33,430 nucleotides of DNA from a virus. Made by a program: the position numbers and the translations under genes. Below, piece by piece: positions 1 through 33,430 of this stretch; positions within the stretch are counted from its first letter, which is position 1, and every line of letters starts with the position of its first letter. Below the pieces are notes generated by a model. It was not told the DNA's origin, did not search any database, and saw nothing but the letters and a program-made list of their open reading frames with translations. The DNA lies in the IMG/VR virus record IMGVR_UViG_3300044641_003513, positions 1 to 33,430 of that record. The stretch is one strand, 5' to 3'.

Positions 1-61
1 CGTGGGCACCCTTCTTGGAATTGCATACCTACTCTGGAAATGGCGGAGGGAGGCCAAGTGA
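1..61 (+). CDS. C-terminal end of a small membrane protein (partial)
   Basis: An open frame enters from the left edge and stops with TGA at 59-61. The visible tail reads VGTLLGIAYLLWKWRREAK: a hydrophobic stretch followed by a basic end, as in the last helix of a small inner-membrane protein with a cytoplasmic positive tail. Such proteins in late phage operons are often holins, spanin subunits or other lysis accessories, but too little is visible to choose. The next gene starts 11 nt later, so it belongs to the same operon. The start lies outside the window. Confidence 0.5.
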   Translation, partial: VGTLLGIAYLLWKWRREAK

Positions 62-72
62 AGAAGGCGGAT

Positions 73-309
73 ATGCCCTGCAACCAGCCGATGAAGAGCT
101 GGAGGGCGGGGAAGAAGAAGGTGGTTAAGGCTTGTGCGAATGGACAGGAGAGGATCGTCCATTTCGGTGATAGCTCGATGAAGGACTTTACCCAGCATCG
201 TTCCAAGGAGCGCCGTAAGTCCTATTGCGCCCGTTCCGGTGGGATTAAGGGCGGGGAAGGCAAGCTCTCCGCCAACTACTGGGCCCGCAAGGTGCTGTGG
301 TCCTGCTAG
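73..309 (+). CDS. Small basic cysteine-containing phage protein (78 aa)
   Basis: The protein begins MPCNQPMKSWRAGKKKVVKA and ends YWARKVLWSC. It is rich in Lys and Arg and has scattered Cys residues and a VHFGD segment. I recognise this pattern (MPCN-P-KSWR-GKKK-VK-C, then a basic K-RR-S-CARS segment, then a terminal YWAR/W) from short uncharacterised proteins common in tailed phages. The function is unknown. An in-frame ATG lies at 40, but the ATG at 73 has GAAGAAGGCGG just upstream and starts at the conserved-looking MPCN, so I chose 73. It follows the membrane protein and precedes a second tiny basic protein. Confidence 0.7.
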   Translation: MPCNQPMKSWRAGKKKVVKACANGQERIVHFGDSSMKDFTQHRSKERRKSYCARSGGIKGGEGKLSANYWARKVLWSC

Positions 310-312
310 CTT

Positions 313-330
313 CCTCCCCTAGCGGGGAGG
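313..330 (+). other. Short GC-rich hairpin between two small genes
   Basis: CCTCCCC and GGGGAGG form a perfect 7-bp stem around a TAGC loop, directly after the preceding stop codon. No T-run follows, so it is not a standard intrinsic terminator. It could slow mRNA decay or act as a weak pause site. A similar CTCCCCG/CGGGGAG hairpin lies at 18977-18993. Confidence 0.45.
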
Positions 331-366
331 TGGAGGGGAAACTCAATTTCAGTCAAACTAATTCCT

Positions 367-507
367 ATGAGCAAATCAGGCGAGCGTTACAAGACCAAGA
401 AGGATAAGATGATGCACGAAAAGGGAGGGGGCAAGAAGGGGCGTATGCTGGAGTACGGGTCGATGAAGACCAAGAACCACGGCACGACCCGCAAGGCTTG
501 CAGCTAA
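367..507 (+). CDS. 46-aa Lys/Gly-rich small protein
   Basis: This very short frame runs from ATG at 367 to TAA at 505-507. It starts MSKSGERYKTKKDKMMHEKG, continues with a GGGKKG stretch and ends TTRKACS. About a quarter of the residues are Lys, so it should bind nucleic acid or acidic protein, but no fold is recognisable. Small basic proteins of this style occur next to tail genes in marine and freshwater phages. There is no Shine-Dalgarno sequence; the start is preceded by AT-rich sequence (CAAACTAATTCCT). The opposite strand of this stretch is also open but looks like a shadow. Confidence 0.6.
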   Translation: MSKSGERYKTKKDKMMHEKGGGKKGRMLEYGSMKTKNHGTTRKACS

Positions 508-524
508 GGAAGCTGCGGTAGTGG

Positions 525-536
525 TAGGATAGGCGT
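525..536 (+). promoter_or_regulatory. Candidate -10 element for a leaderless start
   Basis: TAGGAT sits exactly 6 nt before the ATG at 537, within the 10-mer GTGGTAGGAT. The same arrangement, GTGGTAGAAT plus 6 nt plus ATG, precedes the gene at 8299. Neither start has a convincing Shine-Dalgarno sequence. A -10 hexamer at this distance would put the transcript start at or next to the ATG. No clear -35 box is seen. Confidence 0.35.
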
Positions 537-1301
537 ATGCCTGTCCTGTCCACAGTTGGTGCTGCCTCTTTGCGGGCGTTTGGGGCCTTCCGTCAGGGGA
601 CGGTGGCGTTCAACTTCATCTCGGCTACGGGCGGCACGGTTTACGTTGATCCGACCAACGCAGACTACAAGATTCACCAGTTTACGTCGGATGGCACCTT
701 TGCCATCGCCGGGGCCCCGGACAACCCGTCTATTGAGGTAATGATGGTTGGCGGCGGCGGAAGTGGCTCGTATGGCGGCGGTGGTGCTGGTGGCTACGTC
801 TACAGGTCTTCCTTCACCGTTTCCGTAGGGTCGTTTAGCGTTGTGGTTGGCGCTGGCGGCGGGGGAAATGGAGGAGACACCACGTTTGCCGGTTTAGTTG
901 CGCTTGGCGGTGGTGCCGGAAATGACCAGTCAGGCGGCAGCGGCGGTGGCGGTGTTGACAGCAATGGCGGCGCTGGCTTGCAGCCCACTTCGGCTACCGG
1001 AGGCTTGGGCAATAAGGGTGGGGATTGGACTTCCCCGGGCAATGATGGTGGCGGTGGCGGCGCTGGTGGTGCAGGGTCTATGCCACAGGGTGGCGCCGGA
1101 ACTGGCGCTGCGATTGCGTCTTCGGCTGGTGTTTTTGCCGTGTTGGCTACTGGCGGCTACGGCAATCAGAACAGTACATCAACCGCTCTTCCTGCCGTAG
1201 CAGCCAATTCTGGTAACGGTGGCTGGGGCGGCGGCTACAGCGGGGTGTCCTTTGGCAGCGGTCAGGCTGGCATTGTCCGCTTGCGCTACAAATTCCAATA
1301 A
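537..1301 (+). CDS. Glycine-rich tail/adhesin-like protein
   Basis: This 254-aa protein has a short N-terminal region (MPVLSTVGAASLRAFGAFRQ) and a predicted beta domain around residues 25-65 (FNFISATGGTVYVDP, then YKIHQFTSDGTF). From about residue 68 onward it is dominated by Gly runs such as GGGGSGSYGGGGAGG. The IHQFTSDGTF motif followed by a Gly-rich region is typical of phage tail-fibre tips and receptor-binding adhesins, where Gly-rich strands pack as polyglycine helices. It probably sits at the distal tail and may contact the host surface. Its stop overlaps the start of the nozzle-like gene (TAATG). The adhesin role is inferred from composition and neighbours. Confidence 0.65.
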   Translation: MPVLSTVGAASLRAFGAFRQGTVAFNFISATGGTVYVDPTNADYKIHQFTSDGTFAIAGAPDNPSIEVMMVGGGGSGSYGGGGAGGYVYRSSFTVSVGSFSVVVGAGGGGNGGDTTFAGLVALGGGAGNDQSGGSGGGGVDSNGGAGLQPTSATGGLGNKGGDWTSPGNDGGGGGAGGAGSMPQGGAGTGAAIASSAGVFAVLATGGYGNQNSTSTALPAVAANSGNGGWGGGYSGVSFGSGQAGIVRLRYKFQ

Positions 1302-3478
1302 TGGCACGCTATTCCAAGTTTGGCGCCCTCGACTCGGCCATTGTTGACGATGGCGACGTAGGCTTCACGAAGGTGAACAACCGCCTGCGGCCTGACCAGC
1401 TCAAGGCTGGCGAGGTGGCGGCTAGCTCCAACGGGCGAATGGACATTGAGGGCGCTTGGCAGACCCGCAAGGGACTGGAGAGCTTTGGGCCCACCCTGAC
1501 GGCCAACACGGAGTCCATCCGGCTTACGTCTCCCGCTGTCTGGTATTTCTACGCCACGGCCAGCATCTCCTCGGCTAGCCGCTCTGGCACCACCGTAACG
1601 GTCAATACGGCTACGAATGCCTTCGTCACCAATACGCTGGTGAATATTGCCGGGGTGAGCGGAACGATAGACCCAACGGGTAACCGGGTAATTACGGTGG
1701 TAAGCACCACCCAGTTCACCTTCACCATCCCCGGCGCTACGGGGAGTGAGACGTATACGGTGAGTTCTGGTGTGGCTGGACCGGCCAAACTGACGGCTAC
1801 GCAAACGACTGGCGTATACGGCTCCTGCCTGTTCTCCGACCCGGCCAGCCAGAACGCCAACTACATCATCCGCGCCACCAACCAGAACGCCATTGCCACC
1901 CCGGCTAGCGGCGGGGCGTCCACAACGATCTCCTACCCTGCTGGGGTGTCCATCTCTGCGGATGTCGATCTTCTGCAATGCTTCGACAAGGTGATTATGT
2001 TCCGCGAGGGAGAGGCGGCGCTGGAGTGGGATGGAGACCTGTCTGGAAGCCCTGCCTTTACGACTGTGGCCAATGGCGTGTACACCCAGCCTGTCTACTT
2101 TGACGGAGCTGGGAACGCCTCCATTACGGACGGCGTGGTCACTATCACAGCCAGTTCACACGGGCTATCCGTTGGCGACACGGTGTACGTCATCGACCGG
2201 GCGTCCTCCGAGCTTCAGGAGGGCGACTTCCCGTACACGGTGAGCGATGTGCCCACGGCCAACAGCTTCAGGTTCCTTGGGCAAGTGCCGGACATTGCCT
2301 CTGACCGCATCGTGGTGTCCAAGAAGATAAGCTCGGGCAAGGGCTTCATCCATATGCCTGCCCCGGGCTGGGGCTACTACCACCAGCGGCGCCTGTGGGT
2401 GCCATACTGGTACGAGCCGGGTGCTGGGTCCTATACTGACAGGAATGTCAGGGACGAAATCATCGCCTCTGACATTCTGGACAGCGACACCTACGACCGC
2501 ATCCAGAACCAGTATCGGATTACGGCTGGCGTGGCCGACTATGTGGTTGGGCTCCAGGCCTTTGCAGAGGACAACCTTCTGGTCTTCAACCGCAATTCCA
2601 TCCATCTGGTGAGGGGAATCAGCGGGTCGGTGGCAGACACCTCCGTGCAGATGGTGACATCTGAGGTGGGGTGCGTGGCCCGCCGGTCCATCCTCCAGAT
2701 TGGGAATCAGGTGCTATTCCTCTCCGACAACGGAGTGTACGCAGCCGCGTTTGGCGACCTCTACAATCTCAGAGGTGCTGGCGTCCCGTTGTCGGAGCCT
2801 ATTGCAGCCACCATCCAGCGCATCAACAAGGACTACGCCGACAAGGCCGTAGCTGCCTACTTCGACAACCGCTACTACCTTGCGGTGCCGCTGGATGCGT
2901 CCACGACCAACAACGCCATCCTCATCTACAACTTCCTGAATGGAGGCTGGGAGTCGCTGGATAACACGGGTCAAACGGGCTGGGTGATCGACAATTTTGT
3001 GGTTGCCGAGAACAGCGGGTTTGCCTCCCTGTACACCGTAAGCCCCAATGGCTCCATTCACCGGTTGGATGGGCGAGAGGATGGCAATGACAACCTGTCC
3101 ATCTTTGCTGGGGTGCCAGCCGCCATCTACCCAATCTCCAGCAGCGTCACGACCCGGCAGTATTCCTATGGGACGATGGACCGCAAGAAGTTCAATTCCT
3201 ATGAGTTCCACATTGAAAGCTCTGCTTCGGAGTCATCGAACGCGACGTTCTCGGCGGAAGTGGAGAATCCTGATTCCACCTCTACTCTTGGCACTCTCTC
3301 AGGTCTCCTTGGCACCAATCTGGCGGTAGCCGAAGATGCCTCCGTGCGTGGTAGAATTGGGAACAAGCGCGGCTATGGCATCCAGATGACGGTGGCCCCC
3401 ACGAACGGGCGACCCAAATTGAGGGCCGTAAAGGTGCAAGCGATGCTTACCGACCCAACCATCTCTCAAGCCTCCTAA
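1301..3478 (+). CDS. Tail nozzle / tail tubular protein B-like virion protein
   Basis: This 725-aa protein opens MARYSKFGALDSAIVDDGDV, followed by VNNRLRPDQLKAGE and NGRMDIEGAWQTRKGLE. That 'list of nodes, Arg-Lys-Gly' opening is seen in podoviral tail tube/nozzle proteins (T7 gp12-like, P22 gp10-like). The centre and C-terminal half carry propeller-like strands: YYHQRRLWVPYWYEP, NLLVFNRNSIHLVRG, QVLFLSDNGVYAAAFGDLYN and NRYYLAVPL. Two small beta domains are inserted, at about residues 86-158 and 270-333, each ending in a TTQFTF or NSFRF strand. It would form the end of the short tail. The role is assigned from motif style and gene order, without a search. Confidence 0.6.
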   Translation: MARYSKFGALDSAIVDDGDVGFTKVNNRLRPDQLKAGEVAASSNGRMDIEGAWQTRKGLESFGPTLTANTESIRLTSPAVWYFYATASISSASRSGTTVTVNTATNAFVTNTLVNIAGVSGTIDPTGNRVITVVSTTQFTFTIPGATGSETYTVSSGVAGPAKLTATQTTGVYGSCLFSDPASQNANYIIRATNQNAIATPASGGASTTISYPAGVSISADVDLLQCFDKVIMFREGEAALEWDGDLSGSPAFTTVANGVYTQPVYFDGAGNASITDGVVTITASSHGLSVGDTVYVIDRASSELQEGDFPYTVSDVPTANSFRFLGQVPDIASDRIVVSKKISSGKGFIHMPAPGWGYYHQRRLWVPYWYEPGAGSYTDRNVRDEIIASDILDSDTYDRIQNQYRITAGVADYVVGLQAFAEDNLLVFNRNSIHLVRGISGSVADTSVQMVTSEVGCVARRSILQIGNQVLFLSDNGVYAAAFGDLYNLRGAGVPLSEPIAATIQRINKDYADKAVAAYFDNRYYLAVPLDASTTNNAILIYNFLNGGWESLDNTGQTGWVIDNFVVAENSGFASLYTVSPNGSIHRLDGREDGNDNLSIFAGVPAAIYPISSSVTTRQYSYGTMDRKKFNSYEFHIESSASESSNATFSAEVENPDSTSTLGTLSGLLGTNLAVAEDASVRGRIGNKRGYGIQMTVAPTNGRPKLRAVKVQAMLTDPTISQAS

Positions 3479-3479
3479 T

Positions 3480-4175
3480 ATGCCCGTCCTGTCCAAAGGC
3501 ACCACGTTCGCCACGGGAGATGCCCCCACGGCTACCACGCTCAACAATCTGGTGGATAATGCCACCTTTGCAGCCGATGCCGTGGACAACGCCACCACCC
3601 AGCTTTCTGGTGGGGCGGTTATTGTTAAGGATGGGGGAATCACCCCAGCCAAGCTGTCCACGGGTGGCCCTTCTTGGACCTCTGGCGGGGCCCTGACGGC
3701 AACGTCGATCCAGAACAGTCCTATTGGCTCGTCTACGGCCTCTTCCGGCGCGTTTACGACACTTTCTGCCACGGGCACTACCTCCATCTACGAAGTGCTG
3801 GAAAAGGCTTCTATTGCGGCTACTTCGCTTACGGGGACGGTGAACTACGATGCCCTTGCCGGGGCGGTGCTCTATTCCACCTCAGATGCATCTGGCAACT
3901 GGACCCTCAATGTCCGTGGAGACGGCTCTAACACCCTGAATAACGTGATGGCCACGGGCGACAGCCTGAGCTTGGCTGTGCTTGTGACTCAAGGGTCAAC
4001 GGCCTACTACCAGTCCGGCTTCCAGATTGACGGGTCTAGCGTGACGCCCAAGTGGGCGGGCGGCACCGCTCCCACCGCTGGCAACGCCAACAGCGTTGAT
4101 GCCTACACCCTCACCATCTTTAAGACGGGATCGGCTACCTTCACCGTCTTCGCCAGTCAGACCAAGTTTGCCTAA
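3480..4175 (+). CDS. Tail fibre-like protein
   Basis: The 231-aa protein starts MPVLSKGTTFATGDAPTATT, continues with LNNLVDNATF, and has low-complexity Ser/Thr/Ala/Gly segments (IGSSTASSGAFTTLSATGTT). These resemble the triple-beta and collagen-like linkers of short tail fibres. The C-terminal half (about residues 110-231) looks like a beta sandwich: VNYDALAGAVLYSTSDASGN, then TLNVRGDGSNTLNN and a final FTVFASQTKF. This form is common in aquatic phages. It starts one base after the stop of the nozzle-like gene. It shares the MPVLS N-terminus with the Gly-rich protein at 537, so both may dock to the same partner through that short segment (inference). Confidence 0.6.
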   Translation: MPVLSKGTTFATGDAPTATTLNNLVDNATFAADAVDNATTQLSGGAVIVKDGGITPAKLSTGGPSWTSGGALTATSIQNSPIGSSTASSGAFTTLSATGTTSIYEVLEKASIAATSLTGTVNYDALAGAVLYSTSDASGNWTLNVRGDGSNTLNNVMATGDSLSLAVLVTQGSTAYYQSGFQIDGSSVTPKWAGGTAPTAGNANSVDAYTLTIFKTGSATFTVFASQTKFA

Positions 4176-4176
4176 T

Positions 4177-4692
4177 ATGGTGTACCAAGCCACAGAGGAA
4201 GTCGTCGCCATTGATCCGCAGGTTGCGGAGGTGGCTACGTCCGTTTCGTCGAAGCAGGCCATTGAGCTTCAGAAGATCGAGGTACTTGAGCGCTCGTTGC
4301 TTGATGCGCCACAGGCCGACTTCCCCCTTGAGCACGCCTTCGCCCCCAATGTCTACATTCGGCAAATTACGATGCCGAAGGACACAATTGTGATTGGTCA
4401 CCAGCACAAGACCGAGCACTTCAACATCGTGCTATCGGGCAAGGCCAGCGTGTATTTCGAGGGCCAGATGCACGAAATCGTGGCGCCCTGCATCTTCAAG
4501 TCCTCGGCCAATGTCCGCAAGGTGCTGTTCATCCACGAAACTATGGTGTGGGCCACCGTGCACCCTACGTCAGAAACCAATCTGGACAAGCTGGACGAGG
4601 AGCTAGTCATCAAGAGCGAGTCTTTCAAGCAATACGAAATCGACATCGCAAAGGCTAAAGAGCTAATGAACAATCAAAAGGAGACACTCTAA
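4177..4692 (+). CDS. Cupin-fold protein
   Basis: The 171-aa protein contains a small cupin barrel. Strands begin near NVYIRQITMPKDTIVIG, followed by the metal-site motif GHQHKTEHFNIVLSG (His75, His77, His81) and then ASVYFEGQMHEIVAPCIF. Possible second-half ligands are His120 and His129. Cupin proteins of this kind recur in tail regions of short-tailed phages; their substrate is unknown. An N-terminal helical extension (residues 1-50) and a C-terminal acidic helix flank the barrel. I took the ATG at 4177, one base after the preceding stop, instead of the upstream in-frame ATG at 4096 inside the fibre gene. Its stop overlaps the next start (TAATG). Confidence 0.75.
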   Translation: MVYQATEEVVAIDPQVAEVATSVSSKQAIELQKIEVLERSLLDAPQADFPLEHAFAPNVYIRQITMPKDTIVIGHQHKTEHFNIVLSGKASVYFEGQMHEIVAPCIFKSSANVRKVLFIHETMVWATVHPTSETNLDKLDEELVIKSESFKQYEIDIAKAKELMNNQKETL

Positions 4693-6554
4693 TGGCTTGG
4701 GTAGCAGCCGGTGCGACAGTTCTTAGTGCGGGCATCAATGCGTATGGCGCCAGTAGGGCGGCTAAGGCGGGGAGGGTAAATGCGCCGCCTTCCCCTGAGC
4801 CGGTGGACGCCGGGAGGGCTGCTCGTGCCTATCTCCTCGGGATGTCCGATCCCGATTTACAGCGCGACCTAATCAACGCTGAGGGCACCTATCGCCCGCA
4901 AAACCTCATCAACACGGCTCGGGACGTTCAGACCAGCCTGATTGGTACGTCAGAGAGCAAGGGCACGCTGGACTTCCTTAGCGACTCAGCCGACCGGATG
5001 GCGGAGCTTAATCAGCGCCTCAGCACTCAGAATGTTGAGTATACGCTGGATCAGTTGAAGGCCTATGGGCCAGAGGCTACTGCTGCCTATATGGCGGCCA
5101 ACCCCGGCTTCGCCAATGCGGTGAGGCAGATGGAGAGCCTTGGTGGTCGTCAGGTGAGTGGCTACCTGAATGCGATGGGCGACTTGGCAATGCAGCCCGG
5201 GACTGGGCAGCAGATTACGGCCCGTGGCATCAACGCTCCGGCTAACGTGCGGGCCGACCAAATCACTTCCGGTGGCACGCTCACCCCTGAGCGGGTGGCG
5301 GCTGAGCGGATTGCGGCTGAGCGAGTGCGGGCAGGACAGGTGCAGGCGGGAAGCATTGGCGCGGGCATTCTAGGAGAATCCCTGTACCAGCAGGCCCTTC
5401 AGGGCCAGCAGCTCAGCCCCCTGTCGCAGGCCCTTCAGCAGCAGGGTATGGCTCGGGCGGCTACCCCGGGCCAGCTCTCTGCTGAGGAAATCCGTGCGGC
5501 TACGCAGGGTTCGCGGGAGGGCTACGCCAGTTCAGGTCGGCTGATGGACAATGCCTCCATCACGGGCGAAGCTCTTGCCCGTGCAGGTGCGGCCCGTGAG
5601 CGTTCTGCTCAGGACATTGCAATGGCGCAGCAGATTAACCAGCAGCTCCTTGGGGCCCAGCAGATGGGCCAGCAGCTTGCCACGGATGTCCTCCGCACGG
5701 ACATCCAGCGCCAGCAGGCCAACGTGGGCAATCAGCTTCAGGCTGGTCAGTTCAACGTGGATGCGATGCTGCGTGGCGACCTCGCCAACCAGCAGACCAA
5801 CCTTCAGGCCAATCTGGCCAATCAGGACGCCTTCCTCAAGGCGGCGCTGGCCAATCAACAGACCGGGATGCAGGCCGGGATGTTCAACATCCAGAACCTT
5901 CAGGACGTACAGCGGCTCAATCAGCAGGCCAATCTGCAAGCTAATCTGGCCAATCAGCAGATGGGCTTCAATGTGGCCCAGCTCGGCTCTGAGCAGGACC
6001 TTAGGGCTCAACTTGCCAATCGCCAGTTTGGTCTGGACGAGCTTACGGCTCGCTTCAACCGGCTCAACACCACGACGGGGATGGAGCAGAATATGCTCAA
6101 CGCCGACCGTTCGTTCGCCAATCAGTTGGCCAATCAGTATGGCAACATCACGCCTGCTGCGCTGGCCCTGTCTGGTATTGGTCGCAATGCTGACGCTATC
6201 TCGATGGGCGGCAACGCCCTGAACACGGCGATGAATATGTCCACGCGCAACACGCCTGAGCTGTTCAACCTCGATGCTGGCGTTAATCTGGCCCTCGCTA
6301 ACAACGCCAACACGGCCAACTACAATGCCGCCGTGGCTGGCGCCGCTGGTGCGGCTGCTGGGGCTAGTGCGAACGCCACTGGCAATCTGTATGGCAACAT
6401 CGCCAAGGGCCTTGGTGCTGCGGCTGGGAACATCAACTGGGGAAATGTGTTTGGAGGCAACACGACTGCTTCCACGCCCCCTCCTTCACTAGCCAAAACT
6501 GGAACCCCGTGGAGAGCCCCCGGCAGCGGATTTAGCTACGGAGGCGGACGCTAA
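4692..6554 (+). CDS. Internal virion-like protein with Asn/Gln-rich repeats
   Basis: This 620-aa protein begins with a hydrophobic/glycine segment (MAWVAAGATVLSAGINAYGA) like those of small ejection proteins. The middle is helical and rich in Ala and Gln: ERVAAERIAAERVRAG near residues 200-214, QQINQQLLGAQQMGQQLA near 313-330, and repeats of the form NLQANLANQ between about 364 and 445. The C-terminus is Ala/Asn-rich and ends in Gly/Pro. The likely role is an ejected internal protein of a short-tailed phage, based on composition and on the two large proteins that follow. AAAAGGAG lies upstream of the start, so this gene has a good ribosome site. Confidence 0.6.
   Translation: MAWVAAGATVLSAGINAYGASRAAKAGRVNAPPSPEPVDAGRAARAYLLGMSDPDLQRDLINAEGTYRPQNLINTARDVQTSLIGTSESKGTLDFLSDSADRMAELNQRLSTQNVEYTLDQLKAYGPEATAAYMAANPGFANAVRQMESLGGRQVSGYLNAMGDLAMQPGTGQQITARGINAPANVRADQITSGGTLTPERVAAERIAAERVRAGQVQAGSIGAGILGESLYQQALQGQQLSPLSQALQQQGMARAATPGQLSAEEIRAATQGSREGYASSGRLMDNASITGEALARAGAARERSAQDIAMAQQINQQLLGAQQMGQQLATDVLRTDIQRQQANVGNQLQAGQFNVDAMLRGDLANQQTNLQANLANQDAFLKAALANQQTGMQAGMFNIQNLQDVQRLNQQANLQANLANQQMGFNVAQLGSEQDLRAQLANRQFGLDELTARFNRLNTTTGMEQNMLNADRSFANQLANQYGNITPAALALSGIGRNADAISMGGNALNTAMNMSTRNTPELFNLDAGVNLALANNANTANYNAAVAGAAGAAAGASANATGNLYGNIAKGLGAAAGNINWGNVFGGNTTASTPPPSLAKTGTPWRAPGSGFSYGGGR
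5781..6026 (+). repeat. Degenerate in-frame repeats coding ANQ/NLQANLANQ units
   Basis: Within the 620-aa protein, DNA units built on AATCTGGCCAATCAG and close variants recur several times, coding NLANQ, NLQANLANQ and ALANQQ. The units keep the reading frame and vary at third positions, so they look old and under protein-level selection. They predict a long regular helix or solenoid. Confidence 0.6.
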
Positions 6555-6566
6555 CTAAACAAAACT

Positions 6567-8273
6567 ATGGCAGCTATTGGCTCAGGCATCAATCCGGCCC
6601 TTGGCCGCGTAGACTATTCTCCCTTCCTGCAAGGGGCGCAGATGGCTGCGCAGGGCCGGATGCAGGGCTCAGCAGCCCTATCCGAGGGCGTCTCTCAGGG
6701 CTTTCAGGACTACCTGAAGAAGCGGGAGCAGAACGCCATCCTTGAGGGCAGGAACAGCGCCCTGATGCGAGACATCTCAAGGGACCCAGACCTGTCCTCA
6801 AACCCTGATATTCAGAAATATGCGGCCAAGATGGCCAAGGGTGGCGGGCTTACCCTCAACGACAACATCAAGCTCAATGCCGAGCTCACCACGGCAGTGG
6901 AGGCTACCAAGGCTCGCCGCGATGAGAAGCGCCAACAGGAATACCTAGCCATCCAGAAGCAGCAGGCCGAAATCGCCAATGAGCGTGCAGCCCGAGAGAA
7001 GGCCGAAGCTGCCCGCACCCTGAAGGTGCAGCAGTCGTTCATCGACATTGCCAAGAACAGTCCAGACACGCTGAAGAACCCCAAGGAGGCGTTTTTTGCC
7101 GCAGTTAGCTCTGGCGCTTCAGTTCCAGAGGCCATTCAACTGTCCAACTGGTCAGGTAGCCAGCAGGAGGCGGAGATGGCGCTCGTTGAGCGGAATATGA
7201 ACTTCTCCAAGCGGGCATTGGAGCTTGCTGAGCTGGTTCGCAACAACGAGAAAGCGAATCTTCCGCCTGAGTTTAAGGTTGTCACCCAAGATGGCGTTAG
7301 GATCGGCTATCTTCAGGATCAGTTCGGCAAGGTTGTGGCCAGTCAGATAATTGGCCCAGCCAAGCTGGATAAGGGCGGGCAGATTGCTGCCATCGCAAAG
7401 GACTACTGGGCCGCCAAGGGCCAAGGCGATCCGGTTGGAATTGATACTGCGCTAGAGAACTATCGAGCTGCTGTTGGTGGCCGAGACGGTCCCTTGATGA
7501 GCCGAGAAATGCTTGTTGCAGGGGTGGAGAAATTCGGCAAGGGCGGCGACCTTGAGGTGACTGGCCTGAAGCGCAAGGAGGAGTCCCCTTCCCCTAGTGC
7601 TGAGGACAAGACGGTCACCCAATCGCCCAATCCGTCGCAGGCGGCCAGTTCTATGTCGCTTGGTGGTGGCTATCAGCCTTTGGCCAATGCATCGGCCTTT
7701 CAGGGCCCTGCTGCTCAGGCTCCGTCGCAGGCCCCTGCCACCCCCGCTGCTCCCCGTCCTCCTGTGCAGGACATTGTTATTCCCAAGCTTCCTGCGCAGG
7801 ACATCATCATTCCTCCTAGCCTGCCCACTCAGGACATCATCTTGGATGATTCTTTTGTTCGCAGGCCCGGAGTATCGGGCTCGTTCAAGGTGGATAAGGG
7901 TGCAACCAATCTTAGTGATTACGAGTTTGGAGCCCGTGGCTATGGCTACGTGCCGAAACCCGGTGAGAAGCTGCCGTCGAGGGCCTCATTTGGCGTTATG
8001 CAGCGAATGGAGGGAGAGCTAAAGCTGAGCAAGGCTCGCCTTGAACTCCTTGAGCCAAAGGCCAAGGACAGCTCCGACACGCTGGCCCTAAAGAAGATCA
8101 TCCCTTATCTGCCCAACAAGGCCTTGTCTATGCGTCTCCTGAAGGAGCTGTCGGAAGGGAAGCAGCCAAGCCTAAGTGCGCTCAACAAGGACCCGTTCGC
8201 CCGTTCGATGTTCGCTGCGGCCAAGGAGGGCCGTCTTCCCCAGTTGAATATGGCTGCTATCGGTCGCAGCTAA
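6567..8273 (+). CDS. Internal virion-like protein with Pro-rich QDI repeats
   Basis: The 568-aa protein starts MAAIGSGINPALGRVDYSPF. A long charged helical region covers about residues 40-230, including QQEYLAIQKQQAEIANERAA, likely a coiled coil. A linker of about residues 340-430 is rich in Pro, Ala and Ser and carries three copies of a QDI(V/I)IP-like unit: PVQDIVIP, PAQDIIIP and PTQDIILD. The C-terminus is helical and ends in basic and small residues. It sits between two other internal-virion-like genes, so a structural or ejection role is likely. No enzyme motif is visible. The start lacks a Shine-Dalgarno sequence and is preceded by CTAACTAAACAAAACT. Confidence 0.55.
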   Translation: MAAIGSGINPALGRVDYSPFLQGAQMAAQGRMQGSAALSEGVSQGFQDYLKKREQNAILEGRNSALMRDISRDPDLSSNPDIQKYAAKMAKGGGLTLNDNIKLNAELTTAVEATKARRDEKRQQEYLAIQKQQAEIANERAAREKAEAARTLKVQQSFIDIAKNSPDTLKNPKEAFFAAVSSGASVPEAIQLSNWSGSQQEAEMALVERNMNFSKRALELAELVRNNEKANLPPEFKVVTQDGVRIGYLQDQFGKVVASQIIGPAKLDKGGQIAAIAKDYWAAKGQGDPVGIDTALENYRAAVGGRDGPLMSREMLVAGVEKFGKGGDLEVTGLKRKEESPSPSAEDKTVTQSPNPSQAASSMSLGGGYQPLANASAFQGPAAQAPSQAPATPAAPRPPVQDIVIPKLPAQDIIIPPSLPTQDIILDDSFVRRPGVSGSFKVDKGATNLSDYEFGARGYGYVPKPGEKLPSRASFGVMQRMEGELKLSKARLELLEPKAKDSSDTLALKKIIPYLPNKALSMRLLKELSEGKQPSLSALNKDPFARSMFAAAKEGRLPQLNMAAIGRS

Positions 8274-8286
8274 CGGGGTGGGGTGG

Positions 8287-8298
8287 TAGAATCACCCT
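8287..8298 (+). promoter_or_regulatory. Candidate -10 element for a leaderless start
   Basis: TAGAAT (5 of 6 matches to TATAAT) lies 6 nt before the ATG at 8299, inside GTGGTAGAAT. The 25-nt gap after the previous stop holds no normal ribosome site. The same module precedes the gene at 537. Confidence 0.4.
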
Positions 8299-11200
8299 AT
8301 GCCCGTTTTTACTATCAACACCAGCAAAGGCACCTTTGAGGTGGAGGCCAACCGGCAACCCACCCAAGAGGAGGCAGAGAAGTTGGTGGCGGGCGAGGGC
8401 CAGAGGGAGGAGCAGATGCAGCAGGCCGCTCAGGCGGAGGGCACCAACCTCCTCCGCCAAGCGCGGGGCGCCCTGCTGGAAACCGGCGGTGGCCTTGTGG
8501 GTGGTCTTGGCGGGTTCCTCGTTGGCGGACCTGTGGGCGCTGCCGTTGGTGCCGGTGGCGGGTCTGGCATTGGCAACTGGATTGACCAGAAGCTGCAAGA
8601 GCGCGAGACGGGCCGTGAGGTGAAGCCCGGGCAGGTGGCTGGCGCTGTCATTGGCGCGGCAATTCCTGGAGGTGTGGCCACTAAGGCCGTGATGAAGACG
8701 CAGGGCTTCCTGCGTCCTATGCTCATTCGTGCCACCGAGGGCGGCGTTGCGGCTGCGACCTCCACCACGGTGGAGAAGGCCATCGACGAGGGGCGCCTGC
8801 CTACGTTTCAGGAGGAGGTGCTGCCAGCAGCCGCTATGGGTGCTGCCTTTGGTGGCGTGGCTGGCGGTGTGGAGCGGCGCTATGCCCAAGCAGGGCGCTT
8901 CATCACCAACAACGCTGCCGCACAGGCGGCGCAGATTGGCACTGGCGCTGCCGTCAGCACCTACGTCTACAACCGGGAGAAGGAGCGAGGCAACGAGAAC
9001 GCCCTGACGGCTGCGGCTGCGGCTGGCATCGCGGCTTACGGCGCCACCCACGTTCCCAGCCTGCTGTCCAGACTGGACAGGGGTTCGTTAAATCGGGCCG
9101 TATCCCCTGAGCGCGTGGTTGGCAGCGAGATAAAGATGCAGGCTGTCGAACGCATCAACACGGAGAAGGCGTTTCGGGACGATGCCGTTGAGTTGGCCAC
9201 TCAGGCCAAGAAGCAGGCGGAGAAGTGGAACAGGGCCAACCCGTCCAGTCAGGTGACGGACGCCGACATCCTCAGTGTGATGGAGGGCAGGGCCACCAGC
9301 AACGCTGTCCCGCTTCCGCTGCGTCCCTCCCTCATCCAGTGGCGCAAGCGCAGGGCTGAGTATTCGCAATACATCCTAGACAACATCGACAACCTGCCAG
9401 AGGACATCCGAGACACCATCGAGAGGAATATGGTTTCGGAGAGCTACCTGCGCCGTAGCTACGCAGCGCACGATCCCGACGCCAAGCGAGGGGTGGACTT
9501 CGACGTTGATGCCGACCGCAAGGCCTACCACAAGGAGCTGTCCCAGCAAATATACGACGAGTCGGCCAAGCAGGCGCTGGCTTCCAACGGGGCAACGCTC
9601 AAGATGTCCACTCAGGAGGCTGAGGCGGCAGCGTCGGCCACGATGCACCGGATGCTAGGCGATGTCTACTATGCTGCCAGCGGCAAGGTGGGCGTAAAGA
9701 GCGGGTCTGGCATTGGCTCCCCGCTGATGCAGCGCCACGAACTGTCCGATGCTGCGCGCAGGTGGCTGGGCGAGGTGAAGGACCCGTTTATGGTGATGAA
9801 GTCCACCCTGAGCGCTCAGTCGCGTCTGGTGGTGCACACCAAGTATGACACCGAAATGGCCAAGTTCATTGTCGATGCTGGTATCGGCACTGAGAACCCC
9901 CAAGCCTTGGGCGGGTTGGTGAAGCTCACCGCTGGTGATCGCCCGATCATTGGCGAGAAGCTGTCCAAGATTTACGTGCCAGAGCAGTTTGCCAAGGCAC
10001 TCGGTGAGGTGATGAGCCCCAACCTGTTTGGCGACGGTCCGGTGATGGCCACCTTTATGAAGGCAGCTACGTTGTCCAAGGCGATGAAGACCGTGGGCAA
10101 CCTGCCGGAAGCGCTGGCTCCGCAGGCGATGGGCAATATGCTGCTCGCCGCCACCTCGGGCAAGGTGAGCCTAGGCAATCTGGCTATGGGCGTCAGGATG
10201 GCGATGCGCGACCTTGGCTGGACCGGAGGCGACCCCAAGAACAGCGTCAAGATCATCAACGAACTGAAGGAACTGCGCGGCTTGGGCGTGCTTCGTGGTG
10301 GCACGGACAGCGAGGAGTTGCGCACCTTTATGTCGATGGCGGCACGGGAGAAAGACCCATCCAAGGTGCTGGACAAGTTCAGCAAGATTTACGGCTTTGC
10401 TGACGTTGCTGTCCGCTACGCCATCTACCGGGGCAACCTCACCGAGATGATGCAGATGTACGGCAGCAAGGGGATGAGTTTGGATGATATGAAGCGGATG
10501 GCCGCTCGTCAGACGATGGACGACTTCGTCACGCAGGAGATGGTCCCCCGGCGCCTGCGTCAGGCGTCCGCCCTCACGTTGGCCAACAACTTCGGAGCCT
10601 TTGAGTTTGAGGTGGCCCGCACTGCCGTGAAGCAAGTGAGGTATGCCACTAAGCTCTTCCAAGAAGGCAGCAGGACTGGGAACAAGGCGATGCAGCTCAT
10701 TGGCCTCAAGCGGCTCATCTCGATGGGCAGCGTGGCTTCGGGCACGGCTGCTGCCGTCACCCTGTTCAATCGTTCGCAGGGCATCCTTGAGGACGAGGAG
10801 CGGGACTTGGCCAAGGCCGTCCCGGGCTTCGACCGGAACAAGGCTAACGCCTTCTTCTACACCAATCGGGAGAAGGGCGAGTTTGCCTACTTCCCGATGA
10901 ACTACGTGATGCCATACGCCAATATGACGAACGTCTTGGCGCAGGCCTATCGCGGGGAGAACCCACTGCCTTACGCCAAGAGCATCATCTTTGGTGACGA
11001 TCTCGGTCCGCTGGCCACCCCGGCCATCGAGATGATTACCAACAAATACTACGGCAGCAACAGCGACATCAGCGCCACCAACGACAAGGTGGCCCTGTTT
11101 GAGCGGTTTGCCACCCGGGCGTTCCTGCCCCAGTTCTTTGCTGGCACCCTTGCCCGTGCGGAGAAGGCCTCCCGAGATGTCGTCAGCCCGATGGGCACGG

Positions 11201-11958
11201 TGTTCACCGAGAAGGACGTTGCCCGTCGCCTTGCGGGCATCCGTACCACCACCCTGCAATACGACAAGGCGATGGTGCCCGCCTTCAAGGATGCGCTTGT
11301 GCCCATCGCGGGTGAGCTTCAGGGCTACCGCCGCATCATCCGCGACCGCATCAACCGCGAGACTGGCGGCTACGACAACGTCAACGAGGCGCTTCTCTAT
11401 CAGGAAAGCTCCAGTCGCTACGCCACTGCACAACGCCAGCTTCGCGACCTCTACCTCGCTTCGGTCCGTCGCTCGGGCAAGGACGGGGACTCCAAGGCCA
11501 TTGCGATTATGGAAGAGGCAGGGGTGCCCAGTCGCCTCATTGCCGCCGCTGCCATTGGCTACACCGAGCAGATGCCCCGTGGCATCGAGGAGAGCGACTC
11601 CGAACTCGTTGATCGCCTGAAGGAGAAATACAAGGGCGATCCCAAGCGGATGTCCAAGATGCAGGACGAGATGCTCCAGATGGCTGGCAATAATATGGTG
11701 AGGCGCAGGGCGCTTGCCGACGCGCTTCGCTCAGGTCTGCGCGAGGACCTTCGGGGCAAGGCTCCCATCTCGGACATCTTTGCCAAATTGCCCGTTCAGT
11801 CTGGTGAGCGTGCGCGGGCCATCGAGCAGGCTACGCAGGCGCTCATTCAGCAGGGTGGCAAGGAGGCTGCGGCCAAGTTTGTGGAGCGCCTCCAGCGGGA
11901 TGGGGTGCTCACCCCAGAAGTGCGTTACCAGATGCGTAACGGGTTCACCTCTAAGTGA
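8299..11958 (+). CDS. Large internal virion / DNA-ejection-like protein (1219 aa)
   Basis: The largest gene in the window. Residues 1-32 form a small beta-hairpin-plus-helix unit (FTINTSKGTFEVEA, then PTQEEAEKLVAG) common at the N-terminus of phage and bacterial surface proteins. Residues about 50-165 hold glycine-zipper-like membrane segments (GGGLVGGLGGFLVGGPVG, then AGAVIGAAIPGGVATKA), which could insert into a host membrane during ejection. The long helical remainder contains no Walker, protease or lysozyme motif that I can see. Its size, position after two other internal-type genes, and Gly-rich N-terminal segments match the big internal core or ejection proteins of short-tailed phages. 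It ends only three bases before the convergent minus operon, with no obvious terminator between them. Confidence 0.6.
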   Translation: MPVFTINTSKGTFEVEANRQPTQEEAEKLVAGEGQREEQMQQAAQAEGTNLLRQARGALLETGGGLVGGLGGFLVGGPVGAAVGAGGGSGIGNWIDQKLQERETGREVKPGQVAGAVIGAAIPGGVATKAVMKTQGFLRPMLIRATEGGVAAATSTTVEKAIDEGRLPTFQEEVLPAAAMGAAFGGVAGGVERRYAQAGRFITNNAAAQAAQIGTGAAVSTYVYNREKERGNENALTAAAAAGIAAYGATHVPSLLSRLDRGSLNRAVSPERVVGSEIKMQAVERINTEKAFRDDAVELATQAKKQAEKWNRANPSSQVTDADILSVMEGRATSNAVPLPLRPSLIQWRKRRAEYSQYILDNIDNLPEDIRDTIERNMVSESYLRRSYAAHDPDAKRGVDFDVDADRKAYHKELSQQIYDESAKQALASNGATLKMSTQEAEAAASATMHRMLGDVYYAASGKVGVKSGSGIGSPLMQRHELSDAARRWLGEVKDPFMVMKSTLSAQSRLVVHTKYDTEMAKFIVDAGIGTENPQALGGLVKLTAGDRPIIGEKLSKIYVPEQFAKALGEVMSPNLFGDGPVMATFMKAATLSKAMKTVGNLPEALAPQAMGNMLLAATSGKVSLGNLAMGVRMAMRDLGWTGGDPKNSVKIINELKELRGLGVLRGGTDSEELRTFMSMAAREKDPSKVLDKFSKIYGFADVAVRYAIYRGNLTEMMQMYGSKGMSLDDMKRMAARQTMDDFVTQEMVPRRLRQASALTLANNFGAFEFEVARTAVKQVRYATKLFQEGSRTGNKAMQLIGLKRLISMGSVASGTAAAVTLFNRSQGILEDEERDLAKAVPGFDRNKANAFFYTNREKGEFAYFPMNYVMPYANMTNVLAQAYRGENPLPYAKSIIFGDDLGPLATPAIEMITNKYYGSNSDISATNDKVALFERFATRAFLPQFFAGTLARAEKASRDVVSPMGTVFTEKDVARRLAGIRTTTLQYDKAMVPAFKDALVPIAGELQGYRRIIRDRINRETGGYDNVNEALLYQESSSRYATAQRQLRDLYLASVRRSGKDGDSKAIAIMEEAGVPSRLIAAAAIGYTEQMPRGIEESDSELVDRLKEKYKGDPKRMSKMQDEMLQMAGNNMVRRRALADALRSGLREDLRGKAPISDIFAKLPVQSGERARAIEQATQALIQQGGKEAAAKFVERLQRDGVLTPEVRYQMRNGFTSK

Positions 11959-11961
11959 GGC

Positions 11962-12237
11962 TTAGCCGACGAAGCTGCACATCTTGTCCCATTCCTCGGG
12001 ACAATCCCATTCACAGTCGATGAGGAAAGGCCTGCCGCATTCAGGCCCTCCCACCACCTCGCAGCGTAGGTAGTACCCGCCGTCCGTGCGCGGGGCTTGG
12101 CTGGTGACCACGAAGCAGTTCTTTCCGGGATACCACTTGGCGTAGCCACCGTTGCCGTCCGTAGTAAGGACCGTCTCCATCACCCCTGTAAGGCGGAACA
12201 GGGGGCTGCCCTTGTCCTCAGCAGGTCCCACGGACAT
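11962..12237 (-). CDS. Small Trp/Cys-rich protein of unknown function (91 aa)
   Basis: This is the last gene of the minus operon, overlapping the end of the phosphoesterase gene by 20 nt. The C-terminal half carries spaced Cys residues (LRCEV, PECGR, LIDCEWDCPEEW, DKMC) that could bind a metal or form a compact fold. No family is recognised. The composition is protein-like and unlike a shadow. The start at 12237 (MSVGPAEDKG) is the first available; an internal Met at residue 20 is an alternative that would remove the overlap. Confidence 0.5.
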   Translation of the reverse strand: MSVGPAEDKGSPLFRLTGVMETVLTTDGNGGYAKWYPGKNCFVVTSQAPRTDGGYYLRCEVVGGPECGRPFLIDCEWDCPEEWDKMCSFVG

Positions 12238-13087
12238 ACACCTCCAGATGATCGCCGTGACTGTTGTGCACCCGCTTCAGGCATAGGTCGAACTCAATCC
12301 AGCCAAGGGCACAGGCCGACCGGGCAGCGTCCACGTTGTAGCTCACCTCTCCGTCCTCGTAGGCCTTCAGGAAACTGCCCGTGCGGCCCAGCCAAGGGGT
12401 TCTTTCCCGTATGGTGAGGCTTCCCCCTCCCTCCACCAGACGAAGCCTAGGAAACGAAGGAATGCACCCTTTCTTGTGGTCGTGGCCCATCAGATAGAGG
12501 TCGGCATCCGCAGTTTGCTGCATCTTCTCGATGGTGTTAAACGTAGCGCCCGGGGTGCTCCCGCCCCCTGCCCCGTGGTGGGCGAAGATATCGAAGCACC
12601 CTCCCCTGCTGCGATCCTTGGACTTGTGAGTTTGGATGCTCAGGCGGATGAATGAGCAGACGCCTAGGAAGCGGGTCTCTAGGTTCTGGCAGAGGATGGT
12701 GTCGCTGCTCATCCCGCTGTTGAAAGAGAAGAAGTGATTGCCGCCCAGCATCCCAATCAGCCGCCCCTTCATAAACGTCAGCTCCCCACTCATCCGCTCA
12801 ATCCACTCGCTGTAGAGCTTCTCGATGTTCTTGATCGTGGTGTTATGCAGGCTGCTGCGACTGAGCCCCTCCCGCTCCGAGGTGGACATCCCATCGAAGT
12901 AGTCCCCCATCCCTAGGAAGTAGGCGTCCTTCTGGCCCTTGGCGTAGGCCAGAAACTCCCGCCACTTGGTTCCGCAATGCATATCACTATCACGGTGCAC
13001 ATCGCCAAAGGGGATGATCTTGATCGGCCTGTCGCAGGGCTGATTGATTACTACCTTATGGGTGGTGAACAGGCCGGTGGTCTTCAT
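12218..13087 (-). CDS. Calcineurin-like metallophosphoesterase
   Basis: The 289-aa protein shows the complete metallophosphoesterase signature: GDVH at residues 28-31, GDYFD at 61-65, GGNHF at 115-119, a His pair in AHHGAG near 170-171, and GHDH at 201-204. These coordinate two metal ions for hydrolysis of phosphomono- or diesters. Phage members act as nucleotide, RNA-end or protein phosphatases, or as SbcD-like nucleases; the lack of a partner ATPase gene nearby argues against the last. The start overlaps the stop of the upstream 61-aa gene (ATGA), so translation is likely coupled. The exact substrate cannot be told. Confidence 0.85.
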   Translation of the reverse strand: MKTTGLFTTHKVVINQPCDRPIKIIPFGDVHRDSDMHCGTKWREFLAYAKGQKDAYFLGMGDYFDGMSTSEREGLSRSSLHNTTIKNIEKLYSEWIERMSGELTFMKGRLIGMLGGNHFFSFNSGMSSDTILCQNLETRFLGVCSFIRLSIQTHKSKDRSRGGCFDIFAHHGAGGGSTPGATFNTIEKMQQTADADLYLMGHDHKKGCIPSFPRLRLVEGGGSLTIRERTPWLGRTGSFLKAYEDGEVSYNVDAARSACALGWIEFDLCLKRVHNSHGDHLEVYVRGTC

Positions 13088-13269
13088 AGATTCTCGATGA
13101 GTGTCTTATTGGGCCCCAGCTTTGTCACCTTGTAGGGGCGTGCCTTCTGGAACATCCACTCTTCTGCGCTTTGCAGGGCGCTTAGGTGGTGAACCTTCGG
13201 GGGTAGCTTCGGGGAAGGCTTCGGTGATCGGCTCGGCTCCTCCTTCTGGCCGAAGATGTCTAGCTGCAT
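13084..13269 (-). CDS. 61-aa protein largely overlapping the HNH gene
   Basis: The frame starts MQLDIFGQKEEP, has a Lys/Pro-rich linker (KPSPKLPPKVHHL), and ends with a protein-like block that includes EEWMFQKARP and PNKTLIENL. It has a good ribosome site (AAGGAAG about 6 nt before the ATG), and its stop overlaps the phosphoesterase start as ATGA. About 164 nt overlap the C-terminal part of the HNH gene in another frame. The M-LDIF start is common among short phage proteins. Function is unknown. Both frames look real, but one may be an extended read-through tail. Confidence 0.55.
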   Translation of the reverse strand: MQLDIFGQKEEPSRSPKPSPKLPPKVHHLSALQSAEEWMFQKARPYKVTKLGPNKTLIENL

Positions 13270-13621
13270 TGGTCACTTCCTTGTGGCACGGCTTGCACAG
13301 CACCCTTAGTCCGTCTTTCTCGCAGAACAACCTCTCCACGAACCCCGGCAGGTCTGAGGTGCTTCTCAACTGCCCACACGGGTTTACGTGGTCCAACTGT
13401 GTTTGCCTCTGCTGGAACCACTGGTGACAGATGGCGCATTCGTACTCCCATTTCTGCTGCTTCACTGGCCCGACGTAAGTCCTGCGCCCTGCGTTTCTGG
13501 CTTGGTAGTTTGGAGGCCAACGAACGAAGGCACGCCTTAAAGCGCTTCTTAAAAAGGACCAGTAGCGTGCCTCCGTCCATTGTCTACCTGCTCGCGTCAG
13601 TTCTTGCTTTGGCTTTGGCAT
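13106..13621 (-). CDS. HNH endonuclease
   Basis: The 171-aa protein has an HNH core with two zinc-knuckle pairs: CAIC (Cys62, Cys65), then QLDHVNPCG (Asp77, His78, Asn80), then VLCKPCHKEVT (Cys109, Cys112, His113). Such enzymes make nicks or double-strand breaks and in phages act in packaging, homing or host DNA breakdown. It is free-standing, without a visible intron. I start at the ATG at 13621, which has AGAGGAAGA just upstream, and not at 13687, which would lie deeper inside the upstream gene. The C-terminal 50 residues are Pro/Arg-rich, low in structure, and are the part overlapped by the 61-aa gene. Confidence 0.8.
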   Translation of the reverse strand: MPKPKQELTRAGRQWTEARYWSFLRSALRRAFVRWPPNYQARNAGRRTYVGPVKQQKWEYECAICHQWFQQRQTQLDHVNPCGQLRSTSDLPGFVERLFCEKDGLRVLCKPCHKEVTNAARHLRPEGGAEPITEAFPEATPEGSPPKRPAKRRRVDVPEGTPLQGDKAGAQ

Positions 13622-13943
13622 TCTTCCTCTCAACGTACCACAGGAGGATGCCGTCACGGTCGTGAGGCATACCTTCGTAACGCTCAAGGCGGCGCTTAAT
13701 CATAGACGCCGTAGTGCAGGAGATGTCGAAGCGATGGGACGCCTCCTTCAGGTGGATGCCCTCGTCCAGCGCCTTGCTCACCTGATAGAGAAGATCAGGC
13801 TTCTCAATCTGGTTGCGGGATGGCTCCTTCTTAGACTTCACGACGACATCAGGAATCTCATCCCACTTCCAGCCCTTCGTATGCTTGGCTAGGATGTGGC
13901 GGATAGAGGTCATCGTCTCCGACACATCATATCCTAGGCTCAT
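13584..13943 (-). CDS. Small HTH-type DNA-binding protein (119 aa)
   Basis: Residues about 52-88 form a likely helix-turn-helix: LLYQVSKALDEGIHLKEASH followed by ISCTTASMIKRRLERY. The N-terminal 45 residues contain a Trp-rich bit (KGWKWDEIPDVVV), and the C-terminus is basic (RKNAKAKAR). It probably binds DNA, as a regulator or as a partner of the HNH nuclease. Its start overlaps the stop of the DUF6378-like gene (ATGA), and its 3' end overlaps the HNH gene by 38 nt. No specific family is recognised. Confidence 0.65.
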   Translation of the reverse strand: MSLGYDVSETMTSIRHILAKHTKGWKWDEIPDVVVKSKKEPSRNQIEKPDLLYQVSKALDEGIHLKEASHRFDISCTTASMIKRRLERYEGMPHDRDGILLWYVERKNAKAKARTDASR

Positions 13944-14242
13944 ACCTCATCCCCTCTCCGGGGAGGCAGGCCCTTCTGAATCCAGCTCAGGCAATGGAGG
14001 TAGCCGTGCGCGTCGATGAGGTTGTCATCCTTCTGGCGGTGGCTATCCCGGCGCAGCTTGAGGGCCACCATCATACGGGCCACATCCTCGGCGGTGATGC
14101 TTTGGTGCAGCTTTGCGTTGATGAGGCCAGACCACATCATAGCAATGCCCTCAAAGTCTTCGCGGGGATTGCCGTAGGCTTCGTTGCGGTCGCCAAGGAT
14201 GAGGTCTAACGAGGCCTCAGAGAAGTTGGGTGAGGTGTTCAT
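13940..14242 (-). CDS. DUF6378-like phage protein
   Basis: This 100-aa helical protein has the pattern I associate with DUF6378: LILGDRNEAYGNPREDFEGI, then a conserved Trp (MMWSGL), then ITAEDVARMMVALKLRRD and KDDNLIDAHGYLHC. These proteins are common in phages and resemble all-alpha nucleotide-pyrophosphohydrolase-like helices, but activity is unproven. It sits between the helicase and an HTH gene, overlapping both by 4 nt, in the DNA-transaction operon. Family assignment is from memory of the motif. Confidence 0.75.
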   Translation of the reverse strand: MNTSPNFSEASLDLILGDRNEAYGNPREDFEGIAMMWSGLINAKLHQSITAEDVARMMVALKLRRDSHRQKDDNLIDAHGYLHCLSWIQKGLPPRRGDEV

Positions 14243-15573
14243 ACAGGTGCGTAGGGAAGGAGCTTGGTGATGGGTCGGTCAAACATCATCCCGCAACGGC
14301 CCGTGCCGTCGCTGCGACCCTTGGCTTGGATGGCGTCCACGTAGATGAAGCGCAGGTCGTTGTCGGTGATGGTTTGCATCGTGCCGTCAGGCCGATGGTC
14401 GGGGGCATTGAGGAAGATGACGCGGTCGGCGTCCTGTTCCAAGTTGCCACTCTCGCGGAGGTCGGACAGGCGGGGCTCACGGTTCTCGCGCTCCACGCTG
14501 CGCCCTAGCTGGGCAAGCAGGATGACGGGGACGGACAGCTCGATGGCTAGGTCCTTCATCGCCATCGTGAAGCGGCCAAGGGCCATATCGCGGGTTTCCC
14601 CGCGCTCCTGCTGGGCGTCATATCGCTGGAGGTAGTCAACACAGATGGCCTTGGGCTTGCTCACCTGAGCAAAGGCCTTGGCCCGCGTCACGATGTGCGA
14701 CAGGGTGCGGTCTTGGTCATACACCGCCACCTGTAGATTGCGCACCTTGGCCAGTTCCTGTTTGAACGTCTCAAGGTAGGAGTGGGACAACCTACCAGAG
14801 AGGATGTCCCGATAGGAGATGCCGCACTCGGTCTGCGCAAACAGCGGGGCCATCTGCTTGGTGGGCATCTCGCGGCTGAACAGCAGCACCTTGCCATCCC
14901 GTGCCCAATGCTGGGCAATCTGACGGCAGCAGCTACTCTTGCCCATCCCGGGACGAGCCGAGATGATGATGAGTTCTCCCGGCTTGCCTAAGCCGAAGCG
15001 ACGGTCCCAGTCGGGCCAAGGGAAGCTCATCCCAATGTCCTTGTCCGTGTAGGTGCCAGCCTGCACCCGCTCCACCAGTTGGATGGCGGAGTCGGCAGCA
15101 TCAGCCAGCGTCTCCTGCTTCTGGCCCTCGTGGTGCTTGGTGATGAGGTTGTTCACCTCCATCACGAAGCCCTCGACGCTGCCGCTATGGGCGAGCGTCT
15201 TCTCGGCCATACGGGAGCAGGTGGCGTGAAGCTCACGCATCACGTAGTGCTGGCGGATGACATCAATCCAGTGACTGAGCTGGGCCGTGGTGCACGCAGC
15301 CTGCGTCATCTCCACCAGCCCAGCCAAGCCGCCCACTTCGTGCAGCTTATTCACCTTCTTCAGCTCCTCCACCAGAGCGTGCAGCTCAAGCGGCTGGCTG
15401 TTCTTGTGCTGCCACTGGATGGCCCGCCAGAGGCGGCGGTGTTGCGGCAGGTAAAAGCACTCCTCCTCAATCTTGCCGTCAATGGCCTTGGCCAACGAAG
15501 CAGGACCATCGAGAAGGATGCAGGAGAGGACGATGCGCTCGCCCTCCTCGGAATGGGGAAGCACTACGCTCAC
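14239..15573 (-). CDS. DnaB-like replicative DNA helicase
   Basis: The 444-aa protein has an N-terminal DnaB helical domain (residues about 1-105, starting LPHSEEGERIVLSCILLDG) and a RecA-type motor. Motor motifs are Walker A SARPGMGKSS (205-214), SREM with Glu235, Walker B AICVDYLQ (309-316, Asp313), LLAQLGR (352-358), and RESGNLEQDADRV near 373-385. It should form a hexamer that unwinds the fork with 5'-3' polarity. No loader or primase gene is visible beside it, so host DnaG or a gene outside the window may supply those roles. It is about the usual length for phage DnaB proteins and overlaps both neighbours by 4 nt. Confidence 0.95.
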   Translation of the reverse strand: MSVVLPHSEEGERIVLSCILLDGPASLAKAIDGKIEEECFYLPQHRRLWRAIQWQHKNSQPLELHALVEELKKVNKLHEVGGLAGLVEMTQAACTTAQLSHWIDVIRQHYVMRELHATCSRMAEKTLAHSGSVEGFVMEVNNLITKHHEGQKQETLADAADSAIQLVERVQAGTYTDKDIGMSFPWPDWDRRFGLGKPGELIIISARPGMGKSSCCRQIAQHWARDGKVLLFSREMPTKQMAPLFAQTECGISYRDILSGRLSHSYLETFKQELAKVRNLQVAVYDQDRTLSHIVTRAKAFAQVSKPKAICVDYLQRYDAQQERGETRDMALGRFTMAMKDLAIELSVPVILLAQLGRSVERENREPRLSDLRESGNLEQDADRVIFLNAPDHRPDGTMQTITDNDLRFIYVDAIQAKGRSDGTGRCGMMFDRPITKLLPYAPV

Positions 15574-16355
15574 GACGCCACCTCACTCGGATCGTAGTTG
15601 CGACGCAGGCGCCACAGGGTGAGGCAGGCCTTGAACCATTCCCACGATTCGTGAAGCTGCTTGTGGTCGTAGCGCACGACATCCACCCGCCCCGGTTCCG
15701 TCTTGCTGACGTAGATGTTGATGCCCACGGTTTCGTCCTCGGGCAACTCGGTGCAGAAGGGCCGATACTTGGCCATAATGTAGGCCGCAATCTGAGCGCA
15801 GTGGGACCGCTTGAAGGCAATCGGCTCATCCTTCTCGGTCTTGCAGGTCTTGAAGTCGAGGATGCCGGGGAGCCCGCCTTCAGAGAAGGCGTAGTCCGTG
15901 GTTCCAGCGTATCCAAGGAACAGATTAGTGACGGTCACTTCCTGCTGCTCCACCTTGAGGCCACCAATCTTCAGGGTGTCCAGCGACTTGTTCGTCGCCT
16001 CCACGAGTAGCTCCATCCCAATCGGAACTTCGCCCTCCATAGCCTTGTGGAAGGCGGTGCCAAACACCTGCGCCTGCTCCATCTCCTTGTCGGCCTTCTC
16101 GCGAATGATCGCGGAATACTCCGACAGAGTCGGAGCCACGGCCAGCGGGTCACCGCTGCTGTAGCACGCTTCCAATATTTTGTTGGCCTTCCATCGGTCC
16201 AGTTCAGGGGCCGCTGCCTCGTTGAGAACGCTGCTCACCGAAGGGAGCAGGTGCTCTAAGCGAGCGTCGCGCAGCGTGGTGCTACGAATGACGCCCGACT
16301 TGCTGATGCGGGTGTGGGACGGCTTGCCGCCGCGTGTGTACCAGTGTTCGCTCAT
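15570..16355 (-). CDS. PD-(D/E)XK nuclease, Cas4/RecB-like
   Basis: The 261-aa protein has the RecB-type nuclease order: His103 in FGTAFHKAMEG, GYAGTTDYAF with Asp154, ILDFKTCK (Asp167, Lys169), then AQIAAYIMA with Gln188 and Tyr192. This matches phage exonucleases that resect DNA ends in recombination or replication. The Cys residues do not form the usual four-Cys iron-sulphur set of Cas4. It lies directly upstream of the helicase with a 4-nt overlap, so the two are co-translated. It is separated by 17 nt from the small HTH gene before it. Confidence 0.88.
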   Translation of the reverse strand: MSEHWYTRGGKPSHTRISKSGVIRSTTLRDARLEHLLPSVSSVLNEAAAPELDRWKANKILEACYSSGDPLAVAPTLSEYSAIIREKADKEMEQAQVFGTAFHKAMEGEVPIGMELLVEATNKSLDTLKIGGLKVEQQEVTVTNLFLGYAGTTDYAFSEGGLPGILDFKTCKTEKDEPIAFKRSHCAQIAAYIMAKYRPFCTELPEDETVGINIYVSKTEPGRVDVVRYDHKQLHESWEWFKACLTLWRLRRNYDPSEVAS

Positions 16356-16372
16356 ATGTCGGAGTCAGCTTG

Positions 16373-16591
16373 CTACCATTTATGGCCAGCCTGCAAGAGT
16401 TTTTTCCTATTATTTTTTATCAAGATTTCCTCTTCAGCGGTGAGGTAGATGCGCTTCAGTTGTAACTCCCTCACCTGCTTTTGGATGCGTTCGTGGTGTA
16501 CGTTCAGTTCAAGCTCGATGAGCTTCACTGGAGCCATAGCCATCAGCATCTGGCGGATTGCAGTCGTCTTCTCGTGTCGCGGGTGGCTCAT
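16373..16591 (-). CDS. Small HTH-like basic protein (72 aa)
   Basis: MSHPRHEKTTAIRQMLMAMA is followed by a helical block with LIELELNVHHERIQKQV and a final basic helix. It aligns without gaps over about 50 residues with the neighbouring 80-aa protein (positions 16588-16830), for example AIRQML against SIDRMI, so the two look like diverged tandem copies. It is a likely DNA-binding protein or regulator of the operon. Its ATG overlaps the preceding stop (ATGA). Confidence 0.6.
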   Translation of the reverse strand: MSHPRHEKTTAIRQMLMAMAPVKLIELELNVHHERIQKQVRELQLKRIYLTAEEEILIKNNRKKLLQAGHKW

Positions 16592-16830
16592 AGAGGGGGC
16601 GTTGGTAGTTTCGCTGCGCGCTGTTGCAAGATGGCCTTGTGCTCATCAGCCTTCACGTAGGCTAGGTAGTAGCCCTTGCGCTGGGCTCGCCCTGCCACCA
16701 TCTTTGAGTCGATGTGCAGGTGCTGAGCGATGTGCAGTGCACGCTGGCCCTGCGCAATCATCCGGTCGATGGAGGCCATCATCTCGGGCGTGTTCAGCTT
16801 GCGGTAGCGTCGTTTGGGTTTGTCAGACAT
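16588..16830 (-). CDS. Small HTH-like basic protein (80 aa)
   Basis: The protein begins MSDKPKRRYRKLNTPEMMAS, followed by a likely helix-turn-helix: IDRMIAQGQRALHIAQHLHI, then SKMVAGRAQRKGY. A longer frame runs upstream to 17058, but that part is a shadow of the neighbouring gene; the Met at 16830 starts the protein-like part and follows the upstream gene's stop after 23 nt. Function is unknown; sequence-specific DNA binding is likely. It is paralogous in appearance to the 72-aa protein that follows. Confidence 0.6.
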   Translation of the reverse strand: MSDKPKRRYRKLNTPEMMASIDRMIAQGQRALHIAQHLHIDSKMVAGRAQRKGYYLAYVKADEHKAILQQRAAKLPTPPL

Positions 16831-16853
16831 CGGGATTGGCTTGGTTGATGAGC

Positions 16854-17177
16854 TCACGGCTTCACCTCCTTCTTCTGCGGGTCGTTCTCCGGCCAGTAGC
16901 CGACTACCATTCGACCGGTGTCTCCGACAATGCGGAACCGGCTGTGCTCGGAAAGCAGAAAGAGGGCCATTGCGTTGGCTCCAATGGCTTGGTTGTCGGT
17001 GACATCCGTGCCTGCCACTTGTCCGTTGTAATCGCGCTCCGCCTTTTGGGTGTAGCACGAGTAGCGGGTAACCATCTCAAGCACGATAAGCAGTTTCTCT
17101 TTGCTATCCAGCAGCGCCTCTTTCTCGTGTTCCAGAGCTTCAATGAGCGTGCGTAGGTGATGTTCTTGGTCACTCAC
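16854..17177 (-). CDS. 107-aa protein with N-terminal coiled coil
   Basis: I place the start at GTG 17177 because AAGGAG sits 6 nt upstream and the GTGA overlaps the preceding stop. The frame opens further upstream, but that part is not protein-like. Residues 1-45 are a charged helix (LRTLIEALEHEKEALLDSKE). The rest is a small mixed domain with GTDVTDNQAIGANAMALFLL and HSRFRIVGDTGRMVVGYW. Function is unknown; the C-terminal block looks like a compact alpha/beta unit. Confidence 0.6.
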   Translation of the reverse strand: MSDQEHHLRTLIEALEHEKEALLDSKEKLLIVLEMVTRYSCYTQKAERDYNGQVAGTDVTDNQAIGANAMALFLLSEHSRFRIVGDTGRMVVGYWPENDPQKKEVKP

Positions 17178-17662
17178 GGCTGCTCCTTTCGTGCGGCGTG
17201 CTCTCGTGCGATCCGGCACACTTCCCGCACCAGCGTCTGATCGCTGCGATCCTCGGCATTCTCTCCGAGTACTACGTCTGCCATAGTGGCAAGATGCAGC
17301 CCCTGAAGCGCCTTTTCGCGCTCCAGTTGTTTTACCTTTCCGACTAACGGAGCAACACAGGTGCAATGTTGCTCGTCGGGTCGATGATTTAGGGCGTGCG
17401 CTACCGCATTCTCCCAGTCGTCTACTTTTTCCCGCAGCGCAGCGTTCTCGCGCTGGAGCTCGGCAATCGTTGAGCGCAACGCAAGCTCACGCGAAGCGCC
17501 CGCTCTGTTGCAGATGGCCTGCTGCTCAAGCTCATCACGGAGAAGTTGGTTCTCGCGCTCTAGCTGCCTAGGCCACTCGGCATTAACCACCATCGTCTTT
17601 CCTAGGCAGTTGGCCGGGTAGGTGCGTTCGTCTGTGCACGGCGTGTCAGTCTTTGTGGTCAT
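17174..17662 (-). CDS. Coiled-coil protein (162 aa)
   Basis: Two heptad-rich stretches dominate: RQLERENQLLRDELEQQAI and ELQRENAALREKVDDWENAV. They are followed by HCTCVAPLVGKVKQLEREKA. Two Cys residues in HCTC and two near the N-terminus could be coincidental. Such scaffolding-type proteins of unknown role are common in early phage operons. Its start lies 17 nt inside the small membrane-protein gene, and its stop overlaps the next start (GTGA). Confidence 0.6.
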   Translation of the reverse strand: MTTKTDTPCTDERTYPANCLGKTMVVNAEWPRQLERENQLLRDELEQQAICNRAGASRELALRSTIAELQRENAALREKVDDWENAVAHALNHRPDEQHCTCVAPLVGKVKQLEREKALQGLHLATMADVVLGENAEDRSDQTLVREVCRIAREHAARKEQP

Positions 17663-17753
17663 AGTCGGGCCAGTTCTTGCTTCGGATGACGGCGATGACG
17701 ACGCCCACGTTCACCCCCGTTAGGAAGGCAAGTATGCACAAGATGATAATCAC
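17646..17753 (-). CDS. 35-aa single-pass membrane protein with GTG start
   Basis: The frame starts GTG at 17753, with GAGGAGG 5 nt upstream and a GTGA overlap with the previous stop. It reads VIIILCILAFLTGVNVGVVI then AVIRSKNWPDYDHKD. The first 23 residues are one hydrophobic helix and the rest is a short charged tail. Small phage membrane peptides can be lysis accessories or exclusion factors. The good ribosome site and exact coupling make it real in my view; the function is open. Confidence 0.6.
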   Translation of the reverse strand: MIIILCILAFLTGVNVGVVIAVIRSKNWPDYDHKD

Positions 17754-17959
17754 GACGCCTCCTCGATGGCATTGTCAATGCAGGAAGACCGGATGCCCTT
17801 CTTGCGGTGGTAGTTGGTTAGCACGCGCTGGTTGTGCAGCTTGCGCAACAGTTCCTGTTCACGCTCAGCCCACTCTTTGCGAGTGAGGTGTTCAAGGTAT
17901 CCCTTATTGGACACCAGCTTTACCCCAAAGCACGCTAGCAGTTTGTTTATTGTGTTCAT
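17750..17959 (-). CDS. Small basic protein (69 aa)
   Basis: The protein reads MNTINKLLACFGVKLVSNKG, then a charged helix with EWAEREQELLRKLHNQR, then HRKKGIRSSCIDNAIEEAS. I use the ATG at 17959; a TTG two codons earlier is possible. The first part overlaps the C-terminal end of the lysozyme-like gene by 56 nt. No family is recognised. It may bind nucleic acid, given the helix and basic residues. Confidence 0.5.
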   Translation of the reverse strand: MNTINKLLACFGVKLVSNKGYLEHLTRKEWAEREQELLRKLHNQRVLTNYHRKKGIRSSCIDNAIEEAS

Positions 17960-18326
17960 AGGCAATCATTTCGATGCGCCGCCCATAGGCCAGCGTGTCA
18001 TCCTTCTTGTGGCCCCTCGGGCCACCCTTGTGCACCCGCGCCAGCGTCTGCACATCCCCAGTCGCCCACGCCCTCGGGGCGTAGCGCTTCATATACCCCT
18101 CGACCACTAGCTTGGCCTTCTGCAAGTCGTCGCAGTCGGACCAGCTTCCACCGACGTTGCTATCCTCCCAATAGGCCCTGCTGATTTGCAGCGGGCCTCG
18201 ATACTCACCCCAAGACACACGCCCCAACCTCCCTCCGCTCTCAACTTGATGGAGCGCGACCCAGAACGCCGCGCTGGGAGCAGCCAAGCATTGGCCTGAA
18301 AGCAGAAGGAAGAGGAGCGTGCGCAT
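17904..18326 (-). CDS. Secreted lysozyme-like muramidase (i-type/destabilase-like pattern)
   Basis: The 140-aa protein starts with a hydrophobic signal-like segment (MRTLLFLLLSGQCLA). The catalytic-type Glu lies in LHQVESGG (Glu29), followed by GPLQISRAYWEDS and, further on, VVEGYMKRYAP and LARVHKGGPRG. The G-(P/Y)-QI-YW, YM-RY and R-H-GGP-G order matches invertebrate-type lysozymes (destabilase family) and their phage/bacterial relatives, which cleave peptidoglycan. Export by the Sec system would put it in the periplasm at lysis. It is unusual that it lies in the replication operon instead of the late one. Assignment is by motif only. Confidence 0.7.
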   Translation of the reverse strand: MRTLLFLLLSGQCLAAPSAAFWVALHQVESGGRLGRVSWGEYRGPLQISRAYWEDSNVGGSWSDCDDLQKAKLVVEGYMKRYAPRAWATGDVQTLARVHKGGPRGHKKDDTLAYGRRIEMIAYEHNKQTASVLWGKAGVQ

Positions 18327-18336
18327 TGGGAGATGC

Positions 18337-18960
18337 TTAGAACGGTACGTCTTCCGAGTCGGCGGCGTCGGCCACCGTCTCAGCCTGCGTCACGCGACTG
18401 TTGGAGCGGGCCTTGGCCTCATCAGAGGCGTCGATCTTGGCCCTAATCCACTCGGGCACCGCAGACGGCACCACAATCGGGCCGTTCTCGGGGATGTCGA
18501 ACACCACGGTGTCCATTGAGGGACGTACAGGTGCCATACCCTTGGTAAGCGGCATCACGCCTTGGATGCGGGCGTAGATGCGGCTAGGATCGGCCTTCCC
18601 GGGCTTGTGAACGATGTTCAGCAAACAATTGGCCCCGATGATGTTCTTCAGATCGAACCCACCAAGCTCCTCGTTGGTGAACGGACGCCCGCGCCAGCTC
18701 TCCAAGATGCCGCGCAGCGTGGCCTTCTTGCCGATGCTCATCGTGTATTCCGATGAGATTATGCGCGGCTGAGGGCCGTCAGCAGTGGAGATGGTTTCGT
18801 GCGGCAGCTCCCAGCAGATCATCACCTTGCGGGCGGCACGGTATTGGGGATTGCCCGGGTCCTGCGTACCCAGATCAATCACGCCGTAACAGACGGCCTG
18901 ATGCACTCCTGCGGGCACCGGCTCGATGGACTTACCACTATCAGCTTTAACGGTAGGCAT
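18337..18960 (-). CDS. Phage single-stranded-DNA-binding-like protein
   Basis: The 207-aa protein has the phage pattern GVHQAVCYGVIDLGTQ, RKVMICWELP and EYTMSIGKKATLRGILESWR, then RPFTNEELGGFDL and GANCLLNIVHKP, consistent with an OB-like fold. It ends in an acidic tail DSEDVPF, the typical C-terminal tip by which SSB proteins recruit partners. It should coat single-stranded DNA during replication and recombination, together with the helicase and exonuclease of the same operon. The tail tip and the ICWELP block make this fairly secure. Confidence 0.8.
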   Translation of the reverse strand: MPTVKADSGKSIEPVPAGVHQAVCYGVIDLGTQDPGNPQYRAARKVMICWELPHETISTADGPQPRIISSEYTMSIGKKATLRGILESWRGRPFTNEELGGFDLKNIIGANCLLNIVHKPGKADPSRIYARIQGVMPLTKGMAPVRPSMDTVVFDIPENGPIVVPSAVPEWIRAKIDASDEAKARSNSRVTQAETVADAADSEDVPF

Positions 18961-18976
18961 ATGTGTGTTGGTTTGG

Positions 18977-18993
18977 CTCCCCGTTGCGGGGAG
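18977..18993 (-). other. Hairpin between two minus-strand genes
   Basis: CTCCCCG and CGGGGAG form a 7-bp stem with a 3-nt loop in the gap between the 88-aa gene and the SSB-like gene. It has no T-run, so it is not a plain terminator. It may stabilise the SSB mRNA end or lower read-through from the first gene. Resembles the hairpin at 313-330. Confidence 0.45.
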
Positions 18994-18996
18994 AAA

Positions 18997-19263
18997 TTAG
19001 TTGTTGGACGGATCGCCTCGGGTCACTCGGACGTTGTCGCCATCCACCGAGAGGGAGAAGCCAGCAGCCTCGCGGGTGGCCCTCAACTCCTTGTGAAGCT
19101 CCTTGGCATAGCGCAGCGCCGTCTCCTGCTCCTTGCAGGTAGGCTCCAGCTCAAATCGGCTGAAGAGTCCATCAAGGACGATTTCGGTACGAACCATCAG
19201 CTCAAGGACGCAGATGACATCCTCCCGCTCGATGGCCTTGGTTAGCTCAGTTGTTTCTTTCAT
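18997..19263 (-). CDS. First gene of the minus operon, unknown 88-aa protein
   Basis: The protein begins MKETTELTKAIEREDVICVL, contains a helical middle (KEQETALRYAKELHKELRAT) and ends in a small beta-like tail (SLSVDGDNVRVTRGDPSNN). No family is recognised. I use the ATG at 19263, where GCTGGGG precedes it, instead of the GTG three codons upstream. The leader GATAGTGCTGGGGATG closely matches that of the 93-aa gene at 20151. Being first in the early operon, it may be expressed early. Confidence 0.55.
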   Translation of the reverse strand: MKETTELTKAIEREDVICVLELMVRTEIVLDGLFSRFELEPTCKEQETALRYAKELHKELRATREAAGFSLSVDGDNVRVTRGDPSNN

Positions 19264-19396
19264 CCCCAGCACTATCTATTATTTTCCCCAAAAATACTAG
19301 CTCTATTTTTAAGAGGCTAGTAAGGTGCTGTTGGATGGGTATTTACGATATTTCTTTTTGGGTTATGCATCCAAACGCTGGTGCTGATGCAGGAAC
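19264..19396 (-). promoter_or_regulatory. Putative promoter/operator region of the minus operon
   Basis: This stretch is distinctly AT-rich against its surroundings, which suits a promoter. It contains an inverted repeat at 19297-19320 (CTAGCTCT and AGAGGCTAG, one bulged base) that could be an operator or hairpin. On the minus strand TAGTAT, GATAGT and TAATAG are possible -10 hexamers upstream of the ATG at 19263. On the plus strand TTTACG at 19342 and TTATGC near 19364 could be a weak opposing promoter. I cannot choose between these. Confidence 0.4.
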
Positions 19397-19571
19397 ACGG
19401 GTGCACAGTTCACCCGTTGCCGGGTGAAACATCGAAACGCTGTCTGCTGAGAGACGAGGTGTCCGGTATGCTGCCGCCCGTGCTGGTAGGCCAAGGCCCA
19501 CGGGTTGTTCGGCGGTTCACTCCCAAAGGGAGCCGTATTAAGGGAAGCTGGTGTTGTCCGTCAGGCTTCCC
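19397..19571. ncRNA. Non-coding stretch with several hairpins, possible structured RNA
   Basis: Stems are ACGGGTG/CACCCGT (19397-19417), which competes with CACCCG/CGGGTG (19411-19426); CCCGTG/CACGGG (19477-19504); CTCCC/GGGAG (19520-19532); and GGGAAGC/GCTTCCC (19542-19571), the last extendable by three pairs with one bulge. Open frames exist on both strands but neither looks like protein. All stems are perfect, so the strand is not decided by the sequence. Confidence 0.4.
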
Positions 19572-19624
19572 GCCAGTACCGTTGAGTGATGCCTTGTTCA
19601 GGTCTCCACCCACCGTATCAAACC

Positions 19625-19708
19625 CTTCTACCCTAGAAACAAGAAACCCCCACCCCGCTAAGCAGGGTGAGGGTCTTGGACTAGGTGACTAATCTAGTCC
19701 GGTAGAAG
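19625..19708 (-). ncRNA. Folded RNA domain with terminator-like hairpin on the minus strand
   Basis: CTTCTACC (19625-19632) and GGTAGAAG (19701-19708) form an 8-bp closing stem. Inside lie GGACTAG/CTAGTCC (19678-19700) and a long stem at 19646-19674. On the plus strand that long stem has two C-A mismatches; on the minus strand both become G-U pairs, giving 13 continuous pairs, and T-rich sequence (TTCTTGTTTC) follows. So the RNA is probably transcribed leftward and may end here. Confidence 0.5.
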
Positions 19709-19869
19709 AGCGACACAATGAACAACTGGCGACTCCCACCATAGCACCACATCTCATTCCGTCAAGGGGTTTTTGGCCCCCCGGGGTAGATTTTTTTGAG
19801 CCCAGTTTCTGGAAAACGGTAAGCTATTTACTATCATAGGGTTGTGACCGTTGTTGTTCGATCCCGATC
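19709..19869. other. Non-coding gap with GC blocks and a 7-T run
   Basis: No gene is seen. At 19766-19786 GGGG, CCCCCC and GGGG blocks could pair in two exclusive ways, and a run of seven T follows at 19791-19797. The T-run is about 4 nt from the last G block, so a weak plus-strand terminator is possible. TTTACTATCAT at 19828 resembles a -10 region. Confidence 0.35.
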
Positions 19870-20151
19870 CTACAGCAGCCGTCGTCCACCCCTGCCGTTC
19901 CTCGCCCGATTGCTGCTCGCACGCTCCAGGACAATGCGCCCGCTCCTCGTGTGACTAGCGTCCTTCCCGTCACCCTCGCTGCCCATCCTGCGGTTAGCAG
20001 CGTTCAACTCCGCCCGGTAGTCCCTCCTCTCCTTACTCGCGTGGTAGCGCTTATTGTAGGCGTTCTTCTTTCGCCTCGCCTCGGGGTTGTTCGCAAAGTA
20101 ACGACTGCTCTCGCTGGTTCCAGTGTATTTCCCCGCTAGCTTGTTGCGCAT
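19870..20151 (-). CDS. Small basic phage protein (93 aa)
   Basis: The protein starts MRNKLAGKYTGTSESSRYFA and continues NPEARRKKNAYNKRYHAS, ERRDYRAELNAANRRMG, then DGKDASHTRSGRIVLE and NRARNGRGG. I recognise the combination of a KK-Y-K-YH-S-ERR-YR-ELN-ANR helix, a GKD-SHT-SG motif and a terminal NRARNG from widespread uncharacterised phage proteins. Its charge suggests nucleic-acid binding. I use the ATG at 20151, preceded by TTGGGG; GATAGTATTGGGGATG matches the leader of the 88-aa gene. It stands alone on the minus strand between two structured non-coding stretches. Confidence 0.7.
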   Translation of the reverse strand: MRNKLAGKYTGTSESSRYFANNPEARRKKNAYNKRYHASKERRDYRAELNAANRRMGSEGDGKDASHTRSGRIVLERASSNRARNGRGGRRLL

Positions 20152-20184
20152 CCCCAATACTATCACATCACCAATTCTTTGGGG

Positions 20185-20441
20185 CTCCGCGACGGTGTGC
20201 AGCGTCCCGCTGAAGCGGGCCGCAGAAAATGGGCGGAGACGCAGGGGGCTTGCAGCCCCCCGCGACGCCCCCCTGCCGCCGTTCGCTGCGGCTCACGCGC
20301 AATTCAAGTACGGCTCCGGGACCGGATTGGGGCCCCTCGCCCCAACCGCCCTCCGCAGTCTTTAGGGTCACCCCGTAAAGACAGCCCCCTCAAGGGGTCT
20401 GTCAATTCAATATCTCGGCTGGAGCTTCGCTCGTAGCCGAG
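20185..20441. ncRNA. Dense array of inverted repeats (structured RNA or origin)
   Basis: At least seven stems fall in 257 nt: CTCCGC/GCGGAG (20185-20238) enclosing CCCGC/GCGGG (20206-20219); GGGGGCT/AGCCCCC (20244-20260); TTGGGG/CCCCAA (20327-20345); GTCTTTA/TAAAGAC around GGG/CCC (20358-20382); GACAG-CCCC/GGGG-CTGTC (20380-20403); and CTCGGCT/AGCCGAG (20414-20441) around GAGC/GCTC. GCAGGGGG can instead pair with the CCCCCCTGC further on. No protein-like frame is present. The stretch could be the 5' leader of the 93-aa gene or a replication origin. Confidence 0.5.
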
Positions 20442-20532
20442 CAGGGGCTAGCAGGTCGGGCAGGAATCGGGCACCGTGGTAAGTGGTATCTGAGGGGACG
20501 CGGATCGCTTGTGGGTCATCCAGCCCTCCATA

Positions 20533-20638
20533 CCCGCAACACACATCCACCCCAAAGCAACTCATAGTTGTTACGCAGCGCGCAAGCGCGCCACGTAAAA
20601 CTACGAATTGCTTTAGGGCCCCGTCTGTGTGTTACGGG
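20533..20638 (-). ncRNA. 106-nt near-complete hairpin, minus-strand RNA
   Basis: From the outside the arms pair as CCCG, AACACACA, CCC, AAAGCAA, AACTA-type, TTACG and GCGCGC, around a 2-nt tip at 20584-20585. On the plus strand there are five simple mismatches, all A-C or C-A (20537/20634, 20561/20607, 20564/20604, 20576/20593, 20577/20592). On the minus strand all five become G-U pairs. Only two single-base bulges and one internal loop remain. This is the mark of a structure kept at RNA level and read leftward. It ends 7 nt before the plus-strand gene at 20646. Confidence 0.6.
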
Positions 20639-20645
20639 GGCTCGT

Positions 20646-21074
20646 ATGACCCACAAGCTCACCCAGTCCTCCACAGCTACCACAAACACCACGGCGCCCG
20701 ATTCCGAGGCGCCCGACGTCAGTATGGATTTTGATTCTATTCGTTCGCGTAACAACATTCGTGACCGCAAGAACGACGAGGCCGATAGGCACAGCGTTTC
20801 GAGCATTATGGATAGGTCGGCTTCCAACGACCGACGCGATACGCGGTCGCGGAGCGACTACGACGACGAGGCCTTTGAGGAAACGCACACGCTAGGGCAA
20901 TACATTCGCGGAAAGGGTTACATCCGCCACATCTTCGCGATCAATCATCGCGAAGACACGGCCACCGTCACCACCGTTCGTTTCAACTCCGAGGACGTCG
21001 AGGTGGAGCTGTCCATCGAAAGCGCTCGGAAGTTCTACAAGACCCTCCTCTCGTATGGTTTCCGCAAGAACTAA
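20646..21074 (+). CDS. Unknown protein with disordered N-terminus (142 aa)
   Basis: The first 75 residues are low-complexity Ser/Thr/Asp/Arg (MTHKLTQSSTATTNTTAPDS, later DRSASNDRRDTRSRSDYDDE) and probably unfolded. The rest looks like one small alpha/beta domain: GQYIRGKGYIRHIFAINHRE, then TVTTVRFNSEDVEVELSIE and ARKFYKTLLSYGF. No family is recognised. It is the first gene of the accessory operon. I take the ATG at 20646, after the hairpin, because the upstream in-frame part is not protein-like. A role as partner or substrate of the amidoligase is only a guess from position. Confidence 0.6.
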   Translation: MTHKLTQSSTATTNTTAPDSEAPDVSMDFDSIRSRNNIRDRKNDEADRHSVSSIMDRSASNDRRDTRSRSDYDDEAFEETHTLGQYIRGKGYIRHIFAINHREDTATVTTVRFNSEDVEVELSIESARKFYKTLLSYGFRKN

Positions 21075-21132
21075 CCCTCGTCCTCACCATCACCTCCTAA
21101 TGGGGTATCGCCCCCATACGACTCTTCCCCAT

Positions 21133-21411
21133 ATGAAGCCCTCCCCCCGTACCACCCGCCAATACGTACTGCCCGCCTACTGGGCGTCCTACCTCGTCAA
21201 TGGCGATGCCAGCGGCCTTGACCCCATCGAACGCGAAGCGGTCGATGCCTTCCTGGACAAGTGGGGCCATCGCCACGACGAATGCCTCTCCGTCTCACGC
21301 GAGTTCGTGGGCCGCAGCCAACATTGCGGCCTGATTGCCGACGTTTGCGTGTACATCTTCTCATTTTCCCCCTCTTCGGGGGTTGCTCGCCCGGCTATGG
21401 GCCGCGCCTGA
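21133..21411 (+). CDS. DUF6926-like small protein (92 aa)
   Basis: The core YVLPAYWASYLVNGDASGLD, followed by PIEREAVDAFLDKW, a VSREF segment and GLIADVCVYIFSF, matches a short phage/plasmid domain I know as DUF6926: LPAYWA-LINGD-SGL, then E-VS-E--F--H-AG--A-DV--YTF. The last 13 residues after the usual end are Pro/Gly-rich and coincide with a CCCCC/GGGGG hairpin at 21368-21382, so they may be a recent extension. I start at the ATG at 21133; the frame extends upstream without protein character. There is no Shine-Dalgarno sequence. Function is unknown. Confidence 0.6.
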   Translation: MKPSPRTTRQYVLPAYWASYLVNGDASGLDPIEREAVDAFLDKWGHRHDECLSVSREFVGRSQHCGLIADVCVYIFSFSPSSGVARPAMGRA

Positions 21412-21439
21412 CCGGCGCGTGACTACGCGACACACGACA

Positions 21440-21700
21440 ATGAAAGCTAAATACAAGCTGAGCGCCACCGAGCGCGCCAACTACAACGCCTACAAGGAAT
21501 ACGACAACGCCCAACGGGCGCTGTTCCGCCTCGCCTACGGGCTCGGCTCCAACGCCATCGAAACCATCGACGAGGCTGGCGCCTACGCGACCTACACCAA
21601 GCTGTGCGACTTGATGCGCGCCCACTTGAAGAAGAAAGAGAGCACTTGGGACGCCATCTGCCTCGCCAATCCCAACGACAACGACTGCATCGGCGCCTAA
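21440..21700 (+). CDS. Small helical protein (86 aa), unknown
   Basis: The protein begins MKAKYKLSATERANYNAYKE and is helical, with YDNAQRALFRLAYGLGSNAI, a TYTKLCDLMRAHLKKKEST segment and an Asn/Asp-rich end (ANPNDNDCIGA). No family is recognised. I start at the ATG at 21440 after a non-coding-looking frame extension. It lies between the DUF6926-like gene and the amidoligase on the same strand, with an 18-nt gap before the latter. Confidence 0.6.
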   Translation: MKAKYKLSATERANYNAYKEYDNAQRALFRLAYGLGSNAIETIDEAGAYATYTKLCDLMRAHLKKKESTWDAICLANPNDNDCIGA

Positions 21701-21718
21701 CCTACTATCACCCTACCT

Positions 21719-22858
21719 ATGAAAACCATCACTTGGTATTCCATCCGTCACCACCTCGGCACCATTATCCAGCACTCTGGACTTGTTTGGTCCCCTACCT
21801 CGGGCCTTCCAGCCGACGAGCACACCGGCATATGCGCCGCCAACTACATTGCAGACCTAATGGACACAAGTTCGTATCCCGTTGCATTGCGAGAGGCGAA
21901 CCAGCAAATGGTTTTCGTGCCAGATTGCCTATTTCGCAAAAACACGCCCAAGCGATTCCGGCGACTGCGCGGTCGGGTCACCAATCCAAAGACACTTTGT
22001 ATGGCACCCAACAATTGCAGTAGCATACGCAACTATCGGGTCCGACGCTTCAATGACAGCGTACCGGACCCCCTACGCAAGCCATTCACAGAGCGCGTGT
22101 ACGAATTGCTGTCGAGCATCCCGCTTGCCCCGGGCAAGCAGTTCTCGTCGCTATGGTCCCGCAACACAAGCTGCGATCTCTACAACTACCAACACGCAGT
22201 AGGCTTAGAGTTCGAATCTTACGGGTTAATCGAGCGCAAGCAACTGATCAAAGCACTTCCGATATGGACACGGGTCGCAAGTGACGGATCAATTCGCCCT
22301 CCCGGCGACGCACAGGGCCACGAGATTCGCGTCCTGCTCGACCGAGCAGTTGCGGAACCCCGTCTGTTCAACCTGTGCAAGCGCTTTGCGACGCTTGGCC
22401 TGCGCGTCAACAAGTCGTGCGGGCTGCACATACACCTCGACGCACGAAGCCTGTCATACTCAGAGGTCGTTGCCCGCGCAAAGGTGATGGACAAGTGGCT
22501 GCACGCCCTAATGGAACTGCTCCCAAGCTCGCGTCGAGACAACACCTACTGCAAGTGGGGCGTTTCCCCTCACGACCGCTACCGCGCCGTTAACGTGCTC
22601 TCGTGGACTGCGCATAAGACCATCGAAGTTCGATGCGGCTCTGCCACCCTAGACTACACAAAAGTCCTCAGTTGGCTCAGACTCGTCGAACTAATCCGTG
22701 CTGTATCTCGCGGCCCCAAGGCTGGCTCGTGTATCGCCACCCTTGAGCAGCTTCCGCTGCCCGCGCACGACCTCGCATTCTGGCGAGCCCGCCATCGAGA
22801 ACTCAATCCAGCGCAATACACCACTGCTGCTACCGACACGACCACCGACAGCGAATAA
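21719..22858 (+). CDS. Amidoligase (glutamine-synthetase-like fold, COOH-NH2 ligase type)
   Basis: The C-terminal two-thirds of this 379-aa protein carry the amidoligase set: VGLEFE (161-166), SDGSI (188-192), GHEIR (200-204), CGLHIHLD (234-241), RYRAVN (287-292) and TIEVR (301-305). In this family, acidic residues and His bind Mg-ATP, and an acyl phosphate is attacked by an amine to make an amide or peptide bond. The N-terminal 155 residues are an extra domain that I do not recognise. The gene is followed by a class II amidotransferase 16 nt later. Such pairs are known in phages, notably the phiEco32 type (established knowledge). The substrate here is unknown. Confidence 0.8.
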   Translation: MKTITWYSIRHHLGTIIQHSGLVWSPTSGLPADEHTGICAANYIADLMDTSSYPVALREANQQMVFVPDCLFRKNTPKRFRRLRGRVTNPKTLCMAPNNCSSIRNYRVRRFNDSVPDPLRKPFTERVYELLSSIPLAPGKQFSSLWSRNTSCDLYNYQHAVGLEFESYGLIERKQLIKALPIWTRVASDGSIRPPGDAQGHEIRVLLDRAVAEPRLFNLCKRFATLGLRVNKSCGLHIHLDARSLSYSEVVARAKVMDKWLHALMELLPSSRRDNTYCKWGVSPHDRYRAVNVLSWTAHKTIEVRCGSATLDYTKVLSWLRLVELIRAVSRGPKAGSCIATLEQLPLPAHDLAFWRARHRELNPAQYTTAATDTTTDSE

Positions 22859-22874
22859 TCCCACTATCACTACA

Positions 22875-23684
22875 ATGTGTAAGCTTCTCTTCCTCACGGG
22901 ACACAAGCCCTCCCAGCGTAACTCCATCATCCGCCACGCTTGGCGCTATTTCGAGCGCACTGGCGAACGCGATGGCTTCGGCGCAGCGTGGATTTCACGC
23001 TCTGGCAAGCTCGCCCACATCCGCTCATCCAACCCGCTCCTCACCAATCGCCTCACCGACTGGTCGGAAGGCTGGCACGACCAAGTGGGCTACAACGAGC
23101 CCTCCGATGGCTCCGCCCTCATCATCCACGGACGCAAGGCCACTTGTGGCAAGTCCCTCGACAACACGCATCCAATGCTAGACGTAGAGCAAGCTCTCGT
23201 CCACAACGGCATCGTTGAGTCGGACGACTACAAGAACTCGTCCACCACCTGTGACTCGGAGCTTCTCCTCCGCGCTATGCAGGACAAGGGCACCGCAGGC
23301 CTTGCCTCCATCGAAGGCTACTTCGCCTTCGCCCTTCTCGATGCCAAGGCCAAGCGCCTCACCATCGTCAAGGACGACCAAGCCAATCTAGTCTCAGCCC
23401 GCATCCCGGGCTATGGCTACGCATTCGGCACCACTAGGGAAGCCGTAGCTTGCGCCACGCCCCTCGATTCATCCCCAGTCAAGGACTTCACCGCCCTTGA
23501 GTGGTCCACCCGCAAGCCCCACCGTCCCTTGTCCATCTCCAACTTCACCAAGAAGGAGAAGGTATACATTGCGCCTCAGTCCACCAACTGGCGCAGCGCC
23601 AAGGAATACTACGGGTCCATCGAGCGCACCAACGGCAGCACCCATCACGCCGCCGCGTCGTACAACGACCTATTCAACCAGTGA
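22875..23684 (+). CDS. Class II glutamine amidotransferase
   Basis: The 269-aa protein begins MCKLLFLTG, placing Cys2 as the N-terminal nucleophile once Met is removed. It has the family motifs RDGFGAAW (32-39), IIHGRKATCG (83-92), NTHPM (97-101), VHNGIVE (109-115), CDSELLLRA (126-134) and GYFAFALLD (148-156). It should split glutamine to give ammonia. There is no fused synthase domain, so the ammonia must be used by a partner, most simply the amidoligase encoded just upstream. ACTATCAC precedes the ATG and no Shine-Dalgarno sequence is seen. The C-terminal 80 residues are less conserved. Confidence 0.88.
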   Translation: MCKLLFLTGHKPSQRNSIIRHAWRYFERTGERDGFGAAWISRSGKLAHIRSSNPLLTNRLTDWSEGWHDQVGYNEPSDGSALIIHGRKATCGKSLDNTHPMLDVEQALVHNGIVESDDYKNSSTTCDSELLLRAMQDKGTAGLASIEGYFAFALLDAKAKRLTIVKDDQANLVSARIPGYGYAFGTTREAVACATPLDSSPVKDFTALEWSTRKPHRPLSISNFTKKEKVYIAPQSTNWRSAKEYYGSIERTNGSTHHAAASYNDLFNQ

Positions 23685-23842
23685 AGCACAACCTACTCGG
23701 CGGCTTTGCCGACTTCGCCCTCGGCGCCCTAGCAGCCCTATTCACCATCTGTAGCGTTCTGCTCTACCTCATCCTCTACGGCGGGCCTGACAAGCCCACC
23801 AGACCCAAGCCCAAAAAGGGGCACGAGGACTCACAGCAATAG
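23681..23842 (+). CDS. Small single-pass membrane protein, GTG start (53 aa)
   Basis: GTG at 23681 overlaps the amidotransferase stop as GTGA. The protein reads VKHNLLGGFADFALGALAAL, then FTICSVLLYLILYGG and a charged tail DKPTRPKPKKGHEDSQQ. About 30 residues form one membrane helix with a basic cytoplasmic end. It is the last gene before the terminator at 23872. It could anchor the amidoligase system at the membrane, but that is only a positional guess. Confidence 0.6.
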   Translation: MKHNLLGGFADFALGALAALFTICSVLLYLILYGGPDKPTRPKPKKGHEDSQQ

Positions 23843-23871
23843 GTTAGCCCTCACATATCCCTCGCACACGC

Positions 23872-23901
23872 AAGCCCTAGGCTCACCCCTAGGGCTTTTT
23901 T
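23872..23901 (+). terminator. Intrinsic terminator of the accessory operon
   Basis: AAGCCCTAG and CTAGGGCTT form a perfect 9-bp stem around an 8-nt loop, and a run of six T (23896-23901) starts within the stem's 3' end. It lies 30 nt after the last stop codon of the amidoligase operon. Confidence 0.9.
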
Positions 23902-24171
23902 GTTGCCCACGAATCTAGAGCGAGCCAGAGGCTCGCAGTAATCACCTGTTCCCTCCCAAGTTGCTCGTTCAGTAGGTGGGGGGGAGGGGGCTGCACGCCC
24001 CTTCGGGGCGTCCAGACCATTGGGTCCGGCAAGTCGGTTCAAAAAAATTTACACAGTCGCCCGGTAACGGAAGGAGTTCCTGTGGGTTTCCCGGGGATTG
24101 AAAGGAGTAGGGGACGGGGGGGAGGCACCAAAAGTTACGCTGGTTTAGTACAAAGATTCCATTTATGATTT
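23902..24171. other. Non-coding gap before the packaging genes
   Basis: No gene is seen. It holds two clean hairpins: GCGAGCC/GGCTCGC (23920-23936) and ACGCCCC/GGGGCGT (23995-24011). There are also G-rich runs, an A7-TTTA stretch near 24042, and AT-rich sequence up to the first packaging gene. TATGAT at 24164-24169 is a good -10 match with no clear -35. It could hold a late promoter or the terminase recognition site (inference). Confidence 0.4.
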
Positions 24172-24747
24172 ATGGATGTGGATGTTGACAAAACTGGGCA
24201 GTATTCCCTACACAGGGGTATGAGTGAACGAGCTGCCATCAGGAAGGAAGTGGCCAAGGCCATAGTGGCGGCTGGGGAGAATGGCCGTAGCATTGAGGCG
24301 CGTCAGCCTGAGCGGGCGGCTAGGTTGTTGGAGTTGATGGCTGAGGGGAAAAGCTGGAAGAGCATTGTGCGTGACGAGGGGGTGGACTGGTACACGCTTG
24401 TGGGGTTGCGGGCTCGGCATAAGGGCTTGATAGAGAAGCGGAAGGAGATTGTGGCGCAGGATGCGATGGAGCTGATTGAGGGGGCTAGGATGCTCCAGCA
24501 GGAGAAGATGAAGATGCTGGCGGAGGACGAGGGAGCCCTTAAGCGTGTGAACATCAGGGACTTGGCTATGAGCTACGGCATCTATGCCGATAAGTTCTTT
24601 ATGGCTACGGAAGGGAACAAGGTGACGGTGGAGCACAGGAGTGGAGCTCCCAGCCTTGAGGATGCAATGAAGGCGATTGAGGAGGCCAAGGCCAAGCTGA
24701 AGGCTGGCAGCATTGAGGTGGTGGCCAAGCCAGTGGAGGAAGTTTAA
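24172..24747 (+). CDS. Putative terminase small subunit
   Basis: The 191-aa protein has an HTH-like helical block (residues 40-85: PERAARLLELMAEGKSWKSI, then VDWYTLVGLRARHKGLIE), a helical oligomer-like middle and the end block MSYGIYADKFFMATEGNKVT, followed by APSLEDAMKAIEEAKAKL. Small terminase subunits bind the packaging start site through such a domain. Its place two genes before the large subunit supports this. The start could be 24172, or 24220 (MSERAAIRKEV), which lies just after ACAGGGGT; I keep the longer form. Confidence 0.65.
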   Translation: MDVDVDKTGQYSLHRGMSERAAIRKEVAKAIVAAGENGRSIEARQPERAARLLELMAEGKSWKSIVRDEGVDWYTLVGLRARHKGLIEKRKEIVAQDAMELIEGARMLQQEKMKMLAEDEGALKRVNIRDLAMSYGIYADKFFMATEGNKVTVEHRSGAPSLEDAMKAIEEAKAKLKAGSIEVVAKPVEEV

Positions 24748-25091
24748 TGACCGACCAAGAGTGGGTGGATGCCCGGGCCAAAGTGTTGAGCGACCCTGAC
24801 AGGCCGCTGAATGAGGGCTTTCTGATGGCCCAGAAGGAGTGGAAGTGGAGTGCCCGCCGGGCCATCTGGGGGCACAGCTACTACCATTGGACGTACAAGC
24901 GCTACCTGTACGAGTTCGACATCATCCCGTTTGTGAGGCTTCAGGTGCGTCGTAGGCACAACTGGGAGGCGGAACACCTGAAGATGGAGGCGCCTGCGGA
25001 CCTCACGCTGCGGGTGTCCTTTGGTTGCTTTGGCGCAGAGGGCGGGTTTTCCGTTACGACGGGAATGCGTAAGTTCCACTATGGCGCTTAG
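24747..25091 (+). CDS. Unknown 114-aa protein in the packaging operon
   Basis: The start overlaps the previous stop (TAATG), and the end overlaps the large terminase start by 11 nt. The protein is rich in Trp, Tyr, Arg and His: EWKWSARRAIWGHSYYHWTY, then KRYLYEFDIIPFVRLQVRRR. A beta-like tail LTLRVSFGCFGAEGGFSVTT follows. No family is recognised. Its place between the terminase subunits suggests a packaging accessory. Confidence 0.6.
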   Translation: MTDQEWVDARAKVLSDPDRPLNEGFLMAQKEWKWSARRAIWGHSYYHWTYKRYLYEFDIIPFVRLQVRRRHNWEAEHLKMEAPADLTLRVSFGCFGAEGGFSVTTGMRKFHYGA

Positions 25092-26694
25092 TTGGGAAAC
25101 CCACAAGGTGCTGAGGCCCCCCTCCAGCGAGGAGCTGGCGGCAATGAAGCCGGAAGAGGTGCTGAGGCTTCACGATGTCTACCATTCGGCCATTGCGAAT
25201 AGCAGACGCGACCCCTACCGCTATGGGTGGGACCTACCCCATTGGAAGAAGGCGGAGGAGGTGATGGCTAGGCGTAAGACGCTCCTGTTGCTCGGAGCCA
25301 ACCGTAGCGGCAAGACAATGTTTGGGGCCAAAACGGTGGTGAGGGCGGCACTGGAGAACGAGGAGAGCCTCCTGTATTGCTTCAGCCAGAATCAGGAGAC
25401 GTCCATTCTGGTGCAGCAGAGTGCCGTCTACACCTACCTGCCGGTAGAGCTGAAGAAGAAGGCCACGGAGGAAACCCACTACATCAGCTATTCGATGCAG
25501 AATGGCTTTGCGGGGAACAGCTTGGTGTTGCCCAACCGCAGCCGCATCATCTTCAAGACGTACAGCCAGTATCAGCAGAACCAAACCATCCTTGAGGGTA
25601 TGGAGCTGGGGAGCTTGAGCCCCAAGTGGACGAACGTTGGGGCGTGGTGCGACGAATACCTGATGGGGATGGAGATGCTGGACCGGCTCTACCTGCGTCT
25701 GGCTACCCGTGGGTCCAAGCTCTTGCTGACGTTCACCCCCAAGGACGGAACGACGGAGACGGTGCGCTACTACTTGGACGGGGCCAAAACTGTTGAGTCG
25801 AGGCGGGCCGAGCTGCTACGGAACGTGGAGGTGCCCTACCTTCAGGAGAACGAGCCCAAGAACACGGGCATCGTCTACTTCCACAGCAAGGACAACCCTT
25901 GGTCTGGCTACGAGAGCATTGCAGAGCAATGTCGGGCCAAGGGTGACGACGCCTACACGCTCACTGCGGCCTATGGCGTGCCCACCAAGACGCTCACGAC
26001 ACGCTTCCCGGGCTTCTCCATTGAGGTGAACGTCATTGAACCGGAAAAGGTGCCCAAGAAGGACTGCACCCACTTTATGGTGCTGGACCCGGCGGGGCGC
26101 AAAAACTGGTTTATGTGCTGGATTGTGGTCGATCCCAGCGACACTTGGTACGTGGTAGCCGAGTGGCCGGACATCAACGTGGGGGAATGGGCCGAGATGC
26201 GGGGCGGGAAGTGGATGAACGGCCCCGGTGCCAAGGGATTGGGGTATGGCATAGGCGACTACGTGGCTCTGATTGGCCAGATTGAGCAGGACTTGGGACT
26301 GAAGCCTCTTGAGCGTCTCATCGACCCGCGCCTAGGAGCCCAGAAGTATCAGACCCAGAACGGCGCCTCGTCCATCATTGAGGACTTGGGCGACAACGGA
26401 CTGGTGTTTGTGCCAGCCCCGGGGCTGGACATCGAGGATGGGCTTCAGGCCCTGCAAACCAAGATGGCCTACGACCGGAAGAAGCCGATGGATAGCATCA
26501 ACCGGCCCCGCATCTACATCAGCAATCGCTGCCAGAACATCATCACAGCCATTCAGGAGTACACGGCTGAAGGCGGGCTGGACGAAGCGTGGAAGGACCC
26601 AGTGGATGTCCTTCGATATGCTGCCATAGCCGACATCCGGCACATTTCACCCGGCCAGATGGCCATAACCCGCCCTAAGAATGCATTCTACTAA
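25081..26694 (+). CDS. terL: Terminase large subunit
   Basis: This is the packaging motor. The ATPase half has Walker A GANRSGKT (72-79), Walker B with Asp191-Glu192 in AWCDEYL, and a coupling motif TFTPKDG near 217. The nuclease half has an RNase H-like acidic set: MVLDPAG (Asp336), RLIDPRL (Asp415) and DPVDVLRYA (Asp506/Asp509). The protein is 537 aa from the ATG at 25081 (MALSWETHKV); the frame opens 60 nt earlier inside the previous gene, but that part is not needed. It pumps DNA into the prohead through the portal and cuts it. Confidence 0.95.
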   Translation: MALSWETHKVLRPPSSEELAAMKPEEVLRLHDVYHSAIANSRRDPYRYGWDLPHWKKAEEVMARRKTLLLLGANRSGKTMFGAKTVVRAALENEESLLYCFSQNQETSILVQQSAVYTYLPVELKKKATEETHYISYSMQNGFAGNSLVLPNRSRIIFKTYSQYQQNQTILEGMELGSLSPKWTNVGAWCDEYLMGMEMLDRLYLRLATRGSKLLLTFTPKDGTTETVRYYLDGAKTVESRRAELLRNVEVPYLQENEPKNTGIVYFHSKDNPWSGYESIAEQCRAKGDDAYTLTAAYGVPTKTLTTRFPGFSIEVNVIEPEKVPKKDCTHFMVLDPAGRKNWFMCWIVVDPSDTWYVVAEWPDINVGEWAEMRGGKWMNGPGAKGLGYGIGDYVALIGQIEQDLGLKPLERLIDPRLGAQKYQTQNGASSIIEDLGDNGLVFVPAPGLDIEDGLQALQTKMAYDRKKPMDSINRPRIYISNRCQNIITAIQEYTAEGGLDEAWKDPVDVLRYAAIADIRHISPGQMAITRPKNAFY

Positions 26695-27079
26695 CCTAGT
26701 GTCCTTCAAGGACCTTGCGGATGAGCTCAAGATTAGCCGTTTCGAGCTGGCCCGCATTCGAGACGAGAAGCTCTCCGACGAAGAGCACACCACAATCCAA
26801 GGCAAGAAGTGGTTCACTCAGGAGGGGGCGGAGAAGGTGCGCTTGGCTGTGGCCGTACCCTTGGCCGTGCCCAAGCGCATCCGCTTGCGGGCCGTCAAGG
26901 CGGCGCCCAACCCCCATTGGATTTACTGCATCCCTGAGACAGGCCTTGGGGACAAGGTGTTGGTGGCCGTGAAACCGAGCTGGTGTGATAGGCTGGTGGG
27001 CAAGCTAATCAACGTAGATGTCATCGAAGACGCCAATGGCGGCAAAACCTACCGGCACGAAGCCCTCGGAGGAAAGTGA
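26681..27079 (+). CDS. Small HTH-containing protein (132 aa)
   Basis: The start lies 14 nt inside the large terminase gene. Residues 1-32 look like a winged or MerR-like helix-turn-helix (SFKDLADELKISRFELARIR), followed by KWFTQEGAEKVRLAVAVPLA and a beta-rich C-terminal domain (PHWIYCIPETGLGDKVLVAV). It could bind DNA, perhaps as a packaging accessory. No family is recognised. Confidence 0.6.
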   Translation: MHSTNLVSFKDLADELKISRFELARIRDEKLSDEEHTTIQGKKWFTQEGAEKVRLAVAVPLAVPKRIRLRAVKAAPNPHWIYCIPETGLGDKVLVAVKPSWCDRLVGKLINVDVIEDANGGKTYRHEALGGK

Positions 27080-27272
27080 CCTGTCACTTTGCCCTGAGTG
27101 GCAGGCTGAGCAGGTGGACCGGCTGTTGGGCTTTGAAATCCTGACGCGAGCGTTGTCAGCCTGCTACCAGCCCGTCTCTCCTGAGTGGCTGGGCGACAAG
27201 CTTGGGGTGGGCAAGGGTTTCTCTAATCGCATCATCGTAGACATTAAGCGCAGGTATTCCTATGGAAAATGA
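27018..27272 (+). CDS. Small protein with HTH-like end (84 aa)
   Basis: It overlaps the previous gene by 62 nt (36 aa-coding bases fewer if the Met at 27036 is used) and the portal gene by 11 nt. The sequence contains CPEWQAEQVDRLLGFEILTR and a likely HTH: VSPEWLGDKLGVGKGFSNRI. The overlaps are typical for this operon. It may help the terminase-portal step. Unknown family. Confidence 0.55.
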   Translation: MSSKTPMAAKPTGTKPSEESDLSLCPEWQAEQVDRLLGFEILTRALSACYQPVSPEWLGDKLGVGKGFSNRIIVDIKRRYSYGK

Positions 27273-29337
27273 CACTCAAGAGGCCTTGACGTATGTAAGC
27301 GCCAAGCCCGACGTGCTTGCGCTGAAGAATGCCTACGACCGCACGGTGAACGATTTGGCGTGGTATCTGTCGTCCACCCGCGACAGCTATGACTACCGAC
27401 GCAACATCTGGCCGAACAAAGCAAAAGACCTGCGTAAGTGGGGCCCGGACGCCTTCCCCTTTGAAGGAGCCTCGGACACGGAGGTACCCCTCATTGACCA
27501 GTTTATCAACACTTACGTTGCGCTGTGTATGTCGGCGCTGTCGCGGGCAAACATCCGAGCCTACCCGGTAGAGCTGGGCGACCTTCAGCGGGCTCGGGTT
27601 ACCTCGGCCTTCCTGAAGTGGATGGTGGCGGCGTACATCCCTGACTTCAAGCGTCAGATGGAGCTTGGGGCCAACTACCTCTTTGAGCGTGGCATTATGG
27701 TGAGCTACGTGGGGTGGCAGAAGGAGGACCGCACGTTCCGTCAGCGGGTGGAGCTGGCGCAGATTGCTCAGGCCAGCCCCGACTTGGCCAGCCTCATCAT
27801 TGAGGGCAAGGCGGACGACCAGATTGCCATCCTGCTCACCCAGCAGTTTAAGGGCGTGACGGAGAAACAGGCCAAGATTGCCGTCAAGGAGCTCCGCAAG
27901 ACGGGCACGACGGAGCTGTCCGTGGTGCGTCAGTCGGTGAATGGCCCGGTGGTGAACGCCCTAGCCCCTGACGGGGATGTGTTCTTCCCGGCCTACACCA
28001 CCGACTACCAGAAGGCCCCGTATTGCTTCCTGCGCGTTCTGATGTCGGCCCAGCAGCTTGAGAACAAGGTGGCGACGGAGGGCTGGGACTCCGACTGGGT
28101 GGACAACGTGATGGCCCAGCAGCCCGTCTCCATCGACCTCACCGATCCCCGTACCAACACGGAGACCAATCGCTCGGCTCAGCAGATGACCAACGAGCTG
28201 TACGAGGTCATCTACGCCTACCAGCGGATGGTGAAACGGGAGGATGGCTCGCAGGGCATCTACTGCACGGTGTTCAACCAGAAGTGGACGGGCCGGGATG
28301 GTGAGCCCAAGTATGCCAAGTTTGAGCTTCTGAACGGCTACGACGACTATCCCTTTGTCGTCACCAAGCTGTTTGAGGACAACAAGCGCCTGTACGAGTT
28401 GGCGACGGTGCCGGAAATGCTGCGTGGCCTGCAATGGGCCATCAAGGGCGAGCGGGACAGCCGTTCCGACCGCAACAGTATGGCGACCATCCCGCCCCTG
28501 CTCTACCCCGTGACGGGTCAGCCGCCTACGGACTACGGCCCGGCGGCTCGCATCCCCTACCGGCGGATGGGGGAGATTCAGTTTGGGCCTACGCCCCCGT
28601 ACAACCCGGGTAGCGTGGAGCTGGAACAGACGATGCTCCAGCAGGCGAACACGATGATGGGGCTGGATCACGAGAATCCGATGTCCCGCATCCGCCAGCA
28701 GCACTTCGTGGACAAGTTTTTGCACCACGTTCGGGATGTCATCCGGCTGGCCTTTAAGTGCTACCAGCGCTTTGGCCCGGAACAGGTGTTCTTCCGCGTC
28801 ACGGGCGTGTCCGATCCCCAGCGCTTCAGCCGTGGCGACCCGAATGAGAACTTCGACATCGTGGTCAACTACGATGTGTTGTCCGCTGACCCCGAAAACC
28901 TCGAAACCCAGCTCAATCAGTTTGTGAGCTTGGTCCAATTCGACCGGAATGGCCGCATCAATATGGACCGGATGCTGGAAGTGATGGCCTCAGCCGTCAA
29001 TCCGGTGCTGGCCGATGCCGTTCTCCAGCCTGCCGAGGAGGCCCAGCAGCAGATCGTCAAGCAGGTGACCGACGACCTGTCCAAGATTTACGCTGGCATC
29101 GAGGTTGGGGCTCGTCCGAATGGCGCTCAGGTGGCGATGCAAACCATCCAGCAGTATTTGCAGCAGCCGGACGTTGGTCAGCGCTTCCAGCAGGACAAGC
29201 CGTTCCAAGACCGGCTCAACAAGTATATGCAGCAGTACCAATTCCAGATGCAGCAGATGCAGAACGCCCAGATTGGGCGGATTGGTACGGCTCCCGCCCA
29301 GATGGGCGAGGTGAGCACGCAGGGCCTTAGCGCTTAA
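27262..29337 (+). CDS. Portal protein
   Basis: The 691-aa protein follows the terminase. It starts with helical PDVLALKNAYDRTVNDLAWY, has RRNIWPNKAKDLRKWGPDAF, PFEGASDTEVPLIDQ and VALCMSALSRANIRAYPVE, which are typical of long podovirus-type portals, and ends with a Gln-rich helical barrel-like region (QQPDVGQRFQQDKPFQDRLN, then Gln/Met repeats). It forms the 12-subunit ring through which DNA passes and to which the tail attaches. It is about the usual length for portals of short-tailed phages with a C-terminal barrel. Confidence 0.9.
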   Translation: MENDTQEALTYVSAKPDVLALKNAYDRTVNDLAWYLSSTRDSYDYRRNIWPNKAKDLRKWGPDAFPFEGASDTEVPLIDQFINTYVALCMSALSRANIRAYPVELGDLQRARVTSAFLKWMVAAYIPDFKRQMELGANYLFERGIMVSYVGWQKEDRTFRQRVELAQIAQASPDLASLIIEGKADDQIAILLTQQFKGVTEKQAKIAVKELRKTGTTELSVVRQSVNGPVVNALAPDGDVFFPAYTTDYQKAPYCFLRVLMSAQQLENKVATEGWDSDWVDNVMAQQPVSIDLTDPRTNTETNRSAQQMTNELYEVIYAYQRMVKREDGSQGIYCTVFNQKWTGRDGEPKYAKFELLNGYDDYPFVVTKLFEDNKRLYELATVPEMLRGLQWAIKGERDSRSDRNSMATIPPLLYPVTGQPPTDYGPAARIPYRRMGEIQFGPTPPYNPGSVELEQTMLQQANTMMGLDHENPMSRIRQQHFVDKFLHHVRDVIRLAFKCYQRFGPEQVFFRVTGVSDPQRFSRGDPNENFDIVVNYDVLSADPENLETQLNQFVSLVQFDRNGRINMDRMLEVMASAVNPVLADAVLQPAEEAQQQIVKQVTDDLSKIYAGIEVGARPNGAQVAMQTIQQYLQQPDVGQRFQQDKPFQDRLNKYMQQYQFQMQQMQNAQIGRIGTAPAQMGEVSTQGLSA

Positions 29338-29545
29338 GGGCGTCCCAGCGCTCCTTAACGACCTTGTAGTTGGACCGCTCCAGTATGTCGTTGAGGGTGC
29401 AGATGCGCCCGGCGATCTGCTGGAGCATTTCCGTGGGCCGGTCTTCGAGGTTGGCGATCCAATGCTCGCGGGCGTCGTGCAGGGAGGTCAGAAACTCAAG
29501 GAAGTGCTCGTTGTTCTGAAGGATTTCTAGGGACTTAGGGCTCAT
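29327..29545 (-). CDS. 72-aa minus-strand protein inside the late operon
   Basis: It lies on the strand opposite to all flanking late genes and overlaps the portal end by 11 nt. The protein is MSPKSLEILQNNEHFLEFLT, then LHDAREHWIANLEDRPTEML and QQIAGRICTLNDILE. I have seen this AREHWI-LED-PTE--QQI-GRI pattern in small phage proteins beside portal genes. I start at the ATG at 29545; a longer start exists at 29578. Function is unknown. Confidence 0.65.
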   Translation of the reverse strand: MSPKSLEILQNNEHFLEFLTSLHDAREHWIANLEDRPTEMLQQIAGRICTLNDILERSNYKVVKERWDALKR

Positions 29546-29785
29546 AAAGGGATGCCCAAGCGGGGCTCCAACCCGCATCTTCGCTCAATCCCCAAGGGGT
29601 TGCCTTCCACGCCGGTGGGCGGGGCCTTGGTAGAACGCCCGGAATCCGGGCCAGCGAAATGCTATGCTTTGCACCATTGGGCAGGAGCAAAATGGCGGAG
29701 GATGACTAATTAAGTCAAGTACGGAAAAGCTATGCTAGCATCCGCCCCATCGCAGTCGCCAAGGCGCAAAGATGGCGGATGAAAT
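29546..29785. promoter_or_regulatory. Non-coding gap with repeats and possible late promoters
   Basis: Two imperfect copies of a leader-like block occur: GCTATGCT (29661) followed by GCAAAATGGCGG (29687), and GCTATGCT (29729) followed by GCAAAGATGGCGG (29766). TATGCT in each could be a -10. Copy one contains a five-codon frame MAEDD ending in TAA. Hairpins are GCCCGG/CCGGGC (29637-29651) and a T-arm-like stem on the minus strand at 29560-29576. The region could drive the scaffold and capsid genes. Confidence 0.45.
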
Positions 29786-30856
29786 ATGTCAGAAGTCGTA
29801 ACGTCCGACGCGGGGGACGCTAAACCTGCCGTGGAAACCAACAAGCCAATGACGGACAAGGATTTCCTGTCCTCCCGTATTGCCAAGCTTACTGGCAAGC
29901 AGCCTCCCGCTGCTTCCAAAGAGCCTGAATCGGTTCCTCCGAAGGAGCCCGAAGCCAAGGAGCCCCCGCAAGAGGGCGAACCCAAGGCCGAGGCCGCTCC
30001 CCAGAAGGAAGTTCTTTCAAAGGAAATTGAGGACCTCACAGATGAGGAGATCGCTGAGCTTGCCCAAAAGGGCAAGAGCGGGTTGCTCAAGCGGATTGCT
30101 GAGCTCACGGCCAAGCGCAAGCTAGCCGAGGAGAAGGCAGCCGCGCTGGAGTCTGCCATTGTGCAGGCTCGGCAGCAACTCCCTGACGCCAAGGTTGAGG
30201 ATAACCCCTACGAGTCGATTGCTACCGTCGAAGACCTTCAGAAACAGAAGGAAGAGGTGGATAGCTTCATCGAGTCGGCAGAGGACATCCTTTTCAAGGC
30301 GGAGGACTTTGGTGCCAACGACGTTGTTTACACAGCGGAAGACGGCAAGGAGTGGACCAAGGTGCAGGTACGCGAGATGCTCCGAAACGCTCGTCGTCGT
30401 CAGACCAAGTTCATCCCGGCGCAGTATAAGGAGCTTCAGCTCCGAGCACAGCGCGATGGGCTGGAACAGCAGTTCAAGACCTTGGCCAAAACCGAGCTGT
30501 CTTGGATGGATGGCGATGATAACGATGTGAGGAAGCGGTATGAGGCGATGGTCAATGACCCGCGCCTGAAGGAGGCCAAGCGCCTCGTTCCAGAGATTGC
30601 TCCGCAGATTGAGTATCTGGTGGCCCACGCTGCCAACTCCATCTACGGGCGCCGCACGTTGCCAATGGACGGCAAGTCCAAGGGCGTAACCCTTAATCCT
30701 CCCTCGTCCCCCGCCTCCACGGCGGCTGCCCCGGAGCGTCCTGAAAACCGCTTCGACCGGCAGCTCAAGGACATTGAAAGCCGATACAAACAAACAGGAA
30801 GCGCCAACGACTTCATCGCCCTCCGTGCAGCTCAACTCTCGAAACGTAAATCCTAA
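29786..30856 (+). CDS. Capsid scaffolding protein
   Basis: The 356-aa protein lies directly before the capsid gene. Its N-terminus is acidic and Pro/Glu-rich (ASKEPESVPPKEPEAKEPP). A long coiled coil follows at about residues 95-165, including GLLKRIAELTAKRKLAEEKA. The C-terminus is a basic helix-turn-helix (NRFDRQLKDIESRYKQTGSA to SKRKS), the usual coat-binding end of phage scaffolds. It directs assembly of the prohead and is then removed. No protease gene or domain is seen, so it may exit intact. Confidence 0.85.
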   Translation: MSEVVTSDAGDAKPAVETNKPMTDKDFLSSRIAKLTGKQPPAASKEPESVPPKEPEAKEPPQEGEPKAEAAPQKEVLSKEIEDLTDEEIAELAQKGKSGLLKRIAELTAKRKLAEEKAAALESAIVQARQQLPDAKVEDNPYESIATVEDLQKQKEEVDSFIESAEDILFKAEDFGANDVVYTAEDGKEWTKVQVREMLRNARRRQTKFIPAQYKELQLRAQRDGLEQQFKTLAKTELSWMDGDDNDVRKRYEAMVNDPRLKEAKRLVPEIAPQIEYLVAHAANSIYGRRTLPMDGKSKGVTLNPPSSPASTAAAPERPENRFDRQLKDIESRYKQTGSANDFIALRAAQLSKRKS

Positions 30857-30862
30857 TTAGTT

Positions 30863-31843
30863 ATGTCGTTCTCCAACACCTACGATACCACCTCGCCCGG
30901 CAGCGCGGCCCTCAACCGTGAGGACCTCCACGACGCCATTAGCACGCTGGCTCCCAGCGAAACGCCGCTCCTTAGCTCCGCTGACAAGTTCAAGTGCAAC
31001 GCCACCTTCGTTGAGTGGGGCGTGGACAAGCTGTCCGCTCCCGTCACCACGGCGGTGAGCGAAGGCGCCGATGTCACCGACTTCGACGACAAGTTTGAGT
31101 CCGTGGCCCGCCTTGGCAACTACGTCCACAAGCGGCGCCGGTCCTTCCGCGTGTCCGATCTCCAGCAGGCCGTCTCCTCGGTTGGCCCGCAGGACATCGC
31201 CCGTGCGGAGATGAAGGCCGTCAAGGAGCTGAAGCGTGACGTTGAAACCGTCCTCCTCGGCACGCAGGATCGTGCGGCTGAGAACGGTGGCGGCACGGCC
31301 TACACGATGCGCGGCCTCGGCGACTGGATTGACTCGGCTGGTCCGGCGGATGTCCCTTCGGACTACCGCACTCCGGCTGGCTCCATCCACAGCTCGGGCA
31401 CGTTCAACGAGACGGTGCTGAACAACCTCATCACCTCCATCTACCGCCAGAACGGTTCGACCAACAGCCTCACGCTGCTGGCTGACACCGCCCTGCGCCG
31501 GGTGGTGACCGACTTCGCCCGTGCGGACGCCACCACCGGCGCCCTCCGTCAGTACAATGCCAACAGCTCGTCCGGCCTCATCAAGCTGGCGGTTGGCCAG
31601 TACCAGTCGGATCACGGCATTGTCACCATCGTGGATATGAATCCCGACACCGCGCCGGACACCACCAACAAGGACACCGGCTACCTCATCAACCCCGACT
31701 TCTACGCGGTGGGTGAGCTCATCCCGCTCGGCTCGACCCGCCTGCCGAACCTCGGCGGTGGCGAGCGCGGCTACGTTGACTGGACCGGCACCCTCAAGGT
31801 GGCGCATCCTGCCGCTCACGGCAAGATCACCGTCCTCAGCTAA
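30863..31843 (+). CDS. Major capsid protein (SU10/DUF5309 type)
   Basis: The 326-aa protein has the family's N-terminal block NREDLHDAISTLAPSETPLL, then TFVEWGVDKLSAPVTTAVSE and GNYVHKRRRSFRVSDLQQAV, followed by helical AEMKAVKELKRDVETVLLG and a long HK97-fold-type central part. The end GYVDWTGTLKVAHPAAHGKI is also typical. It forms the shell of the head. Only 6 nt separate it from the scaffold gene, and no Shine-Dalgarno sequence is seen (AATCCTAATTAGTT), which is surprising for the most expressed protein. Confidence 0.92.
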   Translation: MSFSNTYDTTSPGSAALNREDLHDAISTLAPSETPLLSSADKFKCNATFVEWGVDKLSAPVTTAVSEGADVTDFDDKFESVARLGNYVHKRRRSFRVSDLQQAVSSVGPQDIARAEMKAVKELKRDVETVLLGTQDRAAENGGGTAYTMRGLGDWIDSAGPADVPSDYRTPAGSIHSSGTFNETVLNNLITSIYRQNGSTNSLTLLADTALRRVVTDFARADATTGALRQYNANSSSGLIKLAVGQYQSDHGIVTIVDMNPDTAPDTTNKDTGYLINPDFYAVGELIPLGSTRLPNLGGGERGYVDWTGTLKVAHPAAHGKITVLS

Positions 31844-31867
31844 ACCCTAACCAAGGAAACTACTACA

Positions 31868-32293
31868 ATGGCTAAAGTTACTGTTAACGAGCTGGGCGGC
31901 TTCACGGACTACGTTCGTCTGGACCACAATGATCTGATCGCCATCGGCAACGGTGGTAGTCGCGTCATTGCCAAACTTCCCGCCCATTCGGCGGTGGAGC
32001 TGGCGGCGGTCGCCAACACGGTGGACATCGCGGGCTCCAGCTCGCTGGTGATCGACGTTGGCACCACCTCCGGTGACCCGGACGAGTTTATCGACGCCCT
32101 CGATGTGGACGCGATGACGGTTCCGGTGTTCAACACGGGTGACCAGTTCACCTCCGGCTACAGCAAGGCGGTCAAGGCCGTCACGTCTGAGACGGATGTG
32201 CTGGTCAAGGTGACCGACTCCGCTGTTGCGTCGCTGACGGCTGGCGAGATCATCATCGCCCTTCGCGTCATCGACCTGTCAAAGTTCAGCTAA
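31868..32293 (+). CDS. Head decoration-like protein (141 aa)
   Basis: It follows the capsid gene after 24 nt that include AAGGAAA. The protein is beta-rich with few charges: VDIAGSSSLVIDVGTTSGDP, then VPVFNTGDQFTSGYSKAVKA, and ends AGEIIIALRVIDLSKFS. It may be a capsid-surface or head-stabilising protein, as often encoded here. No family match is certain. A strong terminator follows its stop. Confidence 0.55.
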   Translation: MAKVTVNELGGFTDYVRLDHNDLIAIGNGGSRVIAKLPAHSAVELAAVANTVDIAGSSSLVIDVGTTSGDPDEFIDALDVDAMTVPVFNTGDQFTSGYSKAVKAVTSETDVLVKVTDSAVASLTAGEIIIALRVIDLSKFS

Positions 32294-32318
32294 GACCACA
32301 CTCGGCTGATAGAATGGG

Positions 32319-32350
32319 GGCGCATCCTAGGTGGGTGCGCCTCCTTTTTT
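32319..32350 (+). terminator. Intrinsic terminator after the capsid genes
   Basis: GGCGCATCC (32319-32327) pairs with GGGTGCGCC (32333-32341) over 9 bp, with one G-T pair and a 5-nt loop; TCC and six T follow at 32345-32350. The next ATG starts at the very next base. It probably separates abundant head mRNA from weaker tail expression. Confidence 0.85.
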
Positions 32351-32653
32351 ATGCACATCATCACCAAGCTGCCCGGGGAAGGGGCTGTGAAGGACGCCCT
32401 GATCCGCGAGATTCGCACGGGCTTTGAGCTCATCAAGGTGAACGAGAAGAAGGAGGAGGTCCTTGCGGCTCACGAGGCTAGCCGTTGGAAGGGCCACAAG
32501 ACGATTCCGGGGCTGGGCAAGGCCGTGGCTTTCTATCCGGCTGACGAATACTTCCGCCTCATCAACAAGTATGGACGGCACGAAGTGAACAGCAAGGAGT
32601 TCATTCGCTACCACCAGAAGAAGTTCCCCCATCTCTGTCCCAATAAGGTGTAA
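32351..32653 (+). CDS. Small late protein (100 aa), function unknown
   Basis: The frame begins MHIITKLPGEGAVKDALIRE and continues IRTGFELIKVNEKKEEVLAA, then WKGHKTIPGLGKAVAFYPAD and NKYGRHEVNSKEFIRYHQKK. It is basic and likely folded, but no family is recognised. The ATG touches the terminator's T-run. A GTG at 32387, with GGGGAAGGGGCT upstream, is the alternative start and would give 88 aa. The end overlaps the adaptor start (TAATG), so it probably belongs to the head-tail joining group. Confidence 0.6.
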   Translation: MHIITKLPGEGAVKDALIREIRTGFELIKVNEKKEEVLAAHEASRWKGHKTIPGLGKAVAFYPADEYFRLINKYGRHEVNSKEFIRYHQKKFPHLCPNKV

Positions 32654-33276
32654 TGACTACCGACACTTACGGCAATCTGCTGGAGTTGGTGAAGGCCCTG
32701 TCAGGCAACACCGCCCTGACGACTGAGGAAAACTCCCTAGTCAACCAGTTTATCAACCGGCGCATCTACAATGCCTACCGGCGGATCAACTACTGGCCCC
32801 GCTATCTGGTGCTGGGGGAGGCGCGGGCGGTGAGTGGTGGGTCGGTGCCCTTTACGCAGGCCACCCTCAACCCGATTGGCAGCTTCCTCCGCATCTACGA
32901 CGAGGCCCCCTATGGCACGTACAGCGTGACGGAGCTGACGTACAACGTCACTTCGGATGGGGCTGACATCGTGTCTCCGCCTGACGGGCTGGACACGGTG
33001 TACGTGGACTACAAGAAGCGCTGGGACGGGCCCTACAACTCCACCACCAACTCCCTAGTCCCGATGGAGTTCTTCCACTATGCCGCTCACGGCGCCTTTG
33101 CCGATTTTCTGCGGTATGATGGGCAGAACGAGAAGGCTGCTGCCGAAGAGGGGTATGCCGAGTCCCTTCTTGTGCTAGAATTGGAGGATGTGATGAACCA
33201 GCGTAATTTCAATACGGCTGGGAAGCGCATCCGTTCTCACCAGACCACGCAATCACGCCACTCTTCAACCCGCTAA
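32653..33276 (+). CDS. Head-tail adaptor-like protein
   Basis: The 207-aa protein starts MTTDTYGNLLELVKALSGNT, with NSLVNQFINRRIYNAYRRIN then WPRYLVLGEARAVSGGSVPF and, later, a beta segment DTVYVDYKKRWDG. It ends with helical EFFHYAAHGAFADFLRYDGQ. This order, helical arms around a beta core, is typical of tail tubular protein A/adaptor proteins that sit under the portal. Its position after the capsid genes agrees. Confidence 0.65.
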   Translation: MTTDTYGNLLELVKALSGNTALTTEENSLVNQFINRRIYNAYRRINYWPRYLVLGEARAVSGGSVPFTQATLNPIGSFLRIYDEAPYGTYSVTELTYNVTSDGADIVSPPDGLDTVYVDYKKRWDGPYNSTTNSLVPMEFFHYAAHGAFADFLRYDGQNEKAAAEEGYAESLLVLELEDVMNQRNFNTAGKRIRSHQTTQSRHSSTR

Positions 33277-33279
33277 GCT

Positions 33280-33430
33280 ATGGCCAACGCCCGCATCGTC
33301 AACACGCCCTCGCAGGCGATTCCCCAGAACAGCACGACGCACGCCCAGAACACGATTAGTTCGACGGCAGAGGCGGTTGTTGACTTCACCCTCAATGCCT
33401 CCACGACGCACGTTCTGGTGCAGTTCAATG
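33280..33430 (+). CDS. Start of a further late gene (cut by window edge)
   Basis: An ATG 3 nt after the adaptor stop opens a frame to the window end: MANARIVNTPSQAIPQNSTT, then STAEAVVDFTLNASTTHVLV. The Ser/Thr/Asn-rich, beta-like start fits a small tail or head-completion protein. Only 50 residues are visible, so no function is given. Confidence 0.55.
   Translation, partial: MANARIVNTPSQAIPQNSTTHAQNTISSTAEAVVDFTLNASTTHVLVQFN

Follow-up and report, generated by a model that had tools for sequence, protein, structure and literature searches.

6S RNA is a long, mostly double-stranded hairpin that is conserved by structure rather than by sequence, ColE1 RNA II is a structured RNA of ~550 nt that forms an overlapping opposite-strand pair with RNA I, and put sites are short hairpins. 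Few large structured RNAs are known from phages, and their functions are open. GOLLD and ROOL are of this kind; they form RNA-only homomultimeric cages, and GOLLD combines a conserved 3' region with a variable 5' region (PMC12286853). Here we describe a concrete candidate with sharply defined anatomy, an RNA fold that had not been catalogued before and that a group of uncultivated phages has in common. It lies in a 33,430-nt stretch of viral DNA (IMG/VR record IMGVR_UViG_3300044641_003513), the whole of which is called the window below. A long hairpin on the minus strand of this window probably forms the 5' domain of a larger structured RNA, which may serve as a leader.

A preliminary description had reported a 106-nt hairpin at 20533-20638. 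This hairpin is real: the minus-strand fold is a single, almost uninterrupted hairpin of -75.2 kcal/mol (shuffled sequences -34.6 +/- 3.5 kcal/mol, z -11.7), whereas the best fold of the plus strand reaches only -48.0 kcal/mol. It is, however, larger than described, and the 106 nt are the inner part of a hairpin of ~250 nt at 20463-20705 (minus strand), with weaker outer pairing extending to 20455-20717. The 5' arm comprises 20705-20587, the loop 20586-20583 and the 3' arm 20582-20463. Over 20463-20705 the minus-strand fold contains 104 pairs, including 11 G.U pairs, and has an energy of -175.4 kcal/mol (z -18.8) versus -135.4 kcal/mol (z -13.4) for the plus strand, so that the comparison of both strands favours minus. 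The inverted-repeat score of 131.5 is the highest in the window, the runner-up scoring about half of it (68). It had also been stated that five A-C or C-A mismatches of the inner hairpin turn into G-U pairs on the minus strand. The direction of this observation holds, since the plus-strand fold of 20533-20638 has no wobble pair; the minus-strand fold has seven G.U pairs, and the number five was therefore an undercount.

Relatives were obtained from IMG/VR by searching with the neighbouring protein p142 and the DnaB-like helicase. The long hairpin is present, whole or in part, in eight of these contigs. It is closely similar in L007, L010, L023 and L006, follows the same plan with largely different sequence in L030, L014 and L034, and is represented by its 3' half only in L021, at the contig end. 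A further contig, L035, has a shorter hairpin together with the 3' domain described below, and L018 has kept the 3' domain alone, without the long hairpin. The common plan starts with an 8-bp outer helix and a bulge of 4 nt, either CCTC or CCTT. Next comes a long helix that spans the initial codons of the divergent gene, whose start codon is paired in the middle of the arm, and inside lies an inner stem of ~20-33 pairs. L006 and the window share 88.6% DNA identity over 20222-20730, while their p142 proteins are only 53% identical; hence the conserved block tracks the RNA element and not the gene.

Across these strongly diverged sequences the hairpin is conserved by compensation. In the alignment of L030, L014 and L034, 21 pairs have changed on both sides and are still paired, compared with 7.5 +/- 2.2 in shuffled controls. 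None of 500 shuffles reached 21, and with the partners slid against each other at most five such pairs were found. The 5' arm strings GTCGGTTGTGAAG, GGAGGACGTGAAG and GGCACTGGTGAAG each face their own complement with a single mismatch, in L034, and many of the two-sided changes sit in codons. For the whole element, RNAalifold yields 32 two-sided pairs in the L030 group. In the window's own group TA->CG, GC->UA and UG->GU pair changes occur in L006 or L007 relative to the window. Taken alone this group is weak, with 25 of 500 shuffles scoring as high and only four distinct, closely related sequences. Drift of the arms without compensating changes had been named beforehand as the outcome that would speak against an RNA; the 21 two-sided pairs thus favour the RNA claim.

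The same data bear on the idea that the hairpin arose by chance, by chimeric assembly or as an inverted duplication that has no function and is decaying. Inverted-duplication chimeras do occur in metagenomes, and L021 ends inside the hairpin. The arms in the window are, however, only ~72% alike, the hairpin recurs in eight further contigs where it is kept by compensatory change, and neither the z-score of the long fold nor the absence of equally covarying shuffles agrees with chance. We regard the probability of such an origin as negligible.

Since the folding program allows G.U but not A.C, the arms were re-aligned with both mismatches scored equally, i.e. without strand preference. On the minus strand, the ratio of G.U to A.C was then 14:2 in the window, 12:2 in L006, 8:0 in L030, 4:1 in L014 and 10:2 in L034. 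The background, taken from hundreds of hairpin-like alignments elsewhere in the contigs, was 3448:3338 (~1:1). Pooling of the three independent families results in 32:4 (Fisher p 1.6e-6 versus the background hairpins). The bias is weaker after correction for the G/T-rich local composition (P 0.035 for the window alone and P 2e-4 for the three families). RNAalifold is also weaker on the plus strand in all three alignments. The compensation and the recurrence of the wobble bias in independent families support, at the level of sequence, the earlier proposal of a functional minus-strand RNA.

This strand preference argues against a 5' leader of p142 on the plus strand, in which the hairpin would hide the start codon. 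The p142 start does lie within the arm, and a ACTATCAC motif at 20159, pointing right, may be promoter-like. Yet the plus-strand fold is 40 kcal/mol worse, the wobble positions become A.C mismatches, and the weaker RNAalifold result recurs in every alignment, which makes a plus-strand leader very improbable.

The structured region continues downstream of the long hairpin on the minus strand. At 20272-20454 (minus strand) it consists of short GC-rich hairpins, for example GACAGACCCC-TTGA-GGGGGCTGTC and TTGGGGC-GAGGG-GCCCCAA. Five such hairpins follow the long one in the window and ~8-11 in relatives, the array being longer in L014, L030, L021 and L034. By itself the array has little strand bias, L034 excepted. 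A conserved 3' domain follows at 20181-20271 (minus strand), with outer GGGG/CCCC and a hairpin GCG..CGC. It contains a covarying helix, CUCCGC (20238-20233)/GCGGAG (20190-20185), around conserved CAUU..ACACC. The helix reads CUCCGC/GCGGAG in the window and L030, ACGGCA/UGCCGU in L006, CUCGGC/GCCGAG in L034 and CUCUGC/GCAGAG in L035; it is accompanied by conserved CAUU at its 5' side and ACACC at its 3' side except in L035. These 3'-domain pairings were read by eye, and single-sequence folds reproduce them in some members only. The element measures ~540 nt in the window and ~700 nt in relatives.

Two further candidates in this part were discarded. An ATTTT after the 3' hairpin is unlikely to mark an intrinsic terminator, since the covarying helix runs on past it. 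A helix CCCCAA/UUGGGG before p93, which might hide the ribosome-binding site, is feasible in most of the window group but was rejected as a general feature, because L034 has a counterpart without p93. Another group of contigs (L025, L026, L028 and L036) has no long hairpin and carries a different multi-hairpin non-coding region before p93, which is conserved among these four, e.g. GAGAATGGC-GAAA-GCCATTCTC.

Inverted repeats may also act as DNA, forming a cruciform or a single-strand hairpin in replication, priming or recombination, with template switching keeping the arms alike. Inverted repeats can indeed be homogenised at the DNA level, and G.T is tolerated in single-stranded DNA. Several of the very short GC hairpins, moreover, contain GCGAAGC, a very stable DNA mini-hairpin. 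Homogenisation predicts, however, neither the 32:4 wobble bias on one strand nor compensation in the helices of the array and the 3' domain. Furthermore, the cumulative GC skew has its minimum, with a sharp change of sign, near 23.9 kb, ~3.4 kb from the hairpin, and so places the origin there. We therefore consider a DNA element rather improbable, and the suggestion that the hairpin belongs to an origin RNA at 20.5 kb found no support. The skew minimum adjoins a rightward terminator (23872-23897) and the terminase genes, so that 23000-24200 is a candidate origin or transcription divide.

On the other side of the hairpin lies the divergent gene p142 (20646-21074, plus strand). Its codons 1-24, like those of its counterparts p184 and p207, form the outer arm, i.e. 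the 5' arm as the minus-strand complement. Opposite, the 3' arm repeats the start region of this gene in inverted and diverged form. Despite changes in the gene sequence, every full-length member has kept the overlap with the start region. A 3-nt deletion in the coding arm of L034 preserves the reading frame, and 4 nt are missing from the non-coding arm; consequently, the overlapping codons are translated and constrained as well. Structure, strand preference, covariation and this overlap are results of sequence comparison. Twenty-four protein codons thus appear to obey an RNA hairpin of the opposite strand, a coding sequence shaped by antisense structure.

This arrangement suggests an antisense regulator, in which the minus-strand RNA would mainly control p142: the 5' arm would pair with the p142 start (codons 1-24 and the sequence upstream), and the copy in the 3' arm would be a built-in competitor limiting the antisense effect. 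By its position the 5' arm is complementary to the p142 start, the overlap persists in the full-length members, and hairpin and gene version have been exchanged together between p93 and p118, both of which are conserved. In L035, however, a shorter hairpin stands beside a gene not recognised as related to p142, and L018 has retained the 3' domain but no long hairpin. Moreover, antisense pairing needs no 3' arm, so that selection for the hairpin itself would be left unexplained. Control of p142 as the main role is consequently unlikely, but among the functional alternatives it is the foremost.

The C-terminal ~65 residues of p142 are predicted with good confidence as a beta-beta-beta-beta-alpha domain, and the N-terminus is disordered. 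In the predicted model this domain is weakly WGR-like (VIA-align Z 8.3 with 2ra8, 7.1 with the PARP2 WGR domain); it has no Foldseek match at E<=0.001 and no Pfam match. Proteins of the p142 type are absent from phage records and have no Pfam, PHROGs or NCBIfam family. That p142 might bind the RNA is speculation. In the early plus-strand operon, two adjacent genes encode an amidoligase-like protein (21719-22858) and a glutamine amidotransferase-like protein (22875-23684). The motif ACTATCA occurs eight times on the plus strand of the window and never on the minus strand. Copies at 21704 and 22863 (plus strand) lie just upstream of the start codons of plus-strand early genes, as does a degenerate copy near 21084, a further site is at 20159 (plus strand), and counterparts exist in L014, L023 and L030; the motif may be the promoter of near-leaderless mRNAs.

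For the preferred reading, a structured leader RNA on the minus strand, we infer the promoter, the transcript ends and every functional step from the sequence. Transcription would start at an AT-rich, promoter-like patch at 20718-20760 (minus strand), which abuts the hairpin base and lies inside p142 at codons ~25-40, i.e. within its first ~40 codons. From such a start the RNA would begin at or near the hairpin base. Within the patch, CATACT stands 3 nt ahead of the outermost pairs. In five of the six contigs checked (the window, L006, L030, L014 and L034), the AT content of the patch ranks within the top 0.03-1% of all 30-nt windows of the contig; these fractions are somewhat optimistic, each being that of the best among 21 window positions. 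The patch is absent from L035, and no sigma-70 consensus promoter was found in it, both of which count against this reading.

The RNA would then fold into the ~250-nt hairpin, the chain of short hairpins and the junction-like 3' domain, and in the window it would continue into p93 (19870-20151, minus strand; phrog_6437, 'unknown function'), the first gene of the leftward replication operon, and the rest of that operon. The hairpin would close the 5' end of the RNA and protect or process the early transcript. The inner stem of full-length versions contains an uninterrupted helix of ~20-24 bp, a size that is cut by RNase III, and would suit such processing. The 5' arm, which is the antisense of the p142 start, would be locked by pairing with the 3' arm, where this start is copied. 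Since the element lies between divergent operons and is directed towards p93 and the replication genes, an operon leader is the simplest reading. The preliminary description had likewise considered the head of a long leader for this 93-residue gene. In the window this agrees with structure that stops ~30 nt before p93. Directly after the elements of L034 and L035, however, p93 is missing. Thus the element is not solely a p93 leader and is possibly also a free-standing RNA. A specific role in leading or processing the transcript, taken alone, is possible rather than probable. Only tentatively do we propose a new class of large phage RNA, in which antisense strand and built-in decoy would be united in a single molecule. 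On the same reading, with a copy of the neighbouring gene's start opposite its own antisense, hairpin and gene might be swapped as a cognate module, a suggestion that is equally tentative.

Database searches place the element outside described families. No Rfam family reached the gathering score in the window, L030, L014, L006, L018 or L021, and the sole family to do so in L034 was a tRNA, located ~1.3 kb downstream of the element there. A permissive Rfam scan of 20100-20760 found nothing credible and no GOLLD, and the Rfam covariance models of ROOL and 6S gave no match. The DNA has no similarity to phage and plasmid records. GTDB genomes contain neither a relative of the helicase nor the 3'-hairpin pattern, and hence no host was assigned. 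A covariance model of the 3' hairpin, run over 73 sources, returned only contigs already known. Pattern matches in L046, L049 and L051 look like chance, and the strong folds of L092, L104 and L060 arise from GC-rich or repetitive sequence and lack the architecture of the element.

In comparison with 6S RNA, the element is likewise a long, mostly double-stranded hairpin with structure conserved over sequence, but its predicted fold has no central open bubble and Rfam gives no match. With ColE1 RNA II/RNA I and lambda OOP-type RNAs (PMC5869508) it would share overlapping opposite-strand transcripts; here, in contrast, the overlap is with the beginning of a coding region, a copy of the target is part of the RNA itself, and there is no origin signal at the site. 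HK022 putRNA (PMC9378689) and other early-leader antitermination RNAs resemble it as structured RNAs heading a phage early transcript. By analogy with put-type leaders it is conceivable that the element acts on the transcribing polymerase, but unlike put sites it is a region of 540-700 nt with a 250-nt hairpin. The element comes closest to the large ornate phage RNAs, GOLLD and ROOL (PMC12286853), although the testable features of membership are absent: there is no Rfam match, and the window has no tRNA and thus lacks the tRNA-island setting frequent for GOLLD. The 5' domain, a 250-nt hairpin over the codons of a divergent gene, also differs. Like GOLLD and ROOL it is large and highly structured, and like GOLLD it joins a conserved 3' region to a variable 5' region.

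Follow-up and report, generated by a model that had tools for sequence, protein, structure and literature searches.

We describe a three-gene unit of a marine phage in which a conserved amidoligase core is preceded by an exchangeable N-terminal domain. As judged from sequence comparison, related phages swap the first ~150 residues of the amidoligase as a cassette, an exchange suggesting that this N-domain may select the target of the enzyme. The unit also encodes a class II glutamine amidotransferase (GATase) and, probably, a short membrane protein coupled to it. An earlier note, made from the DNA letters alone, had described an amidoligase-amidotransferase operon that could tag a protein, a cell-wall precursor or a small molecule; its observation is confirmed and its interpretation partly supported. 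The N-domain exchange and the coupled miniprotein are each apparently new, being undescribed in the open-licence papers searched.

Genome setting of the unit

The window, by which we mean the whole stretch of DNA analysed, is an IMG/VR virus record (IMGVR_UViG_3300044641_003513) of 33,430 bases with 59% GC and no tRNA genes along its length. Replication genes extend leftward, starting at about 20.2 kb. The rightward genes start at 20.5 kb with ORFs of at most 168, 118 and 121 aa and continue through the amidoligase, the GATase and the membrane miniprotein to a hairpin, 3' of which lie the terminase and head genes. The features of the region are as follows.

21335-21700, + strand: upstream ORF of 121 aa, start uncertain, overlapping the preceding ORF
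21703-21718, + strand: leader TACTATCACCCTACCT, immediately 5' of the amidoligase start, without a Shine-Dalgarno-like sequence
21719-22858, + strand: amidoligase gene, 379 aa, PF12224, predicted glutamine-synthetase (GS) fold (family match and AlphaFold model)
21719-22174, + strand: N-terminal domain, about residues 1-152, allelic cassette without a recognised family
22187-22858, + strand: catalytic GS-fold part, from about residue 157 (invariant residues; PDB matches spanning 156-379)
22862-22874, + strand: leader CACTATCACTACA, 5' of the GATase start, resembling the amidoligase leader
22875-23684, + strand: class II GATase, 269 aa, Cys2 nucleophile (GATase_6 match; invariant residues)
23681-23842, + strand: probable membrane miniprotein of 53 aa with a single predicted transmembrane helix; its GTG start codon overlaps the GATase stop
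23872-23897, + strand: terminator-like hairpin of 10 pairs followed by TTTTGTT, closing the unit ahead of the terminase genes

Most genes of the window lack a Shine-Dalgarno-like leader, and the leaders of the amidoligase and GATase are of a CTATCAC-CTAC type. The 121-aa upstream ORF is kept in the related contigs L003, L006 and L009 and mostly absent from L004, L005 and L007, and is accessory. Elsewhere in the window, a 140-aa protein among the leftward genes (17907-18326, - strand) exceeds the Pfam threshold for Destabilase, a lysozyme-type family (1.7e-6), and is a possible endolysin, while a 100-aa protein (13943-14242, - strand) matches DUF6378 strongly (5.5e-20). Between the small-terminase and large-terminase genes lies a 114-aa ORF (24747-25091) that is identical in L007 and L009 and has no counterpart in G001, G002, L006 or the phage C75C1, and so appears as an accessory gene within the packaging operon. 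None of the unit's five proteins matched a PADLOC model, and a defence system of the PADLOC type was rejected on this ground.

The amidoligase and its fold

The amidoligase matches PF12224 (Amidoligase_2) with 43 bits against a cut-off of 22 (E 6.3e-11) and phrog_2443 with 4.3e-14. The four motifs that the earlier note had called intact are all present (GLEFE at 162-166, GHEIR at 200-204, CGLHIHLD at 234-241 and TIEVR at 301-305) and fall on invariant or at least 90% conserved columns of an alignment of 51 viral amidoligases. The invariant residues in this alignment are D189, S191, E202, N231, G235, H237, H239, R272, R287 and Y288; E164, E166, C234, E303, R305, K315 and others are at least 90% conserved. 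Loss of catalytic residues would have spoken against an active enzyme, and in the alignments both the amidoligase and the GATase retain theirs. The E-x-E, G-x-H-x-H and E-x-R motifs would correspond to the metal- and nucleotide-binding positions of glutamine synthetase, a putative mapping.

An AlphaFold model built from the 51 sequences has a mean pLDDT of 85.6, with values above 90 over most of residues 160-365; it was used instead of an earlier model from seven close sequences, whose catalytic part reached a pLDDT of only 45. When the model was compared with the PDB, the matches covered residues ~157-379; glutamine synthetases were the best (Z 12.9 over 209 residues, match labelled VIA), the glutamate-cysteine ligase YbdK was among the best (Z 12.2), and all 50 of the PDB matches listed were GS-fold entries. 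Foldseek alone gave a weaker result (E 1.3e-3), and a sequence search of the PDB with the amidoligase profile returned nothing credible. On the strength of the model, the catalytic part of the predicted structure has the glutamine-synthetase fold, as the earlier note had proposed. The protein ends in an acidic tail, TTTDSE (22841-22855), preceded by a linker that varies in relatives; in the distant relatives L043-L053 the tail is mostly TESE, TETE, AENE or EVE, with AAA in L048.

The amidotransferase and the pairing of the two genes

The GATase begins with the 'MC' start at 22875 and matches the Pfam families GATase_6 (6.8e-13, over the cut-off) and GATase_7 (1.9e-7). Residues C2, R87, N97, H99-P100, H110-N111-G112 and D127 are invariant in 11 phage GATases, so that the claim of intact Cys2-type motifs holds, and so does that of a stand-alone class II enzyme beside a GS-fold amidoligase. 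From these residues the protein is a class II (Ntn) amidotransferase with a predicted glutaminase function. Its identity to relatives is 93-99%. Searches further afield were negative: tblastn of the phage collection gave no match at 1e-3, the genome collection searched with the GATase alignment no match, and a PDB sequence search no match at 0.01.

In each of the seven related contigs covering this region the two genes are adjacent, and both frames are open and conserved; the ORFs are therefore not a chance occurrence, and decay of the pair is ruled out by the open frames and the retained residues. For the wider distribution, searching for the pattern with the alignment of close relatives added nothing to the eight loci already found, and the diverse alignment A4 reached further. 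Among the best 80 of 443 confirmed viral amidoligase loci, ranked by closeness to the window protein, 73 had at least 700 bases downstream, and in 55 of these the GATase is the next gene on the same strand; this proportion of 75% is an upper-side figure, because the loci were ranked by closeness and kinship among them was ignored. In one distant locus (L047:6520-8372) the cassette is doubled: directly after the pair come another, divergent amidoligase-like ORF (PF12224, 0.0086, below the cut-off) and another ORF resembling a class II GATase (GATase_4, 7.4e-4).

The pair is not unusual for phages, and in this respect the earlier note is overstated. It is already known in many of them, including OM43, LUZ24-like and PSA-HP1-type phages: PMC10580990 records both Pfam families in OM43 phages in culture as well as in more than 30 marine viral genomes, and the two genes are annotated side by side in Arthrobacter phages. 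Because of these published and annotated cases we regard the pair as one of a known kind.

The N-terminal domain as an allelic cassette

The N-terminal extension of the amidoligase comprises about 150-157 aa, close to the 155 aa of the unrecognised domain described in the earlier note, and a Pfam search of it gave no match, helix-turn-helix families included. An HMM of the domain, run against the other viral amidoligases, found nothing outside the close group. Structure-search matches of the whole amidoligase model fell on the catalytic domain; in the N-domain itself the model predicts, with fair confidence, helices at 6-17 and 34-48, a hairpin at 54-68 and a helix at 78-88.

Close relatives fall into two groups by their N-terminus, allele A (the window and L003) and allele B (L004-L009). 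Between the window and L006, DNA identity is 92-100% from 21395 to about 21750, drops to 47-69% over 21755-22175 and returns to 87-100% beyond, with sharp boundaries, and the N-domain proteins share 47% identity. The comparison with G002 gives the same picture (47% in the N-part, 97% in the catalytic part), while most other proteins shared with the window are 91-100% identical. In L004, L006 and L007, dS is 1.0-1.1 and dN about 0.5 in the N-part, against a dS of 0.13-0.19 and a dN of 0.025-0.047 in the catalytic part. L008 and L009 have an equal dS in both parts (~1.1-1.2) and a dN of 0.44-0.55 in the N-part against 0.12-0.16 in the catalytic part, an amino-acid change three to four times higher at equal dS. 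Allele A is found in L003 despite a terminase only 63% identical to that of the window, and allele B in L009 with a terminase 99% identical; the alleles therefore do not correspond to terminase relatedness or to the rest of the genome. Further out, in L043-L053, whose catalytic parts are 41-57% identical, no similarity to the window can be detected in the sequence 5' of the catalytic part.

It is quite possible, even if we doubt it, that this variation reflects ordinary mosaicism of phages, the breakpoint falling at the domain boundary by chance and the domain being under weak constraint, and has nothing to do with targeting. Only two main alleles are sampled, and these genomes contain further variable islands (around 4.2-6.5, 17.2-17.6, 20.6-21.1 and 24.7-25.1 kb), which makes the N-part one hot spot among several. 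Against this, the N-domain in L006 is replaced while both of its sides are conserved, and the N-domains of allele B differ strongly among themselves yet retain a set of invariant residues. We judged this possibility separately, because it is compatible with any reading of the target.

Several contigs end within this region. L016 and L019 start nine bases 5' of the GATase start, L015 terminates inside the amidoligase N-part, and the first bases of L021 likewise lie at the junction of the two genes or in the N-part; such ends fit assembly breaks at a gene that varies in the population. The amidoligases of L023, L024, L026, L028 and L029, of which L024 and L026 are Arthrobacter phages, carry N-terminal extensions of 60-85 aa that are helix-turn-helix-like, with weak Pfam matches at best.

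A membrane miniprotein coupled to the amidotransferase

The earlier note had the operon end in a membrane protein. The membrane protein is real, and its coordinates need correction: the terminal gene is probably the 53-aa ORF at 23681-23842, judged by its start and by that of its counterparts in the relatives, and not one of 113 aa. Much of the 113-aa reading (23501-23842) overlaps the GATase in another frame, and the relatives start with ATG at the 23681 overlap, for which reasons it was rejected. The start of the miniprotein lies within the GATase stop (GTGA in the window, ATGA in relatives), and its hydropathy is 2.49. One-helix miniproteins of unrelated sequence are found at the GATase stop in seven of 32 GATase clusters, compared with 19 of 369 control ORF ends (5%; p = 0.002), which is moderate evidence because the controls, ends of other long ORFs, include ORFs that are not genes. 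Many amidoligase-GATase pairs have no miniprotein. Where it is coupled to the GATase, it is a candidate third component that would indicate where the enzyme works.

Proposed function and alternatives

In the mechanism that we propose, the GATase would free ammonia from glutamine and the ammonia would pass between the two enzymes. The GS-fold amidoligase, with ATP and a divalent metal, would activate a carboxylate and couple the ammonia, or another amine, to it, forming an amide. The N-terminal ~150 residues might select the target or serve to evade host factors, and the miniprotein may localise the enzyme at the inner membrane. As target, a carboxylate of the host envelope would be likeliest, for example in a peptidoglycan peptide or precursor, and its amidation could exclude competing phages or time lysis; this target and superinfection exclusion are proposals from the literature. 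Alteration of the envelope or cell wall against superinfection is put forward for such phage sets, the phiEco32 type included, in PMC10580990, PMC5498523 and PMC11318856, whose statements on the subject all cite Iyer et al. 2009. The open-licence literature searched contained no experiment showing peptidoglycan changed by such phage gene sets and no reported substrate of an amidoligase-GATase pair.

Taken as a whole, the reading of the unit as one that amidates a carboxylate, most plausibly in the host envelope, with the N-domain as a targeting or evasion module, is the one we lean towards, tentatively and at somewhat less than an even chance. The family matches, the retained catalytic residues, the predicted fold, the frequent pairing, the like-placed genes of C75C1, the published proposals and the kindred chemistry of MurT/GatD all favour it, and the miniprotein coupled to the GATase speaks for the envelope. 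The apparently incomplete phiEco32-type set and the many pairs that have no miniprotein count against it. What also sits oddly with it is the N-domain itself: an exchangeable domain implies a partner that varies between hosts or strains, and the peptidoglycan peptide hardly varies, so that a fast-changing, exchanged domain is odd for a nearly invariant substrate.

A partner of that kind would suit a protein-modifying system, in which the N-domain docks on a particular protein of the host or phage and the ligase amidates that protein, or joins an amine to it, at an acidic side chain or the C-terminus. The elevated dN of the N-part in L008 and L009 is what a changing protein partner would lead one to expect, and related phages place unrelated-looking sequences before the same catalytic domain. 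But relaxed constraint would raise dN too, and in several lineages the membrane miniprotein points to the envelope instead. We consider a protein target somewhat unlikely. It is the miniprotein and the exchangeable N-domain together that make the envelope and a protein the two main readings and place metabolism and nucleic acid lower.

The pair might also be a metabolic helper for making or recycling small amides or peptides, such as gamma-glutamyl compounds, and have no macromolecular target. YbdK, which ranks high among the structural matches, acts on small molecules; genes for gamma-glutamyl cyclotransferase (GGACT) lie alongside the pair in C75C1 and in Arthrobacter phages, and PMC10945688 proposes a role in nitrogen metabolism for a similar set. 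However, a search of four records of the group, all of them fragments, turned up no GGACT, and neither a swappable N-domain nor a membrane miniprotein is easily reconciled with soluble metabolism, which makes this role improbable. Least credible of all is nucleic-acid modification, with a modified base or a substrate bound to nucleic acid being amidated or decorated by the ligase: several related phage amidoligases do have short helix-turn-helix-like N-termini (Pfam 0.0065 and 0.04, below the cut-off), but the N-domain of the window has no such match and no base-modification gene (hydroxymethylase, thymidylate-synthase-like or glycosyltransferase) is found among the window ORFs.

Comparison with known systems

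The OM43 phages MEP401 and MEP402 and the more than 30 marine viral genomes of the same study (PMC10580990) also combine PF12224 with PF13522, and cell-wall modification is proposed for them there. They belong to a different lineage, and the sections of that study on these genes describe neither N-domain exchange nor a miniprotein. The phiEco32/LUZ24/PSA-HP1-type cassette (PMC5498523, PMC3890496) resembles the window in having PF12224 and a class II GATase near replication genes, and holds in addition an ATP-grasp ligase, a gamma-glutamyl cyclotransferase and a second amidoligase, which were not found among the window ORFs. In a record that may be incomplete, Pfam detects one PF12224 protein and no ATP-grasp ligase; as GGACT was likewise not found in the four fragmentary records, the phiEco32-type set appears incomplete here.

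In the Arthrobacter phages Salgado, Waltz and Ottawa the amidoligase is directly followed by a class II GATase, as in the window, and the amidoligase N-terminus is shorter (about 65-85 aa) and weakly helix-turn-helix-like. Unlike the window, Waltz has a cyclotransferase gene immediately 5' of the amidoligase, and so has Salgado (PMC5513430). The nearest complete phage, C75C1 (OQ984151; terminase 40% and major capsid protein 57% identical), has its amidoligase and GATase in the corresponding place of the genome, between the replication genes and the terminase. Its amidoligase has a short N-terminus, lies on the opposite strand and is 24% identical over only a quarter of the protein, and its GATase appears fused to a GGACT domain, unlike the stand-alone enzyme of the window. 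The C75C1 protein annotated as a gamma-glutamyl cyclotransferase (L022:20149-21045) starts with MC and matches GGACT with 2.7e-21 and GATase_4 with 9.4e-5, just below the cut-off.

Glutamine synthetase (Z 12.9) and YbdK (Z 12.2) share the predicted fold of the catalytic part at a sequence identity of 7-16%. MurT/GatD of Staphylococcus aureus amidates the glutamate of peptidoglycan (PMC3267633). The likeness to the window pair is in the way of working, an amidation driven by ATP in which a partner glutaminase supplies the ammonia, and we claim no homology. MurT/GatD has a Mur-ligase fold and a glutaminase of a different class from the window GATase.

By analogy, the unit might be a re-targetable enzyme that modifies proteins or the envelope, with a conserved core, an exchanged recognition domain at the N-terminus and the miniprotein as an anchor, and would then apply the same chemistry to different host targets; in this full form we hold the idea to be unlikely. 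If the N-domain does set the target, phages would re-aim a conserved chemistry through domain exchange, and comparing the partners or products of both alleles would directly reveal the substrate. A precedent for such exchange is found in type I restriction enzymes, whose specificity domains are exchanged between relatives in the way proposed here for the N-domain of the amidoligase.
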